This document shows, piece by piece, positions 1-64,000 of a DNA stretch of 64,000 nt (its first letter is position 1; each line of letters starts with the position of its first letter). The stretch comes from Clostridiales bacterium (lineage in GTDB: Bacteria > Bacillota > Clostridia > Christensenellales > UBA1242). Where the stretch lies: contig CAKJYJ010000003.1 in the NCBI GenBank assembly GCA_918262735.1, forward strand, positions 334,883 to 398,882, given 5' to 3'. Both the position numbers and the translations under genes were made by a program. The notes under the pieces were generated by a model. It saw only the letters and a list, made by a program, of their open reading frames with translations, did no database searches and had not been told where the DNA came from.

Positions 1-60
1 GGCATACAAAAATGCAATGAGTTATTAACATCAATTAAAAATGAATCTAAAGATATGTAA
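1..60 (+). CDS. 3' end of an upstream gene (partial)
   Basis: Reading frame 1 is open from the window edge and ends at the TAA at 58-60, giving a 19-residue hydrophilic, helix-like tail rich in Lys, Glu, Asn and Ser. The next gene has a good SD and start at 80, which would put it 19 bases downstream in the same direction, as expected in an operon. The piece is too short to assign a family. It could be a partner of the HipA-like kinase, but nothing seen here shows that. Confidence 0.4.
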   Translation, partial: GIQKCNELLTSIKNESKDM

Positions 61-79
61 AGACATAAAGGGAAAATAT

Positions 80-1093
80 ATGACCCAAAAACCGATATTA
101 AAAAATGTAAATAAGTTTTCAAATATCAAACTCGCAAGAGGAATTAATATTGAAACACTTAATTTTACTTCTCGAGCAAAAAAAGATATAAAAAACCTCG
201 GCGTTTCAACAAAGGAATACGGCAAGGTTTGGTTTATTATGCCAGATGGCTCAAAGGCACTATTCAAAACATATAACGTTTTTTCTAATGTTAAAAACAA
301 AAAATTAAGGGTTATTAATGAACTCTTATGCTACAATTTGGCAAAACAGATTAATATGCCTTGTGCAAAATATGAACCTGCTCATATTGAAAATCAAGTT
401 GGTTTAATTACATATAATTTCCTAAAAGATGGCGAATACACAAATAGTCTGTTTGAACTGTTGAATGTTGATAAAGATTTAAGTGGTAACATATTTGACA
501 CTCTTGAAGCCTTAGATAGTTACAGTAAAATTGGTTATACTTACAACAAACGAGAAACATTGAAAAAATTATATATGTACACCGTGTTTGACACCATTAC
601 CCTTCAATCTGACCGACACGAAGGCAATATTCATTTTGTCTTTAATGACAACACCGCAGAAATAAAACTTGCACCAGCTTTTGACAATGAATACGCCTTT
701 TCAATTGACCTAGTTTACGATATGTATAAAAAGTATAAAAACACCGATAAAAGCATTGAAGATTTAAGAGATAATTACTCATTAAAAGCAAAATACTTTA
801 CCGTTATGGATGAACTCAGAAGCACAAAAATGGCATTTAAAAACAATGTGAGTAATATTTGTGCCATTGCAAAAGCCGATAAAGAATTTGCACATATATT
901 AAATAACGTCATAAATAAGTTAGATGTTCACAAGGCATTTGAAATGTTGGAAAAACAGCACTACACAATTTCTGATGAATATAAAGAATATGTTGAAACC
1001 GTGGTTAATGAAAATATTAATGTAATAAAAACTGCCCTTTCAAAAGTAACAAAAGATGAAGTGGAATATTTTGACGAAGAACTAATAAGATAG
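80..1093 (+). CDS. HipA/CtkA-like protein kinase
   Basis: A 337-aa protein with the signature of HipA_C-type serine/threonine kinases. A Lys sits in a strand following 'DGSKALFK' (ATP-binding Lys near residue 65), the catalytic loop is SDRHEGN (Asp, His, Asn; near residue 185), and the metal-binding stretch AFDNEYAF lies about 25 residues later. I chose the ATG at 80 because AAAGGGA precedes it by 6-7 bases; the ATG at 41 lacks an SD and overlaps the upstream frame. HipA proteins phosphorylate protein targets such as glutamyl-tRNA synthetase in toxin-antitoxin modules, while CtkA-like solo versions have other targets. No HipB-type helix-turn-helix gene follows it, and the upstream partner is outside the window. 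Substrate and physiological role are unknown. Confidence 0.7.
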   Translation: MTQKPILKNVNKFSNIKLARGINIETLNFTSRAKKDIKNLGVSTKEYGKVWFIMPDGSKALFKTYNVFSNVKNKKLRVINELLCYNLAKQINMPCAKYEPAHIENQVGLITYNFLKDGEYTNSLFELLNVDKDLSGNIFDTLEALDSYSKIGYTYNKRETLKKLYMYTVFDTITLQSDRHEGNIHFVFNDNTAEIKLAPAFDNEYAFSIDLVYDMYKKYKNTDKSIEDLRDNYSLKAKYFTVMDELRSTKMAFKNNVSNICAIAKADKEFAHILNNVINKLDVHKAFEMLEKQHYTISDEYKEYVETVVNENINVIKTALSKVTKDEVEYFDEELIR

Positions 1094-1114
1094 CATTTTA
1101 GCAAAAATGATGTA

Positions 1115-1143
1115 TTGACAAAAATATATTAGTATGATACTAT
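1115..1143 (+). promoter_or_regulatory. sigma-A promoter for the NUDIX gene
   Basis: TTGACA at 1115-1120 and TACTAT at 1138-1143 are separated by 17 bases. Transcription would start near 1150, giving a leader of about 145 nt before the NUDIX start codon. Confidence 0.7.
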
Positions 1144-1193
1144 TTTTACAACAAATTATTTCGACCATTCCGGTTTGTTTGTATTGGAGAATT

Positions 1194-1266
1194 AACTTCT
1201 TTAGAATGGCAAAAAAATAACAGAATAAGACTGTTGTTGTTTTGCTTTTTGTGGGAAGTTTTTTTT
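1194..1266 (+). terminator. terminator-like hairpin in the NUDIX leader (possible attenuator)
   Basis: AACTTC (1194-1199) pairs with GAAGTT (1255-1260). Inside it GCAAAA pairs with TTTTGC and TAACAG with CTGTTG around an AATAAGA loop. Eight T's follow at 1259-1266. The structure lies between the promoter at 1115-1143 and the NUDIX start at 1296, so it either ends a small RNA of about 115 nt or attenuates the gene. I recognise no known riboswitch class here. Confidence 0.5.
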
Positions 1267-1295
1267 AACAGTCAAAGAAAAAAGGGAGAATGTAT

Positions 1296-1784
1296 ATGGA
1301 AGAATTAAAAACACTAAACACAACAATTTTGCTAATTGAAAAAAATGGCAAAATACTTTTGGGACAAAAGAAAAGAGGGTTCGCAAAAGGATTTTTTATT
1401 GGTATTGGGGGAAAACAAGACCCAAATGAAACAATTGAACAAACAATGATTAGAGAAACACAAGAAGAAATTGGTGTTACTCCAACAAAATACGAACGAG
1501 TTGGCATTATTTATTTTGACACACATTACAAAGGTGAACACGTTAATTTAATACTCAACATTTATAAATCAACTGAATATGTTGGGCACCCAATTGAAAC
1601 CGATGAAATCTTGCCAAAATGGTTTGACAAAAAGAATATCCCATACAGCCTTATGCTTGAAGATGATAAACTTTGGATGGAAATTGTTCTTGCTGGCAAA
1701 AAGGTTACTGGAAAGGTTGTTTTTGATGAAAACTTAAAAATGCAAAGTAACACAATTAGAGAGTGTGAAGGCAAAGAAATGTAA
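1296..1784 (+). CDS. NUDIX hydrolase, MTH1-like
   Basis: A 162-aa NUDIX hydrolase. The NUDIX box is complete: GGK-x4-E near residues 38-45, then RETQEEIG. Around it are features of the MTH1 (8-oxo-dGTP diphosphatase) group: the GFFIGIGGK stretch before the box, and a C-terminal run where 'DDKLWMEIVL' is followed by GKVVFDENL, matching the Trp-containing nucleotide pocket of MTH1. The likely role is removing oxidised purine nucleotides from the pool, in the cytosol. The ATG at 1296 is preferred to the one at 1290 because AAAGGGAG (1281-1288) is then 7 bases upstream. It stands alone between its own promoter with a structured leader and a strong terminator. The substrate is inferred by resemblance. 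Confidence 0.8.
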   Translation: MEELKTLNTTILLIEKNGKILLGQKKRGFAKGFFIGIGGKQDPNETIEQTMIRETQEEIGVTPTKYERVGIIYFDTHYKGEHVNLILNIYKSTEYVGHPIETDEILPKWFDKKNIPYSLMLEDDKLWMEIVLAGKKVTGKVVFDENLKMQSNTIRECEGKEM

Positions 1785-1789
1785 AAAAT

Positions 1790-1824
1790 AATCTAAATGC
1801 GAAATCAATGCATTTAGATTTTTT
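1790..1824 (+). terminator. intrinsic terminator of the NUDIX gene
   Basis: AATCTAAATGC at 1790-1800 pairs perfectly with GCATTTAGATT at 1810-1820 across a 9-nt loop, and a T run follows. Confidence 0.85.
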
Positions 1825-1836
1825 GTTTTATTTTTA

Positions 1837-1865
1837 TTGAAAAAAACAAATATTTATTATATAAT
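1837..1865 (+). promoter_or_regulatory. sigma-A promoter for the pyrophosphatase operon
   Basis: TTGAAA at 1837-1842, 17-nt spacer, TATAAT at 1860-1865. The start point near 1872 lies downstream of the ATG at 1837, so the longer reading of the next gene cannot be made from this promoter. Confidence 0.8.
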
Positions 1866-1896
1866 ACCTAAAAATTTAATAAAAATGAGGTTTTTA

Positions 1897-2232
1897 ATGG
1901 ATATTAAAGAGTATTTAGGTAAAATTGTGGATGTTAAGATGGACAGACCTCTTGGCACAACTCACCCAAAGCATGGCTTTGTTTACCCTGTTAATTATGG
2001 ATTTATTCCAAACACAGTTTCTGGAGATGGCGAAGAATTAGATGCTTATGTTTTGGGGGAACACAAACCTCTTAATGAGTTTACAGGAAGAGTTATTGCC
2101 ATTATTCATAGAACAAACGACAATGATGACAAACTTGTTGTTATGAAAGACGGAAGAAACTACACCGACGAACAAATTAGAGCTTTAACCGAATTTCAAG
2201 AACAATGGTTTGATTCTGTTATTTTAAGATAA
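1897..2232 (+). CDS. inorganic pyrophosphatase family protein
   Basis: A 111-aa short protein of the soluble inorganic pyrophosphatase (family I) superfamily, of the compact type common in Firmicutes. The conserved block HPKHGFVYPVNYGFIPNT is followed by SGDGEELDAYVLG, which holds the acidic metal ligands of the family (Asp-x-x-Glu-x-Asp-Ala), and then by the HRTNDNDDKLVV segment. It is much shorter than the roughly 175-aa canonical enzyme, so activity on pyrophosphate is inferred from family membership. I placed the start at the ATG at 1897, 6 bases after GAGG and downstream of the predicted transcription start; the in-frame ATGs at 1837 and 1885 are less likely. It is first in an operon with the P-loop kinase and HD-domain genes. 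Confidence 0.8.
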   Translation: MDIKEYLGKIVDVKMDRPLGTTHPKHGFVYPVNYGFIPNTVSGDGEELDAYVLGEHKPLNEFTGRVIAIIHRTNDNDDKLVVMKDGRNYTDEQIRALTEFQEQWFDSVILR

Positions 2233-2250
2233 AAAGTAAAAAGGATAAAT

Positions 2251-2781
2251 ATGAAAATTCAAATTATTGGATATTCCGGCAGTGGCAAATCAACATTGGC
2301 AAAAACATTATCTGAATTATATGAATTGCCAATTTTGTATCTAGACAATGTAAAATTTTATGGTGACTGGGAAGAAAGAACCACCGAAGAGCAAATTGAA
2401 ATTGTAAAACAATTTTTAGCAAATAATGAAAATTGGGTTATTGATGGAAATTACAGCAAAATATGCCCTGAAAGATTTGAATTGTCAGATAAAACAATAT
2501 ATATGAATTTTAATAGAATTAAGTGTTTTATTTCTGCTTATAAAAGATACAAAAAACATAAATCAATACATAGGGAGAGTTGTAACTGTAAAGATAAATT
2601 TGACCACAGTTTTAGAAAATGGCTTTTATTTGACGGAAGAACCAAAGAAAGAAAACAAAAACATATTAGTAATCTAAACAAAACAAAGGGTGAAAAAATC
2701 ATTCTAAAAAACCGAAGACAAGTAAATAATTTTATTAAAAAATGCAAAAAAGAGCTAGGATTATTGGAGAAAAATGGATAG
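2251..2781 (+). CDS. P-loop adenylate-kinase-like protein (topology modulation/FlaR-like)
   Basis: A 176-aa protein. The N-terminal Walker A loop GYSGSGKST (residues 7-15) is preceded by a hydrophobic strand, and LYLDNVKFYGDW and WVIDGNYSK follow at the positions typical of the small AAA_17/FlaR-related nucleotide kinase-like family. The C-terminal 60 residues are very basic. The family is often labelled 'DNA topology modulation protein', but its biochemistry is poorly defined; nucleoside or nucleotide phosphorylation is the plausible reaction. SD AAAAGGA precedes the ATG. The gene lies 18 bases after the pyrophosphatase and overlaps the next gene by 8 bases, indicating translational coupling. 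Confidence 0.7.
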   Translation: MKIQIIGYSGSGKSTLAKTLSELYELPILYLDNVKFYGDWEERTTEEQIEIVKQFLANNENWVIDGNYSKICPERFELSDKTIYMNFNRIKCFISAYKRYKKHKSIHRESCNCKDKFDHSFRKWLLFDGRTKERKQKHISNLNKTKGEKIILKNRRQVNNFIKKCKKELGLLEKNG

Positions 2782-3328
2782 TAAACAAAAGTTAAACATG
2801 ATTATAATGGATAATAATATATGTGAAAGCATAAATCATAATATTGAGTATCTAATTGGTATTATACCACAAATAAAACCAATGATTGGATTTAACCACT
2901 CTCACCCACACCACCACCTGGATGTTTGGAAACACACTTTGTTAGCACTTAGTTTTTCAGAAAATGATTTAACAATTAGGTTAACATTACTTTTGCACGA
3001 CATTGCTAAACCTGTTTGTTTTCAAATTGATGGAGATGTTAAGCATTTTCATGGTCACGCTGAAAAGTCTAGTAAAATGGCAAAAAAAATACTAAAAAAA
3101 CTTGATTATGAAAAGAAGTTAATTGATGAGGTTTGTTATTTAATTGAATACCACGACACCCCAATAACTATGGAAGATATCGAAAAGAATTGCAGTCTAC
3201 AACAAAAAAGACTAAAAGTTCAGCGCTGTGATGCAATGGCACACAATCCAAAATATGTTCCAAGAAAATTGGAGTATGTTAACAACACACAAAAAATGAT
3301 AGATGACTATATGAAAGGCAAAATGTAA
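2774..3328 (+). CDS. HD-domain phosphohydrolase
   Basis: A 184-aa soluble protein with an HD metal-dependent phosphohydrolase fold: a His-rich region near residues 42-53 (HSHPHHHLDVWKHT), the HD pair in LLLHDIAKP, then HFHGHAEKS and a last YHDTP. The layout resembles the HD domain at the C-terminus of bacterial CCA-adding enzymes, but there is no nucleotidyltransferase domain, so it is a stand-alone HD protein. Likely substrates are nucleotides or RNA-derived phosphates. The start has TTGGAG 4 bases upstream and overlaps the P-loop gene. Its stop codon lies inside the 5' arm of the terminator. Confidence 0.75.
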   Translation: MDSKQKLNMIIMDNNICESINHNIEYLIGIIPQIKPMIGFNHSHPHHHLDVWKHTLLALSFSENDLTIRLTLLLHDIAKPVCFQIDGDVKHFHGHAEKSSKMAKKILKKLDYEKKLIDEVCYLIEYHDTPITMEDIEKNCSLQQKRLKVQRCDAMAHNPKYVPRKLEYVNNTQKMIDDYMKGKM

Positions 3329-3350
3329 AGTGTTTTACATTTTGTTTTTT
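3320..3350 (+). terminator. intrinsic terminator overlapping the HD gene stop
   Basis: AAAATGTAAA (3320-3329) pairs with TTTACATTTT (3334-3343), then GTTTTTTT. The stop codon of the HD gene is in the 5' arm, and the 3' arm contains the -35 of the next promoter. Confidence 0.75.
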
Positions 3351-3362
3351 TAATGTTATACT
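3334..3362 (+). promoter_or_regulatory. promoter embedded in the preceding terminator
   Basis: TTTACA at 3334-3339 is in the terminator 3' arm. After a 17-nt spacer that includes the T run comes TATACT at 3357-3362. The expected start point is 3368-3370, at the ATG of the SDR gene, so the mRNA would be leaderless. Confidence 0.6.
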
Positions 3363-3369
3363 AAAAAAC

Positions 3370-4209
3370 ATGAATAAAAAAACGATTGCAATAACCGGTT
3401 CAACTGGTGGTTTGGGAAAAAAAATTTGTTTTCATCTTGCACGCCTTGGATATGACATGATTTTTATTAATAGAGATATTATAAAAAGTAAAGCACTGGC
3501 AGATGGAATAATGCTTAAGTATCCAAAAACAAACATTAGCCATATTATTATGGATTTAACAGATTTTAATTCTGTTAAAACCGCAACCAATGAACTTCTA
3601 ACCCACTCTTTTAACACAATTATTCTTAATGCTGGAATATATAATGTTCCTCTTAAAAAATTAAATACCGGATACAACAATGTTTTTCAAGTGAACTTTG
3701 TTTCGCAGTACTACATTGTTAAAAAGTTATTAGAGAATAAAAATGCTTCATTAGAAAAAATAATGGCTCTTGGTAGCATTGCACATAACTACTCCAAGTT
3801 AGATGAAAACGATATTGATTTTTCAACATATAAAAAAGCAAGTAAAATATATGGCAATTCAAAAAGGTTTTTAATGTTCTCTTTATTTGAATTGTTAAAG
3901 GATAGTAACATAAAACTATGTGTTGCCCACCCAGGAATAACATTAACCAACATGACAAACCACTACCCTAAAATTATTAATTGGCTTGTTAAAATTGGAA
4001 TAAAAATAATCTTTCCAAGTCCTAAAAAAGCAAGTAAAAATATTATATATGCGCTTAATAACAATTGTTCATATAAACAATGGATTGGCCCCAAAATTTT
4101 TAACATTTGGGGAAAACCAACAATTAAAAAGTTGAAAACCTGCGAAGATGCAGAAAGTAAAAAAATATATGAAATTGCTGAAAAAATATATAAAAACATC
4201 AATATTTAG
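3370..4209 (+). CDS. short-chain dehydrogenase/reductase
   Basis: A 279-aa classical-type SDR. The Rossmann dinucleotide motif TGSTGGLG is at residues 9-16, the NAG structural motif (LNAGIY) near 95-100, and the catalytic pair YGNSK near residue 165, with a Ser about 25 residues before it in LGSIAHN. It should be an NAD(P)-dependent oxidoreductase acting on an unknown carbonyl or alcohol; the long variant with the C-terminal extension resembles retinol-dehydrogenase/WWOX-like members. No SD precedes the ATG, and the -10 ends 7 bases before it, consistent with leaderless translation. The HIT gene follows after 30 bases and is probably co-transcribed. Confidence 0.8.
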   Translation: MNKKTIAITGSTGGLGKKICFHLARLGYDMIFINRDIIKSKALADGIMLKYPKTNISHIIMDLTDFNSVKTATNELLTHSFNTIILNAGIYNVPLKKLNTGYNNVFQVNFVSQYYIVKKLLENKNASLEKIMALGSIAHNYSKLDENDIDFSTYKKASKIYGNSKRFLMFSLFELLKDSNIKLCVAHPGITLTNMTNHYPKIINWLVKIGIKIIFPSPKKASKNIIYALNNNCSYKQWIGPKIFNIWGKPTIKKLKTCEDAESKKIYEIAEKIYKNINI

Positions 4210-4239
4210 TGCAAAATTATTAATTTTTATGGAGATTTT

Positions 4240-4746
4240 ATGAAATATAGCAAAGAGATTATTGAAAAATATTATAATTATTCTGCAAAAGATTTGAATG
4301 ATAATGGCATTTGTCCAACTTGTTTTAACAGGGCAACAAATGGACATGTTTTTGGCGATGAATCAAAACTGAGGATTTATACTGATAAGGATATTGATTG
4401 TCTTTTAACCGGCAATCCAAGGGCTCCTGGGCATATGATGATTGCAACTATCGACCACTACCATGACCTGTCAGAAGCTCCAGATTATATTAATGAAAAA
4501 ATAATTAGGTTCACAAAACAGTTTATGATATTTATTAAAGAGATTTATGGCTGTGAAAGAGTTTACTTGTGTTCAATGTGTGATGGACCTATGAATCATT
4601 ATCATGTTCAACTAATTCCACGATATAAAAACGAAGAACGAGGCTCAAAAAATTTTGTTAAACCAAGACAAGAATATGTTTTTGATGAAACAAAACTAAA
4701 TATGCTAAAAGACAGAATTAAAAACTATGTTGAAACTCATAAATAA
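4240..4746 (+). CDS. HIT-superfamily protein with HxHxQ triad
   Basis: A 168-aa histidine-triad superfamily protein. The active-site run is NHYHVQLIPRY near residues 122-132, so Gln stands where classical HIT hydrolases have the third His, as in the HxHxQ arrangement of galactose-1-phosphate uridylyltransferase. CPTC (residues 25-28) and CSMC just before the triad could bind zinc. NPRAPGHMMIA matches the usual HIT strand before the first helix. It is likely a nucleotidyl hydrolase or transferase acting on nucleoside phosphates. SD TGGAG is 7 bases upstream. It ends a plus-strand unit at a shared bidirectional terminator. Confidence 0.75.
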   Translation: MKYSKEIIEKYYNYSAKDLNDNGICPTCFNRATNGHVFGDESKLRIYTDKDIDCLLTGNPRAPGHMMIATIDHYHDLSEAPDYINEKIIRFTKQFMIFIKEIYGCERVYLCSMCDGPMNHYHVQLIPRYKNEERGSKNFVKPRQEYVFDETKLNMLKDRIKNYVETHK

Positions 4747-4752
4747 AAATAA

Positions 4753-4787
4753 GGACGGTTATGCTAAATAACCGCCCATTTTTATTT
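4753..4787. terminator. bidirectional terminator
   Basis: GGACGGTTAT (4753-4762) pairs with ATAACCGCCC (4768-4777) with one mismatch around GCTAA. T-rich sequence follows on the plus strand and A-rich sequence precedes it, so it can serve both convergent genes. Confidence 0.75.
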
Positions 4788-4790
4788 TAA

Positions 4791-5312
4791 TTACATATCT
4801 CGTTCACCACTTTTTTGTTTTGTGTTATTATGATTATCAACTAAAACAACATTTTGTGGTGTTTCCTTCATTTCTGGATTGTACTGTTCATACTTTACTT
4901 CTTGTTTATCTCCAGCAAGTTCCTTTAACTCTGCCATTATTTTTTTATTCTGTCTATCCAAAGATTGATTCTCTTTTATTTTATTTTTCTTAATTCTTTC
5001 AATTTCGTTTTGTTTTGTGTTAATTGTCATAAACATTGCCGTTCCAAGAACGCCCATAATTAAACCAATCCCAGCGCCAATAGTTACTCCAATTGCGCCT
5101 AAACTTATTAAGCCTCCCAAAACCGCACCGGTAATTGCCGGCACCGATAAGCCATATTTTATCGCAAATCCTGACTTCACATTAACGTTTTCATTTGCTT
5201 CTTTTTCGCAAACTAGGCCATCATTCAAAACGTATTCATTTGCAACAATTCTTCTTTGATTATTTTGTAATTGTGTGTTTAATTTTTCAATCTTTTTCTC
5301 GTTATTATTCAT
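4791..5312 (-). CDS. coiled-coil membrane protein with Gly-rich hairpin
   Basis: A 173-aa protein of unknown function. A predicted coiled coil (residues 1-45) is followed by two closely spaced Gly/Ala/Val-rich membrane segments (about residues 50-95), a second charged coiled coil (about 97-135) and a polar tail. The glycine-zipper-like hairpin (many GxxxG spacings) suggests insertion in the membrane with both ends in the cytoplasm. I chose the ATG at 5312 because AGAGAGG lies 6 bases upstream and a promoter sits just behind it; a longer reading from 5384 would overlap the upstream NUDIX gene. No family recognised. Confidence 0.6.
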   Translation of the reverse strand: MNNNEKKIEKLNTQLQNNQRRIVANEYVLNDGLVCEKEANENVNVKSGFAIKYGLSVPAITGAVLGGLISLGAIGVTIGAGIGLIMGVLGTAMFMTINTKQNEIERIKKNKIKENQSLDRQNKKIMAELKELAGDKQEVKYEQYNPEMKETPQNVVLVDNHNNTKQKSGERDM

Positions 5313-5330
5313 TGTAACCTCTCTATGAAT

Positions 5331-5359
5331 GTGATACCATAAATATGATATTCTGTCAA
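5331..5359 (-). promoter_or_regulatory. promoter of the coiled-coil membrane protein
   Basis: On the minus strand TTGACA (5354-5359) and TATCAC (5331-5336) are 17 bases apart. The -35 is consensus and the -10 is weak. Confidence 0.5.
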
Positions 5360-5376
5360 TAGTAAAATTGATATAT

Positions 5377-5859
5377 TTAACCATTTCCTTTGTGAATTAT
5401 ATGTCTAAATGTATAATCCCCGCTAAACACCTCTTTTATGACTACTTTCATTATGCTTGGTTTATAGTTAAGTTCGCCTATATTTTTTATATTTTGCCAT
5501 TCATAAATGTCTTTATTTTCAACACCTAAAAATTGTTTTTGGTTCTTTTCTAACTCTTTATTGTTTAGTTTTGCAACATAAAAAAATTGCAGTTCATGAT
5601 ATTTTTTACTATCAAATTCAAAAAAATTCTCTATTATTGCCTTTAGGCAAACAGCATTTATTTCCTCGCCGAGTTCTTCTTTGATTTCTCTTTTTAAGGC
5701 GTTCTCTGTATCCTCTTGAATTTCAACCCTCCCACCCGGCAAAACATAAAAATCTATACCCTTTGCGGTGTTGGTTAAAAACTTCTCATTTTTTTCGTCA
5801 ATAATTATTCCGCTCACTCTAAAATTAAACTTACTTTCCCCATCAACATAAGAAATCAT
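5377..5859 (-). CDS. NUDIX hydrolase
   Basis: A 160-aa NUDIX protein with a complete box, GGRVEIQE followed seven residues later by REIKEELG (about residues 42-64). The N-terminal strand pattern FRVSGIIIDEKNEKFL and a C-terminal YEWQNIKNI match the general NTP-diphosphatase or ADP-ribose pyrophosphatase-like NUDIX group. The substrate cannot be assigned. The start at 5859 has GGAGG 5 bases upstream; the ATGs at 5880 and 5871 are upstream of or within the SD. It is transcribed towards the coiled-coil protein, 64 bases away. Confidence 0.8.
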   Translation of the reverse strand: MISYVDGESKFNFRVSGIIIDEKNEKFLTNTAKGIDFYVLPGGRVEIQEDTENALKREIKEELGEEINAVCLKAIIENFFEFDSKKYHELQFFYVAKLNNKELEKNQKQFLGVENKDIYEWQNIKNIGELNYKPSIMKVVIKEVFSGDYTFRHIIHKGNG

Positions 5860-5940
5860 ATAAACCTCCATATCATTCAATTTTAGTATATATCGTTTAC
5901 TGGTTAAATGTCAATTACTTAACAAATTGTGTGTTTGTGT

Positions 5941-5969
5941 TTGACTTATAAAATCGGTTATGTTATCAT
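5941..5969 (+). promoter_or_regulatory. sigma-A promoter for the GT2 gene
   Basis: TTGACT at 5941-5946, 17-nt spacer, TATCAT at 5964-5969, about 15 bases before the SD of the glycosyltransferase. It excludes the earlier in-frame start at 5929. Confidence 0.6.
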
Positions 5970-5991
5970 TTTGTCGTTTGTAGAGGAAAAC

Positions 5992-7257
5992 ATGGAAATA
6001 TTAAACACGGTCACAAAAATTATTATTCTATTCCTATCTATATGCGTTTCTTACCAAACGTTTTACATGATTGTTGGAATACTTTTTAAGGCGAAAAAAT
6101 ACCCAGAAACAGATATTAAAAAGAAATATGGCGTTATTATTGCTGCAAGAAATGAAGAAAAAGTTATTGCAAATCTCATTAAAAGCCTTAAAAATCAAAC
6201 TTATCCTCAAGAATACATAACAATTTTTGTTGTTGCAGATAACTGCACAGATAAAACCGCAGAAATAGCAAGAGAAAATGGTGCTGTTGTTTATGAGCGT
6301 TTTGACGATACAAAAAGAAGAAAAGGCTGGGCTCTTGAATTCCTTTTTGAACAAATTGAAAAAGATTACGGAATTGAATCTTTTGACGCATATTGTTTTT
6401 TTGATGCTGATAATGTTGTTTCCAGCACATTTATTTACGAAGCAAATAAAGCATTTGTTAGCGGAAGCGAGGCATTAATAACATATAGAAACGCCAAAAA
6501 TTTTGACACAAATTTCATTTCTGCTGCGTATGGCATGCATTCCCACAAAAGTTGTGCGGTTGCTCATAGGCCAAGAAATCTTTTGCACACTAGCGATTAT
6601 GTAACCGGCCCAGGATTTTGTGCAAGCTCAAAGATATTAAAAAATGGATGGCATTATCACCTTTTAACAGAAGACTCACAGTTTTCAATGGAAAATGCCA
6701 TACGTGGCGGAAAGGTTGACTATTGCGAGGCGGCACAAACGTATGACGAATCACCAACAGATTTTATTACTGCATGGCGACAAAGAATAAGATGGACACG
6801 TGGCAGATTAATATGCTATTTCAAATATCACTGGAAATTATTAAAGGGAATCTTTACACTGCCCTGGAAAAAGAAATGGGCTTGCTTTGATATGTTATTC
6901 TATATCTTCCCTTATGCACTTGTTGTTTGGGCAATTGGATTAATATATCCAATAACCTCTGGAATAATAACACTAATTAATCATCAACCTCTGCCTTGGC
7001 AAACTTGGCTATCGTCGGTTGGTATTGCGATTCTAACAACTTATATATATTCTTTTATAACCGGAATACTGGTTTTAATCAGAGAGCATAAATATATTAA
7101 ATGTAGTGTTAAAAAACAAATATTGTACTTATTCACTTGGCCATGGTTTGAACTAATTAATATTCCACTCCTTGTTTGTAGTTTGTTTTTTAATGCAAAA
7201 TGGACACAGATTGTTCATAAAGATGAAAGACAGATTGGCGATTTAGAAAAACAATAG
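5992..7257 (+). CDS. membrane glycosyltransferase family 2
   Basis: A 421-aa processive-type GT2. One N-terminal membrane helix (about residues 7-30) precedes the GT-A domain, with nucleotide-binding AARNEE (about 50-56), the DAD metal motif in CFFDADNVV, a TED acceptor-site motif and QRIRWTRG, the Q/RxxRW signature of processive enzymes such as cellulose synthase and poly-GlcNAc synthase. Three or four further membrane helices follow (about 300-395). It should use a UDP-sugar to build or transfer glycans at the cytoplasmic membrane; sugar and product are unknown. AGAGG is 6 bases before the ATG at 5992. It stands alone, without polysaccharide genes around it. Confidence 0.8.
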   Translation: MEILNTVTKIIILFLSICVSYQTFYMIVGILFKAKKYPETDIKKKYGVIIAARNEEKVIANLIKSLKNQTYPQEYITIFVVADNCTDKTAEIARENGAVVYERFDDTKRRKGWALEFLFEQIEKDYGIESFDAYCFFDADNVVSSTFIYEANKAFVSGSEALITYRNAKNFDTNFISAAYGMHSHKSCAVAHRPRNLLHTSDYVTGPGFCASSKILKNGWHYHLLTEDSQFSMENAIRGGKVDYCEAAQTYDESPTDFITAWRQRIRWTRGRLICYFKYHWKLLKGIFTLPWKKKWACFDMLFYIFPYALVVWAIGLIYPITSGIITLINHQPLPWQTWLSSVGIAILTTYIYSFITGILVLIREHKYIKCSVKKQILYLFTWPWFELINIPLLVCSLFFNAKWTQIVHKDERQIGDLEKQ

Positions 7258-7303
7258 TATATTTATTTTTAGATATTAAATTCATTATTAAAAGGAGAAG
7301 AAC

Positions 7304-7561
7304 GTGAGCGGATTTCCTCTTTATTTTGGAGAAGTAAACAAAAAATATATTATAAAAAATTTTGTTGGAAATGATGATGTGTTAAAAAGATTAATTGATA
7401 TGGGTTTCGTTAAAGACACAGAAATAACAATCCTTGGCAAATCCAAAAGTGGTGTTATGGTTAGAATACTTGAATCAAAACTCGCCCTAGATTTTTCATT
7501 AGCCAATAAAATATATGTTGTTGAAAAAAACAAAAACAATGAAATAGATAACCAAAGATAA
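7304..7561 (+). CDS. FeoA-domain protein
   Basis: An 85-aa protein matching the SH3-like FeoA domain, with the hallmark LKRLIDMGFVKDTEITIL (about residues 28-45) and a later GVMVRILESKLALDFSLA. FeoA normally assists the ferrous-iron transporter FeoB, or appears as a domain in DtxR-type regulators. No feoB is in the window and the next gene is on the opposite strand, so it is either an orphan adapter or works with a distant FeoB. The start is GTG, with AAAGGAG 6 bases upstream. A 46-bp gap follows the glycosyltransferase, so the two may share a transcript. Confidence 0.8.
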   Translation: MSGFPLYFGEVNKKYIIKNFVGNDDVLKRLIDMGFVKDTEITILGKSKSGVMVRILESKLALDFSLANKIYVVEKNKNNEIDNQR

Positions 7562-7632
7562 TAAAATGTAATAAAAATAAAACATTTTCTTAAATGCAAA
7601 AAACTCATTTATTCTTTTTAATAATTTTGTGC

Positions 7633-7667
7633 AAAAAAAGAACTCCTGTGTAAAGAGTTCTTTTTTT
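7633..7667. terminator. bidirectional terminator
   Basis: Perfect arms AAAAAAAGAACTC (7633-7645) and GAGTTCTTTTTTT (7655-7667) between the convergent FeoA and lipoprotein genes. Confidence 0.9.
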
Positions 7668-7684
7668 CAAATAATACCAAAATT

Positions 7685-9199
7685 CTATTCAGAAATTAAA
7701 AATAACATAAAATCTTCTAAACTTGTGTTCCAAACAATATTATTATAATCTTGGTTTGGATTATAACGACGATTCCAATAATTGCTCCAATTTGCAGGTT
7801 TACTCTCCGCATCGGTATAAATTGCTAATGTGTCGGGGCAATTATAACAAAGCATATACTGAATTTGCGTAGAACCCGAAACAAACACTTTTGAAAGCGA
7901 ATCACAGTCAGCGAATGAATAATCTACCTGTGCATCAGCCAAGATAATTACTGTCTGCAAAGCATCACAGTTCCAAAAAGCATTATAACCAACATAAACC
8001 CCTTCTGGAATGGTTACACTTGTTAAACCGGAACATTCAGAAAATGCATCATTACCTATGTTTATTAATGAATTTGGGAAAACAATATTCGTAATGCTGT
8101 CACAACCGCTAAATGCATATTCAACAATGCCCGTTGTGCCTTGAATAAGTGTAAGTGTTGTTATTGTGTTATCTGCAAGCCCCCATGCGATATAACCGCC
8201 GTTACCATCATCAGCATACACAATACCATCTATTACAGTGCAAAAACTAATATTGTCATCCTCACTTAAACTAACTTTAAATAGTCCGGAAAAACCATCT
8301 TCGGTTAATATATCCAAAAGTTCAGATAAAACCTCCTCATCTTGTTCATCTGCGTTAATCATCATATAAAAATATTTTGATTGACCAGCAGCAACAACAA
8401 AAGGACTTGCTATCTCTAATTCTGAATCAAACCATTCTACAATATAATCCTCTATTGTTGTTTTTGGTGCTATTGTAAGATAATCACAAGAATTTGCTGA
8501 AGTTGGACAAACAAATCGAGCTTGATGAATAAGTTCTCCAATGCACTCTGAATCAAGACTTTCCCAGTTATCTCTCAACTCAAATAGGCCATCACTCACC
8601 AATTGCCAGTTCTCTTCATTATCCTGCTCATATCTCCAACCCCAATCTTCATCATCATACATTTCATTAAGGTCTTGAACATCCTTTTCCTCTGTTCCAA
8701 CATAATATAATGCGTTTTGTGGGATTAATTCTCCACAAATAACAGATGAATCTCCCGTTTCAGCATCCGTTTCAATAGATAAGCTACTATGAATTATATT
8801 GATAAGATAATAAAGGTCATTTTCTGAATTATTAGTGATTTTGAATTCAACAACAAGTTGGTCTGCATCAGTAACATCTGCAACATCTGCAAATACCAAA
8901 TCCTCTAATGGATTAACAACATTGCTGGTGTTTGTTTCGTTATTAACTCCAAATGTGTTGTAGCCAACCTTTTGGGCACCCGTTGCTGTTTCTAAATATT
9001 TCCAATCGGCGCCATCAATTGAATATTTGGTGGTAAATTCATAATTATATGTTGTTTCCTGTTGCTCTTGTTCTTGCTCTTGATCTCCATTGTCAATAAC
9101 TTGATTTTCTGTGCCACCACCACAGCCAACCAAGCCAAAGCCAGTTACCGCCAAAACAAATGCAAGCATTATTCCTAGTACTTTTTTTCTTAAATTCAT
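7685..9199 (-). CDS. lipoprotein with BspA-like leucine-rich repeats
   Basis: A 504-aa predicted surface lipoprotein. It has a Lys/Arg N-terminus, a hydrophobic h-region and the lipobox LVGC (Cys near residue 25), then a GGG/polar Gln-Glu linker. A long central region carries no recognised domain and is rich in Asp, Glu and Thr. The C-terminal third (about residues 370-475) holds LRR_5/BspA-type repeats with the pattern 'AFSGCDSITNIVFPNSL', 'AFSECSGLTSVTIPEG' and similar. Such repeats act in surface adhesion or binding. The start at 9199 is fixed by the lipobox and by a promoter at 9258-9287; the longer frame from 9280 would begin upstream of the transcript. It has its own promoter and terminator. 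Confidence 0.8.
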   Translation of the reverse strand: MNLRKKVLGIMLAFVLAVTGFGLVGCGGGTENQVIDNGDQEQEQEQQETTYNYEFTTKYSIDGADWKYLETATGAQKVGYNTFGVNNETNTSNVVNPLEDLVFADVADVTDADQLVVEFKITNNSENDLYYLINIIHSSLSIETDAETGDSSVICGELIPQNALYYVGTEEKDVQDLNEMYDDEDWGWRYEQDNEENWQLVSDGLFELRDNWESLDSECIGELIHQARFVCPTSANSCDYLTIAPKTTIEDYIVEWFDSELEIASPFVVAAGQSKYFYMMINADEQDEEVLSELLDILTEDGFSGLFKVSLSEDDNISFCTVIDGIVYADDGNGGYIAWGLADNTITTLTLIQGTTGIVEYAFSGCDSITNIVFPNSLINIGNDAFSECSGLTSVTIPEGVYVGYNAFWNCDALQTVIILADAQVDYSFADCDSLSKVFVSGSTQIQYMLCYNCPDTLAIYTDAESKPANWSNYWNRRYNPNQDYNNIVWNTSLEDFMLFLISE

Positions 9200-9257
9200 T
9201 TTCTTTCTATTTTTCCTCCCCTTTAATTTAATATGTGTATAACACATATTTACCCAT

Positions 9258-9287
9258 ATTTTACCTAAAATATTAAACAAATGTCAA
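9258..9287 (-). promoter_or_regulatory. promoter of the LRR lipoprotein
   Basis: On the minus strand TTGACA (9282-9287) and TAAAAT (9258-9263) are separated by 18 bases. Confidence 0.65.
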
Positions 9288-9328
9288 ATATTCTTTGTTA
9301 TTTTTAATTATTTTCCATATTTTTCATC

Positions 9329-9370
9329 AAAAAAACACAAATGGCTTGTATACCAAATGTGTGTTTTTAT
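9329..9370 (-). terminator. terminator of the hrcA-grpE-dnaK-dnaJ operon
   Basis: Read on the minus strand, AAAAACACACATTTGG pairs with CCATTTGTGTTTTTTT (one bulge) around TATACAAG, just after dnaJ, with the T run at the far end. Confidence 0.7.
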
Positions 9371-9393
9371 ATTTGTTCATTTATTTTTTATGA

Positions 9394-10542
9394 TTATTGT
9401 TCATTATATTTTTTAGTGTTTTCAACAAAATTAGTGTATTTAGAGTAGTTAGAATCTTTTATTGTTTCACTTAATTCTTGTATTTTTTCTTTAACGATTT
9501 TATCCATTTTGCCAGGAGCTTCTGATTTTAATGTTACCAACATATCACCCCTTGAGTTCTTATGCAGTTCGGTTACCCCTTTGCCCTTTAATCTCATAAC
9601 AGTGCCGGACTGTGTTAGTTCCTTTATATCCAATGTGTAAGGACCATCTAGCGTTGGAATTTCAACCTTACCACCAAGAAGAAGCATTGTGAATGGAACA
9701 TATAGCGTTAAAGAAATATCAAAACCATTTCGTGTTAACATTTTATCTTTATCTAAAAGTATTTTAACATTTAGGTCACCACTAATTCCGCTTTGTGTTG
9801 GGGCATTACCCTCACCACGCATTCTAAGAACTTGCTCATTATCAATTCCTGCAGGGACTTTAACGGTTACAGTTTTTGTTACTTTGGTGTATCCTTTGCC
9901 CATACATTCTGGACATTTTTCTCTAATTTTTTTACCAGTTCCACGACATGTGTTGCAAAGTCCTTCACGTATTGTTGTTCCAAAAATTGTGTTTTGTTGA
10001 AAACGAACCCTACCTGCTCCTTTACAATCTCCACAGGTTTCGAACTCTGTTCCATTTTTTGCACCAGTACCATTGCAGTGTGGACATTGTTCTAGTTTTG
10101 AAATACGAATATCTTTACTTGTTCCAAAAGCCGATTCTTTCAAAGAAATATTAAGAGTTACGTTTATGTCCTCACCCCTAACCATTCCAGAGCCCATTCC
10201 AGAGCCAGATCTGCCACCAAAAGCACTAAATATGTCGTCAAAAATATCACCAAAGCCGCCACCCGTTCTAAAGCCACCAGAAAACCCACCATTTCCGCCA
10301 AAAAAGTCAGAAAAGTTTGCACCGTCTGCACTTCCAAATTGGTCATAGTTGCTACGTTTTTGTTTATCACCTAGAACCTCGTAAGCCTCATTGACCTCTT
10401 TGAATTTTTCCGCTGCACTTGGGTTATCTTTATTTAGGTCTGGATGGTATTTTTTTGCAAGTTTTCTGTATGCTGATTTTATTTCGTCATCACTTGCGTT
10501 TTTATCTACCCCCAAAATTGAATAATAGTCTTTGCTTGCCAT
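9394..10542 (-). CDS. dnaJ: chaperone protein DnaJ
   Basis: A 382-aa full-length DnaJ: J domain with HPD at about residues 33-35, Gly/Phe-rich linker (about 75-125), a zinc-binding region with four CxxCxGxG-type repeats (about 150-215) and the C-terminal substrate-binding domain. It stimulates DnaK ATP hydrolysis and delivers unfolded clients in the cytosol. SD GGAGT precedes the ATG. It is the last gene of the heat-shock operon, separated from dnaK by 78 bases that contain a stable hairpin. Confidence 0.97.
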
Positions 10543-10564
10543 TTTAACTCCTAATTAACCAAGC

Positions 10565-10592
10565 AATATCGCCCATAACAAAGGGCGATATT
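10565..10592 (-). promoter_or_regulatory. intercistronic hairpin between dnaK and dnaJ
   Basis: AATATCGCCC (10565-10574) and GGGCGATATT (10583-10592) form a perfect 10-bp stem with an 8-nt loop. On the coding strand no T run follows, so it is more likely a processing or stability element, or a weak attenuator, than a terminator. Confidence 0.5.
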
Positions 10593-10620
10593 ACTTTATT
10601 TATTAATAACAATTTTGCCA

Positions 10621-12444
10621 TTAGTCAACAACAACTTCTGGGTCTGAATCATTTCCATCATTGTTGTCTGTGCCACCATTTGTTCCATTATTATCACCGT
10701 TTGGGTTAACATTTTGGTACATTCTTGTGAACACTTCATTTGAAACGTTTGTTAAATTTTCAACTGCTTTTTTAACAACTTCAATATCTGTTGATTCCAT
10801 ATCTTTTTTAGCACTTTCAATGGCTTCAGATAATTGATTTTTGTCTGCTTCGGCAAGTTTATCTCCATTTTCTTTTAACATTTTTTCAAGTTGATAAATC
10901 TTGTTTTCTGCATCATTCTTTGTTTCAATAAACTCTCTACGTTTTTTATCTTCTTCTGCATTTGCTTCTGCTTCTTTAACAGCTTTTTCAATTTCTTCTT
11001 CTGTTAAATTAGATGAAGCCGTAATTGTGATTGATTGTTCTTTTCCTGTTCCTAAATCTTTTGCTGAAACGTGAACAATTCCGTTTGCATCAATATCAAA
11101 AGTAACTTCAATTTGTGGAATTCCTCTTGGTGCTGGTGGAATATCTGAAAGTTGGAATCTGCCCAGTGTTTTATTTTGGTTAGCAAATTCTCTTTCACCT
11201 TGAAGAACGTGAATGTCAACACCTGGTTGATTATCAACAGCAGTTGAGAATACTTGTGATTTTTTGGTTGGAATTGTTGTGTTACGGTTAATAAGTTTTG
11301 TGAACACTCCGCCCAATGTTTCAATACCAAGTGAAAGTGGTGTTACATCAAGAAGAAGCACATCTTTAACCTCACCTGCTAAAACACCTGCCTGAATTGC
11401 TGCACCAACAGCAACACATTCATCTGGATTAACACCTTTGAAAGGTTCCTTACCCGTGTATGCCTTAACAGCATCAACAACGGCTGGAATACGTGTTGAA
11501 CCACCAACTAAAATAACTTTGTCGATATCTGAATTTGAAAGTTTTGCATCTGAAAGTGCTCTTGTTACACAATCGGTTGTTTTCTTAACTAAATGTTCGG
11601 TTAACTCATCAAATTTTGCTCTTGTTAAATCGTATTCTAAGTTTTTAGGGCCATTTGCATCTGCTGAAATGAAAGGAAGTGAAATTGTTGTTCTTGGAGT
11701 TGCAGAAAGTTCAATTTTTGCTTTTTCTGCAGCATCTTTTAATCTTTGCATTGCAAGTTTATCATTGTGAAGGTCAATTCCGTTTTCATTCTTAAATTCT
11801 GTGCAAAGTAATTCAATAATAATATTATCAAAATCATCACCACCAAGATGGGTATCACCATTTGTTGATAAAACTTCAAAAACGCCATCACCAATTTCAA
11901 GAATTGAAACATCGAATGTTCCACCACCAAGGTCATAAACTAGTATTTTTTGGTTTTTATTTTCGCCTTTATCCAAACCATAAGCTAGTGCTGCAGCCGT
12001 TGGTTCGTTGATAATTCTTAAAACTTCAAGACCTGCTATTTTACCAGCATCTTTTGTTGCTTGACGTTGGCTATCATTAAAGTATGCAGGAACTGTGATA
12101 ACTGCTTGTGTTACAGTTTCTCCAAGATATGCCTCTGCATCTGTTTTTAACTTTGTTAAAATCATTGCAGAAATCTCTTGTGGTGTGTACTCTTTTCCGT
12201 TAAGTGTTACCTTTTCACTGCTACCCATTTTTCTTTTAATTGATTGAATTGTGTTTTCGTGGTTAGAAATGGCTTGCCTTTTTGCAACCTTACCAACCAA
12301 TTTTTCACCATTTTTGGTGTAAGCAACAACACTAGGTGTTGTTCTGTCTCCCTCCGCGTTTGCAATAACGGTTGGTCTTCCACCCTCCATAACAGCAACG
12401 CATGAATTTGTTGTTCCTAAATCTATTCCAATAATCTTACTCAT
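10621..12444 (-). CDS. dnaK: molecular chaperone DnaK (Hsp70)
   Basis: A 607-aa Hsp70. The ATPase domain opens with [13 protein letters not shown] and contains [13 protein letters not shown] and the adenosine motif [10 protein letters not shown]. The interdomain linker [16 protein letters not shown] leads to the substrate-binding domain and a helical lid, ending in an Asn/Gly/Asp-rich tail. SD AAAGGAG is 9 bases before the ATG. It is third in the hrcA-grpE-dnaK-dnaJ operon, 38 bases after grpE, and should be induced by heat through HrcA/CIRCE. Confidence 0.98.
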
Positions 12445-12482
12445 AATTTTAATCTCCTTTTATTTTGTTTTGAATAGTTTAT

Positions 12483-13010
12483 TTATAGTTTATTAACTAA
12501 AACTTGTGCACATCTTATAATTTTATTATCTAGCTTATATCCTGCTTGAAATTCATCTAAAACCGTGTCGTCTGGTTTTGATTCATCTTTTGCAACAGCC
12601 AAAACATTGTGTACGTTTGGATCAAGTGGTAGCCCAATTGATTCAATCTTTTTAACTCCTAGTTTTTCAAAGCCTGCTAAAACTGATTTTTCAAGCATTG
12701 TTATACCTTCTAGTGTTTTTTCATCTTTTATGTTCTCTTTTGCTTTTTTGAAAGCATCTAAACACGGAAGTAAAATTTCAACAGTGTTCGCAATAGCATC
12801 GGTTTTTGCATTTTCTATTTGAACAAGGCTTCTTTTTCTATAGTTATCAAAATCGGCCTGAATTACCCTGGCTAAATTTAAGTATTCATCTGCAAGTGTG
12901 TTTTTTTCTTCTGTTTGTGGTTCTTCTGTTGCCTGTTCTTCCATGGTTTCAGGCTCTTGTTCGTTTTTTACTTTTTCTTTTTCTTCTTCGTCGCCAACTG
13001 GAATATTCAC
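12483..13010 (-). CDS. grpE: nucleotide exchange factor GrpE
   Basis: A GrpE of about 175 aa. A low-complexity Glu-rich N-terminus is followed by the long helix starting LARVIQADFDNYRKRS and the C-terminal beta domain with the family signature (FEKLGVKKIESIGLPLDPNVHNV). It releases ADP from DnaK. Two starts are possible. The GTG at 13010 lies 4 bases after the hrcA stop, with AAAGGA about 10 bases upstream. The ATG at 13040 overlaps hrcA by 26 bases and lacks an SD. I prefer the GTG, with moderate certainty. Confidence 0.93.
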   Translation of the reverse strand: MNIPVGDEEEKEKVKNEQEPETMEEQATEEPQTEEKNTLADEYLNLARVIQADFDNYRKRSLVQIENAKTDAIANTVEILLPCLDAFKKAKENIKDEKTLEGITMLEKSVLAGFEKLGVKKIESIGLPLDPNVHNVLAVAKDESKPDDTVLDEFQAGYKLDNKIIRCAQVLVNKL

Positions 13011-13014
13011 TTTC

Positions 13015-14028
13015 TCACCGTCCTTTATTATTAAGTTCATTCATAACAATTTTAATTGCAGAAGCAATACCTGCATAGTCCATTCTTTCTGGGCCAATAA
13101 CTGCCAAAGATGCAACTGGCGTGCCATTTATTACAATTGGTGCCTTAATTAATGCACAACCATCAACCTTTTCATTATCATCACCCATCGTTATTGTTAT
13201 ATCCTCATGCTCTGTTGATGTTCCTATAACCTCTTTTAATTCTTCCTCATCGCCGAGAAGATTGAGTATTTTTTTTGTTTCAACAACCGTGTGATGTTCA
13301 TTTTCATCTAACAGGTTAAATGCAGATTCACCTCGAATGTCAAGTGAGCGTTTGCCAATAAAGTCTCTCATTGATTGAATTAAGCTATCAATTAAACTCT
13401 TAAACCCTTCAACCTCTTGTATGGAAGAATATAAAATATCCCCCTCTAAAAGCTCACCAATTGTTTTGCCGCCAAATTTTCTTGAAAGGTAAACACCTGC
13501 GTCATTACATGCCTTTTCTGAAGCATTCGCTTTGATTGTGTGATTAACAGTTCCGCTCATTGTTTTGAACAATACCAATGCCTCATTATCAATTAATGGA
13601 ATTATTCTAACTCCCTCAATAATCAATTTGTCGTATCCATTCGCATAAATAACTGTTGGGTAATTGGTTGCCTTACTAACCACACCAGCAATTGACTCTA
13701 AAATGTCTTTTAATGATGTTGTTCTATCACTTAGTTCTTTTTCAACCTTGCTTAACTTTGATTCATCAACTTCAAAATTTTCAAGGAGTGAACTAACATA
13801 ATATCTATAACCATCAGTGGTTGGAACCCTTCCACCAGAAGTGTGAAGTTGTTTTAAGTACCCCATCGCTTCCAATGCATTAAGTTCGTTCCTAAGTGTT
13901 GCCGTGCTAACATTTTTAATGTGTTTATCTTGCACTCCACCACTGGTTATAGGACTTGCATCTTTAATATAGTCTTCAATTGCGGCACAAAGAATGAGTT
14001 TTTTTCTATCACTTAAATCTTTTTTCAT
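13015..14028 (-). CDS. hrcA: heat-inducible transcription repressor HrcA
   Basis: A 337-aa HrcA. The N-terminal winged helix (about residues 1-75) contains the family's VSTATLRNELNALEAMGYL and SGGRVPTTDGYRYYV, followed by the GAF-like dimerisation domain. It represses its own operon by binding CIRCE, and its activity depends on chaperone availability. GGGAG precedes the ATG by 6 bases. A CIRCE site and a consensus promoter lie directly upstream, so autoregulation is expected. It ends in TGA. Confidence 0.97.
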   Translation of the reverse strand: MKKDLSDRKKLILCAAIEDYIKDASPITSGGVQDKHIKNVSTATLRNELNALEAMGYLKQLHTSGGRVPTTDGYRYYVSSLLENFEVDESKLSKVEKELSDRTTSLKDILESIAGVVSKATNYPTVIYANGYDKLIIEGVRIIPLIDNEALVLFKTMSGTVNHTIKANASEKACNDAGVYLSRKFGGKTIGELLEGDILYSSIQEVEGFKSLIDSLIQSMRDFIGKRSLDIRGESAFNLLDENEHHTVVETKKILNLLGDEEELKEVIGTSTEHEDITITMGDDNEKVDGCALIKAPIVINGTPVASLAVIGPERMDYAGIASAIKIVMNELNNKGR

Positions 14029-14047
14029 CTCTTCTCCCGTTTGAATG

Positions 14048-14074
14048 TTAGCAGTCTTTGCTTTTGATTGCTAA
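14048..14074 (-). promoter_or_regulatory. CIRCE operator
   Basis: TTAGCAGTC (14048-14056), 9-nt spacer, GATTGCTAA (14066-14074). This is the CIRCE inverted repeat (consensus TTAGCACTC-N9-GAGTGCTAA) with one change in each arm. It sits between the promoter and hrcA. Confidence 0.93.
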
Positions 14075-14078
14075 CACC

Positions 14079-14107
14079 ATTATATATATATTGTATGCGC
14101 TTGTCAA
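14079..14107 (-). promoter_or_regulatory. promoter of the hrcA operon
   Basis: Minus-strand TTGACA (14102-14107), 17-nt spacer, TATAAT (14079-14084): both hexamers are perfect consensus and CIRCE follows immediately. Confidence 0.92.
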
Positions 14108-14290
14108 CTAATTATGTTAAATTTTTTCAAAAATTTTTTTGAATTTATTTTATTGTTTATAGAATTATATTTCTCTAATAATATGTTAAGTAAATGCGAG
14201 GGCACGTATACAGAAAGTAAAAAGAATAATAAAACGAATTTGACGAATATAATCACTAAAAAAATATTGTTAAAAAAATTAAAAATATTG

Positions 14291-14319
14291 TTGACATTGA
14301 TTAAATTTAATGGTATTAT
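14291..14319 (+). promoter_or_regulatory. promoter of tRNA-Asn
   Basis: TTGACA at 14291-14296, 17-nt spacer, TATTAT at 14314-14319, about 30 bases before the tRNA. The rest of 14108-14290 is very AT-rich and shows no gene. Confidence 0.85.
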
Positions 14320-14348
14320 ATCTCCGTTTTCATGTGAAAGCGCTGTAT

Positions 14349-14423
14349 TCCTCAGTAGCTCAGCGGTGGAGCAACCGGCTGTTAACCGGTAGGTCGTCCG
14401 TTCGAACCGGACCTGGGGAGCCA
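14349..14423 (+). tRNA. tRNA-Asn (GTT)
   Basis: The 7-bp acceptor stem (14349-14355 with 14413-14419, one G-T pair), anticodon arm ACCGG/CCGGT with loop CTGTTAA (anticodon GTT at 14381-14383) and T arm GTCCG-TTCGAAC-CGGAC all fold. The discriminator is G, and CCA is encoded at 14421-14423. Confidence 0.97.
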
Positions 14424-14424
14424 C

Positions 14425-14453
14425 AAAAAGACTTCAAACAGAAGTCTTTTTTT
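14425..14453 (+). terminator. terminator of tRNA-Asn
   Basis: AAAAAGACTTC pairs with GAAGTCTTTTT around AAACA, and the T run ends at 14452. A near copy with the tRNA tail recurs at 14617-14661. Confidence 0.9.
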
Positions 14454-14661
14454 TGTTACCAGTTCGGTTCGAAGTTGCAAATATGCAACAAACAGCTTTT
14501 GCTGTTCGGACGACCACGTCCGTTCGCTTCCTGTCGGAGCCAGACCGCAAACAAGTTGCTCCCGTTCGCTTCCTAAAAACAGTCCACTGGACTATTTTAT
14601 TCACGGGCTCACCCACACCTGGGGAGCCAAAAAAAGACTTCGAGCAGAAGTCTTTTTTTTT
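14454..14661 (+). repeat. hairpin-rich element ending in a copy of the tRNA-Asn 3' end and terminator
   Basis: The 13 bases of the tRNA-Asn 3' end (14411-14423) recur exactly at 14617-14629, followed by a near-identical terminator (AAAAAGACTTC-GAG-CAGAAGTCTT and T's). The interval is visibly GC-richer than its surroundings and holds several small perfect hairpins: GTTGC/GCAAC, AACAGC/GCTGTT, CGGACG/CGTCCG, AGTCCA/TGGACT and GGCT/AGCC. It also has two copies of CCGTTCGCTTCCT. There is no credible coding. It may be a remnant of insertion at the tRNA 3' end or a structured RNA. Confidence 0.65.
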
Positions 14662-14705
14662 TACAATGGTATGAATAAATTTCAGTAAGATTTGTTAATT
14701 GTTGT

Positions 14706-15128
14706 TTATATGTCCAGGTACCAGCTTGGAAGTGTTGGTACTGTTGCTCTTGTTGGAGCGGTTCTTGGAATTGGAGCTGTTGGAATAGTTGGTTGTGTAC
14801 CAAGTTCTATATTTACATACTCTGACTGTGTATTTTTTATTAATACATTGTCATAAACAATCTCGCCCAAATATTCTCCTGTGGTAGTAATAAATATATT
14901 TCTTTCATAGTTGAACACTCCTATGGCTTGCCAGGTTGAATAATCATACAGATACTTGTCGCTTGTATAAGCTATGCATCTTGCCTGCGAATCATATAGG
15001 TGATATGGTAGTGTGATTCTTTGCGTATCATCTTGTTTATTATTATTTGAGCAACCAGTAAAAACGAAACAAAACATCATAATTGGAATTACGAATAAGA
15101 CACCAAACTTTAATATTTTATTCTTCAT
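14706..15128 (-). CDS. small lipoprotein with Pro/Thr-rich tail
   Basis: A 140-aa predicted lipoprotein. A basic N-terminus, a hydrophobic segment and the lipobox FTGC (Cys near residue 24) are followed by SNNNKQDD. The mature part has Tyr/Asp-rich sequence with GEYLGEIVYD, and the last 30 residues are a Pro/Thr/Ala-rich stretch (TIPTAPIPRTAPTRATVPT), which may be a cell-wall-spanning or glycosylated segment. The start at 15128 has GGGGGA upstream and lies downstream of the predicted promoter; the longer frame to 15212 does not fit. No known domain. Confidence 0.7.
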   Translation of the reverse strand: MKNKILKFGVLFVIPIMMFCFVFTGCSNNNKQDDTQRITLPYHLYDSQARCIAYTSDKYLYDYSTWQAIGVFNYERNIFITTTGEYLGEIVYDNVLIKNTQSEYVNIELGTQPTIPTAPIPRTAPTRATVPTLPSWYLDI

Positions 15129-15153
15129 TTGTATATTTCCCCCTATACTTTGA

Positions 15154-15182
15154 AGTATATCATAAAAATAGACTATTTGCAA
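15154..15182 (-). promoter_or_regulatory. promoter of the small lipoprotein
   Basis: Minus-strand TTGCAA (15177-15182), 17-nt spacer, TATACT (15154-15159). Confidence 0.65.
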
Positions 15183-15425
15183 TTGATATATAATGTTATA
15201 AAAAATTTTCACTTCTTGTGCAATTAATAATATTTCCGGATTGTAAACCCATTGAACACGATTGCGAATTGTAATTAGTTAGTAAACATATTTAACGTAT
15301 TTTTTTAGATAAATATATAAAAATTAGAATATTTTAACAAATTATTAATAATTTTATGTATTTTTTTATAAAATCTATCTTTTATGCTAATCATTGCTTG
15401 CTAAAAAAAACAAAATGTGTTAATC

Positions 15426-15450
15426 TGTCATGGTGGTCTATTTCATGACA
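15426..15450 (+). promoter_or_regulatory. inverted repeat upstream of the diguanylate cyclase (possible operator)
   Basis: TGTCATG (15426-15432) and CATGACA (15444-15450) form a 7-bp inverted repeat with an 11-nt spacer. A possible promoter follows (TTTCAC 15460-15465, 17-nt spacer, TATTAT 15483-15488), placing the repeat just upstream of the -35. The rest of 15183-15425 is AT-rich and shows no gene or clear structure. Confidence 0.35.
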
Positions 15451-15506
15451 CACAAAGAATTTCACATATAACTAGAATACATTATTATTTCACAAAGGGA
15501 CGTAAA

Positions 15507-18110
15507 ATGAAAAACGACAGAATTAAAAATGGTATTTCATCCAAATATATATTCGCAATTATGTTGGCTATTACACTAGTTATTTCATTATTATTAATTC
15601 AGGCAACATCTTTTGCTAAATTAAGTAATGATAAGTTACAAACAATTAACTTCCAATATATTGTTTGGCAGAAAGACGCATCAAATTTGCAAGAAGCATC
15701 AGACTATCTTACCGAACAGGTTCGTTGTTTCGCCGAAACTGGAGATAGATTATATTTAGACCAATATTTTGAAGAAACAAATGTAACTAAGCGTAGAGAT
15801 AACGCAGTTGAGGATCTTTATGGTTTTGTTGGTGACACCAAAGCGTATCAATCACTTGTTTCCGCAATGAATGAATCTGTTAACCTTATGGATACTGAGT
15901 ATTATTCAATGCGTCTGGAAATTGAAGCGTGTGGATATGATTTAACCACTTTCCCTATAGTCATACAAGAGGTTATATTAACTGCAGAAGATGCTGCTTT
16001 ATCATTAGAAGAAAAAAATGAATTGGCACGCACACTTGTATTTAACGATGCTTACCACGAACAAAAATTAGCAATTTCAGACAGAATTCATAGCTGCCTT
16101 GAATCTTTAGAAGAGATGTTTGATAATTTACAAACAAAAACATCAAAAGATTTGAATAGAACCCTCTTTTATCAAAGATTTTTGATTGCTGCTTATATTT
16201 TTAATACGATTCTTTTGCTTACAATTGTTGTTTTATTCATTCTTAATCCACTTCTTAATTCGGTTGGCGACATTAAAGCCAATCGACAGATTAAACCAAA
16301 AGGCTTTAAGGAATTTAGATTTTTTGCAAATACCTATAATCAAATATTTAATGCTAATAAAGAACAGGAACAGGCTATTACTGCCCTACTTAACAATATG
16401 CCAGCAATGAGCTTCACAAAGGATGTAAAAACTGGAATTTATCTTGCTTGTAATCAAGCATTTGCGGAATACGCTCACAAAGAAAATCCAAGCCAAGTGA
16501 TTGGTTTAACAGATGTTGAATTGTTTGACGAAGAAACAGCACAACATTCTATTGAGGACGACAAAATGGCTGTTTCTATGGATGAACCTTACAACTATTT
16601 TGAATATATAACCGATTCCAATGGAAATCAAAGACAATTACAAACAACAAAACTTAAATTTGTTGATTCATCAGGAAAAATGTGTATTTTGGGAATGTGT
16701 GCAGATGTTACAAATATGGTTCACATCCGACGCGAAAATGCAAAAACAAAAGATGCATACAAAAAAGCAAAAAGCACCGGTATTATTTATTCTCACATGG
16801 TGCAAACCCTTGCACAAAACTATGTTGATTTATATTATATAAATTTGAATGATGATTCTTACATTCAATATGAAACTGACGCTAAAAATGACACTTTAAT
16901 AGAAACAAAAAGTGGCGAGAAATTCTTTCAGAAATGTAAAAACTATGCTAATCAATATATTCACCCTGATGACAAAACAAAATTCTTAAATGCCCTTGAT
17001 AGAAAAAATCTATTAAAGGTTCTTAAAAAAGAACATAGTTTTGTGTTGAATTATAGGGTTTCATATCCAACCACAACTGGTGAGCAAGAACCAAAGTATG
17101 TTTCAATGAAAATTTCCACAATGTCTGATAATAAGCAATGTATTATAGTAACTATTAATGATATAACCGAACAAATGAAACAGCGTCTTGAGGCAGAAAA
17201 AATACACGAGGAACGTATAGCATTTTCACGCATCAATTCCCTAACCGGCGACTTTATTTGTGTATATGTTGTAAACCCGGTAACAAAGAATTATCGAGAA
17301 TACAGCATAACCGATAAATATAAACATTCTGTTTTACCTAAAGACGGAAAAGATTTCTTCGTCGATGCTGCAGAATATGGAAAAAATTATATTCATCCCG
17401 ACGATATTGAAAGAGTTATCTCACAATTTAATTCAAATAATGTGATGTCTGAAATTAAACATAGTGGCATATTTACATTAAACTTCAGATTAATTATTGA
17501 TAATCACCCAATATATGCTCAGTTAAAAGCAGCAATTGTAAACGAACAAGATGGCAGCAGACTTATTGTTGGAATAAACAATATTGACTCACAAATAAAA
17601 CAAAAACAAAATTATGAAAAACGTTTGGCACTGGCTCAGAGTGCGGCAAATATTGATGCATTAACAAGTGTGAAAAATAGACACGCGTACATTGAAACAG
17701 AGACCAGAATAAACCGTCAAATTGAAGAACACCACCAACAAGACTTTGCTATCGTTATTTTTGATGTAAATGATTTGAAAAAGATTAACGACACAAAAGG
17801 TCATAAGGCTGGAGACAAATATCTTCGAGATGCTAGTAGAATTATATGTAACATATTTAAGCATAGCCCAGTTTTCCGTGTGGGTGGAGATGAATTCACC
17901 GTTATTGCACGAGATGATGACTACATGAATATTGATAAATTAATTAACAAGATGCATGAGCATAACAATAATGCATTAAATAACGGAGGAATCGTTATTG
18001 CCTGCGGAATGTCAAAGTATACAAACGACATTTGTGTTGCTTCGGTTTTTGAAAGAGCCGACCAAAAAATGTATCAAAATAAACGTTTCTTAAAAGGAGA
18101 AATAGAATAA
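15507..18110 (+). CDS. membrane-anchored PAS/GGDEF diguanylate cyclase
   Basis: An 867-aa sensor protein. TM1 (about residues 14-34), an extracytoplasmic helical sensor region (about 35-220) and TM2 (about 225-250) are followed by three PAS-like blocks (roughly 290-400, 430-555, 570-695) and a GGDEF domain (about 715-860). The domain has FDVNDLKKINDTKGHKAGD and an intact VGGDEF active site, so it should make c-di-GMP from two GTP. The inhibitory RxxD upstream of GGDEF is absent (KHSP in that region). AAAGGGA precedes the ATG at 15507; a reading from 15417 would run through the promoter region. It is monocistronic, with a terminator downstream. Confidence 0.88.
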   Translation: MKNDRIKNGISSKYIFAIMLAITLVISLLLIQATSFAKLSNDKLQTINFQYIVWQKDASNLQEASDYLTEQVRCFAETGDRLYLDQYFEETNVTKRRDNAVEDLYGFVGDTKAYQSLVSAMNESVNLMDTEYYSMRLEIEACGYDLTTFPIVIQEVILTAEDAALSLEEKNELARTLVFNDAYHEQKLAISDRIHSCLESLEEMFDNLQTKTSKDLNRTLFYQRFLIAAYIFNTILLLTIVVLFILNPLLNSVGDIKANRQIKPKGFKEFRFFANTYNQIFNANKEQEQAITALLNNMPAMSFTKDVKTGIYLACNQAFAEYAHKENPSQVIGLTDVELFDEETAQHSIEDDKMAVSMDEPYNYFEYITDSNGNQRQLQTTKLKFVDSSGKMCILGMCADVTNMVHIRRENAKTKDAYKKAKSTGIIYSHMVQTLAQNYVDLYYINLNDDSYIQYETDAKNDTLIETKSGEKFFQKCKNYANQYIHPDDKTKFLNALDRKNLLKVLKKEHSFVLNYRVSYPTTTGEQEPKYVSMKISTMSDNKQCIIVTINDITEQMKQRLEAEKIHEERIAFSRINSLTGDFICVYVVNPVTKNYREYSITDKYKHSVLPKDGKDFFVDAAEYGKNYIHPDDIERVISQFNSNNVMSEIKHSGIFTLNFRLIIDNHPIYAQLKAAIVNEQDGSRLIVGINNIDSQIKQKQNYEKRLALAQSAANIDALTSVKNRHAYIETETRINRQIEEHHQQDFAIVIFDVNDLKKINDTKGHKAGDKYLRDASRIICNIFKHSPVFRVGGDEFTVIARDDDYMNIDKLINKMHEHNNNALNNGGIVIACGMSKYTNDICVASVFERADQKMYQNKRFLKGEIE

Positions 18111-18146
18111 GCTTTCACTCTTCACTAGTAAGCAGTATGTAAATAT

Positions 18147-18177
18147 AAAAAACGCTGGTTGAACACCAGTGTTTTTT
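18147..18177 (+). terminator. terminator of the diguanylate cyclase gene
   Basis: AACGCTGGT pairs with ACCAGTGTT around TGAAC, followed by TTTTT, between convergent genes. Confidence 0.8.
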
Positions 18178-18199
18178 AACAAAATTAATAATTCAACAA

Positions 18200-19210
18200 T
18201 TATTTATTATCACCCTTGACGTTATTTTCCATAGCCTTTTTTATTGCTATTCTTTTGTCTGAGTCTATATATGCGTTATAGAAACCGCTGAACATTTCTG
18301 GAATCATTCCATATTTACTAATAACAAATTCTCTTGCCTTTTCCCCAGAATTTGACATGCATTTATAAACGTCGATTTTTGAAACCGGTTTTTTAAGCTT
18401 GTTTAGGCTTCCGAGTGCAATTTGTAATTTATCATAATTCATTGATAATTCGCTAATTGAGAACATGTCATCTTTTTTGTCTTTAATTAAAACTTTACAG
18501 ATTTCTAGTGTGTGAGAATTTCCAGCGTCAGTTTCATAGTAGTTTTCATTTAGTTTTCCAAAAGCCATAATTCTGTCTGACTGCTCGGTTAGCCCAAGTT
18601 CAACAAGTTTTGACTTTATTTGTGCAAAAAGAGCAATATTTGAATAAAGTAATCTGTTTTTCTCTTGCTTTTGCTCTGGGCTTTGATAGTCAAACTTTTT
18701 TCCAGCAGGTAATGTTCCTAAAACCAAATTTTTATCATACATTTTTATAATTGGTTTTACACTAAGAACTGGATTTTTTACCTGCATATCATATTCGTTA
18801 TTTCCACGTTTCAAATAGTACATTTCGTTTGCAACAGAACTTGCCGCACTATAACAAATGTCTTTAATTGCATTCAAACTAATATAATCGCTCGCCTCTA
18901 TTTCTTTTTGTGCTCTTCTTACTGCTATTGCATTCATGCGAAGCTCTAGTGGGCTCATAAAATCTTGACCATACGAACTTTTACCGATTTGCTCATTATA
19001 TCTTCCATAAACAGATTTACTGAACAAATCACCCAAATTATTATAAAGACCATCATTTATGCTACCAATAATAATACCATAAGCATCATTGCTATAATAA
19101 CCCATTTCTTTAATTGTTCCACTAAGCAATTTTATTTGCTGTGAATACATCTTTCTAAAAACCGCCCTCATTACATCGTAGTATTGATCTAAAACATAAC
19201 CCTTTGGCAT
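18200..19210 (-). CDS. hypothetical soluble protein
   Basis: A 336-aa protein I do not recognise. It has no signal peptide or membrane helix and is largely helical, with many Tyr, Lys and Asn residues. Tracts such as LELRMNAIAVRRAQKEIEASDYISLNAIKD suggest long helices, and the C-terminus is Lys/Asp-rich. The start at 19210 (MPKGYVLDQYY) has AGAGAGG 9 bases upstream and follows a promoter at 19233-19261, which rules out the longer frame from 19267. It lies 62 bases after an SDR gene on the same strand but appears to have its own promoter. Confidence 0.6.
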   Translation of the reverse strand: MPKGYVLDQYYDVMRAVFRKMYSQQIKLLSGTIKEMGYYSNDAYGIIIGSINDGLYNNLGDLFSKSVYGRYNEQIGKSSYGQDFMSPLELRMNAIAVRRAQKEIEASDYISLNAIKDICYSAASSVANEMYYLKRGNNEYDMQVKNPVLSVKPIIKMYDKNLVLGTLPAGKKFDYQSPEQKQEKNRLLYSNIALFAQIKSKLVELGLTEQSDRIMAFGKLNENYYETDAGNSHTLEICKVLIKDKKDDMFSISELSMNYDKLQIALGSLNKLKKPVSKIDVYKCMSNSGEKAREFVISKYGMIPEMFSGFYNAYIDSDKRIAIKKAMENNVKGDNK

Positions 19211-19232
19211 ACTTTTCACCTCTCTTGTGTAT

Positions 19233-19261
19233 ATTTTAACATATGTTAAACCCAAAATCAA
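19233..19261 (-). promoter_or_regulatory. promoter of the 336-aa hypothetical gene
   Basis: Minus-strand TTGATT (19256-19261), 17-nt spacer, TAAAAT (19233-19238). Confidence 0.5.
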
Positions 19262-19272
19262 TAGCAAAATTA

Positions 19273-20049
19273 TTAGTACTTATTATTAATGTAACTGTTA
19301 AGTTGCTTTTGTGAAAGTACTCTCCTTGCAAAATTAAAAACTTTATACTTTGAGCCAATAATGTACATTGGTTTTAGGTGCTTTTTATTGCAGATATCAT
19401 ATATTTTTTTAGATGCTTTAACCTTGTCCATACGTTTATTTTCTTTACTTGCAATAATATCGCACGATTTTTGTATTCTCTCTCCATATTTATTGTTTGT
19501 TTGAAGAGTAATATCTCTATTTTTGCTAAAATTGGTTTTAATATCACCGGGGCAAATTGCCGTTACGCTAATTCCAAACTCCTTTAATTCCATTCCAAGA
19601 CCAAATGACAGCATACTAACCGCAGCTTTACTTGCAGAATACATTGTTCTAAAAGGAATTGCAAACAATGCACATATAGATGAAATGTTAATAATTCTGG
19701 CTCCTCTTTCCATATATTTTAACGCATTTTTACAACACCAAAGAGTTCCAAAAAAGTTAACATCAAATATTTGTTTACATTTTTCATCTGCAAGCAGTTC
19801 AACCGCTCCAAACACACCATAACCAGCACAGTTTATCAACACATCTATTTTTTTATATAATTTACCAACCTTATCAAACACGTTTGCCACATCTTCATTT
19901 TTTGATACATCTAACTTAAAATTGTAGTTATCTTCTTCTTTAACATCTATTGATAAGTTAATGACAATGTCGCCATTTTTTTGATAAAACTGTTTTAATT
20001 GCTCACCAATTCCACTACTTGCTCCGGTTATTACAACAACCCTATTCAT
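19273..20049 (-). CDS. short-chain dehydrogenase/reductase
   Basis: A 258-aa classical SDR: cofactor motif TGASSGIG at residues 8-15, NCAGYG, catalytic Ser in NISSICA, YSASK with catalytic Tyr/Lys near 140, and the CPGDIKTNF segment after the active site. An acidic residue at the end of the second strand (SIDVKEED) hints at NAD rather than NADP, but that is inference. The substrate is unknown. The start at 20049 has GGAGAT 9 bases upstream; the longer frame to 20121 adds only a Phe-rich stretch and would reach into the divergent nifJ control region. Confidence 0.82.
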   Translation of the reverse strand: MNRVVVITGASSGIGEQLKQFYQKNGDIVINLSIDVKEEDNYNFKLDVSKNEDVANVFDKVGKLYKKIDVLINCAGYGVFGAVELLADEKCKQIFDVNFFGTLWCCKNALKYMERGARIINISSICALFAIPFRTMYSASKAAVSMLSFGLGMELKEFGISVTAICPGDIKTNFSKNRDITLQTNNKYGERIQKSCDIIASKENKRMDKVKASKKIYDICNKKHLKPMYIIGSKYKVFNFARRVLSQKQLNSYINNKY

Positions 20050-20130
20050 AAATCTTATCTCCATTTTAATTAAACTTATGTATAGCATATCAAAAAAAAC
20101 AAAAAAAATAAAATAAAACACTTAAAAAAT

Positions 20131-20159
20131 TTGTTTATTTGAAAAAAAAATCCTATAAT
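20131..20159 (+). promoter_or_regulatory. promoter of nifJ
   Basis: TTGTTT at 20131-20136, 17-nt spacer, TATAAT at 20154-20159, about 40 bases before the start codon. Confidence 0.7.
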
Positions 20160-20199
20160 AATCATTGAGTAATTTATGCGCGATTAAAAGGAGCTTTTT

Positions 20200-23100
20200 A
20201 TGTCTAAAAAAATAACCGTTGATGGAAACACCGCCACTGCACTCGTTGCATACAAACTGAGTGAGGTTGCATCAATATATCCAATCACCCCATCTTCAAC
20301 AATGGCTGAAGTATGCAGTCAATGGGCAGACGAAGGGAAATTAAATCTTTTTGGTAAACCAATGGTAATAAAAGAAATGCAGTCAGAGGCTGGGGCTAGC
20401 GGAGCTGTTCATGGAAGTTTGGTCTGTGGCGCCCTAACCACAACATTCACAGCAAGCCAAGGCCTTTTGCTTATGATACCAAACATGTATAAAATTGCTG
20501 GTGAACTATTGCCTTGCGTTTTTCATATATCAGCAAGGGCTCTTGCCACTCATGCACTTTCAATTTTTGGAGACCATAGTGATGTTATGGCTGTAAGGCA
20601 AACGGGTTTTGCAATGTTGTGTTCATCTAGCGTTCAAGAGTGTGAAGATATGGCACTTGTTGCTCACATTGCAACACTTAAATCTTCCATTCCATTTGTT
20701 CATTTTTTTGATGGCTTTAGAACCAGCCACGAAATTCAAAAAATTGAAGATATTGATGAAGATGACATTAAAAAAATATATCCTTATGACAAATTAGAAG
20801 AATTTAAGGCACGTGCACTTGACCCACTCTGCCCAAGACAACAAGGAACAGCACAAAACCCAGATATATTCTTTCAAAATAAAGAGGCTTGCAACGCCAA
20901 ATATGCAAAAGTATATGACCATGTTGAAGAAACTTTCAAGCAAGTTGAAAAAATAACTGGTAGACACTACGAGGCTTTTGAATATTATGGTGATCCAAAT
21001 GCCAAAGATGTTATTGTGGTTATGGGTAGCGGAAGCGAAACTGTTATTGAAACCATTAAAGAACTAAACAAAAGTGGTGAAAAAGTCGGTGCAATTAGAG
21101 TAAGGTTATATAGGCCATTTAATTCAGATGCACTTATTCAAAAGCTTCCAAAAACAACAAAAAGAATTGCGGTTTTAGATAGAACAAAAGAAAGTACAGC
21201 ACCAGCAGAACCACTTTGCGAAGATGTTATATATGCGGTGAATAAAGCAGGGTTAAACATAACGGTTATTGGCGGAAGATATGGCCTTGGAAGCAAGGAG
21301 TTTTTGCCAAAGCACGTTTGCGCAGTTTTTGACAATTTGCAAAAAGAAAAACCATTAAACAACTTTACCGTTGGAATAAATGATGATATAACTCACCTCT
21401 CATTGCCAGATAATAACTTCACACTAAATGGCATTGAAAAAGAGTTTAAGTTTTTTGGTTTGGGCTCCGACGGAACTGTTAGTGCTAATAAAAACACAAT
21501 TAAAATTATTGGTGAAACAACCGATATGTATTGCCAAGGCTATTTTGAATATGACAGTAAAAAATCTGGCAGTTTAACAACAAGCCACCTAAGAGTTTCA
21601 ACCGAGCCTATTCATAGTCCATATGTTCTTCAGCATGCCGATGTTATTGCTATTCATAATTTTAGTTTTGTTGACAGATATGATTTAACAAATTCATTAA
21701 AAGAAAATGGTTTAGTTATTCTTAACACCATTCTACCAAAAGAAAAAGTTGCTGAAAGTTTACCAGAAAAATTCCTAACCGACCTTAAAAACGCAAACGC
21801 AAAATTATATATTATTAATGCACAAAAAATCGCCGAAAATGTTGGGCTTGGAAATAAGATAAATATTATTATGCAAACAGCATTTTTTAAGCTTGCAAAC
21901 ATCATTGATTATTCCCTCGCAAAACAAAAAATGCAAGATGCGATTAAAAAAACATATGGGAAGAAAGGTGATGAAATTGTAAATATGAATTTAAGGGCAA
22001 TTGACCTATCTGAAAGTTCAATCGAATTGTGCGAATATAATGCCACATCATCAAGGCATCACTATTTGGAAAAAAATACTGAAGATGAATATTATAACAA
22101 TTTCATTAAACCTATTGAAAATCTAAATGGAAATAATTTACCAGTTTCTGCATTCAACGAAAGCGGATATGTTCCAACCGACACTTCAAAATTCTTAAAA
22201 AGAGGAATCGCAAGTCATGTTCCTTGTTGGCAGAGTGAAAACTGCATTCAATGCGGTATGTGTTCAACGGCATGTCCTCATAGCGTTATTAAAGCAAAAC
22301 TAATTGATGAGGGAAACTTAAATAATGCCCCAGAAAGTTTTAAGACAGTTAATGCTATGGGTGTTGCTGGTAAAAAATACAAACTTCAAATTAGCCCACT
22401 AGATTGCACCGGTTGTGGTGTTTGTTCAAAAGTTTGCCCAGCAAAAAACAAGGCACTTGTTATGACCCCTGCAGAGCAGGTTTTGGAAGATGAAAAAATA
22501 AATTATGAATACTTCCAAAAACTGCCAGAAGTTCAATCACCATTCAACACTTCCCTTCCAAAAGGTTTGCAATTCAAAAAGCCATATTTTGAATTTAGCG
22601 GTGCTTGTGCTGGTTGCGGTGAAACACCATACATTAATGTCGTAAGCACATTATTTGGAAAAAATATGATAATTGCAAATGCAACTGGTTGTTCATCAAT
22701 TTATGGTGGAAATTCTCCGGTTTGTCCTTATGCAAAAGACGAAAATGGTCATGGTCCGGCATGGGCAAATTCTCTATTTGAAGATAATGCCGAGTTCGGT
22801 CTAGGTATGAGCCTTGCAATAGAAAATAACAAAGAAATGTTAAAAAAATACGTTATTGACCTACAAAAAGCCACAAAAAATGAAAAAATTATTGAATTTT
22901 TAAATAAATGGCTGAATAATAACCTCATATTAGATGAAAACGATTATGACCAATTATTGCAGTGTTTAGATGATGAAACAAAATCTGAAGCCCTTACAAA
23001 TGTTCTAAAGTATAAAAATTATTTTACCAAAAAATCTGTATGGATTATTGGTGGTGATGGTTGGGCTTACGATATTGGATATGGTGGATTAGACCACCTG

Positions 23101-23682
23101 CTCTCTTCAACCGAGAATGTAAATATTTTAGTTTTGGATAGCGAGGTATATTCCAACACTGGTGGTCAAGCATCAAAAAGCACGCAAAAAGGTGCCACTG
23201 CAAAATTTGCATCTGCTGGCAAAAAAACAAAAAAGAAAGACCTCGCTCAAATGGCAATGTCATACAAAACCGCTTATGTTGCCTGCATAAGTTTAGGTGC
23301 GAATATGTCACAAACAATTAAAGCATTTAAAGAAGCCGAAGAATACAATGGCGTTAGTTTAATAATTGCATATGCACCTTGCATAAATCATGGATTTGAT
23401 ATGTCTAATTCTAACGAAGAAATGAAACGTGCAGTTATGAGCGGTTATTGGAATTTATTTAGATTTAACCCAGCAAAAGAAAACCCACTAGAAATTGACT
23501 CAGCTGAGCCAACCCTTCCTTATAAAGAATTCCTGCTTGGGGAATCTAGATATAAAGCGCTTTACAAAACCAATCCAGAACTTGCAGATGAGTTATTTGC
23601 AGAAAGCGAAAAGGATGCAAATGAGCGCCGTGAAACTCTGTTAAACTTAAAAAAATACTATGATGATAAAAATAAACAATAA
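20200..23682 (+). CDS. nifJ: pyruvate:ferredoxin (flavodoxin) oxidoreductase
   Basis: A 1160-aa single-chain PFOR of normal length. It oxidises pyruvate with CoA to acetyl-CoA, CO2 and reduced ferredoxin. In order: the N-terminal pyrimidine-type domain with YPITPSSTMAE, the transketolase-C-like domain, the gamma domain, and an inserted two-cluster ferredoxin domain with CIQCGMCSTACP and CTGCGVCSKVCP (about residues 685-755). The C-terminal TPP domain has CAGCGETPY and the proximal-cluster cysteines, plus GGDGWAYDIGYGG and DSEVYSNTGGQ. SD AAAGGAG is 7 bases upstream. It is oxygen-sensitive and marks an anaerobic fermenter; acetate kinase at the end of the window is the natural downstream step for acetyl-phosphate. 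Confidence 0.97.
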   Translation: MSKKITVDGNTATALVAYKLSEVASIYPITPSSTMAEVCSQWADEGKLNLFGKPMVIKEMQSEAGASGAVHGSLVCGALTTTFTASQGLLLMIPNMYKIAGELLPCVFHISARALATHALSIFGDHSDVMAVRQTGFAMLCSSSVQECEDMALVAHIATLKSSIPFVHFFDGFRTSHEIQKIEDIDEDDIKKIYPYDKLEEFKARALDPLCPRQQGTAQNPDIFFQNKEACNAKYAKVYDHVEETFKQVEKITGRHYEAFEYYGDPNAKDVIVVMGSGSETVIETIKELNKSGEKVGAIRVRLYRPFNSDALIQKLPKTTKRIAVLDRTKESTAPAEPLCEDVIYAVNKAGLNITVIGGRYGLGSKEFLPKHVCAVFDNLQKEKPLNNFTVGINDDITHLSLPDNNFTLNGIEKEFKFFGLGSDGTVSANKNTIKIIGETTDMYCQGYFEYDSKKSGSLTTSHLRVSTEPIHSPYVLQHADVIAIHNFSFVDRYDLTNSLKENGLVILNTILPKEKVAESLPEKFLTDLKNANAKLYIINAQKIAENVGLGNKINIIMQTAFFKLANIIDYSLAKQKMQDAIKKTYGKKGDEIVNMNLRAIDLSESSIELCEYNATSSRHHYLEKNTEDEYYNNFIKPIENLNGNNLPVSAFNESGYVPTDTSKFLKRGIASHVPCWQSENCIQCGMCSTACPHSVIKAKLIDEGNLNNAPESFKTVNAMGVAGKKYKLQISPLDCTGCGVCSKVCPAKNKALVMTPAEQVLEDEKINYEYFQKLPEVQSPFNTSLPKGLQFKKPYFEFSGACAGCGETPYINVVSTLFGKNMIIANATGCSSIYGGNSPVCPYAKDENGHGPAWANSLFEDNAEFGLGMSLAIENNKEMLKKYVIDLQKATKNEKIIEFLNKWLNNNLILDENDYDQLLQCLDDETKSEALTNVLKYKNYFTKKSVWIIGGDGWAYDIGYGGLDHLLSSTENVNILVLDSEVYSNTGGQASKSTQKGATAKFASAGKKTKKKDLAQMAMSYKTAYVACISLGANMSQTIKAFKEAEEYNGVSLIIAYAPCINHGFDMSNSNEEMKRAVMSGYWNLFRFNPAKENPLEIDSAEPTLPYKEFLLGESRYKALYKTNPELADELFAESEKDANERRETLLNLKKYYDDKNKQ

Positions 23683-23690
23683 ATCAAAGC

Positions 23691-23726
23691 AAAAAAAACA
23701 AGGCCACATAAGTCTTGTTTTTTTTA
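23691..23726. terminator. bidirectional terminator between nifJ and the glycosylase gene
   Basis: AAAAAAAACAAG pairs with CTTGTTTTTTTT around a short loop with partial inner pairing. It overlaps the last codon of the convergent glycosylase gene. Confidence 0.85.
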
Positions 23727-24548
23727 TGAGTTTTCTCTTTGAGAGTAAAACAAATACTGCTGAGCATAACCTGAGTTCTGCTTAAATGTGTTTATTAAAT
23801 TCTTTCTAATTTTAACTCTATCGTGTTCATCTTCAAAGTAAGTGCAATATACCTTTTCTATCCATGTGTCAACGGGGAAAACATCTCCTCTATTAAAACC
23901 AAATAACATAATGCAATCAGCAACTTTTTGACCAACGCCCATAATTTTTAGAAGTTCAACATTTAACTCTGCAGTTGATAAATTGTTATACGACATTAAG
24001 TCAATTTTTGATAACTGCCTTACTGCACACTCTAAATATTTTGCCCGATAACCAGCACCCAGGTTTTTATAGTCTTGTTCGGTTATTTTTAACATCTGTT
24101 GAATTGTTGGAAATGCAAAATAACCCCCCATTTTTGTTCCATAGTTTTCACGTATCGCAAACAAAATTTTTTGTATTCTTTTTATATTATTGTTTGAAGA
24201 AATAATAAACGAGATTATTGTTTCAAACGGATCTTGTTTTAATATTCTTATTCCAGCACCATAATTTAATGCGTTTTTAAGATATGGATATTCCTTTAAT
24301 AATTGCTCTTTAATTTGTGTGTAATTTGTGTCTAAATCAAAAAAATTAACAAAATATTCGGGATTTTTTGTTAAAATTTCGTAATTTTTGCCATTTTTTA
24401 CTATTTTTGCCATTTTATCCTGAGAGTAAACAACATAGTCCTTGTCATCTTTTTTATAGCAAAAAATCTGCCCACACTCTAAAATATCTTTTGGGTTAAA
24501 CTCATCTGATGAAACAACAACTCTGTCTTTTTGTATTTGGTATTTCAT
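23724..24548 (-). CDS. 8-oxoguanine DNA glycosylase (Ogg1-type)
   Basis: A 274-aa protein with an N-terminal OGG_N beta domain followed by the HhH-GPD DNA glycosylase domain. The helix-hairpin-helix LLKIMGVGQKVADCIMLFGF carries the catalytic Lys (GQK), and PVDTWIEKVY about 20 residues later carries the essential Asp. There is no C-terminal iron-sulfur Cys cluster, which fits Ogg1/OGG-like enzymes rather than MutY/Nth. It should excise oxidised guanine and cleave by beta-elimination. Its start is one base after the stop of the U32 gene, so the two are co-translated. Confidence 0.9.
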   Translation of the reverse strand: MKYQIQKDRVVVSSDEFNPKDILECGQIFCYKKDDKDYVVYSQDKMAKIVKNGKNYEILTKNPEYFVNFFDLDTNYTQIKEQLLKEYPYLKNALNYGAGIRILKQDPFETIISFIISSNNNIKRIQKILFAIRENYGTKMGGYFAFPTIQQMLKITEQDYKNLGAGYRAKYLECAVRQLSKIDLMSYNNLSTAELNVELLKIMGVGQKVADCIMLFGFNRGDVFPVDTWIEKVYCTYFEDEHDRVKIRKNLINTFKQNSGYAQQYLFYSQRENS

Positions 24549-24549
24549 G

Positions 24550-25755
24550 CTATATCTTCTTCCTGAGTATGTCGAATTTTTTTAATGGTATGTTTGTGTA
24601 TAGATATAGTTGTTCCTGAACATTTTTTGCATCCATCACAGGCTCACCATTTAAATTTATCATTTTTTCAACTTTAATTATTTTATTAAATGTGTCGCCG
24701 TTTGAAAGAACTTCTAACTCATCACCCACGGCAAACCTATTTCTCATTTCTATTAATGCTTTTTCGCCGTCAAAATCACCAATAACAACCGCCATGAATT
24801 CATGTGTTTGAACAGGGTATGAACTCTCTAAACACTCTTTATCATCTGCTCCATAATAAAACCCTGTTGTATATTTTCTATGGCTTGTTTTAACAAGTTC
24901 ATTTTTTAATTCTTCCATTAGCTCCGGTGTCATTTTATCAATATTATCAATTGCTCTTCTGTATGCATTAACAACATTAGCAACATAGTATGGAGATTTC
25001 ATTCTTCCTTCAATCTTAAAACTATTAACACCAGCATCAATAAGATCTTTTAGATGTTCAATCATGTTTAAGTCTTTGCTATTTAGAATATAGGTGCCAC
25101 GCTCATCTTCTTCAATTTGGTATTTTTCATCCTTTCTTGTTTTTTCTGAAATAAAATACTCCCACCTACACGCTTGTGCACATGCACCACGGTTGGAATC
25201 TCTACCTGTTAAATAATTTGATAAAAGGCACCTTCCTGAATATGAAATACACATTGCACCATGAACAAATGTTTCAAGTTCTATTTCGGCAGGAATGTTA
25301 GCTCTTATTTTTTTTATTTCCTCCAATGAACATTCCCTTGCGAGAACTATTCTTTTTGCACCAAGACGAGCATAAGCCTTTATTGCATAGCTATTCAGCA
25401 CGCTTGCCTGAGTTGAAACATGAATAACAAGTTTTGGTGCATATTCTTTTATTATTTCCATAATGCCAAGGTCAGAAACCAAAACAGCATCAACACCAAT
25501 ATCTTCTAAATATTTAACATACTCTGGCAGCCCTGTAAAGTCTCCCTCATGTGCCAAAATATTAAGTGTTATATAAACCCTTTTTCCAAGAGAATGAGCG
25601 TATTCTGTTGCAGTTTTTAATTCATCAATTTCAAAATTATCTGCAAAGGCACGAAGACCAAATTTTTTTCCAGCCATATAAACAGCATCAGCACCAAAAT
25701 TGAATGCTGTTTTCATTTTTTCAAAATTGCCCGCTGGCGCCAATAATTCCACCAT
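24550..25755 (-). CDS. U32-family protein, TrhP-like tRNA hydroxylation factor
   Basis: A 401-aa peptidase-U32-fold protein: ELLAPAGNFEKMKTAFNFGADAVY at the N-terminus and the U32 signature ETFVHGAMCISYSGRCLLSN (about residues 160-179), followed by the Cys-containing NRGACAQACRW. Family members of this size (TrhP; YrrO of Bacillus, YegQ/RlhA relatives) are iron-sulfur proteins involved in prephenate-dependent hydroxylation of tRNA uridine 34 or in rRNA hydroxylation, not proteases. The four Cys expected for the cluster are present. It is between an MreB-like gene (9 bases upstream) and the glycosylase gene (1 base downstream), so the three form one operon. Confidence 0.85.
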   Translation of the reverse strand: MVELLAPAGNFEKMKTAFNFGADAVYMAGKKFGLRAFADNFEIDELKTATEYAHSLGKRVYITLNILAHEGDFTGLPEYVKYLEDIGVDAVLVSDLGIMEIIKEYAPKLVIHVSTQASVLNSYAIKAYARLGAKRIVLARECSLEEIKKIRANIPAEIELETFVHGAMCISYSGRCLLSNYLTGRDSNRGACAQACRWEYFISEKTRKDEKYQIEEDERGTYILNSKDLNMIEHLKDLIDAGVNSFKIEGRMKSPYYVANVVNAYRRAIDNIDKMTPELMEELKNELVKTSHRKYTTGFYYGADDKECLESSYPVQTHEFMAVVIGDFDGEKALIEMRNRFAVGDELEVLSNGDTFNKIIKVEKMINLNGEPVMDAKNVQEQLYLYTNIPLKKFDILRKKI

Positions 25756-25764
25756 ATCAATCCC

Positions 25765-26772
25765 CTACATTTCATTAATAACCATTTTTAGTTCTTTTAG
25801 GTTAGAAAGAAGTTTGCCAGCACCAAGTATACACGCATTTGCATTGTTGTCAGCAATTTTAATGGTTAAATTCAATTCTTTTCTCATATATTTTTCCAAG
25901 CCAGATATATCTGCAAATCCCCCAGTTACAAGTATTCCATTTTTTGCAACATCGGCACTAATTTCTGGAGGAAGAATATTTAATGTTGTTTCAACAATTC
26001 TGTTTATTTCTGTTAAAAGTGGAGTTACCGCCTCTTTAACATCTGTTGCGTAAACCACAACACTTACTGGCGTTTTTGTTCTAACATCAACACCATTTAT
26101 CTCTATGTTTGCTGTGTCATTTGAATATAGACTTCCAACCTCTTCTTTAATTTTTTGTGCGGAAGAAAGCCCAATTTCAACACCATATTTTTGAGAAACA
26201 ATTCTAACAATTTGAGCATCAATTGCCTTACCCCCAACAGCAAGTGTTGCTCCTTCAATTATTGCCCCCATGTTAATTACACCAATATCGGTTGAAACTC
26301 CACCGATATCCAGAATCATATTTGCATTGTTTGCAAAAATATTTATTCCTCCACCATATGCAGAACAAAGAACCCTTGGAACAAAAATGACCTCATTTAT
26401 TCCCGCATTCATAAACACCGTTTTATAATCCTCTTTTTCCTCTGCTGTTATTCCTGTTGGACAAGGAACAAGGCATTTTACCTTTGATAAAAAGGTTCTA
26501 GGGAGTATTTTATCCAAAAAATACTTCAACAGTATTGTTGCATATTCTGTTGACTTAACAACACCTTCAGAAATTGGACTAAAAACAACCGTACGATTAT
26601 CCGTTTTGCCCTGAATGTCCTTTGCCGAAATTCCCATCATTTTAACTTCGTAGCCATTCTCCGTCATAACAGCACCAATTAGTGTTGGTTCTTTTAGAAC
26701 CAATCCATCATCTTTTTTATAAATGCAGGTGTATGCTCCACCAAAATCTACCGCAATTAATGTCTCTGCCAT
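25765..26772 (-). CDS. MreB/Mbl-like actin homolog, divergent
   Basis: A 335-aa bacterial actin of normal MreB length. Phosphate-1 loop AVDFGGAYTCIY replaces the usual DLGTANT, phosphate-2 loop is LDIGGVSTDIGVI where MreB has DIGGGTTD, and the adenosine motif region reads ILVTGGFADISGLEKYM. The overall order of segments (VLKEPTLIG near residue 28, VGGKAIDAQIV near 170) is clearly MreB-type. The replaced residues suggest a paralog or a fast-evolving version; polymerisation and a role in cell shape are likely but unproven. mreC and mreD are not adjacent. It heads the operon with the TrhP-like and Ogg genes, behind a good promoter and an AGTGAGG SD. Confidence 0.82.
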   Translation of the reverse strand: MAETLIAVDFGGAYTCIYKKDDGLVLKEPTLIGAVMTENGYEVKMMGISAKDIQGKTDNRTVVFSPISEGVVKSTEYATILLKYFLDKILPRTFLSKVKCLVPCPTGITAEEKEDYKTVFMNAGINEVIFVPRVLCSAYGGGINIFANNANMILDIGGVSTDIGVINMGAIIEGATLAVGGKAIDAQIVRIVSQKYGVEIGLSSAQKIKEEVGSLYSNDTANIEINGVDVRTKTPVSVVVYATDVKEAVTPLLTEINRIVETTLNILPPEISADVAKNGILVTGGFADISGLEKYMRKELNLTIKIADNNANACILGAGKLLSNLKELKMVINEM

Positions 26773-26792
26773 ATTACCTCACTTTATGGTAT

Positions 26793-26821
26793 ATTTTAAC
26801 ATTTTATTACAATATAGTCAA
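26793..26821 (-). promoter_or_regulatory. promoter of the MreB-like operon
   Basis: Minus-strand TTGACT (26816-26821), 17-nt spacer, TAAAAT (26793-26798). Confidence 0.7.
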
Positions 26822-26880
26822 ACCCATATTAACCAAAATTTATCTAATGTAATAAATTGATATGTCAAGGAGAAAAAAAT

Positions 26881-27114
26881 ATGATACCATACTGTCCAAA
26901 CAATTCAACATTCACGTTCCGTGAAATATGTTGCCAACCCCCAAACAATAACAATTGCCATAGCAACAAAACACCACTATTCCCCAATATTTTGTGCCCA
27001 CCAATAAATATTGCACCCCCAATGGAGTGCAAATTTGACACTAGAATATTTTTAATTGGCTATTTGATTGGTTCTATCTGTTCAGAGTGCAACTCTCATC
27101 CAAAACCTTTTTAA
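26881..27114 (+). CDS. small Cys/Pro/Asn-rich protein
   Basis: A 77-aa protein with eight cysteines, including a CC pair and CSEC near the end, many Pro and Asn residues, and a short hydrophobic stretch (about residues 56-70). An excellent SD (AAGGAG) lies 7 bases before the ATG at 26881; the earlier ATG at 26857 has none. The last 41 bases overlap the 3' end of the convergent oligoendopeptidase gene. The composition suggests metal binding or a disulfide-linked coat-type protein, but there is no family match I can name. Its reality rests on the SD and the composition. Confidence 0.5.
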   Translation: MIPYCPNNSTFTFREICCQPPNNNNCHSNKTPLFPNILCPPINIAPPMECKFDTRIFLIGYLIGSICSECNSHPKPF

Positions 27115-28876
27115 TTGTGTCTAAAATTCTTTTTACAAAGCTAAATGCATTTTCAAATGTTGCCTCATCAGTTAGGTCTGCGCCTGCTAGTTTTAACAGT
27201 TCAACAGGTTTCTTTGTTGAACCACTTTTTAGAAACTCTTTATAATTTTTAATTGCGTCTTTTTCGCCATTTAATATTTTGTTTGATATTGCAAGAGCTG
27301 AAATAAGCCCTGTGGCATATTTATAAACGTAAAATGAATTATAAAAATGTGGTATTCTTGACCATTCATATTTCAGTTCATCTGAAAGCTCAACATTTTC
27401 TCCAAAATACTTTTTACACAAATCCATATACATTTTATTTAACGCTTCCGTTGTTGTATCATCACCATTTTCGTATGCAAAATGAGCGTTATATTCAAAT
27501 TCCGCAAACATTGTTTGCCTGTAGACAGTTGAATAGAACATATTCATCAAGTAATCAATATAATATAGTTTTTCTTCATTTGTTTTTGCATTATTTAGCA
27601 TTTTTCTGGCAAGTAGCATCTCATTAACTGTGCTTGCAACCTCTGCAACAAAAATCTCATAGCCCGCCTTTGTGCTTGGAAGATTATTATTGCTATAATA
27701 CGAATGCATCATATGACCAAGTTCATGAGCCAGTGTGAAAACAGAATTAATTGTGTTTTCATGATTTAACATAACAACCGGGTGTGCACCATACGCACCC
27801 CAAGAAAATGCACCAGTATCTTTATTTTCATTTGGTAAAACATCAATCCAACGCTCTTTTTTTGCCCTCTTTAGTACTTCTATATAGTCGTCACCTAACA
27901 CTTTTAAGGCATCACACACAATATCAAATGCTTTATCATATGAATACTCTTGATTGTTCTTCACAGAAAGCTTTGCATTTACATCATAGTTATGAAAAAC
28001 ACTTAACCCAAGAGCTTTTCTTTTATGCTCGAAGTAAGTATGGAATAGCCCCCTATTTTTGTTGACCTGTGAAACAAGTGTTTCATATACAGATTTATCC
28101 ACTTCCTCACCAAATAAACTTTGTTCAAATGATGAATTAAAGTTTCTTACCTTTGCGAGCGCACTGTCCTTTTTTAGATTGTTATTATATATTGTGCTGA
28201 TTGTGTAGTTTAGTTTTCCATAGCCACCATTTAGATTCTTGAAAGCCGTTTCACGAAGTTTAGCGTCAGAACTTAAAATATAAGCAGAATAGTTGGCATT
28301 ATTAAGTGGGAGTTTTTCGCCTTTAGAATTTGTTACATCTTCAAATTTGATGTCAACAGCATCTATCATATCAAAAATTTCACTTTCCCCACCAATACAT
28401 TCGCCAACCATTGCGAGCAATTTTTCTTCTTGTTTTGAAAGCATGTGTGGCTTGTTTCTTATAACATCTTTTAACATTAAATCATAGTCTTCAAAACGCT
28501 TGTCCTTTGAAAGTTTAATTAACCTCTCGGATGAGAACTCATTTATTTCACTTGAAATATACGAAAGTTTTGGCGACACCTCATCCAAATACTTTATTAG
28601 CTTATTTGAAAGATTTTGATAATAGTTGTTTTTGCCATCCTCTTTTACTTTTAGTGAAATATATACGTAAAACCTATTGGTTATTTCGCTTGCATTCTTT
28701 TCTAGATTCAAACACTCTAATAACTTGTTATCATCATTTAGTAGCCCTTCATATTTTTCCAACTTGTCATACAATTTTTTAACATTCTCAAATTGATTTT
28801 TCCAATCTTCATCATTTGAAAAATAATCGGTTAAATCCCATTTGTATTTTTCTTCGATTTCACTTCTTTTTAACAT
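27074..28876 (-). CDS. pepF: oligoendopeptidase F (M3B)
   Basis: A 600-aa zinc metallopeptidase of the PepF family and normal length. The N-terminal helical domain (FENVKKLYDKL, then LSNKLIKYLDEVSPKLSYISSEI in pieces) precedes the catalytic domain with HELGHMMHSYYS (HExxH, about residues 385-396) and the downstream Glu ligand region FVAEVASTVNEML. It hydrolyses short peptides in the cytosol. The start at 28876 has CGAGGTG upstream. The last 20 or so residues extend beyond the usual family end, overlapping the small plus-strand Cys-rich gene. Confidence 0.93.
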   Translation of the reverse strand: MLKRSEIEEKYKWDLTDYFSNDEDWKNQFENVKKLYDKLEKYEGLLNDDNKLLECLNLEKNASEITNRFYVYISLKVKEDGKNNYYQNLSNKLIKYLDEVSPKLSYISSEINEFSSERLIKLSKDKRFEDYDLMLKDVIRNKPHMLSKQEEKLLAMVGECIGGESEIFDMIDAVDIKFEDVTNSKGEKLPLNNANYSAYILSSDAKLRETAFKNLNGGYGKLNYTISTIYNNNLKKDSALAKVRNFNSSFEQSLFGEEVDKSVYETLVSQVNKNRGLFHTYFEHKRKALGLSVFHNYDVNAKLSVKNNQEYSYDKAFDIVCDALKVLGDDYIEVLKRAKKERWIDVLPNENKDTGAFSWGAYGAHPVVMLNHENTINSVFTLAHELGHMMHSYYSNNNLPSTKAGYEIFVAEVASTVNEMLLARKMLNNAKTNEEKLYYIDYLMNMFYSTVYRQTMFAEFEYNAHFAYENGDDTTTEALNKMYMDLCKKYFGENVELSDELKYEWSRIPHFYNSFYVYKYATGLISALAISNKILNGEKDAIKNYKEFLKSGSTKKPVELLKLAGADLTDEATFENAFSFVKRILDTIKKVLDESCTLNR

Positions 28877-28893
28877 TTACACCTCGTGTAATT

Positions 28894-28921
28894 ATTATAT
28901 ATCTTTTTTCAAAAATGTAAA
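28894..28921 (-). promoter_or_regulatory. promoter of pepF
   Basis: Minus-strand TTTACA (28916-28921), 16-nt spacer, TATAAT (28894-28899). The very AT-rich 28922-29033 shows nothing else I can support. Confidence 0.65.
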
Positions 28922-29033
28922 GAAAAACCAAATAATTAATGTTCTCTTCATGCAACCTTTATATACCATTTTTAATTCACGACAATTAATAAATATTTAA
29001 AAAATACGAAAAAATTTAACAATTTTTTGCATT

Positions 29034-29246
29034 TTACATAAAAAATCGCGTTATTTTTGTAAAAATTATAACATTATACCCATCATCAGCATCTTCAATT
29101 TCTAGTGTTATATCAGATTTTAGCTCTCCATAATTTCTAAGAACATCTCTAATGTCAGATTTAAGAACGGGCATAATACGCTCTGGCCGAAGTGATTTAT
29201 CTTGCATTAAAATATTGCCCAACCTTTGTGAAATATTATTCTTCAT
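29034..29246 (-). CDS. minE: cell division topological factor MinE
   Basis: A 70-aa short MinE. It lacks the longer membrane-targeting N-terminus and starts with SQRLGNILMQDKSLRPERIMPVLKSDIRDVL, matching the MinD-contact and core region, then a beta strand SDITLEIEDADDGYNVIIFTKI. MinE stimulates MinD ATPase and drives Min oscillation that places the division site. It follows minD by 3 bases. MinE with MinD is more typical of Clostridia than of Bacillus, which uses DivIVA. Confidence 0.9.
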   Translation of the reverse strand: MKNNISQRLGNILMQDKSLRPERIMPVLKSDIRDVLRNYGELKSDITLEIEDADDGYNVIIFTKITRFFM

Positions 29247-29249
29247 AAT

Positions 29250-30038
29250 CTATATCCTTTTCTTTATATTTCTTCTAATTATGCCCCAGAACCCTCTATA
29301 TTTTTTACCACAGTCATATATTTTTCGTGTACCATTGTGCAGGTTTTCAACAAGGAGCGAAACCGACCTGCCAAGCTGTTCACTGTGCAGCATATTTAAT
29401 GTTTCACCTTTTGTTATTATGTCATCATCAGGAATCACTCCCAACAATTTTATTTTTAGAAACCTTATTATTTCCTCTAAATCTAGTGTTTCATAGTTTG
29501 CTATTAAATCACCCCTAACACGATTAACCACCAGGTTTTTTGATAGTAAATCATATCTTGCCAAAATAGATAAAACCTTATCTGCATCTCTAACACTAGA
29601 TATGTGTGGAGTTACAACAACAATGGCCTCGTTTGCTGAATATACCGCCCTCTTAAACCCATCTTCCACACCCGCAGGACAATCTAAAAGAACATAATCA
29701 AATGTTTGTGATAATGTGTCAACAACGCTTTTTATTTGCTCTTTTGTTATTTGCGAATCATCATATGAGTTGGTTGAAGCCATTATGTATAAATTTGGTA
29801 TTTTTTCATGCTGAACCAGGGCTTGTTTTAGCCGGCAATTTCCAGCGATAACATCTAACAAATCATAGTTAATGCTTTTTTCCATACCCAAAACAACATC
29901 TAAATTATTTAACCCAATGTCTAAATCTAGTATTGCCACTCTAAAACCAAGTTCCGCAAGCTTCATTCCAATCATCGCACAAATTGTTGTTTTACCAACA
30001 CCACCCTTTCCGCTGGTTATAACAATACGTCTAGCCAT
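29250..30038 (-). CDS. minD: septum-site determining ATPase MinD
   Basis: A 262-aa deviant Walker A ATPase: TSGKGGVGKTTI near residues 7-18, DLDIGLNNLDVVLG and VLLDCPAGVE, with a C-terminal amphipathic helix (residues about 240-262, basic and hydrophobic) for membrane binding. It recruits MinC to inhibit FtsZ, and MinE for oscillation. No minC is present next to it, unlike the usual minCD(E) order. SD AAAGGAG is 6 bases before the ATG. The promoter overlaps the spoIVA terminator. Confidence 0.95.
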   Translation of the reverse strand: MARRIVITSGKGGVGKTTICAMIGMKLAELGFRVAILDLDIGLNNLDVVLGMEKSINYDLLDVIAGNCRLKQALVQHEKIPNLYIMASTNSYDDSQITKEQIKSVVDTLSQTFDYVLLDCPAGVEDGFKRAVYSANEAIVVVTPHISSVRDADKVLSILARYDLLSKNLVVNRVRGDLIANYETLDLEEIIRFLKIKLLGVIPDDDIITKGETLNMLHSEQLGRSVSLLVENLHNGTRKIYDCGKKYRGFWGIIRRNIKKRI

Positions 30039-30055
30039 AGTTACTCCTTTGCTAT

Positions 30056-30084
30056 ATTCTACAAAAAAAACCCTTATTAATCAA
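30056..30084 (-). promoter_or_regulatory. promoter of minDE overlapping the spoIVA terminator
   Basis: Minus-strand TTGATT (30079-30084, in the terminator loop), 17-nt spacer containing the T8 tract, TAGAAT (30056-30061). Confidence 0.55.
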
Positions 30085-30093
30085 AAGGGCTTT
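30063..30093 (-). terminator. terminator of spoIVA
   Basis: On the minus strand AAGCCCTT pairs with AAGGGTTT around a 9-nt loop, and eight T's follow. Confidence 0.8.
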
Positions 30094-30137
30094 TTGAAAT
30101 ATTATTAACACGCTTGTCATTTTTTGGCAAAACTAAA

Positions 30138-31613
30138 CTAAAGTAAAATACATATAATTCCACCCTTACCCTCATTAACAATTCTTCCAAGCGTTTTTCT
30201 CATTTTTCTTTGAGCTTCCGCAGGCATTTGGAACACCTTTGTATGTATGCCATCGCTAACAAGATTCTGCAGCGTTTTTCCAAACACATTTGTCTGCCAA
30301 ATCGCATTTGGATCTTGCTCGCATTTTTCTGAAAGATAATTCACTAAATCCTGACTTTGTTCCATTGTTCCAACGAGCGGGCTAACCTCGGTTTCAACAT
30401 CAACAGCCATTATATGTAAACTTGGAGCATTTGCTTTAATTCTAACACCATATCGTCCACTTTGTTTAACAACCTCCGGCTCATCGAGCTGTATTTCATC
30501 AACTCTTGGTTCAACAATTCCATAGCCCGTTTCTTTAACTTGTTCTAATGCGGTTGCTAATTTGTCGTATTCCTGCTTTGCATATGCTAAATCTCGAAGA
30601 TATGTCACAAGTTCATAGTCATCATTAATATTGCACCCACACTCGTTTGATAAAACCTTATAAAAAAGATTTTGTTTTGGTTTAATATCAAAGAAAACTG
30701 TGCCTTCTCCCATTTTAACAGAGTCAACAACAATTGGTTCAAAATCATCACTTTCAGAAAAAGCAACTGCAGTTCTATCAACTTCACCAACCCGGGTTAC
30801 ATTTTCACCGAATTTTCTTACTTCACTAACAATAGTTTTAATTATCTCGTTATCATATGGCAATGCCTGTAGCCACTCCGGCATTTTGGCTTTAATTGAT
30901 TTAAGAGGAAATTCCAAAAGAACCTTTGCAAAAATATTTTCAACATCTTCATGATTTAACTCTTTAACATTAAGTGCAAGTACCGAACAATCATATTTCT
31001 CTTTCAAAGTGTTGGTTAGTTTGATTGTTTCAGAATCTTTTGGATGAGTTGTGTTAACAATAATAACAAATGGTTTCCCTTGTGCTTTTAATTCGCTTGC
31101 AACCCTCTCTTCAGCATCAATATAGCTAGTTCGAGGTATATCTGAAATTGAGCCATCTGTTGTAACCAATAAACCAATTGTTGAATGATCTTCAATTACT
31201 TTTTTTGTTCCAATTTCCGCAGCATCTTCAAATGGAATTTCTTTTTCGTTCCATGGTGTTTTAACTAGTCGTGGTCTATCGCCCTCCGACTGACCTAAAG
31301 CATCATTAATCATATAGCCAACGCAATCTATTAATCTTACATTCATATCAACATTATCTAGGTTAATATGTACCGCCTCGTTTGGAACAAATTTTGGCTG
31401 AGTTGTCATAACCGTTTTACCCTCTGCACTTTGTGGCAATTCGTCTATTGCTCTCTCCTTTGAAAATTTATTCACAATGTTAGGAATAACTAAACTTTCC
31501 ATAAACTTTGTTATGAACATACTTTTACCAGTTCTAACTGGCCCAACAACACCAACATATATGTCGCCACCCGTTCTTTTTGCAATATCCTCATAGATAT
31601 CAAATCTTTCCAT
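30138..31613 (-). CDS. spoIVA: stage IV sporulation protein A
   Basis: A 491-aa SpoIVA of full family length. The Walker A loop GPVRTGKSMFI (about residues 24-34) is followed by TRAFAC-type switch regions (TTQPKFVPNEA; DCVGYMINDA) and the distinctive TTDGSISDIPRTSYIDAEERV in pieces. The middle domain is followed by a C-terminus ending in a hydrophobic GGIICILL that anchors it at SpoVM on the forespore membrane. It hydrolyses ATP to polymerise into the basement layer of the spore coat. GGAGGTAGC precedes the ATG, and a sigma-E-like promoter lies upstream. Its presence indicates that the organism sporulates or recently did. Confidence 0.96.
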   Translation of the reverse strand: MERFDIYEDIAKRTGGDIYVGVVGPVRTGKSMFITKFMESLVIPNIVNKFSKERAIDELPQSAEGKTVMTTQPKFVPNEAVHINLDNVDMNVRLIDCVGYMINDALGQSEGDRPRLVKTPWNEKEIPFEDAAEIGTKKVIEDHSTIGLLVTTDGSISDIPRTSYIDAEERVASELKAQGKPFVIIVNTTHPKDSETIKLTNTLKEKYDCSVLALNVKELNHEDVENIFAKVLLEFPLKSIKAKMPEWLQALPYDNEIIKTIVSEVRKFGENVTRVGEVDRTAVAFSESDDFEPIVVDSVKMGEGTVFFDIKPKQNLFYKVLSNECGCNINDDYELVTYLRDLAYAKQEYDKLATALEQVKETGYGIVEPRVDEIQLDEPEVVKQSGRYGVRIKANAPSLHIMAVDVETEVSPLVGTMEQSQDLVNYLSEKCEQDPNAIWQTNVFGKTLQNLVSDGIHTKVFQMPAEAQRKMRKTLGRIVNEGKGGIICILL

Positions 31614-31638
31614 GCTACCTCCAAATTAAGATTGTTAT

Positions 31639-31668
31639 ATTCTATGAGATAAAAGTGCCATATATTAC
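31639..31668 (-). promoter_or_regulatory. possible sigma-E promoter of spoIVA
   Basis: Minus-strand CATAGAAT (31639-31646) differs by one base from the sigma-E -10 CATACAAT. GTAATAT (31662-31668) lies 15 bases upstream, near the -35 position. Mother-cell sigma-E control of spoIVA is established in Bacillus; here it is inferred from this match. Confidence 0.4.
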
Positions 31669-31682
31669 AGATATGTGAATTT

Positions 31683-32288
31683 TCACCACCGCTCTTTAAT
31701 AAAAATAAAATTATTGTATTTATCAAACATTAAGTATTTCTTATTACAATCTATTCTCCCTTTACAAAAAGCACGAATTTTTTGTTTTTTACCATCAATA
31801 ATAATTGTTAAATCATAGAACGAAAAACCAAGTATATTAATAAGCGGATTAATATAATATATATCGTTTCTAATATACACAATTCCAATAAGAAGTAGTA
31901 TTGCAAAAAAAATAAAAGCCATACTACACAGTTCAATTTCAAAAGAAAGTGCAAACAAAACAAAAATAGAAAAATAACCAAGAAAGTTCTGATCTGTTGT
32001 GTTCTGCTTTTCCAAAATTGATATCTCTTTACCCACTTGATTTCTGAACTTTTTTATGGTTAAAAGTAATGAAAATACCCCCGCAAAAAACATAACAAGT
32101 AGTGCAAACATTAAAACTGTGTTAAGCACATTAAATGACCAGTTCCCATTTAATATTTCAATTAGTTCCTTTAATAGTATTAATATAAAAAGTGGTGAAA
32201 AAGATGACAAAAATAGACAAATTTGGCAAAATTTCTTCATATTTTTATTATTTTTAATTCTAAAATAAATATTCGATAGTGTTATCAT
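31683..32288 (-). CDS. four-helix membrane protein of unknown function (third gene of the coupled module)
   Basis: A 201-aa integral membrane protein. Two N-terminal hydrophobic helices (about residues 20-45 and 52-78) are followed by a charged cytosolic loop (IKKFRNQVGKEISILEKQ), two more helices (about 103-140), and a C-terminal soluble tail with beta-strand character (LTIIIDGKKQKIRAF, then GRIDCNKKYLMFD). The shape of four helices plus a small tail recalls KwaA of the Kiwa anti-phage system, but no KwaB partner is present and I cannot confirm homology. Its ATG at 32288 overlaps the upstream 113-aa gene by 29 bases; another ATG at 32240 is possible. Neither has a strong SD, which suggests coupled translation. 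Confidence 0.6.
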   Translation of the reverse strand: MITLSNIYFRIKNNKNMKKFCQICLFLSSFSPLFILILLKELIEILNGNWSFNVLNTVLMFALLVMFFAGVFSLLLTIKKFRNQVGKEISILEKQNTTDQNFLGYFSIFVLFALSFEIELCSMAFIFFAILLLIGIVYIRNDIYYINPLINILGFSFYDLTIIIDGKKQKIRAFCKGRIDCNKKYLMFDKYNNFIFIKERW

Positions 32289-32601
32289 ATTTTAAATATA
32301 CCTTTTCTTTTATATATATTTGTTTTATAACCTCATCTGAAAAAGCCTCACTAATTAAATATTTTACTCTATGTATTAATAGTCTTTCATCAATATTTGT
32401 TAATTCTTTTGAATAAAAAAATTCAGCCTCTTTGGGTCTATAATAATTATCATTTTCACCTGGTATTTTTTCAAAACCCCGCAATTCCAAATATGCATAT
32501 TTACCATTTTTTATAACAACAAATAATAGACATTTTATTTCGTCTGGCATTGGTTCAAAAAAGTTAATCGCCTTAAGCCAAAATATAAATCTTTCTACCA
32601 C
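32260..32601 (-). CDS. 113-aa protein of unknown function (second gene of the coupled module)
   Basis: A small soluble protein with an aromatic-rich alpha/beta pattern: an N-terminal helix (VERFIFWLKAINFF), strands CLLFVVIKNGKYAYLELRGF, a loop, a helix (ERLLIHRVKYLISEAF) and a final strand. I recognise no family. It starts with GTG, which overlaps the last codons of the 168-aa gene by 7 bases, with AAGGGG 6 bases upstream, and it overlaps the following gene by 29 bases. The overlaps argue that all three proteins are made together. Confidence 0.55.
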   Translation of the reverse strand: MVERFIFWLKAINFFEPMPDEIKCLLFVVIKNGKYAYLELRGFEKIPGENDNYYRPKEAEFFYSKELTNIDERLLIHRVKYLISEAFSDEVIKQIYIKEKVYLKYDNTIEYLF

Positions 32602-33101
32602 AGATTACCCCTTATTAACACCGCAATAATAATTGATAAAATGCTAGCAATTAAAAATATAACCGCTAAATTAAAATACAAACATTTAATCCATGTTAGT
32701 TTGCTTGTTGATATTATCTCTCTGGCCAAATCATAATCCATTTGGTCAGGTTTGTATTGCTTAATAAAATCATAATCGCTTTTTAACGCCTTAATATAAC
32801 CAAACTCATCAAAGTGTATTATGTCTGAATATAAAATTAAATTTGGTTTATTTTTAACACGTTTCCTTTGCCTTACTCTAACCCTTCTTGCAATAAGTGC
32901 AACAAAACTATATAGAATTGCTATTAGTGAAAAAATAATGCTAGCAACAGCAAAAACCGTCTGAATGCTGTTGGAGCTAAAAAATGTTGTTGAAAAAGCA
33001 ATAACCGCACCTGACAATGTTAGAACAATATTATGCTTTGCTTCTGCAAACTTCATATCGTCATAAACAATTGAGTAAATATATTTTAACGTTTGTTTCA
33101 T
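32595..33101 (-). CDS. PycTM-like (Pycsar effector-type) membrane protein (first gene of the coupled module)
   Basis: A 168-aa protein. Helix AEAKHNIVLTLSGAVIAF precedes two membrane helices (about residues 25-65), then a basic loop (RRVRVRQRKR). The soluble stretch NLILYSDIIHFDEFGYIKAL is followed by LAREIISTSKLTWIKCLYF and a last membrane helix (about 142-165). This order matches the PycTM/DUF5706 layout of membrane effectors in Pycsar cyclic-nucleotide immunity: AD-x-KAG-like first helix, two TMs, an 'FFGDI' motif, a 'LA-x-QI-x-x-LS' helix and a final TM. The resemblance is by eye. No uridylate or cytidylate cyclase gene is adjacent. The start lacks a clear SD. It follows spoIVFB by 40 bases in the same direction. 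Confidence 0.55.
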   Translation of the reverse strand: MKQTLKYIYSIVYDDMKFAEAKHNIVLTLSGAVIAFSTTFFSSNSIQTVFAVASIIFSLIAILYSFVALIARRVRVRQRKRVKNKPNLILYSDIIHFDEFGYIKALKSDYDFIKQYKPDQMDYDLAREIISTSKLTWIKCLYFNLAVIFLIASILSIIIAVLIRGNLW

Positions 33102-33141
33102 AATATTATTTTTTACAACACTAAAAAAAATAATACAATAT

Positions 33142-34026
33142 TTAACAATTAATAAGTTTGTTATTAATTAAATTTGAAACCTGTTTGATTGACATTGAAA
33201 TAGGATATTTTTGGGCAATATTATAAATATTACTCTCAGACAACACCTTAACCATGCCATTCTCCCAAACAACATAAACGATATTAAACTTGTGCTTTGC
33301 AAATCTTGATATTATTTTATATATGGGCAAATTCTCATCAACAGCCAATAGTTTAATACTCACACCCATTCTAATCACACTTTTTCTATTTGACGAAAGC
33401 GATAAATAGTTATATGATGAATATTTCTCTGGATTAATCGTTCCTGAAAACAAAAATATTGCAAGCGTTATGTATGTAATGTTAATTGCATTAAAAATGC
33501 TTATCACAAACATAATAACGAGCAAAAAACTAACAATATAATTGATTAATATACTGTATTTTTGTACATTATATCTATCATATTTTTTTGAAAGCCCAGC
33601 AACCAAAATCCTTCCACCATCTAATGGAAAACATGGTATTAAGTTAAAAACACCAAGCGCAAAATTACACAAACAAAAATAATCCAAATAATAATAGCTT
33701 TCTGGAAAACACCACCACATTGCAATACAAAAAATGCTTATTGCTATATTCACAAATGGTCCAGCAAGTGCTATTATTATTTCATCATTTTCATAAAAAA
33801 TATTATCGCAATAGTTTAAGCAAATGCCATATGGCATAATGTAAATATTACCAAGTTTGTACCCCAATTTTTTTGCCGTTATATGATGTGCAAATTCATG
33901 AATCAAGATTGCAACTATGTAACCTATAAAATATCTTAACTCGCCATAAATAATAAATGCTAAACCCAGCATAATAAATAAAGGACTAATGAATAGTCCT
34001 CTAAAATTTTTATCTTTATTGCTCAT
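33142..34026 (-). CDS. spoIVFB: SpoIVFB-like site-2 protease (M50)
   Basis: A 294-aa polytopic intramembrane zinc protease. The catalytic HEFAHH (about residues 43-48) lies in the second membrane helix, and FNLIPCFPLDGGR (about 127-139) supplies the third zinc ligand. Six membrane helices are followed by a C-terminal CBS-like cytosolic domain (about 215-290), an architecture typical of SpoIVFB, which cleaves pro-sigma-K in the mother cell. The genomic context (spoIVA, minD, MreB-like, and a small membrane gene overlapping its start) supports this. Its ATG overlaps the stop of the 63-aa gene by 4 bases (ATGA), so translation is coupled. General S2P function is certain; the sporulation role is well supported inference. 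Confidence 0.82.
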   Translation of the reverse strand: MSNKDKNFRGLFISPLFIMLGLAFIIYGELRYFIGYIVAILIHEFAHHITAKKLGYKLGNIYIMPYGICLNYCDNIFYENDEIIIALAGPFVNIAISIFCIAMWWCFPESYYYLDYFCLCNFALGVFNLIPCFPLDGGRILVAGLSKKYDRYNVQKYSILINYIVSFLLVIMFVISIFNAINITYITLAIFLFSGTINPEKYSSYNYLSLSSNRKSVIRMGVSIKLLAVDENLPIYKIISRFAKHKFNIVYVVWENGMVKVLSESNIYNIAQKYPISMSIKQVSNLINNKLINC

Positions 34027-34214
34027 ATATTTTGCCCCAACACCATGTTAAAAATTGATACGGTGTTAATAATTATTCCAACAATCAACCCAACAAAAAC
34101 AAAATTCCAAATGTTTTTTTTCATGTTAAATTGGTATTTATATTTAACCACACTAATGTTTTTTGAATTAACAACATAAACACTTTTTCCAAAAGAATCA
34201 TCTTTATTTAACAT
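34023..34214 (-). CDS. 63-aa single-pass membrane protein in the spoIVFA position
   Basis: A short basic and polar N-terminus (about 35 residues) is followed by one membrane helix (about 36-57) and a few extracytoplasmic residues. It overlaps the spoIVFB start by 4 bases. In Bacillus this place is taken by SpoIVFA, a one-helix protein with an extracellular LytM domain that holds SpoIVFB inactive; here no LytM domain exists. It may be a minimal SpoIVFA or an unrelated microprotein. No SD is seen. CATATGTT upstream of the ATG weakly resembles a sigma-E -10. Confidence 0.5.
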   Translation of the reverse strand: MLNKDDSFGKSVYVVNSKNISVVKYKYQFNMKKNIWNFVFVGLIVGIIINTVSIFNMVLGQNI

Positions 34215-34251
34215 ATTTTAACATATGATAATTTCTCTTTATTTATTCTCA

Positions 34252-35703
34252 TTACACACTTTTATATGGTTCCGATGTGTTGTTTTTCCAATACCTATCC
34301 TTAAAATATGGATATCCATTATTAATATTGCTATCATATGCCCAAACACTTGAATCAAGACCACTGTTTGAACTTTTTAATTTTGAAATTGTTATTGCTG
34401 TATAGTTTGTTCTGAAAATATAGCTAATATTTTTTGAACCACTTATCTCATTATTTTTACACTCCTTATCAGAATAAATTCCATAATTAATGTATGGTGC
34501 ACGACTATCATATGAACATTTTGCATACCATTTCCAGTAACTAACAACGCAAGAATTTGTTCCCGACTCCAATTTCAAATAGCCCTGTCCAACATCAGCA
34601 CTATTTTGAGGAGAAGTAATAAAATAAACAACAGCGTACTCATACCTTCGTGGGGCAGTTTGCGTTCCGTAGCAATTGCTAACGCTTGGCATACTATTGC
34701 TGGAATCTCCTAAATAACCATTGATATTAGAGAATGTTGGTTGGTATACAACAATCGTGGCTTGATATGTGTACGTGTCTTTAAAAAACAAAAAACCTTC
34801 CGTTTTATCTTTTTTTATTGTTACCGATTCTGGTTTATGAGATTCATAAATTGTTCCTGCATTATAACATCCACTTATGGTTTGAGTGCAATATCCCGTT
34901 ATCCCCCCATAATAATGTGCTTTACCATGTATATTTAATACTAATGCGTTTTCTCCATCATACCCGATATATCCAATATTGCCAACGTTAAAACTATTCT
35001 TAATTGTAATGTAGGATATACCAGCCAATCCGCCACAATAAGTATCATATTCAAAATTTTCCCTAATGGAATAGTGTGCCCTCACATCGCCATAATTCGA
35101 ACATTTTTCTATGCTACCACTATCAATTCTTCCAACAATACCACCAATTGCCAAGCCTCTTTCAATTGTTCCGTGGTTAGTGCAAAAAATGAAATTGGTA
35201 TTCTCTGCATAGCCAGCAAATCCACCAATCCATTTTGTTACATATTTATTTGTTCCACTCCTACCATCAACATAACCTCTTAAAGTTAAGTTTTTAATAG
35301 TCGCTCCGCTTAACACACAGAATAATCCCAATTTGCCCAACGTGCCAGCCCAGTATTCCGTTCCCTCTGTAAGCTCATAATCAGACATTTGATGGAAGTT
35401 TCCATCAAATGTGCCTGAAAATGTATTTTGCACTGGTTTAATCTCCGCACCACCAAAACTTAAATCGCACATAAGTTTAAACGTTTTGCCCGCACCATTA
35501 TTTCCATCATTCACCGTATTTCTAAAATAATAAAAATCATTTACACTTGCAATTAAATATGCCCCTGATGAATCTTTTGATAAGGAACTAAACGCCTTTG
35601 CATCCATAATATTAAAAAACGAAGAAAACACCCCAATAATCATAATAAAAAGGAGTGCAAATGATATAAATTTTTTTGTCAATACAAAAACATTTTTACT
35701 CAT
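34252..35703 (-). CDS. secreted GLUG-repeat protein
   Basis: A 483-aa exported protein. The signal peptide (basic start, hydrophobic about residues 11-30, probable cleavage after DAKA) is followed by 'YLIASVNDFYYFRNTVN' and 'FSGTFDGNFHQMSDY', the typical lead-in of GLUG-motif surface proteins. Repeats of the type 'IGGFAGYAENTNFIFCTNHGTI' and 'IGGIVGRIDSGSIEKCSNYGDV' run to about residue 290, then a poorly conserved region with several Cys. There is no LPXTG or C-terminal helix. Such repeats occur in surface adhesins of gut Firmicutes. SD GGAGGG is 6 bases before the second ATG of a tandem pair. It follows the SHOCT gene by about 30 bases. Confidence 0.75.
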   Translation of the reverse strand: MSKNVFVLTKKFISFALLFIMIIGVFSSFFNIMDAKAFSSLSKDSSGAYLIASVNDFYYFRNTVNDGNNGAGKTFKLMCDLSFGGAEIKPVQNTFSGTFDGNFHQMSDYELTEGTEYWAGTLGKLGLFCVLSGATIKNLTLRGYVDGRSGTNKYVTKWIGGFAGYAENTNFIFCTNHGTIERGLAIGGIVGRIDSGSIEKCSNYGDVRAHYSIRENFEYDTYCGGLAGISYITIKNSFNVGNIGYIGYDGENALVLNIHGKAHYYGGITGYCTQTISGCYNAGTIYESHKPESVTIKKDKTEGFLFFKDTYTYQATIVVYQPTFSNINGYLGDSSNSMPSVSNCYGTQTAPRRYEYAVVYFITSPQNSADVGQGYLKLESGTNSCVVSYWKWYAKCSYDSRAPYINYGIYSDKECKNNEISGSKNISYIFRTNYTAITISKLKSSNSGLDSSVWAYDSNINNGYPYFKDRYWKNNTSEPYKSV

Positions 35704-35735
35704 CATTTACCCTCCTTTTTTATAATTAAAGGAAA

Positions 35736-36572
35736 TTACAATTCTTCAAGAATTTTTGCTTTTTTGGCATTGTATTCTTCTTCTGTTATTAATCCTCCAG
35801 CTTTAAGTGTATCTAGCTTTTTAATACGCTCCTCAACTGTTGGTTGTTTTTCAACCTCTTTGCCTGCAGTTTCTTCTTTTGTTTCAACCTCTATTTCCAT
35901 ATTTGGATCATAGTTATGTGTTGTAACAACAACTTTACGTCTGAAGAATCTTCTTATTAACATTGTTGAAATCATCGTGTATAAGAATGAAATAATAACA
36001 ATTGTCATTACTTCTTTTGAATATAGCCACATAAAGTTTGCATATGGACCATGATCATTAAATCCGCTAGATAGTAAAACCAAACTTAACCACAAATCAA
36101 CAATGCCATTTGAAACATACATTACAACTTGAAATGGAATAAGCCTGTTCTTAAACCAGAATATATATGTTACAATTAAATTTGCAAGCGCCGTTTGAAC
36201 GGTTATAAATATAACGGTTTTAATGTAATTCCATGTATGAATTAAATTTGCACCCTCAACCGTTCCGCCCATAATTTTATCAATAAATCCCTGGCCAACA
36301 AACAATGCAATTATCCATAAAATACAAGTAACCCCAGTTAGCCCCATAACAATGTACGCAGGTATTCTTTTTTCTTTATCTTCAACATATCTTGCAACTG
36401 AAAGACAAGAGACACAGCTAAAACTCACAATACCAACAATTAAAACAAAATCCCACATAAATCTAGATGATTTAATTGTTCCAACAATCATAAGAACAAT
36501 CAAACCAACAACAACAAATAAACTTGTTATTGAAATAGTTGAAAAAATCTTTTGTAATTTTGTTTTTCCCAT
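35736..36572 (-). CDS. multi-pass membrane protein with SHOCT domain
   Basis: A 278-aa protein with about seven hydrophobic helices (from about residue 13 to 208), a basic stop-transfer (RRFFRRK), a Glu/Thr-rich linker and a C-terminal SHOCT domain (IKKLDTLKAGGLITEEEYNAKKAKILEEL in pieces, last 30 residues). SHOCT is a short oligomerisation-type module attached to many membrane proteins. Function unknown. It is sandwiched between two GLUG-repeat genes and could help their export or display, but that is only context. AGGAGGG is 6 bases upstream of the ATG. Confidence 0.7.
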   Translation of the reverse strand: MGKTKLQKIFSTISITSLFVVVGLIVLMIVGTIKSSRFMWDFVLIVGIVSFSCVSCLSVARYVEDKEKRIPAYIVMGLTGVTCILWIIALFVGQGFIDKIMGGTVEGANLIHTWNYIKTVIFITVQTALANLIVTYIFWFKNRLIPFQVVMYVSNGIVDLWLSLVLLSSGFNDHGPYANFMWLYSKEVMTIVIISFLYTMISTMLIRRFFRRKVVVTTHNYDPNMEIEVETKEETAGKEVEKQPTVEERIKKLDTLKAGGLITEEEYNAKKAKILEEL

Positions 36573-36597
36573 AATAACCCTCCTAATAAGTAATTAT

Positions 36598-36626
36598 ATA
36601 ATACCAAAAAAATCTTACATTGTAAA
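36598..36626 (-). promoter_or_regulatory. promoter of the SHOCT-GLUG operon
   Basis: Minus-strand TTTACA (36621-36626), 17-nt spacer, TATTAT (36598-36603). Confidence 0.65.
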
Positions 36627-36701
36627 ACAAATTTGAACATTGTGTTACAAGTTTTTGTTTTTTTTACAGATAAAACCAAAATTTTCTATTCACTAAATAT
36701 T

Positions 36702-38429
36702 TTAACTTGGAGTTTGTGTGTAATATTGCCAGTAAAAATTCCTAATATGAGGAAGTCCACCATTAATTTTGCTATCTATTGCCCAAACCCCACTTTTAAA
36801 TGGAGATGATGAACCTTTTAAGGTATCAATACTTGTTGTTGAACAACCATTTTGACGTTTAGTAGTAATCGAGTATGGCGTTATGGTTATTGGGTCCGAA
36901 TGATTTTCTTTCCACCATAATGCACCTGTGGAATATTCATGCAAAGCATAGAAAACTAGTTTTATTGTTTTTCCACTATGAGAGAAAAGTAAGTATTCGT
37001 TATTATAGTCAGAAACCTCACAATCAAAAGTGCACTTAAAATCACTACTATCATTTGCGCCTGTTTTACTATTTATTGAAGAATATCCCGTTTCAGAAGT
37101 GTTGCTGCTTGAATTAGTAATATTACCAGATCGACTGTATGTTGTTGAGGTGGACTTGGTGACAGTATTTTTATATGCATAATACGATACGTTATTATTA
37201 CTGTTATCTTTGGTTGAATAACAAGATGTGGTAGAAACGTCTGTTTTACCATTAATTCCGGAATAATAGCACTCATAATCAAAGTTAAACTCTGTTTTAA
37301 CATACACATAAGTTGATGATGATGAGAAAGTGTAAGTACTTGAATAATGAGTTGGTGGTCCACCACTGGATGTTGAATTAACCAAAAACCTAGTTATATT
37401 CGTTATTGTTACCCTATTAACACCACCAGCAATGCTACCAGTACTATAACAATTGCTAACAACTCCTGTATAATAACCAACAATTCCTCCAGCATATGCA
37501 AGTGTCTTTTTCTCCACCATATTATAACTTGACGAACTCATTTGCCCACTAGATACACTGTTGGCTGGGTCGCTCGAATAACTGTTCTCCTTGGCATAAC
37601 TATATATACTGCCAGTGTTAAAACAATTAGATATTGATGTTTTTGATGAATTCCCAATTATTCCACCAGCATATGAATATATATTTGAAGTTGTTCCTGC
37701 AGTTATTGAGCCTTTGTTTCCACAAGCTGAAATAGAAGAACTTCCAGAACTTGAAAAATCTCGACCAACAATTCCTCCACTACAAACCGTTGTGCTATGA
37801 CATTTATTATTTATTGTTGCAAAATTCTCACAATTTTTAATTGTTACTGATGCAGAGCTTCCAATGCATCCAACAATTCCCCCAGCATTTGTATCGTCTG
37901 AATGAGTTGCACTAATACCAACACCAAGGTTTATAACGCTATCTATAACAGCACTGCCATAAACTGAACCAACAAGCGCACCAGAGCTATAGCCTGCATT
38001 TAATGCACAACTCCCAGAATGTAAGTATAAATTTTTCACCATTCCTGAAACATATCCAAATAAACCACAATCTGTGTCGCTCGCCTTAAATTTGCAATTG
38101 TATAGATGATGGAAATTACCATCAAATGTTCCTGAAAATTTATAGTCATATGTGCCAATTGGAGCAAACTCTTCACTGCCAAAATTAATATCAACCATTA
38201 ATTTATAAACTTTGTTTGTGTTTTTGTTGTTATTAATGTTATTTCTAAAACCTTTAAGGTCTGCCAGACTTTCAATTAAGTATGGTGATGATGCGGTGCC
38301 ACTTCCAGATAATGTGTATGTGGTGTATGCTAATGCTTTGTAGTCGCAAAAAACCAATTGCAATCCAGAAATAAGAAGAATTGCAACAATAATCAGAAAT
38401 TTTAGATTATTTTTGCTATTTTTAACCAC
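36702..38429 (-). CDS. secreted GLUG-repeat protein, Ser/Thr/Asn-rich
   Basis: A 575-aa exported protein related in layout to the other GLUG gene. The hydrophobic signal (about residues 10-27) is followed by 'YLIESLADLKGFRNNINN' and 'FSGTFDGNFHHLYNC', then GLUG-like repeats ('AGGIVGCIGSSASVTIKNCENF', 'AGGIIGNSSKTSISNCFNTGSI', 'AGGIVGYYTGVVSNCYSTGSI' in pieces) and a long Ser/Thr/Asn/Tyr-rich region. The signal end LVFC could be read as a weak lipobox. The start is GTG at 38429, with AAGGGG 6 bases upstream; the promoter at 38448-38476 rules out the ATG at 38513. No wall anchor seen. Confidence 0.75.
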   Translation of the reverse strand: MVKNSKNNLKFLIIVAILLISGLQLVFCDYKALAYTTYTLSGSGTASSPYLIESLADLKGFRNNINNNKNTNKVYKLMVDINFGSEEFAPIGTYDYKFSGTFDGNFHHLYNCKFKASDTDCGLFGYVSGMVKNLYLHSGSCALNAGYSSGALVGSVYGSAVIDSVINLGVGISATHSDDTNAGGIVGCIGSSASVTIKNCENFATINNKCHSTTVCSGGIVGRDFSSSGSSSISACGNKGSITAGTTSNIYSYAGGIIGNSSKTSISNCFNTGSIYSYAKENSYSSDPANSVSSGQMSSSSYNMVEKKTLAYAGGIVGYYTGVVSNCYSTGSIAGGVNRVTITNITRFLVNSTSSGGPPTHYSSTYTFSSSSTYVYVKTEFNFDYECYYSGINGKTDVSTTSCYSTKDNSNNNVSYYAYKNTVTKSTSTTYSRSGNITNSSSNTSETGYSSINSKTGANDSSDFKCTFDCEVSDYNNEYLLFSHSGKTIKLVFYALHEYSTGALWWKENHSDPITITPYSITTKRQNGCSTTSIDTLKGSSSPFKSGVWAIDSKINGGLPHIRNFYWQYYTQTPS

Positions 38430-38447
38430 AATAATCCCCTTTTTGTT

Positions 38448-38476
38448 ATTATATAACAATTTTTTCTTTTTGTCAA
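38448..38476 (-). promoter_or_regulatory. consensus promoter of the second GLUG gene
   Basis: Minus-strand TTGACA (38471-38476), 17-nt spacer, TATAAT (38448-38453), both perfect. Confidence 0.9.
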
Positions 38477-38624
38477 ACAACCCCCTCACTATATTTTGTG
38501 CAAAAAAATACAATTATATATCTCGATACTTTTCACAACAATCACAACCTGCATAAATTATAAATATTTAATTTTTGCTTTTATTTTTTTCACATTTATT
38601 GTATACTAATAATAAGAGGTTTTA

Positions 38625-39353
38625 ATGGAAATATTTAATTCTTGGATCGTTAATGATTATATTGCTCACAGAGGGTTACACACAAAGGAATTACCAGAAA
38701 ATTCTTTGGGTGCCTTTGCAAACGCAATTGATAAAGGATATCCAATTGAACTAGATGTTCAATTAATAGCAGATGGAAATGTTGTTGTTTTCCATGATTA
38801 TGCCCTTTCCAGAATGACTGGCAAAGATGGGTACACAAAAAATTTAGTAACTGAAGATTTGGTAAACTATAAACTTGCAAAAACAGAATTTTTAATCCCA
38901 ACATTGCAAGAGGTTTTAGATTTTGTTGATGGCCAGGTTCCAATTTTAATTGAAATAAAAAATGAGGGCAAGGTTGGCGAACTTGAAAAAAGAGTTTATG
39001 ATTATCTTAAAAACTATACCGGCGAGTATGCAATTCAATCTTTTAACCCATACTCTCTTGAATGGTATAAAATAAACGCTCCAAAAGTTTTACGTGGCCA
39101 GCTTTCATCTTACTTTAAGGGATCAGATTTAGGTTTCCTTAAAAGGTTTGCATTAAAAAGAATGATGCTAAATAGAAAAATATCTGAGCCTAATTTCATT
39201 TCATATGATGCTAAAAACCTGCCAAACAGATTTGTTAAACGTTATAACAAAATCCCTTTAATTGCTTGGTGCATTCGTTCTCAATCGGAATATATGAGGG
39301 TTGCAAAATACTGCGACAATATCATATTTGAAAATTTTGAACCAAAAATTTAG
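38625..39353 (+). CDS. glycerophosphodiester phosphodiesterase
   Basis: A 242-aa cytosolic GDPD (UgpQ-like). AHRGLHTKELPENSLGAF, IELDVQL and VVFHDYALSRMTG hold the conserved His, Arg, Glu, Asp and second His, and PILIEIKNE the next metal ligand. It cleaves glycerophosphodiesters to glycerol-3-phosphate and an alcohol, in phospholipid turnover. No signal peptide. AAGAGG is 6 bases before the ATG, and a TATACT -10 lies at 38602-38607 with no good -35. Single gene with its own terminator. Confidence 0.9.
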   Translation: MEIFNSWIVNDYIAHRGLHTKELPENSLGAFANAIDKGYPIELDVQLIADGNVVVFHDYALSRMTGKDGYTKNLVTEDLVNYKLAKTEFLIPTLQEVLDFVDGQVPILIEIKNEGKVGELEKRVYDYLKNYTGEYAIQSFNPYSLEWYKINAPKVLRGQLSSYFKGSDLGFLKRFALKRMMLNRKISEPNFISYDAKNLPNRFVKRYNKIPLIAWCIRSQSEYMRVAKYCDNIIFENFEPKI

Positions 39354-39360
39354 TCCAATA

Positions 39361-39393
39361 AAAAAGCATACTGGAAAACCAGTATGTTTTTTT
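39361..39393. terminator. bidirectional terminator
   Basis: AAAAAGCATACTGG pairs with CCAGTATGTTTTTT around AAAA. It lies between convergent genes and touches the stop of the MBL gene. Confidence 0.88.
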
Positions 39394-40156
39394 AATATCT
39401 TGAAACTATTTGTTTTAATATTTCTTCCTTTGAATTCTCCCTGCTAGCAACCATAAATCCAGCATTTTTTGCATCTTGCACACAATCATTTGAGTTAAAG
39501 TGCATTGTATAAACTTGTTTTCTTTGTTTTTCATCAAAAATTTCACACAACTCACCAATTGAAATGTGTGGGCTGTTTTTATATACCAAATTTGTGCAAT
39601 CTGTATAAACAACATCATTTTCTTTCAATTTTTTTGCAATGTGTTTTAGATATGTTTTATCATGATTGTCGCCAACAAAATATATAGTTCTATCATTAAA
39701 ATATAGTTCTATTGCATAACTCTTTAAGTTGTCTGAATGTTTAACCTCAGTCATTTTTACTTCTTTTAAGTTTGGCAAAACATCTTCCAACATGTCAACA
39801 TATGTGAACTCATACGCCTCTTCCCCACAACCAAAAGTTTGAAGCAAATTTTTAATAACCTTCATTTGATTGTTTGCCGCCTCTTCATCTGTTGACACAA
39901 TAATATTTGCTATAACCCCTTTACATAGGTTTAGGTAATGAATAAGTGAACCAAGACTGCCAATATGGTCTGAATGTGTGTGTGTTATGAAAACGTAAAC
40001 ATTTTCAACATCTTCAAAAAGTTTAATTTGTTTCATTCTTGCAAAAGCAGTTTCTCCACAATCAAAAACAAATACAGTTTTATCATTTTTAATATATGCG
40101 CTTGTGTTTCCAAGTTCTGCATTAAAAGCACTTCCTGTTCCTATAAATTTTAGCAT
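39392..40156 (-). CDS. metallo-beta-lactamase-fold hydrolase (RNase Z-like)
   Basis: A 254-aa MBL-fold protein. THTHSDHIGSLGSL (about residues 58-71) is the HxHxDH metal site; FVGDNHDKTY supplies a later Asp, and a terminal MHFNS the last His. The start FIGTGSAFNAELGNTSAYI resembles RNase Z and related phosphodiesterases, but the exosite arm of true RNase Z is not apparent and the substrate is unknown. It is one base after the rarA stop and probably shares that transcript. Confidence 0.8.
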   Translation of the reverse strand: MLKFIGTGSAFNAELGNTSAYIKNDKTVFVFDCGETAFARMKQIKLFEDVENVYVFITHTHSDHIGSLGSLIHYLNLCKGVIANIIVSTDEEAANNQMKVIKNLLQTFGCGEEAYEFTYVDMLEDVLPNLKEVKMTEVKHSDNLKSYAIELYFNDRTIYFVGDNHDKTYLKHIAKKLKENDVVYTDCTNLVYKNSPHISIGELCEIFDEKQRKQVYTMHFNSNDCVQDAKNAGFMVASRENSKEEILKQIVSRY

Positions 40157-40157
40157 T

Positions 40158-41417
40158 TTAATTCTCCTTAAATTTCTTCCTAGTTAAATTTTTTTCCTTT
40201 CCATTTGTGCCAGGCTCATAATAAACCCTATTTTTCAATGAATTTGGTAAATATTGTTGTTTCACATATCCACCATAATTGTGTGGGTACTTATATTCGG
40301 TTTTTGGGCCATTAATACTTGGGTGGTTTTTAAGATGATTTGGCACATCATCATCTTTAACATATTCGGCATCTTCTTTTGCCATGTTTAATGCTTTAAC
40401 AACCGAATTTGACTTTTCGGCTTCGCAAGCATAAATAATCGCGTGGCTAAGAGGAATTAAACCCTCTGGTATTCCCATTTTTTCAACAGCATACATTGCA
40501 CTAGTTGCAAGCAAAAGCGCATTGCTATCTGCCATTCCAATATCTTCGCTGGCATGGGCCACAAGACGTCTTGCAATAAGCATTGGGTCGCATCCTGCAC
40601 TAATTAACCTCTGACTATAATATAATGCGGCATCAGTATCGCTTCCACGAATACTTTTACAAAAAGCACTCAAAAGGTCATAATACTGAGTTTCATCAAT
40701 CGATAATGCTTTTTTCTGAATTGATTGTTCCGCAACAGTTAAATCAATAACAATTTTACCAGTTTCATCTCTTTCGGTTGTTCTAACCGCAAGCTCAAGA
40801 CTATTCAGTGCCATTCTAACATCACCAGCACTTGCCCATGCAAAATGTTTTAATGCTTCATCACTAACAATGAGAGGTAAATTTCCAAACCCATTATTCT
40901 TGTCTATAATTGCTCTGTTTAGGCATTCAATTATATCATTTTCAGATAAAGGCTTAAATTCAAAAACCCTACACCTTGAAACAATTGCTCGCGTCATACT
41001 GGTGAACGGATTTTCTGTTGTTGAACCAATAAAAACAATACTTCCATCTTCAATTGCAGATAAAACAGAATCACTTTGTGCCTTACTCCATCTGTGGCAC
41101 TCATCTAAAAGTAAGTATGTTTGAACGCCATATTGAATCTTGTTCTTTTTTGCTTCAGCAATAATTTCCTTTGCATCACCAACACCACTTGAAACTGCAT
41201 TTAATTTCCTAAAATTGCCATTTAGGTTATTTGCAATAATGTTGGCAAGAGTTGTTTTCCCTGTGCCTGGTGGACCATAAAAAATACAGCTACCAACCTC
41301 GCCAGAGCTAATGGCTCTCCAAAGTAGCATGTTTTTCCCAACAATATGTTTTTGCCCAACAAATTCACTTAATAGTTTTGGGCGCATTCTTTCGGCTAAT
41401 GGTACTTTATTTTCCAC
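40158..41417 (-). CDS. rarA: replication-associated recombination ATPase RarA/MgsA
   Basis: A 419-aa clamp-loader-like AAA+ protein. PLAERMRPKLLSEFVGQ at the N-terminus, Walker A GPPGTGKTT (about residue 47), Walker B LLLDECHRW, sensor-1 GSTTENP, the arginine finger region SRCRVFEF, and the family's C-terminal tetramerisation domain (MLIARRLVAHASEDIGMAD, then PNHLKNHPS near the end). It acts at stalled replication forks. The start GTG at 41417 sits 7 bases after a consensus -10, so the mRNA appears leaderless; a longer frame to 41594 would cross the promoter and antisense tRNA-Gly. Confidence 0.93.
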   Translation of the reverse strand: MENKVPLAERMRPKLLSEFVGQKHIVGKNMLLWRAISSGEVGSCIFYGPPGTGKTTLANIIANNLNGNFRKLNAVSSGVGDAKEIIAEAKKNKIQYGVQTYLLLDECHRWSKAQSDSVLSAIEDGSIVFIGSTTENPFTSMTRAIVSRCRVFEFKPLSENDIIECLNRAIIDKNNGFGNLPLIVSDEALKHFAWASAGDVRMALNSLELAVRTTERDETGKIVIDLTVAEQSIQKKALSIDETQYYDLLSAFCKSIRGSDTDAALYYSQRLISAGCDPMLIARRLVAHASEDIGMADSNALLLATSAMYAVEKMGIPEGLIPLSHAIIYACEAEKSNSVVKALNMAKEDAEYVKDDDVPNHLKNHPSINGPKTEYKYPHNYGGYVKQQYLPNSLKNRVYYEPGTNGKEKNLTRKKFKEN

Positions 41418-41424
41418 GTGAAAT

Positions 41425-41453
41425 ATTATACAAAATTTAATATAAAAAGACAA
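41425..41453 (-). promoter_or_regulatory. promoter of rarA (leaderless)
   Basis: Minus-strand TTGTCT (41448-41453), 17-nt spacer, TATAAT (41425-41430). The expected start point coincides with the GTG at 41415-41417. Confidence 0.75.
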
Positions 41454-41505
41454 GAGTATAGTAAAAAAAACTTTCCAATTAATTATAATTTTTAACAAAA
41501 AATAG

Positions 41506-41534
41506 TTGACACAGCATAAAAATATATGTATACT
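41506..41534 (+). promoter_or_regulatory. promoter of the tRNA cluster
   Basis: TTGACA (41506-41511), 17-nt spacer, TATACT (41529-41534), 18 bases before tRNA-Gly. Confidence 0.88.
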
Positions 41535-41552
41535 AATCGGGTAATTGTTCGT

Positions 41553-41627
41553 GCGGGAGTGGCTCAGTGGTAGAGCGTTGCCTTGCCAAGGCAAATGTCG
41601 CGAGTTCGAATCTCGTCTTCCGCTCCA
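41553..41627 (+). tRNA. tRNA-Gly (GCC)
   Basis: Complete cloverleaf: acceptor GCGGGAG with CTTCCGC, anticodon arm TTGCC/GGCAA with loop TTGCCAA (anticodon GCC at 41585-41587), T arm with GTTCGAATC, discriminator T and encoded CCA. Confidence 0.97.
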
Positions 41628-41678
41628 TTAAAATTAAAACCAATAGTGGTATTTGCAAACATCCCTTGTTTGCTACGT

Positions 41679-41752
41679 GGTACCTTCGCCAAGTGGTAAG
41701 GCCAGGGTCTGCAAAACCCTTATCCCCAGTTCGAGTCTGGGAGGTACCTCCA
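41679..41752 (+). tRNA. tRNA-Cys (GCA)
   Basis: Acceptor GGTACCT/AGGTACC, anticodon arm AGGGT/ACCCT with loop CTGCAAA (anticodon GCA), discriminator T as usual for Cys, encoded CCA. Folds fully. Confidence 0.97.
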
Positions 41753-41758
41753 ACATTT

Positions 41759-41845
41759 GCTGATGTGGCGGAATCGGCAGACGCAAGGGACTTAAAATCC
41801 CTCGGTAGCAATACCGTGCCGGTTCAAGTCCGGCCATCAGCACCA
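41759..41845 (+). tRNA. tRNA-Leu (TAA)
   Basis: Acceptor GCTGATG/CATCAGC, anticodon arm AGGGA/TCCCT with loop CTTAAAA (anticodon TAA), a long variable arm (CTCGGTAGCAATACCGT) typical of class II tRNAs, and encoded CCA at 41843-41845. Confidence 0.97.
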
Positions 41846-41850
41846 GAAAA

Positions 41851-41876
41851 AAACAAGATGAATTCTTGTTTTTTTT
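41851..41876 (+). terminator. terminator of the tRNA cluster
   Basis: AAACAAGA (41851-41858) pairs with TCTTGTTT (41864-41871), followed by T's to 41876. Confidence 0.88.
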
Positions 41877-42194
41877 GTGCCTTTTATCAAAGGCACTGTT
41901 AGAATTGTCATTCTAACCTGTTGCCTATCAGCGTTCGCTTCGCTCTCTGAACAGCACCAGAAACACTTTTGATATAGTTGTTTTTTTTTGACTTTCTTAT
42001 TCAGCACGGTTAGAATTGTTATTCTAACCTCTGGTGCCTATTACGAGGAGCAATGAGGCAAGCACAATGCCATCGGCTTTGTATTTGCCTAGGTGCGACG
42101 ACGCTAAAATCATTTATGTTTTTGAATAAATGTTATCAGCGCTCATTTCATTCGCTGAACATCACTCAGAAAGCAAGGTCATCTTGCTTTTTTT
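41877..42194 (+). repeat. hairpin-rich repeat array downstream of tRNA-Leu
   Basis: Two degenerate units. The 12-base tRNA-Leu tail CAGCACCAGAAA (41838-41849) recurs exactly at 41952-41963 before a weak hairpin and T9, and in degraded form at 42160-42172 before a good hairpin (AAGCAAG/CTTGCTT) and T run. A 21-base hairpin (GTTAGAATTGTCATTCTAACC) at 41898-41918 recurs with one change at 42009-42029. TATCAGCG followed by CTGAACA recurs at 41926/41947 and 42134/42155. Further perfect stems are GTGCCTTT/AAAGGCAC (41877-41896) and, imperfectly, AGGCAA/TTGCCT near 42056-42091. No coding is evident. Confidence 0.7.
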
Positions 42195-42219
42195 GTGCCT
42201 CTTTTAAGGGAATTTTAAG

Positions 42220-42233
42220 CCCCCCCCCCCGGG
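42220..42233 (+). repeat. 11-C homopolymer followed by GGG
   Basis: Eleven C's (42220-42230) then GGG, flanked by TTAAG and CTTAA so the block can fold back. It is intergenic. Very unusual in a sequence this AT-rich; the exact length may be a sequencing estimate. Confidence 0.8.
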
Positions 42234-42270
42234 ACTTAATCTTGTTGAAGTCTGAATGAACTATATGCTA

Positions 42271-42317
42271 AAAAAACTCAGCCAAAATATGCCTTCTAGA
42301 CATTATGGCTGAGTTTT
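42271..42317. terminator. bidirectional terminator at the end of the HD-GYP gene
   Basis: AACTCAGCCA pairs with TGGCTGAGTT around a 21-nt loop, with T-rich sequence after it on the plus strand and A6 before it (T6 on the minus strand). Confidence 0.75.
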
Positions 42318-42323
42318 ATATAT

Positions 42324-43688
42324 TTAACACATTTCCTCGAATGGTGTCATTGACTCTTTAAATAGTTCATCACCCATTTTCTCAACAATCTTCATTATAT
42401 CTGGGTCAAAATGTGTTCCACTTTCGGACATCATTATTTCAAGTGCCTCTTTGGGTGGAATTGATTTTTTGTAAACCCTAACAGAAACAAGAGCATCAAA
42501 AACATCTGCAATTGCCATTATTCTTGCAGAAAGTGGAATTTCCTCCCCTTTTAACCCTTGTGGGTAACCGGTTCCATCCCATCTTTCATGGTGATACATT
42601 GCAATCTGCTCTGCTGTGTGTAAGAAATCATCGTCTTCCATATTTGAAAAAATATCACGAATAACCTTTCCACCCTTAACAGTGTGAACCTTCATTTTTT
42701 CAAATTCTTCGCTTGTTAATTTCCCTGGTTTTAGAAGAATTGTGTCTGAAACAACAATTTTACCAACATCATGAAGCGGAGCGGTATTTTCAAACCTCAC
42801 TATTTCTTCATCTGATAGAATATCTTTATATTTATCATCTTGTTTCAATCTTTCTGCAATCATTTTAACATAACGTTTAGTTCTAACAACATGTTCGCCC
42901 GTTCCAATATCTCTGGTTTCAATTAACGTTGCCAAGGCATCAATAACATGCCCCTGCATTTTCGTTAATTGTTCCATTTCTTGATTGACTTTCTTGTCTA
43001 ATTCAACCTGCTTTTTTAACATATCCCCATTACGACGCGTTATTCCAAACACCAACAGAATAATAGCATTAACACCAAAAATTCTTGGTAAAACATAATG
43101 TGTAAACAGCTCTAACATTCTGCTGGATGTTGCAAGCGAAATTCGGTTTGAAAGTATTGCAAAATCCTCTTCAGACATCATTCCTTTAATAAAGTTTCTG
43201 TCGGCAGTTCCCAAAAAAAATGAACCATAAACGCCAACAAAAACTAGCAAAAACGACACAATCATAACCCAAGTAAATAGTTTTTTATCTGTGTGATATT
43301 GTGCAGCAACAAGTGGTGGAATTGCAACCAAAATTACAGCATGAAAAGAAAGTGCTACACACACAATTGCAATGCCTAAATATGTACTAGTTATAATTAA
43401 GTGCTTAAATAGTTCATTTTCTAAAATCTTTTTCTTTGATTTTTTAACCCTATCGTGAATTAAGAAAACAATTAGTGGAATTGATAGCAAAACAAAATCA
43501 ATAAGTGTGCATACACGCATAACCACAACCGGCACCTTAAATACTCCGATCTCATTTAAAACTTCCGAAATAAGAACAAACAAGCATAACACAAATAAAC
43601 ATCTTAAGTTAAAACGATTTGCATCTGCCTCCGCCTCAATATACAAAATATCTTCGGTTTGTTTTTTCTCATAATCTTTATTGTTCAT
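42324..43688 (-). CDS. membrane HD-GYP c-di-GMP phosphodiesterase
   Basis: A 454-aa protein. About six membrane helices in the N-terminal half (roughly residues 25-215) are followed by a coiled linker (VELDKKVNQEMEQLTKMQGHVIDAL in pieces) and an HD-GYP domain (about 255-440) with TRDIGTGEHVVRT, LHDVGKI, YHHERWDGTGYPQGLKGEEIP and ADVFDALV. All family metal and GYP residues are present, so it should hydrolyse c-di-GMP, opposing the diguanylate cyclase at 15.5 kb. The start is at 43688 (second ATG of a tandem pair, SD GAGGG); the frame reads open to 43907 but crosses the divergent promoter region. Confidence 0.9.
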   Translation of the reverse strand: MNNKDYEKKQTEDILYIEAEADANRFNLRCLFVLCLFVLISEVLNEIGVFKVPVVVMRVCTLIDFVLLSIPLIVFLIHDRVKKSKKKILENELFKHLIITSTYLGIAIVCVALSFHAVILVAIPPLVAAQYHTDKKLFTWVMIVSFLLVFVGVYGSFFLGTADRNFIKGMMSEEDFAILSNRISLATSSRMLELFTHYVLPRIFGVNAIILLVFGITRRNGDMLKKQVELDKKVNQEMEQLTKMQGHVIDALATLIETRDIGTGEHVVRTKRYVKMIAERLKQDDKYKDILSDEEIVRFENTAPLHDVGKIVVSDTILLKPGKLTSEEFEKMKVHTVKGGKVIRDIFSNMEDDDFLHTAEQIAMYHHERWDGTGYPQGLKGEEIPLSARIMAIADVFDALVSVRVYKKSIPPKEALEIMMSESGTHFDPDIMKIVEKMGDELFKESMTPFEEMC

Positions 43689-43715
43689 CATACCCTCATT
43701 ATCATATTTGTATAG

Positions 43716-43744
43716 AGTGTAACAAAAAAAAATTATTTTAGCAA
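43716..43744 (-). promoter_or_regulatory. promoter of the HD-GYP gene
   Basis: Minus-strand TTGCTA (43739-43744), 17-nt spacer with a T9 tract, TACACT (43716-43721). Confidence 0.6.
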
Positions 43745-43819
43745 GAAATAATAATAAAAAACAATCTTTATATAACGTCGTGCCAAACACAAAATGTGAG
43801 AAAAATAATAAAACCGGTA

Positions 43820-43848
43820 TTGACTTTGAACCACATCGCTGATATAAT
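43820..43848 (+). promoter_or_regulatory. promoter of the 127-aa gene
   Basis: TTGACT (43820-43825), 17-nt spacer, TATAAT (43843-43848). Confidence 0.8.
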
Positions 43849-43869
43849 ACGCCACAAGGAGATAAAATT

Positions 43870-44253
43870 ATGTGGATTGATGAAGCTGTAAAAAACATGT
43901 ATAACAATTACAATTATCTTTTTGAAGAGTTTTTAGACAAAAATGCATACAACAATATTAAAGTTTTGGGAAAAAACAAAGTTGGTGACACTGATGTTTA
44001 TGTTGTTAAGGCCAATCAATATGTTAAAAATATTGAAAGAACCTTTTATTTCGGAGACTTTTCTGTAATGACTGATTTAATGGATAATCAGAACTATGTA
44101 AGAAAAAATACAGATTTAATAAATGACATGTCTTGGGGTATAACAATATACTCAAAACTCAGCAAAGAAAATGCCAGAGAGTATAAAAGACAATTCAAAC
44201 AATATCATAGAAATAAAATGAAAGAAGATTCAGAGCACCTAAAAACTTTTTAA
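43870..44253 (+). CDS. hypothetical small soluble protein
   Basis: A 127-aa protein with no family I recognise. It has no signal peptide or membrane helix. Strands such as IKVLGKNKVGDTDVYVVKA and TFYFGDFSVMTDLM precede a basic helical C-terminus (SKENAREYKRQFKQYHRNKMKE). AAGGAG is 8 bases before the ATG, and it has its own strong promoter and perfect terminator, so expression is credible. It is transcribed divergently from the HD-GYP gene. Confidence 0.65.
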   Translation: MWIDEAVKNMYNNYNYLFEEFLDKNAYNNIKVLGKNKVGDTDVYVVKANQYVKNIERTFYFGDFSVMTDLMDNQNYVRKNTDLINDMSWGITIYSKLSKENAREYKRQFKQYHRNKMKEDSEHLKTF

Positions 44254-44265
44254 TAATTATAATTC

Positions 44266-44298
44266 AAAAAAAATACGAACTGAGTTCGTATTTTTTTT
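44266..44298. terminator. bidirectional terminator
   Basis: AAAAAAAATACGAAC pairs perfectly with GTTCGTATTTTTTTT around TGA, between convergent genes. Confidence 0.92.
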
Positions 44299-44332
44299 AT
44301 GTTTGTACACTAAGAACCATTATAAAGTAAAC

Positions 44333-45127
44333 TTATTCTTTTTGCATAGAGTTTGGAAATTTGGCCATTTTATATCTAATTTGGTATTCAATTTCCTCAT
44401 AATTGTTTATTTCTGAGTTTTTTAAATATTCAATTTGTTTATATGTTGGGCGTATTAACTCGCCACTCATACTGTAAGATAAAAGTGCAGCTATTTGAGA
44501 TGGCTTTAACAAGTCTTTCCTAATTTTAATCCATCCCTGTTGCTCTAACTCGTTTTCATATTTTTTGTGCACAAAATGTGACTGTTGAAGGTGCTCTTCG
44601 TTACTGCACCCATAAAACTCACCCTCTGGACTGAGCCAGCCTGTTTTGAAAGAATCATCATAAACATCTGTTCCTTTCCAGTCTAAATCTGACCAGTCAT
44701 TAGCTTCAACTATTGGTTTATTTGTTAAGTTAATATCCGATTGTTTTCCGCCAAAATAATTATAAACTGTTGCCCTATTGATTGGTGTGTTTACATCTAG
44801 TTTCCACCAATAATTTTGAACTTTAACAAAAGCATTTGAATGCGTCTTTAATTTGTAAAATTTCCTATTTTCTATTTCGTTTTTTATCATGTTAATAAAC
44901 TCATCTGCTGTTGAATAATACTTTTGATTAGGGTTCTTGGGGTCAAAATCATAATATGTATCAACAGTTATTTCTCTCTTTTCTATTAACAAAATATCGC
45001 TTTGAGTCTTTTTATTAACCCAATTTTTTGCCTTTTCCGCCTCATACAAATCGGTAAAACATGCCATTACATTTCCGCTTTGAGTATTTTTTATATTATA
45101 AACACTAAACAAAATATTGTTTGCCAT
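44333..45127 (-). CDS. hypothetical protein
   Basis: A 264-aa soluble protein. Its first third (FSVYNIKN, ACFTDLYEAEKAKNWVNKK, ILLIEKREITVDTYYD) looks like an alpha/beta domain. The last third contains GWLSPEGEFYGCSNEEHLQQS, then GWIKIRKD and RPTYKQIEYLKN, a pattern seen in uncharacterised Firmicutes proteins in which a 'W-x-SP-x-G-x-FY' strand precedes a His helix. No catalytic motif is certain. GTGAGGTG precedes the ATG, and it is 12 bases after the 85-aa gene, forming a two-gene operon. Confidence 0.6.
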   Translation of the reverse strand: MANNILFSVYNIKNTQSGNVMACFTDLYEAEKAKNWVNKKTQSDILLIEKREITVDTYYDFDPKNPNQKYYSTADEFINMIKNEIENRKFYKLKTHSNAFVKVQNYWWKLDVNTPINRATVYNYFGGKQSDINLTNKPIVEANDWSDLDWKGTDVYDDSFKTGWLSPEGEFYGCSNEEHLQQSHFVHKKYENELEQQGWIKIRKDLLKPSQIAALLSYSMSGELIRPTYKQIEYLKNSEINNYEEIEYQIRYKMAKFPNSMQKE

Positions 45128-45139
45128 ACTTACACCTCA

Positions 45140-45397
45140 CTATAATTTGCTATATATCTCTTTGGTTCTATTAACCGGAAAAGGAACTGTCTGTTCCATA
45201 ACGGATTTTTCTATTCTAATAACCACCCCGCGGGTAAGCACATTATGTTTACCATACGGAACAAGAACAGCATCTCCCACCTCTATTGAAATTTCACTAA
45301 AAGTATACCAACAGACTCCCAATTTTTCAACATCAACCAAAGCGTAGTTGTAAAACTTATTATTATGAATAAGCCCGCCCGATAAAGAATGAATCAT
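45140..45397 (-). CDS. small beta-barrel-like hypothetical protein
   Basis: An 85-aa protein with the central stretch VEVG-like 'IEVGDAVLVPYGKHNVLTRGVVIRIE', which resembles the SH3-like N-terminal beta segment of primosome protein PriA (3'-DNA-end binding part). That is a weak resemblance only. The start at 45397 has TGGAG 5 bases upstream; a GTG at 45403 is alternative. First gene of the operon with the 264-aa protein. Confidence 0.5.
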   Translation of the reverse strand: MIHSLSGGLIHNNKFYNYALVDVEKLGVCWYTFSEISIEVGDAVLVPYGKHNVLTRGVVIRIEKSVMEQTVPFPVNRTKEIYSKL

Positions 45398-45448
45398 CAA
45401 CACTCCACAAAACAGATTTTAAAGCAATTAATAAACTTTCTTTTTATT

Positions 45449-45477
45449 ATTATAACAAATATTAAATTCAATTTCAA
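45449..45477 (-). promoter_or_regulatory. promoter of the two-gene hypothetical operon
   Basis: Minus-strand TTGAAA (45472-45477), 17-nt spacer, TATAAT (45449-45454). Confidence 0.75.
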
Positions 45478-45498
45478 GATAAAAAAACACCAAAATAT

Positions 45499-45527
45499 TT
45501 GAATATTTTTAGTAAATGTGATATTTT
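45499..45527 (+). promoter_or_regulatory. promoter of the TtcA-like gene
   Basis: TTGAAT (45499-45504), 17-nt spacer, TATTTT (45522-45527), divergent from the previous promoter. It rules out the in-frame start at 45499. Confidence 0.5.
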
Positions 45528-45558
45528 TAGTAGAAACAAACACATTTACGGAGAAAAA

Positions 45559-46413
45559 ATGAAAGATACCTTAACTCAAAAAAACACAACAAAAGCATTT
45601 GATGTTGAAGAAAGCATAAGAAAGAAATTTCACACAACCATTTTTTCAAAATTTTGTAAAGCAATAAACGAGTATGAGCTGTTAAAGCCCGGCGATAAAG
45701 TTGCAGTTTGCATATCAGGCGGAAAAGACTCAATGCTCATGGCAAAACTATTCCAAGAATTAAAAAAACACAACAAATTCCCATTCGAGGTTGAATTTAT
45801 TGTTATGGACCCTGGGTATAATTCAAAAAACAGGACGCTTATTGAATCTAATGCAAACATGCTAGAAATACCGGTTCATATTTTTGAAACAGACATATTT
45901 GAAAATGTGGTTAATATTGATAAATCCCCTTGCTATCTTTGTGCTAGAATGCGCAGAGGAAATTTATATAAACAAGCAAAAGAATTGGGTTGCAATAAAA
46001 TTGCACTTGGCCACCACTATGATGACGTTATTGAAACAGTTTTAATGGGAATGCTATATGGTGCTCAAATCCAAACAATGATGCCTAAACTTCATAGCAC
46101 AAATTTTGAAGGTATGGAATTAATTAGACCATTGTATCTTATTAGAGAAAAAGACATAATTAGATGGAAAGAATATAACGGTTTGCAATTTTTGCAGTGT
46201 GCATGTAAATTTACAGACTTATCAACAAATCATAATGAGGAACTATCTAAAAGAAAGGTAATTAAAAATCTGATTGCAAAACTAAAAGAAGAAAACCCGC
46301 AAGTTGAAGCAAACATTTTTAGAAGCGTTGAAAATGTCAACTTGTCGACAATCATTGCATACAAAGATCAAGATAAAAAAAGACATAACTTTTTAGATAA
46401 TTACGACAATTAA
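45559..46413 (+). CDS. TtcA-family tRNA thiolation enzyme
   Basis: A 284-aa PP-loop ATPase. SGGKDSMLMAKLF (about residues 54-66) is the pyrophosphatase loop; CYLCARMRRG (CxxC) and a later CACKF give the three Cys positions that hold the iron-sulfur cluster in TtcA, and GHHYDDVIETVLM follows. TtcA makes 2-thiocytidine at tRNA position 32; Firmicutes paralogs of unknown target exist, so the exact modification is uncertain. SD CGGAG is 6 bases before the ATG at 45559. Confidence 0.82.
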   Translation: MKDTLTQKNTTKAFDVEESIRKKFHTTIFSKFCKAINEYELLKPGDKVAVCISGGKDSMLMAKLFQELKKHNKFPFEVEFIVMDPGYNSKNRTLIESNANMLEIPVHIFETDIFENVVNIDKSPCYLCARMRRGNLYKQAKELGCNKIALGHHYDDVIETVLMGMLYGAQIQTMMPKLHSTNFEGMELIRPLYLIREKDIIRWKEYNGLQFLQCACKFTDLSTNHNEELSKRKVIKNLIAKLKEENPQVEANIFRSVENVNLSTIIAYKDQDKKRHNFLDNYDN

Positions 46414-46423
46414 AATAGAATAG

Positions 46424-47845
46424 TTATAATAATTTTGACAAAAATTTATAAAAAAACACGTAATTTTTATATTTTTTTGTCAATTTTTTATATTTTTTGA
46501 TAGTAAGTGGCTCAGAATTGTTTTTATCTTCGTTGAAGATATTTATCATTTTTTCAACAGTTTTATCGTAAAAAAACACCGTGTTTTCAAAATTAAGATT
46601 AAACGAACGATTATCAAAATTACAGGTTCCAACAGAGCATACATTATCTACAATCAACATCTTTGAATGAATAAAACCATTATATAAGTATATGTTTATA
46701 TCTTCATATACTATTCTTTTTATAGTGTGCAATGTCATGCCATACACCAATTTTTTATCAGGCTTGCCAGGAATAATTATCTGTATATTCACCCCTCTAT
46801 TTTTTGCACCAATTAATTCATCTACTATCATTTTATCAATAATAAAATATGGCGTTTCAATACATATGTTCTTTTTGCTATTTTTTATCATATATTGATA
46901 AGTTTCTAAAATGTATTTCCTATCTTTTTCTGGTCCACTACAAACAACTTGAACTAAATCATTGCCATAATTCAACATTTTAGGAAAATATAAATTAGTC
47001 ATTAAACTATTAAGTTTGTTATTACTGGCAAATAAGTAATCATTTAGAAAAATATCTTGAAAGGCATAAACAGCCCCGCCCGTAAGACGAATTTGTGTGT
47101 CTCGCCAAGGAAATATTTTGGGATCTTTTCCCATGTGGTCATCTCTAATATTTATTCCACCAGTGTAGGCGACTTTACCATCAATAATTGCAATTTTTCT
47201 GTGGTTTCTGTAGTTTATTTTTGTGTTAATAAATTTTAAGTATGGTGGAAAAAAAGAAACAACGTTCACGCCATTACTTTTAAGATTATTCCAAAAACTA
47301 GATGATGTTTTTTGAGATCCAAAACTATCATACAGAACATTAACAAGCACACCTTCTTGTGCTTTTTTTATTATAACATTCGAAATCCTTTTACCCACCT
47401 CATCATCCGCAAATATATAAAATTGCAGATTGATTGAACTTGTTGCATTTAACAAATCCTTTTCTAAATCATTAACAAAACTCTCTCCTTGTGTATACAC
47501 CCTTACATCGTTCAATTTCCAACTATTAAATCCATTTCTGTTTATATATTCAAAAACCCGCCTCTTAAACCCTAAAAGCCCTCTTATATTTGTGTGTTTA
47601 TAGTTTTTATACCAATCCGTTTGCCTTAGATATATCTTTGTTTTATTCTTTTTTTGTTTAATTTGTGCTCTTGCCTTAATCTTTAATGAATTACCAAACA
47701 ATAAATATAAACTAAATCCAATAATTGGAAATGTAAGAGTTATTATAAACCAAAATAGCAATGGTTTTGTATTGTTCCTCTCATACAGAATAACAATAAA
47801 GCTAAAACACATATTTAGCGTTATTAATAAATATATTATCAGCAA
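46424..47845 (-). CDS. cls: cardiolipin synthase (phospholipase D family)
   Basis: A 473-aa Cls. Two N-terminal membrane helices (about residues 1-20 and 28-50) precede two PLD domains, with NYRNHRKIAIIDGKVAYTGG and IHSKMLIVDNVCSVGTCNFDNRS as the two HKD motifs. It condenses phosphatidylglycerol into cardiolipin at the membrane. The best available start is a TTG at 47845; an in-frame TAA lies about 10 codons upstream and no ATG precedes the first helix, so the start is uncertain and its SD is poor. Confidence 0.92.
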   Translation of the reverse strand: MLIIYLLITLNMCFSFIVILYERNNTKPLLFWFIITLTFPIIGFSLYLLFGNSLKIKARAQIKQKKNKTKIYLRQTDWYKNYKHTNIRGLLGFKRRVFEYINRNGFNSWKLNDVRVYTQGESFVNDLEKDLLNATSSINLQFYIFADDEVGKRISNVIIKKAQEGVLVNVLYDSFGSQKTSSSFWNNLKSNGVNVVSFFPPYLKFINTKINYRNHRKIAIIDGKVAYTGGINIRDDHMGKDPKIFPWRDTQIRLTGGAVYAFQDIFLNDYLFASNNKLNSLMTNLYFPKMLNYGNDLVQVVCSGPEKDRKYILETYQYMIKNSKKNICIETPYFIIDKMIVDELIGAKNRGVNIQIIIPGKPDKKLVYGMTLHTIKRIVYEDINIYLYNGFIHSKMLIVDNVCSVGTCNFDNRSFNLNFENTVFFYDKTVEKMINIFNEDKNNSEPLTIKKYKKLTKKYKNYVFFYKFLSKLL

Positions 47846-47923
47846 ATATCTTAACCCAAAATCCTCTTTTTATTAATTTACACAGAAAAACGATCACTTC
47901 GCCCCCGTTATTATTTTTGTCAC

Positions 47924-47954
47924 AAAAAAATCTAGGCGAATTTCTCCGCCTAGA
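47924..47954 (-). terminator. terminator of the giant surface-protein gene
   Basis: Minus-strand TCTAGGCG and CGCCTAGA form a perfect 8-bp stem, with seven T's after it (47924-47930). Confidence 0.88.
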
Positions 47955-48001
47955 AATTATTGGCTTTTATTTACACTATTATTCCACCAAACAAGTCTTA
48001 A

Positions 48002-51000
48002 TTATGCCAATTGTGTAAACCCAATGTAAACGGTTCCGATTGGTCTAGAATTGCCCTGAACCAAATTCCCGTCTTCAACTTTATTTGGATATCTACAGCT
48101 TATTTCAATTGAAATGTAGTATTCGTTTAGTTTGAACCCATTTTTTAATTGAATATCGCCACTAGTTTCATCAATTCCAACAACATTGTTATTTGTTGTG
48201 CTTTGTCCTTGTTCGTTGGTAACCGCTTTTAGTGCAAATCTTAATACTGGATATTTATTGTTTTCTGAATCAGTTTCTCCAGAATTTCCAAATATTGATA
48301 AGTCTTCACCGCCTGCATTTGCAAGTATTGCCATTTTACCAACACCAGGGATTAAATCAAATGCATCGCTCCATGAATTGAGGTCAACAGAAATTGTTGA
48401 GTTCACAACTCCGTTTGTAATACTTGAGGCATAACTACTATTAATATTAACCCTATAAAGCGTGTATGTTCCAGTGTATGCCCTTGATGAGTCAATGCCA
48501 GTATACTTTAATGTTACCCTAAATGTTTCCGTGCTACTATATGTGTAGGTTGAATTCCTATATGTAACCTCTAGTTCAATATCACTTCTTGATTGATAAT
48601 CAACGTTTCTTGTTGTGTCGGTATAGAACTCTCCATTTGCACGTAAACAAATCGTTTGTTCTTCTAGTGTAGTATCTATACTATCTAACATTTTACTATA
48701 TTTTACATCATCGATAGACAAACCATTAAATGCTTGTATTTTAGTGCCGGAACCAGAATATATATTTAATACTTCACTTCCTACCGAGCCAGTTTCTGTG
48801 TAATAGCCAGTGAATAATTCAATATTTGCGGCTTGTGTGTACTCATCATCACAAAGCAAAATTGAATAACGTTTACCATCAGTTAATCTTTCATATTTTA
48901 ATTGGGTATTTGTGCCTAATTTTAGAATAACCTTAACACTTGTTGCTGATGGTAAGTCCGCAATGGCAACATTTAATTTTTTAACAATCATTTGTTCAAT
49001 ATTTGCACCACCATTCACAAAACAGTATGAAGCCCCAGGATCACTACCAATCTTAACCACATTTTCACAAATAATGTTAATTGGTTGATATAACTCAAAG
49101 TTATAATTTAGTAAATTTATATCTCTGAATTCGTTTATATCTGATGTTTCTCCCAAAACAATAAAGTTTGCTTCGTTTCCTGATATTGTTTTATAACTAT
49201 CAATTACGCCATCTGCAGGGTCATCTGAATCAAATGATTTAACAATAAATTTATTAGTTGCCATCACTTCGTTGCCGTTATATTTGTTTTTTGCTTTAAC
49301 CAATAAATCTATGTAATACCCCTCAACCTCGGTTGGGTTTACGGTATTTGTGATTATTGTAATACCAAACTTGCTGAGTATTTCATGTGCAAGCCCCTCT
49401 TTAAGATTTATGTCATTAATAGGAACAGTTCCACCGCCCTCTTCGGCTGTTTGAATCTTTTTAACATATTGGAGTGCATTATCCAATAAATTTGTGGTTG
49501 GTGCAATTTCATTTTTGGTGCTTACATATGTTTCCAAGCCAATCATTAATGCCTTTAATGATAACTTACCCCCACCAGATGTATCAATAATATAACTGTT
49601 TTCAGTACCATTATATTTGTATGTCAATTGATTATTGAATGTTTGTATATCAATATTCTCGCTTACACTAAATTCAACTTTAAGAGCTTCAACATCAATA
49701 AGTTCTGGTTCACCTAAATAATAACCATTTTTGTTGTCATACACACTAACAAGGTTTGCCAACTCAAATTCAATGCCATCTCTAATGTATGTGTTTTCTT
49801 CTTTAACTTGATATTCAAATCTTCTGGTTAATGCGAACTCAACACTTATGAGAGTTGTTTCTTCTGAAACTGAGTCCTTTTTAATTGCAATTTTAACCGA
49901 TAAGTTAACAGACGAACCATTGCCATAATCAATCCAGAATGGTTGTGGAACTTGGTTAAACACCAAACTATCTCCCGAAACGGTTATAACATAGTATGAA
50001 TGATTGCTTGAATCTAAATAACCTTCACCGTCCTCACTGCCCAAGCCACCAACGAGTTCCGTTTTTTGACCAGTTGACATTTTTGTTGCTTTAATTGATT
50101 CAACGCCGTCTAAAGTAAAGTCTGCATTATTTGTTAAGCTAACAATAATTCCAGTTGCTCCATTCTTTGAAATTGTTATAGAGTCTCCTTCGTAAACCTT
50201 TGTTTGCGTGTTTCTAACATTTTCAACCTTTGTTGGAGCATTAAGTTTAATATGATAAACAAAAGCAAAGCCAAATTCATCTTCAAAAGTTAAACTTATG
50301 CTCTTATCACCAAATTCAGGATTTCGATCAACGTTAAATAATCTGTTTTGTGCTGAGTTTCTTTCGCTCACACCACAGTGTGAAGTCCAATCGCCAGATA
50401 TGTCTATATTTAATGATTGAGCAATATTCTTTTTATCATCACTATATTTTCCCCAAGCATAAACAAAGTATAATTGGTTATTCTCATTTGTTTGGTTAGC
50501 AATACATAAGGTTATTGTTGCTGTCCCCGACATTGTGTATGGATTGTTTGCTGAATTTTGTGTGTTGGTACCGTCATTATTCAAAATTGAATATTCAATG
50601 TCTGACATAACTTTAATTCTGATATCTTTTTTATAACTAAAGTCTCCAACCTTATACTCTACTTGCAGTTTTACTATTGTGCCATTATTTGTTGCACCCA
50701 TTGCTTTAATGAAATAATCATATACAATTGCATTAGTACCAGTTCCAAATGTTCTTTGTTCTAACCTTACAGCCATTGCTTTATTTTCATATTTAATCAA
50801 ATTTCCATTAACCATTGTGTGTGAAGAAACATATGTGATTGATATTGATGCCTTTTTACTATTTTTTAGAACACCGCCCATATCTCCAACATGGTTATAC
50901 CAGAAGTCTTTATCCAAACTGTCCTTAACATAGAATAAATCAACAAATGACAACCCGTTTAGATATTGGTTTGCATTCAATAGAATATCATAATCAGCAT

Positions 51001-54000
51001 TCACATTAATGTTACCAACAACAATGTCTGCCGTAACATAATATTCATAACTTGCACCAGACAGTGTTTTTAACGTGGTTGAAACACTGTCAACGCTAAA
51101 GTCTAATTGATATGAATATTTTTCAATATTGTTATCTAGGTCGGTTGATACCTTAGTAATACCAGAGGCATTAATAATATTTGAATAATACAGGCTGTCA
51201 ACCTCTTGCCCATTATAACTGATTGTAAATCTTCTTGAAATTACAACACTTCTACATGGAGCTTCAAATACCTCTAATCCACCATCACCAGCATACTCAT
51301 AGCTAACGTGAATATTTTGAGCGGTTACTCCCTTAACATAGTCTGAAAGAAGAATTGCAACTCTGAATTTCTTTGTTTGGTCGCCAGATCTATAATATAC
51401 ATCTTTCAAAATAGGGTCAGAATACGCATCTGTGTAAACACTGAATTTAGACCCAGTTTCAAGACCAGGCATACCACTTGGTAAATAGAATTCAATATCA
51501 ACATAATTTAGTGGATTGTCATCACCATATCCAACATAGAATGTTTTTCCGTCTATTTTTGAAGTGTTAACTCCAAATGGGTTTGCCGTGTCAACAATAA
51601 TGTTATACACACCATATGCAATGTTATCAATTATTACTCTAATTTCGTAAGACCCAACGCTATCGAATGTATACTTTTTGTCTGTTATTGTTGCAATCGT
51701 TATATTGTCTGACACAATTTCCAAACTATAATTATCAATCGTCTCATGATTGCTAATTCTCTCTACCTGTATTCTATCTTCATGATTAAAGTTTTCATCA
51801 GCAAAATCCAGTTCTGCGCCAATTTGAACATATTCAACACTATAACTTGTTTGAGCGTTTGGTTGAGGATAATTGATTGTAACGGTATACTCAGGAACAA
51901 TATTAACAGAACCTAGCGTTGTTATTTCTATTGTTTGATCGTTATATTCACAACTAATCTTAAACGTTACGCTAATTGCTTGGTTTGCAATAATTGAACC
52001 AACAGAGATTTGAATGTCTGCAGTGCTTTCAACACTTTTTTCAACCGCATTATAAATATAAGAATAGGTTAATCCCGTTTTTGAACCTGGGACTATTTCA
52101 AACAATTGTTGCCAAACACTTGATGGCAAGGTTATGTTTCCAGAACTTGTGTTGAAATACACAGTTTCATTAGCCTCTCCATATTTATCCTTAATGGTTA
52201 CTGCTCTACCATTAACAGATTTTGAAGTTATTGATGGCAATACTTCTAAGTTATTAATTTCAACCGCAAACACCTTTCCATCAATTTCAACATTGCAAGA
52301 GAATGTTGGAATTGTATACGCCGTTCTGCTGTGTGCAAAAACAATACGTGGATTGCCAGTAACTTCCATAATTGTGTAGTAATCAATGTTTTCTTGTTCT
52401 TGCGTTGTTTCTGGAACAATTAATGAGTATTCTGTAACTGCTGTTTCCGTTTCGTATAAAACAATGTTAATTAATTCAGAAACATCATATATTACTCCGC
52501 TATAAACCTTAATATCACTAACAACCCCTAAAACCTCTTCGGTTTTTAAGCTTGCATCATAATATGGTAAAATGTTAACGGTAATTGTTTGCACAACTCC
52601 ATAAATGGTGTATGGAACAATCTGAATTGTTTGACCATTTGGAACTAGGTTTGTTGTTAATGTTTTTTGTTCCAAATTTTGTGTAAAGAAGTATGCCAAA
52701 CTATCGCCAGTTAATTCAACACCATTTAACATAACTTTGTAGTTTAGTTTATCGTTATTTGATGCCAAGTAGTAGTTGTAATTTCCTGCCAACACCGCAC
52801 CATTTTTGAAGGTTAAAACTCCATCTTTTACCAAATTAATTTGGTCATTATAGTTAACAGAAACCCCTCTGTCTGTGGCAGATGCACCACCGCTTTTCTT
52901 TAATAAAACTATTTGTGGTATTTCGCCGGCTTGTAAATAATAGTAGTTTTTTGAATTTCCTTGTTGGGTTCTTATTTCTAGTTTAACCCTAATTCCAATT
53001 GCCCCATTTTTATTTATGGTAACAAGTAGATTGCTTTCGTTAATTGAAACATAACTGCCATGATTACTACTTGAAATGAACTCCCAAGCGCCATTCAAAT
53101 TTACCGAAACAGAAGCAATTGATATAATGTAATTGCCATCATATTGAACAGTTTCGTAATTATCGCCAACTTTTTGCTGAACAATAAACTGGCCATTGTT
53201 TAGGTTATATTTTGCTTGACCATTTATATCAAATTCTGAATACTCCATTTCAATGTTATTAAACGCTGATGTTGCGGAAAGCATTCCTTGGTCATATTCA
53301 CCAGTTCCATAGGTTTCAGGAATTTCTCTGTCACTATATGGATAATTTACCAAAAGTTTTTGTGACCTACATATTTTAACAATTGTTGGTATTGTGTAAA
53401 CATAATTACCGTTCCTTACATCCAAATACACTTGAACATATATGTCAAATCCAAGTTGTTTTGCAGCGATTGTGAATAAGTCCCTATCTATAATTATATA
53501 ATCACTAACGTTCTCGTTTGGCATATCAACCAATGTTGCACGAATATTCCATTTTTCCTTATCTATGTCATCTGGCATAACAAATGTGTAGAGATTGCCA
53601 AATATTTCTATTACATCACCACCATAATAAACGTCATCACCAAGAACAATATCTAAATCTTCGTAATATTCTTTTAAGTCCACACCAGAATATCCAAACA
53701 AAAGTTTATATAAATCTATGTCATTTACTTTTGCTTCAGAATTATAATTTATGAATGGAACATCCATTTGACTTATAATTATTCGGTATTTTGACAAATT
53801 ACCGCTTGCATCCAATACTGAAAGATATATATTTGTTTCAGTTATAAGGTTATTATTTTGTGCCCAAACGGTTTTATTATCAACATCTCCTCTTGTGTAT
53901 GCACCAAAATCACTAAGCTGTATTATTGGATACATTTTGTCGCTATATTCCACCGATTTAAATTGACTATCAATAATTGGCAAGTGATATTTGTCATTAT

Positions 54001-57000
54001 TTATCAATAAATAGCTATCTGCAAGACGCGCAATTTCGTCACCCACAACTAAAATAATTGCCTTTTCTCCACGATAGTATGTTATTCTATCGGCAAGGAT
54101 ACTTTCAAAGTTATATGGGTAAATTGTTAAATTAACAACATCTAAATCATAATTGTTGTATGAAAGAATAAACGAAATGATGCAGTACTGATTAATAATT
54201 GCATTACCAGAGAATGATAAGTTTATATTCATACCATCTTCGGTGTGAATTATTGCACCAATATTGGTTGGAGTTAAATATCTAAATTGAATTTGTTTAA
54301 TTGAGAAATTATCACCAAAAACATCACCCTCTGCACCAACCACTCTTTCAACAAGCTCAGATGCAATATTTATTATTTTACTGCCATCAATATCAAGCAC
54401 AACATCAACAGCCGTATTTTTTAATTTAATGTTTGGTCTAATTAAAACCTCAAACGAATATTGGAAGTCACCAACCTCAATACCACTATCGTTATTACTT
54501 ACAAATATTTTTACAATGGTATTTTTTGAAACTGGACCATATCTAAAACTTGTTTGAGATTCATCTATCTGTACAAATAAACCGTCATTAACAAATTCCC
54601 CCGCTTCATTTTGCACATAGAAATACGCAGAATAATCATCGCTATCATCATGTAACTCTTCTGTGAACACGTATCCAGTTTCGGCGTAAAGTTCATACCT
54701 TCCGTTTCTAAGCGTAATTTCATCACCAACAACCGCGGTTTCATGCCCCTCACCGTCATCAACAATATCGTACTTATTAACAATCAAATCTTCGCGTTCT
54801 ATAGTTGGTCTAAAATATAATGCTATGTTTTGAACAATTTGTAATTTTTCATAAACATATTTTAAGTGAATGGTTACACCATCACCCAAAGTTTTGTTCA
54901 GTTTAATATATTGTAATGATGTGTCTAATGTTATTTCATCTTCACCCGTTATTGCAATAAATCTGTTTAGTGAATCTTCGTCTGCTATTTTTATTGTGAA
55001 ATTTAGTTTAATATTCTGATTTTCCCCAAGGGTGTAATACATTTCAAAAATATTTTTACTATTCTCACCAACAACGTTCAAATTGGTAACACCATCATTT
55101 CCTTTTGTTACCGTTAAACTCTTTGTGCCATTCACATAAACCTTATCTAGATTAAATGTTTCTGTGTACTCATTTCTACTATCATCATTTATCACGGTTT
55201 TTGAAATATAACCAGAATTTGTTACATTAAACATTATTTGTTTTTGTACATCACCATCAACTTTTAACGTGATTATTGCTTCACCAACGCTATTAAATGT
55301 TATTGAATGATTGTCTGTGCCAATTGTTGCAACCAATGGATTGCTGCTAACCAATTCCCAAGGGTATGTTCTTGTTACATCTCTATCTAAGAAGTTTATT
55401 ATTGTTACTCTAATTATTCCTTCGTTAAATATACAACTAGCATCAACTTCTTCCTCTGGATCTTCATTTGTATATACATATGAATAAACTGTCACAAAAC
55501 TACTATTTTCGTACTTGGTTTGAACATTAATCTTATCTAAAATTGACAAATCTAATAATTCATCGGCATTTGAAGCATTTGTCAATGCAAATGAACCCGT
55601 TGACCTTGTGTCACTGATAATTGTTATTTTTGAAATAGTGCTATTGTTATTATCTGGATTTTCTGGTTCTTGTTGATTTTGTTGCTCGCCTTGATAGTTA
55701 ACAGCAAATAAGAAAGTTCTTCCACTCACCGTGTACGAAACAAATAGTTTAATTTCCTCATCAATTAAAACGCTCTTTGTTGTAATGTCAAATATTATCT
55801 TACCATCTCGGGCAACAATACCATCAACAGAAATAAATCTTCTATTTGTGTCAACAACAAGGTTTCCGGTTGTGGCAACCACAGTTATTTGTTCATTTAG
55901 GTATGCACCATTCAACTCGTTTTCCGTTGCTCCATTTGCAGTTACCTCTGCCCTTAAAACATTTGGTTTATTTTGAGCAACCTTAACTGTTGATATGTCT
56001 GCAAAAACCGCAGCATTGTCTATATCCTTAATTGTGAAGGTTCCTGTTAAATTCTTTAATGACTTACTACATACAATTTCAACACCACTTAACCTCTCAA
56101 CAGAACCCTCTTTTATTGCTGAATATTTAACAATATCGTATAAGCCGTCTTGTGTTATTACTTCTCGACCAACTGCGTTTGTTTTTATTGTTGCATAAAT
56201 AACTTTGATTGAAATATTTGGAATGTTGGTTGTGTCTTTTATTTTAAGAACACTTGATGATAGTTCGTAAAGATTTTTAACACTGCCGTCAGCAAGGAAT
56301 GTGTATATTTTTGATGATTGCTCTTTTGTGTTAAAATAATCACCCAAACTATTGTGTTCATCAGAATTAAATGCTGTATCATCCGTGTAAATGAAATACT
56401 TGACAGTTGTGTACACATTGCTATTAACAGTATCAAAGTCGGTTATTGTTGTTAAATCAAACTCTGGATTAATGTAAACCGTTGAGGTATCACCAGTAAT
56501 ACCGCTAATATCAATTACCTGCAGTTCAATATTTGAAGTGTCTGTCCAAGAAATCATATTTTCAGTTCTTGAAGTTATTTCAACAAGACTTAATCTTGGT
56601 AACTTGTCTTCATCAACGGCAATAATATCGTCATCAATAAAGTACTTAATTGATGCCCTAAAATCATTTGAAATATAATTGTTGGCGTATATTACCCAAG
56701 AAGGAACATCTCCTATTGGTAAATAATATGTTTTTCCATTGGTATCAATTCTTGTTTCATAATCCCCATTAAATGAAATTTCTTCCAATGTTGCATCAAC
56801 CCATGTTGCTCCAGACCTTTTTTGGAAACGTATACCAAGATTTGATGCCTTGTCTTGCAAATCAACATTTTCTACATTTGAATTAGATAGCAAGATGTTA
56901 AGGTAAGATTGATCTCTGTTGTTAATTCCACTTTTTGTTGCATAAATTGTATGTAATCTATCTGGATATATTCTTTGAAGGTTTCCTCTAACCAATATTG

Positions 57001-58165
57001 TGTTAACTTCAACTTCTTTTATTTTAACTCCAGAAACAGTTCTAAGAGCACTACCGTTAACAAAACAATCTTCCAATAAATTTAGTTCGTTACCATCTAA
57101 TGCAATTTGTCTTAGAATTTCATCCTCTTTTGCTGAACTTTTGAAAACATATGTATAAAAATCAACATTCTCCAAATCGGTTTTTGCTCTAACCTTATAA
57201 ACATTTGTACCTTTAATCTTTCCAACAATTTCAACAAGTGAGTCATCATTGATCATTTTTTCGGTTAGTTTATTATATTTTAAACCGTTTTTAAATTGAG
57301 TTTCAAGCCCATTGATTATCCTTGAAACATTTTCTCCATTAATAAAATCTTCGTATGCGTTAAAAATGTCTTTAGCAATAATGTTTGTTCTGTTTGCAAA
57401 CAACTCATTTAATTCACCATACACCTCATCTTTGCTTACTCCCAAAGAACTGGCAATGTTGTTTTTATATTCGTAAAGAATATTTGTTGATGATGCCTGA
57501 GAATACTTAAATGCACTGGCATATGGGTAATAGTTAACACCAACATAAAAGGTGTCACCAGCACGAACGTCAACACGCTCACCTTCTGATAGTGCTGTGG
57601 CAAGTGATGAATTTTCAATGTTTTTTGATATTGTGTCAAATGAAAGATTTTCTGTTGACACTTCTTTGTTGTAGATTACAAGTTCTGTGCTATAAACAGG
57701 AACGTCAACCAATATTCTTGCAGTTGATGGGTTAATCATTTTATTCGCAGATGATGCTATAATTTTTGATATTCCACCGTGCACCCAATCCATATCGCCA
57801 AGCTCTGTGTGAGATTTATCTTTAACAATTTCGATTGTGAATTCTTTACCCAGATATACAGTTTTAGGAATAATTATATTTCCATCCGTCCAATGCATCT
57901 TATCTCTTGTTTCGGCACTTGCCTTTTCAAAATACAAAGACACTTCTTTTTGTGTTACTTCTTCTGTTGTGGTTTGAACGGTAACGGTGTATGAAGTTTT
58001 GGTTCCATCAAAGAAATAATCATTCTGTTCAAAAAAAACATCTTCTGGAGCAACAATTTTTTCGTTGAATTCTCCAGTTAGATATTTTACTCCCATAGCA
58101 ACACCAACGACTCCAACCAAAGAGCCGAGTGATATTAAAAATATAATGAATATTCTTTTTAACAT
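48002..58165 (-). CDS. giant N-anchored extracellular beta-domain protein (3387 aa)
   Basis: One uninterrupted 10.2-kb gene. A single N-terminal membrane helix (about residues 4-26) without an obvious signal-peptidase site is followed by more than 3300 residues of Asn/Ser/Thr/Ile/Val-rich, beta-strand-dense sequence with few Cys. Several segments look like bacterial Ig-like (Big) domains, e.g. about residues 930-980: 'LVSSNPLVATIGTDN' then 'ITFNSVGEAIITLKVDG'. Others have similar 'GSYEIRVIID' endings. There is no LPXTG, SLH or C-terminal helix, so it is probably a membrane-tethered surface filament or adhesin. The ATG at 58165 has TTTGGAGG 6 bases upstream. Own promoter and terminator. Confidence 0.8.
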   Translation of the reverse strand: MLKRIFIIFLISLGSLVGVVGVAMGVKYLTGEFNEKIVAPEDVFFEQNDYFFDGTKTSYTVTVQTTTEEVTQKEVSLYFEKASAETRDKMHWTDGNIIIPKTVYLGKEFTIEIVKDKSHTELGDMDWVHGGISKIIASSANKMINPSTARILVDVPVYSTELVIYNKEVSTENLSFDTISKNIENSSLATALSEGERVDVRAGDTFYVGVNYYPYASAFKYSQASSTNILYEYKNNIASSLGVSKDEVYGELNELFANRTNIIAKDIFNAYEDFINGENVSRIINGLETQFKNGLKYNKLTEKMINDDSLVEIVGKIKGTNVYKVRAKTDLENVDFYTYVFKSSAKEDEILRQIALDGNELNLLEDCFVNGSALRTVSGVKIKEVEVNTILVRGNLQRIYPDRLHTIYATKSGINNRDQSYLNILLSNSNVENVDLQDKASNLGIRFQKRSGATWVDATLEEISFNGDYETRIDTNGKTYYLPIGDVPSWVIYANNYISNDFRASIKYFIDDDIIAVDEDKLPRLSLVEITSRTENMISWTDTSNIELQVIDISGITGDTSTVYINPEFDLTTITDFDTVNSNVYTTVKYFIYTDDTAFNSDEHNSLGDYFNTKEQSSKIYTFLADGSVKNLYELSSSVLKIKDTTNIPNISIKVIYATIKTNAVGREVITQDGLYDIVKYSAIKEGSVERLSGVEIVCSKSLKNLTGTFTIKDIDNAAVFADISTVKVAQNKPNVLRAEVTANGATENELNGAYLNEQITVVATTGNLVVDTNRRFISVDGIVARDGKIIFDITTKSVLIDEEIKLFVSYTVSGRTFLFAVNYQGEQQNQQEPENPDNNNSTISKITIISDTRSTGSFALTNASNADELLDLSILDKINVQTKYENSSFVTVYSYVYTNEDPEEEVDASCIFNEGIIRVTIINFLDRDVTRTYPWELVSSNPLVATIGTDNHSITFNSVGEAIITLKVDGDVQKQIMFNVTNSGYISKTVINDDSRNEYTETFNLDKVYVNGTKSLTVTKGNDGVTNLNVVGENSKNIFEMYYTLGENQNIKLNFTIKIADEDSLNRFIAITGEDEITLDTSLQYIKLNKTLGDGVTIHLKYVYEKLQIVQNIALYFRPTIEREDLIVNKYDIVDDGEGHETAVVGDEITLRNGRYELYAETGYVFTEELHDDSDDYSAYFYVQNEAGEFVNDGLFVQIDESQTSFRYGPVSKNTIVKIFVSNNDSGIEVGDFQYSFEVLIRPNIKLKNTAVDVVLDIDGSKIINIASELVERVVGAEGDVFGDNFSIKQIQFRYLTPTNIGAIIHTEDGMNINLSFSGNAIINQYCIISFILSYNNYDLDVVNLTIYPYNFESILADRITYYRGEKAIILVVGDEIARLADSYLLINNDKYHLPIIDSQFKSVEYSDKMYPIIQLSDFGAYTRGDVDNKTVWAQNNNLITETNIYLSVLDASGNLSKYRIIISQMDVPFINYNSEAKVNDIDLYKLLFGYSGVDLKEYYEDLDIVLGDDVYYGGDVIEIFGNLYTFVMPDDIDKEKWNIRATLVDMPNENVSDYIIIDRDLFTIAAKQLGFDIYVQVYLDVRNGNYVYTIPTIVKICRSQKLLVNYPYSDREIPETYGTGEYDQGMLSATSAFNNIEMEYSEFDINGQAKYNLNNGQFIVQQKVGDNYETVQYDGNYIISIASVSVNLNGAWEFISSSNHGSYVSINESNLLVTINKNGAIGIRVKLEIRTQQGNSKNYYYLQAGEIPQIVLLKKSGGASATDRGVSVNYNDQINLVKDGVLTFKNGAVLAGNYNYYLASNNDKLNYKVMLNGVELTGDSLAYFFTQNLEQKTLTTNLVPNGQTIQIVPYTIYGVVQTITVNILPYYDASLKTEEVLGVVSDIKVYSGVIYDVSELINIVLYETETAVTEYSLIVPETTQEQENIDYYTIMEVTGNPRIVFAHSRTAYTIPTFSCNVEIDGKVFAVEINNLEVLPSITSKSVNGRAVTIKDKYGEANETVYFNTSSGNITLPSSVWQQLFEIVPGSKTGLTYSYIYNAVEKSVESTADIQISVGSIIANQAISVTFKISCEYNDQTIEITTLGSVNIVPEYTVTINYPQPNAQTSYSVEYVQIGAELDFADENFNHEDRIQVERISNHETIDNYSLEIVSDNITIATITDKKYTFDSVGSYEIRVIIDNIAYGVYNIIVDTANPFGVNTSKIDGKTFYVGYGDDNPLNYVDIEFYLPSGMPGLETGSKFSVYTDAYSDPILKDVYYRSGDQTKKFRVAILLSDYVKGVTAQNIHVSYEYAGDGGLEVFEAPCRSVVISRRFTISYNGQEVDSLYYSNIINASGITKVSTDLDNNIEKYSYQLDFSVDSVSTTLKTLSGASYEYYVTADIVVGNINVNADYDILLNANQYLNGLSFVDLFYVKDSLDKDFWYNHVGDMGGVLKNSKKASISITYVSSHTMVNGNLIKYENKAMAVRLEQRTFGTGTNAIVYDYFIKAMGATNNGTIVKLQVEYKVGDFSYKKDIRIKVMSDIEYSILNNDGTNTQNSANNPYTMSGTATITLCIANQTNENNQLYFVYAWGKYSDDKKNIAQSLNIDISGDWTSHCGVSERNSAQNRLFNVDRNPEFGDKSISLTFEDEFGFAFVYHIKLNAPTKVENVRNTQTKVYEGDSITISKNGATGIIVSLTNNADFTLDGVESIKATKMSTGQKTELVGGLGSEDGEGYLDSSNHSYYVITVSGDSLVFNQVPQPFWIDYGNGSSVNLSVKIAIKKDSVSEETTLISVEFALTRRFEYQVKEENTYIRDGIEFELANLVSVYDNKNGYYLGEPELIDVEALKVEFSVSENIDIQTFNNQLTYKYNGTENSYIIDTSGGGKLSLKALMIGLETYVSTKNEIAPTTNLLDNALQYVKKIQTAEEGGGTVPINDINLKEGLAHEILSKFGITIITNTVNPTEVEGYYIDLLVKAKNKYNGNEVMATNKFIVKSFDSDDPADGVIDSYKTISGNEANFIVLGETSDINEFRDINLLNYNFELYQPINIICENVVKIGSDPGASYCFVNGGANIEQMIVKKLNVAIADLPSATSVKVILKLGTNTQLKYERLTDGKRYSILLCDDEYTQAANIELFTGYYTETGSVGSEVLNIYSGSGTKIQAFNGLSIDDVKYSKMLDSIDTTLEEQTICLRANGEFYTDTTRNVDYQSRSDIELEVTYRNSTYTYSSTETFRVTLKYTGIDSSRAYTGTYTLYRVNINSSYASSITNGVVNSTISVDLNSWSDAFDLIPGVGKMAILANAGGEDLSIFGNSGETDSENNKYPVLRFALKAVTNEQGQSTTNNNVVGIDETSGDIQLKNGFKLNEYYISIEISCRYPNKVEDGNLVQGNSRPIGTVYIGFTQLA

Positions 58166-58324
58166 AACTTCCTCCAAAGATACAATTATGTGTTTTTTTT
58201 ACCAAAAACTTAAAACTACCGCTAGTGCCGTTAAAGCAAATTCATAAACAATTATACCAAACGTGCACACATATAAATATGCTGCTATATATTTTTTATA
58301 AAAAATATACTTCGGTCTAGGGAT

Positions 58325-58354
58325 ATTATATATTTATTTTGTATACAAAGTCAA
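58325..58354 (-). promoter_or_regulatory. promoter of the giant gene
   Basis: Minus-strand TTGACT (58349-58354), 18-nt spacer, TATAAT (58325-58330), giving a leader of about 150 nt with a short AT hairpin. The stretch 58355-58609 is extremely AT-rich; I see no gene in it. Confidence 0.6.
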
Positions 58355-58609
58355 ATAATATCAGGTCAATTTACATATTTTTTTTAATTTTCTATAAAAT
58401 AATTATTCAAAAATAAATAAAAAATTTTTAAATTGTTGTGAAGTGCCGGAAAATAAAGGAAAATTTACAATAAATTAATTTATGCTTTTAATTTTAAAAT
58501 GAATTAAAAATATATTTTTATAATATTTTTTTTATAATTTTTGAATAATATTTTATTATTTTTGACCACTGCTATTTTTCTCTCAAAGCCACATTATCAA
58601 CATTCCCCG

Positions 58610-58638
58610 TTGACTTTTAGCATAATATATGTTAATAT
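58610..58638 (+). promoter_or_regulatory. promoter of the 825-aa gene
   Basis: TTGACT (58610-58615), 17-nt spacer, TAATAT (58633-58638). The leader of about 90 nt holds the small stem CGTTA/TAACG. Confidence 0.6.
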
Positions 58639-58737
58639 ATTAGTGTAAATGAGGTGGCGTTATTTAATTAACGTACACAAAATTTATTAAATTTCTTAAT
58701 TTATGGTTTTTACAAAAGTTTTAAAAGGGGGAACAAT

Positions 58738-61215
58738 ATGCCAACAAAACCTGTTTTAAAAGAAAGCACATACAAGAGTTTAGTTACTCGTTGTGCAAAT
58801 CAATCAGAAGAAATAACAAAAAGATTCCGTGAAATAGTAAATCTGTATGCAGGGGGTAATTACCCTAAAGCTGTTTCAAGTCTAATTGAAAACATTAATA
58901 ACTTATACTACTCTGCATATAAAGCATCTGTAACATCTTTCACAGAAGACAGTTCAAAAGTTAAAGATGTTTTGAAAGAAGTTATGAGCGCAAGACGAGC
59001 TTTAAAGAAAAACCCAGAGTCTGCAGAGTTGAAAGCAAATCTCGAAAACGCAACCAAAGCTCTTGATGAATCGTTATTACAAAACTCATCTTCTATTCAC
59101 AGAAGTGCCAATTTGTTGATAACTAGTATTAAAAATCTAAAAGAAGCAATGGATGAATTAGACAAAGTTGTTGATGAAATAAAAAATGCACAGAATAACA
59201 CCACGGAAACAGATGGCCCTGGCACAGATTTAGTTGTTTACAACGAAAAACCATTACAGCTAGATAATTCTGAGACATCTCTTGTTTGGGTTAACCCAAA
59301 AGAAATTATACCAAATGATGATGAGGTTATTGCAGGAGACACTGGAATTGTTCCTGTTGACGTTACCGCAGAAACCGGCTTAACCACAACTGACGATAAA
59401 GAAAAAGATCAAGTAACTGAAATTACCGATACATCAATGGGAATAAGAGAATCAGAATTAACAACAGATGGCACAACCGGTGGCACAGATGGTGATACTC
59501 AACCAGGAAATCATGATGATACCCAAACACAAACACAGGAACGCCAAGAAGAAAAACAAACCACCGCTGACACTCAACCTAGCACCCCAGCCCAACCAGA
59601 AGAAAAAAAGCAAGATGAAGCTTCTCAAGCTCAAGCTGATGCAAAAGGCGATGAAAAGGCTGATGGTAAAAAAACCGACGAAGCAAAAGAAAAAAACAAA
59701 AATATACCAAATCCTGACAAGGGTAAAGAAGACAAAGGCGGCGATAACAAACCAAAACAAGTACCTTTGGTTACCACTTCTCTATTCTTCTTGATTGCTG
59801 TTGCTTGTTTCTTCCTATTAATTGCTGGTGTTACTGCTCCTGTTGTTGCTCCGCTCCTTTTGGGTTCTGCAGTTATGGCAACATATGGTTCAAGTATGGG
59901 AACACTATATTACTCAGATAAAAGCCCATCAAAACAGAATAAAGCCGATAAAACAAATAATAAAGAAAAAGATAGAAAGTCTCAAAAAACTAAAGATAAA
60001 GCCCAAATCGCTGAAAAAGATAAGGATAAAGGAGCAACAAGAAGTCAAGAAACCACACAGGAACAAGCAAGAGGTACTGAACAACAAACAACACAACAAA
60101 CCCAACCTCAAACAGAAGAATCTGCTGAAGCCTCTACTGTTGTTGGAAATAAAATTGTTGCAGATGAGCAAGTTGATAGATTAAGAAGTTCGGTTGACCA
60201 AGAACAAGAAATGAGAACAAATCCAGAAAAGGCAGACGAATATCGTGGTGCATTAAATGATGTGGCTCAAGCCGCACAAGGAATTGTTCCTGAAGGAACT
60301 GATGTTTCTGAATTTACAGAAGAATATCAAGATTTAGCACAAAAATGCGTAAATTTCCAAACAAGATACCAAGTTTTCCAAGCGGCAGAAAACAATCTTG
60401 ATGAAGCGGCAAGAGCCCTTGAAGAAGCAACTTCCGAACTTGAAGCAAAAGATTCAAAAAGAAATCAACAAAGGGTTGATGAGGCAACAACAAAACTTGA
60501 AAGTGCTAAACAGGCATACAATGAAGCTTATGCACCACTTATGACATCGGTTGATGAATTGGCTGAAGCATCTAAAAAGTTTGAAAGAGTACAACAAGAA
60601 GAACAAACCTCAGAAGCACACACTGAATCACATCAAGCAGGAATTGCAACATTTGCACAAACTAGAGAACAACAAACAACGGAACCAAAAGGAAGAACCG
60701 CTCCAAAAAAACCAAAACAATTAGGAACTTCAACTTCTGCTGAAACATCTCAACCACAAACAGAAGAACAGGTTAAAGCTTCAAATGATGCCATTGTTAG
60801 AGCATTGCATGAAAGTATAAGTAAACTAAAGAATAAAAAACAAAAATCAATTGATGACTATAATGAATTTAATAATGAAATGGCAAATTTGCTAAGTAAA
60901 TTAAAAGAGCCTCTTAGTAAGGAACAAACAGAAATAATGCAAGTTGCACTTAAGTTTAATGAATCGTTTATAAAACTTAATGAGTACTCAAGTCAGTCAT
61001 TTGCTTTACGTGGTCAAATTGAAGAACTAACCCTCAATAATGCAGATGGCAGTAATAATGAAACAATAACTAAGTTAAACGAAAAAAATGCAGAACTTGA
61101 GGCAAAAGCTGGCGAAGAACTAAAAACAACAACCATTCCTACTTTAAGTGAACTATATGAAAAAACAAATGCTTATACAGCAAAACAAAATGCAATTGTA
61201 GAAAGAGATGCATAA
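58738..61215 (+). CDS. 825-aa two-TM protein with acidic Thr/Gln-rich linkers and coiled coils
   Basis: No known family. The N-terminal helical region (residues 1-155) is followed by an acidic Thr/Asp-rich linker (about 155-345; many Gln, Glu, Lys and Thr), then two adjacent membrane helices (about 346-366 and 370-392) separated by a tight turn. A Lys/Gln/Thr linker and a long coiled-coil region (about 470-620 and 680-825) complete it. There is no signal peptide, so both large arms are predicted to be cytoplasmic. SD AAAAGGGGG is 7 bases upstream. It is divergent from the giant protein, a location that suggests a linked envelope role. Confidence 0.65.
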   Translation: MPTKPVLKESTYKSLVTRCANQSEEITKRFREIVNLYAGGNYPKAVSSLIENINNLYYSAYKASVTSFTEDSSKVKDVLKEVMSARRALKKNPESAELKANLENATKALDESLLQNSSSIHRSANLLITSIKNLKEAMDELDKVVDEIKNAQNNTTETDGPGTDLVVYNEKPLQLDNSETSLVWVNPKEIIPNDDEVIAGDTGIVPVDVTAETGLTTTDDKEKDQVTEITDTSMGIRESELTTDGTTGGTDGDTQPGNHDDTQTQTQERQEEKQTTADTQPSTPAQPEEKKQDEASQAQADAKGDEKADGKKTDEAKEKNKNIPNPDKGKEDKGGDNKPKQVPLVTTSLFFLIAVACFFLLIAGVTAPVVAPLLLGSAVMATYGSSMGTLYYSDKSPSKQNKADKTNNKEKDRKSQKTKDKAQIAEKDKDKGATRSQETTQEQARGTEQQTTQQTQPQTEESAEASTVVGNKIVADEQVDRLRSSVDQEQEMRTNPEKADEYRGALNDVAQAAQGIVPEGTDVSEFTEEYQDLAQKCVNFQTRYQVFQAAENNLDEAARALEEATSELEAKDSKRNQQRVDEATTKLESAKQAYNEAYAPLMTSVDELAEASKKFERVQQEEQTSEAHTESHQAGIATFAQTREQQTTEPKGRTAPKKPKQLGTSTSAETSQPQTEEQVKASNDAIVRALHESISKLKNKKQKSIDDYNEFNNEMANLLSKLKEPLSKEQTEIMQVALKFNESFIKLNEYSSQSFALRGQIEELTLNNADGSNNETITKLNEKNAELEAKAGEELKTTTIPTLSELYEKTNAYTAKQNAIVERDA

Positions 61216-61223
61216 AAGCAATG

Positions 61224-61256
61224 AAAAAACAAGGCAACTATTTGCCTTGTTTTTTT
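61224..61256 (+). terminator. terminator of the 825-aa gene
   Basis: AAAAAACAAGGCAA pairs with TTGCCTTGTTTTTT around CTAT, with a T run. Confidence 0.9.
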
Positions 61257-61361
61257 AGACACTCATAATAATAAGAACAAATTATTTTCATTTATTAAGA
61301 AATAATAATCGTTAACCTTTAGCCCACAAAACACCTATTCCCTTACCAAATTAAAACATTA

Positions 61362-61398
61362 AAAAATGAATTTACAACATGTTTGCAAATTCATTTTT
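61362..61398. terminator. second hairpin, terminator for the convergent beta-helix gene
   Basis: AAAAATGAATTT pairs with AAATTCATTTTT around ACAACATGTTTGC. It works in either direction. Confidence 0.7.
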
Positions 61399-61453
61399 AT
61401 ATTACATAATCGCTATTCATAAAGAATTATATATTTCTTTATTTATCATTATT

Positions 61454-63343
61454 TTAGGTCTTTTCTTCTTTGTTATTATCATTATTTTCTTTATCATTTT
61501 TTAATATCGCCTTCTTACGATAATGTGTAACAATAAGAAATATCAACCCTAAAATCACCAATAGTGCCAACAATGAAATAACAATTATAATCCAAACCGA
61601 TAATCCTTGTTTTTCTGCTGTTGTTAAATCATTTCCTTCTGGCGTGTCCCCTTGTGTGCCCGGTGGGTCATCTGGAGTATCAGGTGGGTCATCTGGAGTG
61701 TCTGGTGGTATTTGCTCTTCTCTAAATACTGGAGTTAGAACAACATCTTCAACAACGGTAAGTTGATATGGATTATCAGAAACATTTGTGTTAGATTCCG
61801 TATTCACACTGTAACACACCCAATAACCCAACTCATAACCGCTATCTGGATTCCCTTGAATTGTTATTTCTGTGCCGGACAAATATGTATCTCCATAAAT
61901 TGTTGCACCAAAAACAGAACCATTTTCAAAATCTCTTACAAGTGTAACAGTGTAATACGCCCCATCTGTTGCTTTTGATGCACCAATAACACCCAAAGCT
62001 CTCGTACCACCTTCGTAATATGTTACAACTTCAGCATCACCATCTGGCGCAGATAAGCCACCGAATTGTAAAATTGAATCAGGCTCACCATAGCCCATTT
62101 TTATGTTACTAATATCTGAATAATCAAAGTATGTTCTAGCACCACCGGAACTGGCTTCATTCCCCAATTTAACTGGAACATAGAGTTCTGGACTACCCAC
62201 CTTCTTTGTTGTGGCTGCAGGGTGTGGAAACCCAACAGTATATTCGTCATTCTTAATTAAAACACCATCTTGCCTATATTTTACTGCGAACGTGTTAGAA
62301 GTATCAACCTTGCAATATTCATTAAATGTTAAGGTATCGTTTGTTGGTTTTTTCGTTACATTACCATAAAGACAATTAATAATGTTACTTGCGGAAACAT
62401 TGCTGTAAATACCAATATCACTTCTAGTTTTTTCATTGTTAATAATGCTATAGTTATCCGCAATAATAGTGTTTACTGCATAAAATGCGCCAATAGTACT
62501 GCCACCACTAGTACAATTTAACCCAACTCCACCGCCAGCATAGTTAGTATTTTGATAAGTTGTAACATTACCGGTAATTGTACAGTTCATTAACCATAAA
62601 TTAGATTTATAACAATTGATTGCGCCACCTATTTCCCCTGCACTATTATTAATAATTACAGTATTATTAGCATACATCTCACTTTGATTTTTAATTTCAA
62701 TTGCTCCGCCACCTCGCAATCCAGTACCCATGGCATAATTTTCAGAAAGCGAGCAACCATCCATAATTATTTTACCGCCGTTGCATAAAATGCCACCAGC
62801 ATAGGTACAAACATTTCTAACAATGTTACAATTCTTTAATATTGCAGTTCCACCATAACCAATATTTAACCCACGATAAGAACGAGTTATTGTAACATTT
62901 TCCATAGTTAATGTTCCAGCATTAAACACAGCCGCACTATTAGCGTCATTATTACCTGTTACCATACCCCCAACAATAACCATATTTTTAATTGTTGCAG
63001 ATCTTCCCTCGCTGAGATGAAATAAACAATAGTTACTAAATTCACCATCACGAATAACACCATCTTCTGAAATATATGGGTAAACAACACTAACAGTTGC
63101 CCCATGGCCATCAATATCACCCACACCATCCGGCAATTCTATTTGCTGAGTAACAACAATTTCGGAATCTTCGCTGGCGTTTTCAAACGCACTAATTAAC
63201 TCTTCATATGTCGAAACTTCAACAACTTCGTCGTTTGCCATTGCCGTATGTTTACTATAGTCCACACAAAATGCCAACCCGAAAAACAGAATCAATCCAA
63301 CAACAAAGCTGGAAAAATTTTTCAGTACTCCCCTTTTTTTCAT
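61454..63343 (-). CDS. membrane-anchored beta-helix surface protein
   Basis: A 629-aa exported protein. The signal peptide (KKRGVLKN start, hydrophobic about residues 10-27, cleavage probably after AMA) is followed by a right-handed parallel beta-helix (about residues 40-300) with stacked short turns such as 'AGTLTMENVTI', 'GGTAILKNCNI' and 'GGKIIMDGCSL', as in polymorphic/autotransporter-like and pectate-lyase folds. A further domain and a repeat-like segment (GYELGYWVCYS) precede a Pro/Asp-rich spacer (PPDTPDD repeats, about 550-570), a membrane helix (about 583-606) and a cytosolic Lys/Asn/Glu tail. SD AAGGAG is 7 bases upstream. No catalytic residues recognised; adhesion is a guess. Confidence 0.8.
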   Translation of the reverse strand: MKKRGVLKNFSSFVVGLILFFGLAFCVDYSKHTAMANDEVVEVSTYEELISAFENASEDSEIVVTQQIELPDGVGDIDGHGATVSVVYPYISEDGVIRDGEFSNYCLFHLSEGRSATIKNMVIVGGMVTGNNDANSAAVFNAGTLTMENVTITRSYRGLNIGYGGTAILKNCNIVRNVCTYAGGILCNGGKIIMDGCSLSENYAMGTGLRGGGAIEIKNQSEMYANNTVIINNSAGEIGGAINCYKSNLWLMNCTITGNVTTYQNTNYAGGGVGLNCTSGGSTIGAFYAVNTIIADNYSIINNEKTRSDIGIYSNVSASNIINCLYGNVTKKPTNDTLTFNEYCKVDTSNTFAVKYRQDGVLIKNDEYTVGFPHPAATTKKVGSPELYVPVKLGNEASSGGARTYFDYSDISNIKMGYGEPDSILQFGGLSAPDGDAEVVTYYEGGTRALGVIGASKATDGAYYTVTLVRDFENGSVFGATIYGDTYLSGTEITIQGNPDSGYELGYWVCYSVNTESNTNVSDNPYQLTVVEDVVLTPVFREEQIPPDTPDDPPDTPDDPPGTQGDTPEGNDLTTAEKQGLSVWIIIVISLLALLVILGLIFLIVTHYRKKAILKNDKENNDNNKEEKT

Positions 63344-63409
63344 TTTTTTCTCCTTAAATGAAGCAATTATTGCTTATAATTGCTCTTATCTATCATAATA
63401 TACCTATAA

Positions 63410-63437
63410 AAAAACAAGGCGCAAAACACCTTGTTTC
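63410..63437 (-). terminator. terminator of rpmF
   Basis: Minus-strand AACAAGGTG pairs with CGCCTTGTT (one G-T pair), and T's follow. Confidence 0.75.
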
Positions 63438-63440
63438 TTA

Positions 63441-63638
63441 TTATTTTTTCTCTTCTTTTTTCTCGGTTTCAACAACCTTTTTACCATTATAATACCCGCA
63501 TGCTGGACAAACTTTATGTGGTTGCTTTAATGCGTGACATTCAGGACACTCAACCAAAGTTGGAGTTGTTGCCTTAAAGTTTGCTGAATTTCTTGAATTT
63601 CTTCTTGCTTTTGATACCTTACATTTTGGAACTGCCAT
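63441..63638 (-). CDS. rpmF: 50S ribosomal protein L32
   Basis: A 65-aa L32. MAVPKCKVSKARRNSRNSA is the family start, followed by a zinc ribbon CPECHALKQPHKVCPACG with two CxxC pairs, and a Lys/Glu tail slightly longer than usual. SD AGGAGG is 10 bases upstream. The leader contains a GCCA/TGGC stem. It is directly downstream of ackA without the yceD (DUF177) gene that often precedes rpmF. Confidence 0.95.
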   Translation of the reverse strand: MAVPKCKVSKARRNSRNSANFKATTPTLVECPECHALKQPHKVCPACGYYNGKKVVETEKKEEKK

Positions 63639-63711
63639 CTTGTTCTTTCCTCCTAATTAATTATATTAAATTGCCACTAAACTATGGCCATTTTTCAAAT
63701 TTAACCTTGCT

Positions 63712-63740
63712 ATTATAACCAAAAACAGCGTCATTGTCAA
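63712..63740 (-). promoter_or_regulatory. consensus promoter of rpmF
   Basis: Minus-strand TTGACA (63735-63740), 17-nt spacer, TATAAT (63712-63717), both perfect. Confidence 0.92.
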
Positions 63741-63770
63741 CACTTTTTATGTATTTGTGAATGAAGTATA

Positions 63771-64000
63771 TTATCTTTTATTACACAAAACCATTGCATC
63801 TCTCGCAATAACAAGTTCTTCATCTGTTGGTATTCTATAAATCATCACTTTTGAGTCTTTTGCATTGATTTGTTCAACCGTTCCCCTTGGAATATTTTTA
63901 TTAACTTGAACATCTAATTTAACTCCTAAGAATTCAAGACCTTCCGTTACCATTTCTCTTAACAATGGATCATTCTCGCCAACACCACCAGTAAACACAA
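63771..64000 (-). CDS. ackA: acetate kinase (3' part; gene continues beyond the window)
   Basis: The last 75 or so codons of AckA: FTGGVGENDPLLREMV is the conserved motif near the C-terminal third, followed by GLEFLGVKLD and the IPTDEELVIARDAM ending common to the family. It converts acetyl-phosphate and ADP to acetate and ATP. The 5' part lies beyond position 64000. With nifJ it represents the acetate-forming ATP-yielding branch. Confidence 0.95.
   Translation of the reverse strand, partial: VFTGGVGENDPLLREMVTEGLEFLGVKLDVQVNKNIPRGTVEQINAKDSKVMIYRIPTDEELVIARDAMVLCNKR

Follow-up and report, generated by a model that had tools for sequence, protein, structure and literature searches.

Two tandem units behind tRNA-Leu(taa)

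The window, a 64,000-nucleotide stretch of DNA from a Clostridiales gut bacterium with a small genome (G000), contains a cluster of tRNA genes in the order Gly-Cys-Leu. The last of these, tRNA-Leu(taa) (41759 to 41845, plus strand; ARAGORN and Rfam RF00005), has the 3' end CATCAGCACCA. The approximately 350 bp on its 3' side hold two tandem units, in each of which hairpins and a TATCAGCG...CTGAA block are accompanied by a duplicate of the tRNA 3' end. No ORF of at least 80 amino acids lies wholly inside this array (41846 to 42194). Rfam searches with gathering and permissive thresholds (E ≤ 1 at the Leu and Thr loci, E ≤ 0.5 at the other arrays) returned, apart from tRNAs, only a handful of chance matches below threshold.

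Unit 1 (41846 to 41951), delimited from the sequence, its repeats and an alignment with the tRNA-Thr units described below, lies on the plus strand, like all other features of the array. It opens with a trailer that carries an AT-rich, terminator-like hairpin (41847 to 41875), followed by a GTGCC hairpin (41877 to 41896) and the 21-nt hairpin GTTAGAATTGTCATTCTAACC (41898 to 41918). Next come CTGTTGC (41918 to 41924), an imperfect reverse complement of the tRNA-Leu tail, and ATCAGC with a 19-nt insert, GTTCGCTTCGCTCTCTGAA (41933 to 41951). Unit 2 (41952 to 42159) starts with the first copy of the tRNA-Leu tail, CAGCACCAGAAA (41952 to 41963), and keeps the order of unit 1. It comprises a weak hairpin and T run (41963 to 41990), the second 21-nt hairpin (42009 to 42029), TCTGGTGC (42030 to 42037), which is the exact reverse complement of the tRNA-Leu tail, about 95 bp of additional hairpin sequence and the second TATCAGCG...CTGAA block. 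The array closes (42160 to 42194) with another copy of the tail, now decayed (CATCACTCAGAAAG), and then the hairpin AAGCAAG...CTTGCTT and a T run.

An earlier, sequence-only reading of this interval had listed the tail copy at 41952 and its degraded counterpart at 42160, the repeated 21-base hairpin and the paired blocks, all of which were recovered. The two hairpins lie 111 bp apart and agree at 20 of 21 positions, and the TATCAGCG...CTGAACA blocks span 41926 to 41953 and 42134 to 42161. The reverse complement TCTGGTGC and a second case in the window, behind tRNA-Asn (14424 to 14629), are additions to that account. Of the proposed terminators, the middle one (41963 to 41990) has only its weak hairpin in front of the T run, and a rule for GC-rich terminators calls none of the three. 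The high density of hairpins was borne out on both strands, where the array folds far beyond chance (DNA z = -9.6 on the plus strand and -10.3 on the minus strand; RNA z = -7.5). Just 3' of the array, a run of approximately 10 to 11 C residues (42222 to 42232) stands in AT-rich surroundings.

The orthologous Gly-Cys-Leu locus was compared across relatives. In the congener G002, the site holds a plain terminator and the array is absent. In other genera, it is occupied by different inserts: G027 has another palindromic element (core B, see below), and G005, G016, G023, and G028 carry further ones, all unrelated to the Leu array and each ending in its own genome's Leu tail. Given the empty site and the different inserts elsewhere, the Leu array is probably recent and the site has probably been hit repeatedly. 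This supports the view, proposed from the sequence alone, that the tRNA end underwent insertion or duplication in series.

Host-tailored repeats at other tRNA genes

The Leu array is not a local oddity. A genome-wide search with the 28-base motif TATCAGCG...CTGAACA, allowing up to three mismatches, yielded six matches with at most two mismatches each. Two are those of the Leu array and four lie behind tRNA-Thr(ggt), and the reversed control gave none. The repeats are thus present elsewhere in the genome; their absence had been named as an argument for simple local duplication. The four units behind tRNA-Thr(ggt) share the layout of the Leu units; they start with CACTGGAGCT, the reverse complement of the tRNA-Thr tail, and end in that tail, CAGCTCCA. 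A third case of this layout was found behind tRNA-Thr(cgt) in G080, which belongs to another genus. The 19-nt core of this Leu/Thr family was detected in only 2 of 147 genomes.

Whole tandem units also occur at other tRNAs, and many tRNAs are affected across the genome. The last 14 nt of each tRNA were sought within 1 kb downstream, with the tail of another tRNA as a control, and a second scan used a 12-nt version with a shuffle control. In G000, 10 tRNAs have a clean copy of their own tail in this range, compared to 1 for the control. The diverged arrays of Leu(taa) and Thr(ggt) come in addition to these 10, and about one-third of the tRNA genes of this genome adjoin such hairpin repeats. Own-tail copies were found at 8 of 36 tRNAs in G141 (control, 0) and at 1 of 32 in G024; the outgroup-family genome G036 has none at its 37 tRNAs (control, 2). 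Near-perfect tandem units that include trailer and terminator follow tRNAs for Glu (three units), Arg, Lys, and Met. Contig C13 terminates within such an array, as do several contigs of relatives.

Copies of the tRNA 5' part were observed upstream of tRNAs as well, three in G000 and six in G141. Upstream of tRNA-Lys(ctt) (L211, G000:C9:36115-36440) and tRNA-Ser(gct) (L210), the arrangement is a mirror image, in which the leader and the 5' part of the tRNA are duplicated and a core B-like element and an inverted tRNA arm lie between the copies.

Across relatives, 69 distinct units at 22 tRNA types were collected, with a median length of 178 bp (range, 76 to 390 bp). The duplications that flank them are derived from the tRNA and variable in length. 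The right-hand copy measures 13 to 73 nt, and its start peaks at 16, 25, and 47 nt from the 3' end, corresponding to the 3' strand of the T stem, the T loop, and the anticodon arm, respectively. In the part to the left of the tail copy, the longest reverse-complement match to the unit's own tRNA has a median of 11 nt, against a mean of 6.3 nt for other tRNAs (69 units; Wilcoxon p 5e-13). With this reverse complement on the left and the tail copy on the right, each unit amounts to a fold-back of host-tRNA sequence around a core.

The tRNA-Asn unit and core B

The second host tRNA of the window, tRNA-Asn(gtt) (14349 to 14423, plus strand), is followed on the same strand by a 206-bp unit (14424 to 14629) that ends in the tRNA's own tail, ACCTGGGGAGCCA, after which comes a second copy of the terminator. 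Within this unit lies the palindromic element core B (14525 to 14613, plus strand; model R1, 89.8 bits, E 2.6e-21), with the consensus TCCTGTCGGAGCC-GACCGC..GCTCCCGGCTTTGGCTAAAAAC..GTTTTCTTAACGCGTCGCC. Of 118 genomes from the family, 25 carry core B, as do 89 of 297 from the order. In a collection of 84,980 species, it was found in 59 stretches, nearly all from gut Clostridia/Christensenellales assemblies. Within this family, 39 of the 44 testable copies lie no more than 700 bp from a tRNA, against an expectation of about 3%.

One core B of G000 sits inside the T loop of a partial copy of tRNA-Ser located 5.1 kb away from its intact counterpart. In G349 and G247, from other families of the order, core B is located away from tRNAs within larger palindromic repeats, and in G349 an un-inserted version of the palindrome adjoins the one that carries B. 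Core B is therefore an insert in its own right, one that nests in palindromic sequences, among them the arms of tRNAs. In G349, G247, and G355, all from other families of the order, large dispersed families of palindromic intergenic repeats of the CCTCCCTTTCACAAGGGAGG type contain core B inserts (L191 to L202). At another locus (L120, G012:C10, near 1516 to 1777), core B forms a naked, nearly exact 100-bp tandem repeat that has no tRNA pieces and runs to the contig end. Integron cassettes, raised as a candidate by the dispersed copies in G247, were rejected, since no consistent genes lie between the copies and B sits inside larger palindromes. Viral contigs scanned with the B pattern gave one match, to a GC-rich sequence unrelated to the element.

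The stems of core B covary (alifold, -36.5 versus -11.4 ± 2.7 for shuffled alignments). This covariation, together with the position of 34 of the 39 tRNA-linked copies on the strand of the tRNA, would fit arrays that encode structured small RNAs with tRNA-like ends, which would be freed from transcripts reading through the tRNA and serve as decoys or regulators. The RtT RNA of Escherichia coli does come off tRNA operon transcripts (PMC4986893). However, G-U pairs make up only 7 of the 1,258 standard pairs of core B, compared to 121 of 2,352 in the acceptor and T stems of tRNAs at the same loci, a roughly ninefold scarcity that was measured on a single family of related, non-independent sequences. 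As folding on both strands or in single-stranded DNA avoids G-T pairs and RNA need not, this points to DNA folding over RNA folding. Moreover, the Leu array departs further from chance when folded as DNA than when folded as RNA, terminator-like sequences stand between units, Rfam has no match, and core B also occurs away from tRNAs and sometimes opposite the tRNA strand. Tail-bearing small RNAs, which the sequence-only reading had offered as its second option, are therefore unsupported and considered quite unlikely. We infer that the DNA fold, rather than an RNA, is what matters for these elements.

Origin of the arrays

The explanation we favor, at a probability of about 0.6, is that a non-coding palindromic DNA element associated with tRNAs was inserted at tRNA arms and multiplied by palindrome-prone duplication, the Leu interval being a small array of it. 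It draws on the anatomy of the arrays, their specificity for their own tRNA, the recurrence across tRNAs and genera, the empty and occupied orthologous sites, and the presence of core B in non-tRNA palindromes. The elements would be short REP/MITE-like hairpins from several families, with cores of approximately 20 to 110 bp, that insert at the T loop, anticodon loop, D loop or acceptor end of tRNA genes. The tRNA itself would stay intact, and part of its sequence would be duplicated beyond the insert, namely, the 3' part and trailer on the downstream side or the leader and 5' part on the upstream side. The copied arm would often be present in both orientations, creating a fold-back unit. Tandem multiplication of these units would follow, with template switching or slippage at the palindromes and the repeated tRNA tails as the probable route, and their loops would gather further insertions. 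Insertion combined with palindrome-driven template switching would explain the inverted and direct arm copies as well as the tandem growth; the units were presumably made in this way, and the array presumably has no gene product. Against this explanation, searches for a mobilizing enzyme showed no Y1/RAYT transposase in G000 and most carriers, and the tyrosine recombinases of G000 lie near other tRNAs. Ends that match the host tRNA are also atypical for an ordinary MITE and call for an extra copying step, the evidence from core B bears only indirectly on the Leu/Thr family, and the scarcity of G-T pairs comes from one family of related sequences. A bolder version, in which active, gene-less DNA hairpin elements of a new class target tRNA arms, copy the target arm in both orientations into their ends, and re-insert or amplify in cis as arrays, is offered tentatively and seems somewhat unlikely.

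The break points at the anticodon loop, T loop, and 3' end coincide with points that are generally known to be used by integrases, which would suit remnants of ordinary elements integrated into tRNAs by tyrosine or large serine integrases. The tail copies would then be old attR sites and the units collapsed or minimal elements. Larger occupied cases, namely, a 5.1-kb interval at tRNA-Ser(tga) and a locus with a 510-aa serine recombinase (both described below), fit the same idea. However, it would have to account for dozens of independent units of 76 to 390 bp, which are far too short for an integrase gene and leave no coding room, unlike a classical integration site. Random collapse should not yield conserved palindromic cores either, and standard integration leaves neither reverse-complement arms nor upstream 5' copies. 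In addition, the tyrosine recombinases that a general PF00589 search detected in G000 lie near the tRNAs Thr(cgt), Arg(tcg), and Arg(cct), all of which are without a clean own-3'-tail array. Remnants of this type are considered unlikely. A third alternative, in which nothing is mobile and replication slips at tRNA hairpins to duplicate sequence in place, could produce the near-perfect units with trailer and terminator at Glu, Arg, Lys, and Met and the naked core B tandem. It is weakened by the recurrence of shared cores at different tRNAs, in different genera, and at non-tRNA sites, is refuted for core B by the clean insertion in the partial tRNA-Ser copy, and is regarded as improbable overall.

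The closest precedent is found in E. coli, where tandem non-coding repeats lie directly behind the tRNA gene tyrT, each with the 3' end of that tRNA. These repeats have long been regarded as an oddity. The units described here likewise sit behind a tRNA gene and contain its 3' end, but the RtT family (RF00391) has no match among them, at the gathering threshold or at E ≤ 1 (Leu and Thr loci) and E ≤ 0.5 (other arrays). They also differ in involving many tRNAs of one genome and several recurring cores in another phylum, and in having tRNA-customized reverse-complement arms and upstream 5' copies. For the cores, REP-type palindromes are the nearest kind. Like REP/BIME and MITE sequences, core B is short, non-coding, palindromic, nested, and present in multiple copies and genomes. 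Unlike them, it is almost confined to tRNA genes in this family and its units end in host-tRNA sequence. The title of a 2006 paper by Tobes & Pareja, which PMC8040213 cites, names REPs as insertion targets. Mobilization by a RAYT/IS200 enzyme was considered and is unsupported, as the Y1/RAYT transposase profile PF01797 has no match in G000 or most carriers (14 of the 17 genomes lack it). With integron cassette arrays (attC hairpins), the units share imperfect DNA palindromes in tandem, but those on the tRNA side are gene-less and their arrays grow at tRNA genes. In the open-access literature, which was the part searched and excludes most subscription journals, no earlier description of tRNA-tailored hairpin repeats was found.

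A lineage with self-tailored fold-back repeats at up to one-third of its tRNA genes provides dozens of natural replicates. These allow questions to be asked about the origin of tRNA-end duplications, the single-strand recombination of DNA hairpins, and their tolerance in genomes of 1 to 1.3 Mb. The arrays also account for some of the contig breaks and "structured RNA" calls met with in assemblies of gut metagenomes.

Integration in bacteria targets tRNA genes more often than any other site. Elements integrated there (integrase-bearing elements, PICIs, and tycheposons) resemble the units in having the intact tRNA on one side, an attR-like fragment on the other, and breaks in tRNA loops; unlike them, the units are gene-less, tandem, and equipped with fold-back arms, with no integrase gene inside. 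Cargo was suspected between distant tail copies at one locus (L171), but these copies are chance matches. The 5.1-kb interval of G000 (L216, G000:C3:324740-330050) extends from tRNA-Ser(tga) to a partial copy that starts at its anticodon loop and contains a few genes, including those for a repeat-rich secreted protein and an XRE-type membrane protein. It resembles an old integrated element, with core B having later entered at its far end. At L175 (3263 to 6650), a copy of the tRNA-Ser tail marks the end of the gene for the 510-aa serine recombinase. It is followed by two B units, also with tRNA-Ser tails, and a 290-aa ORF is enclosed between them. Conventional integrating elements seem to share these tRNA sites.
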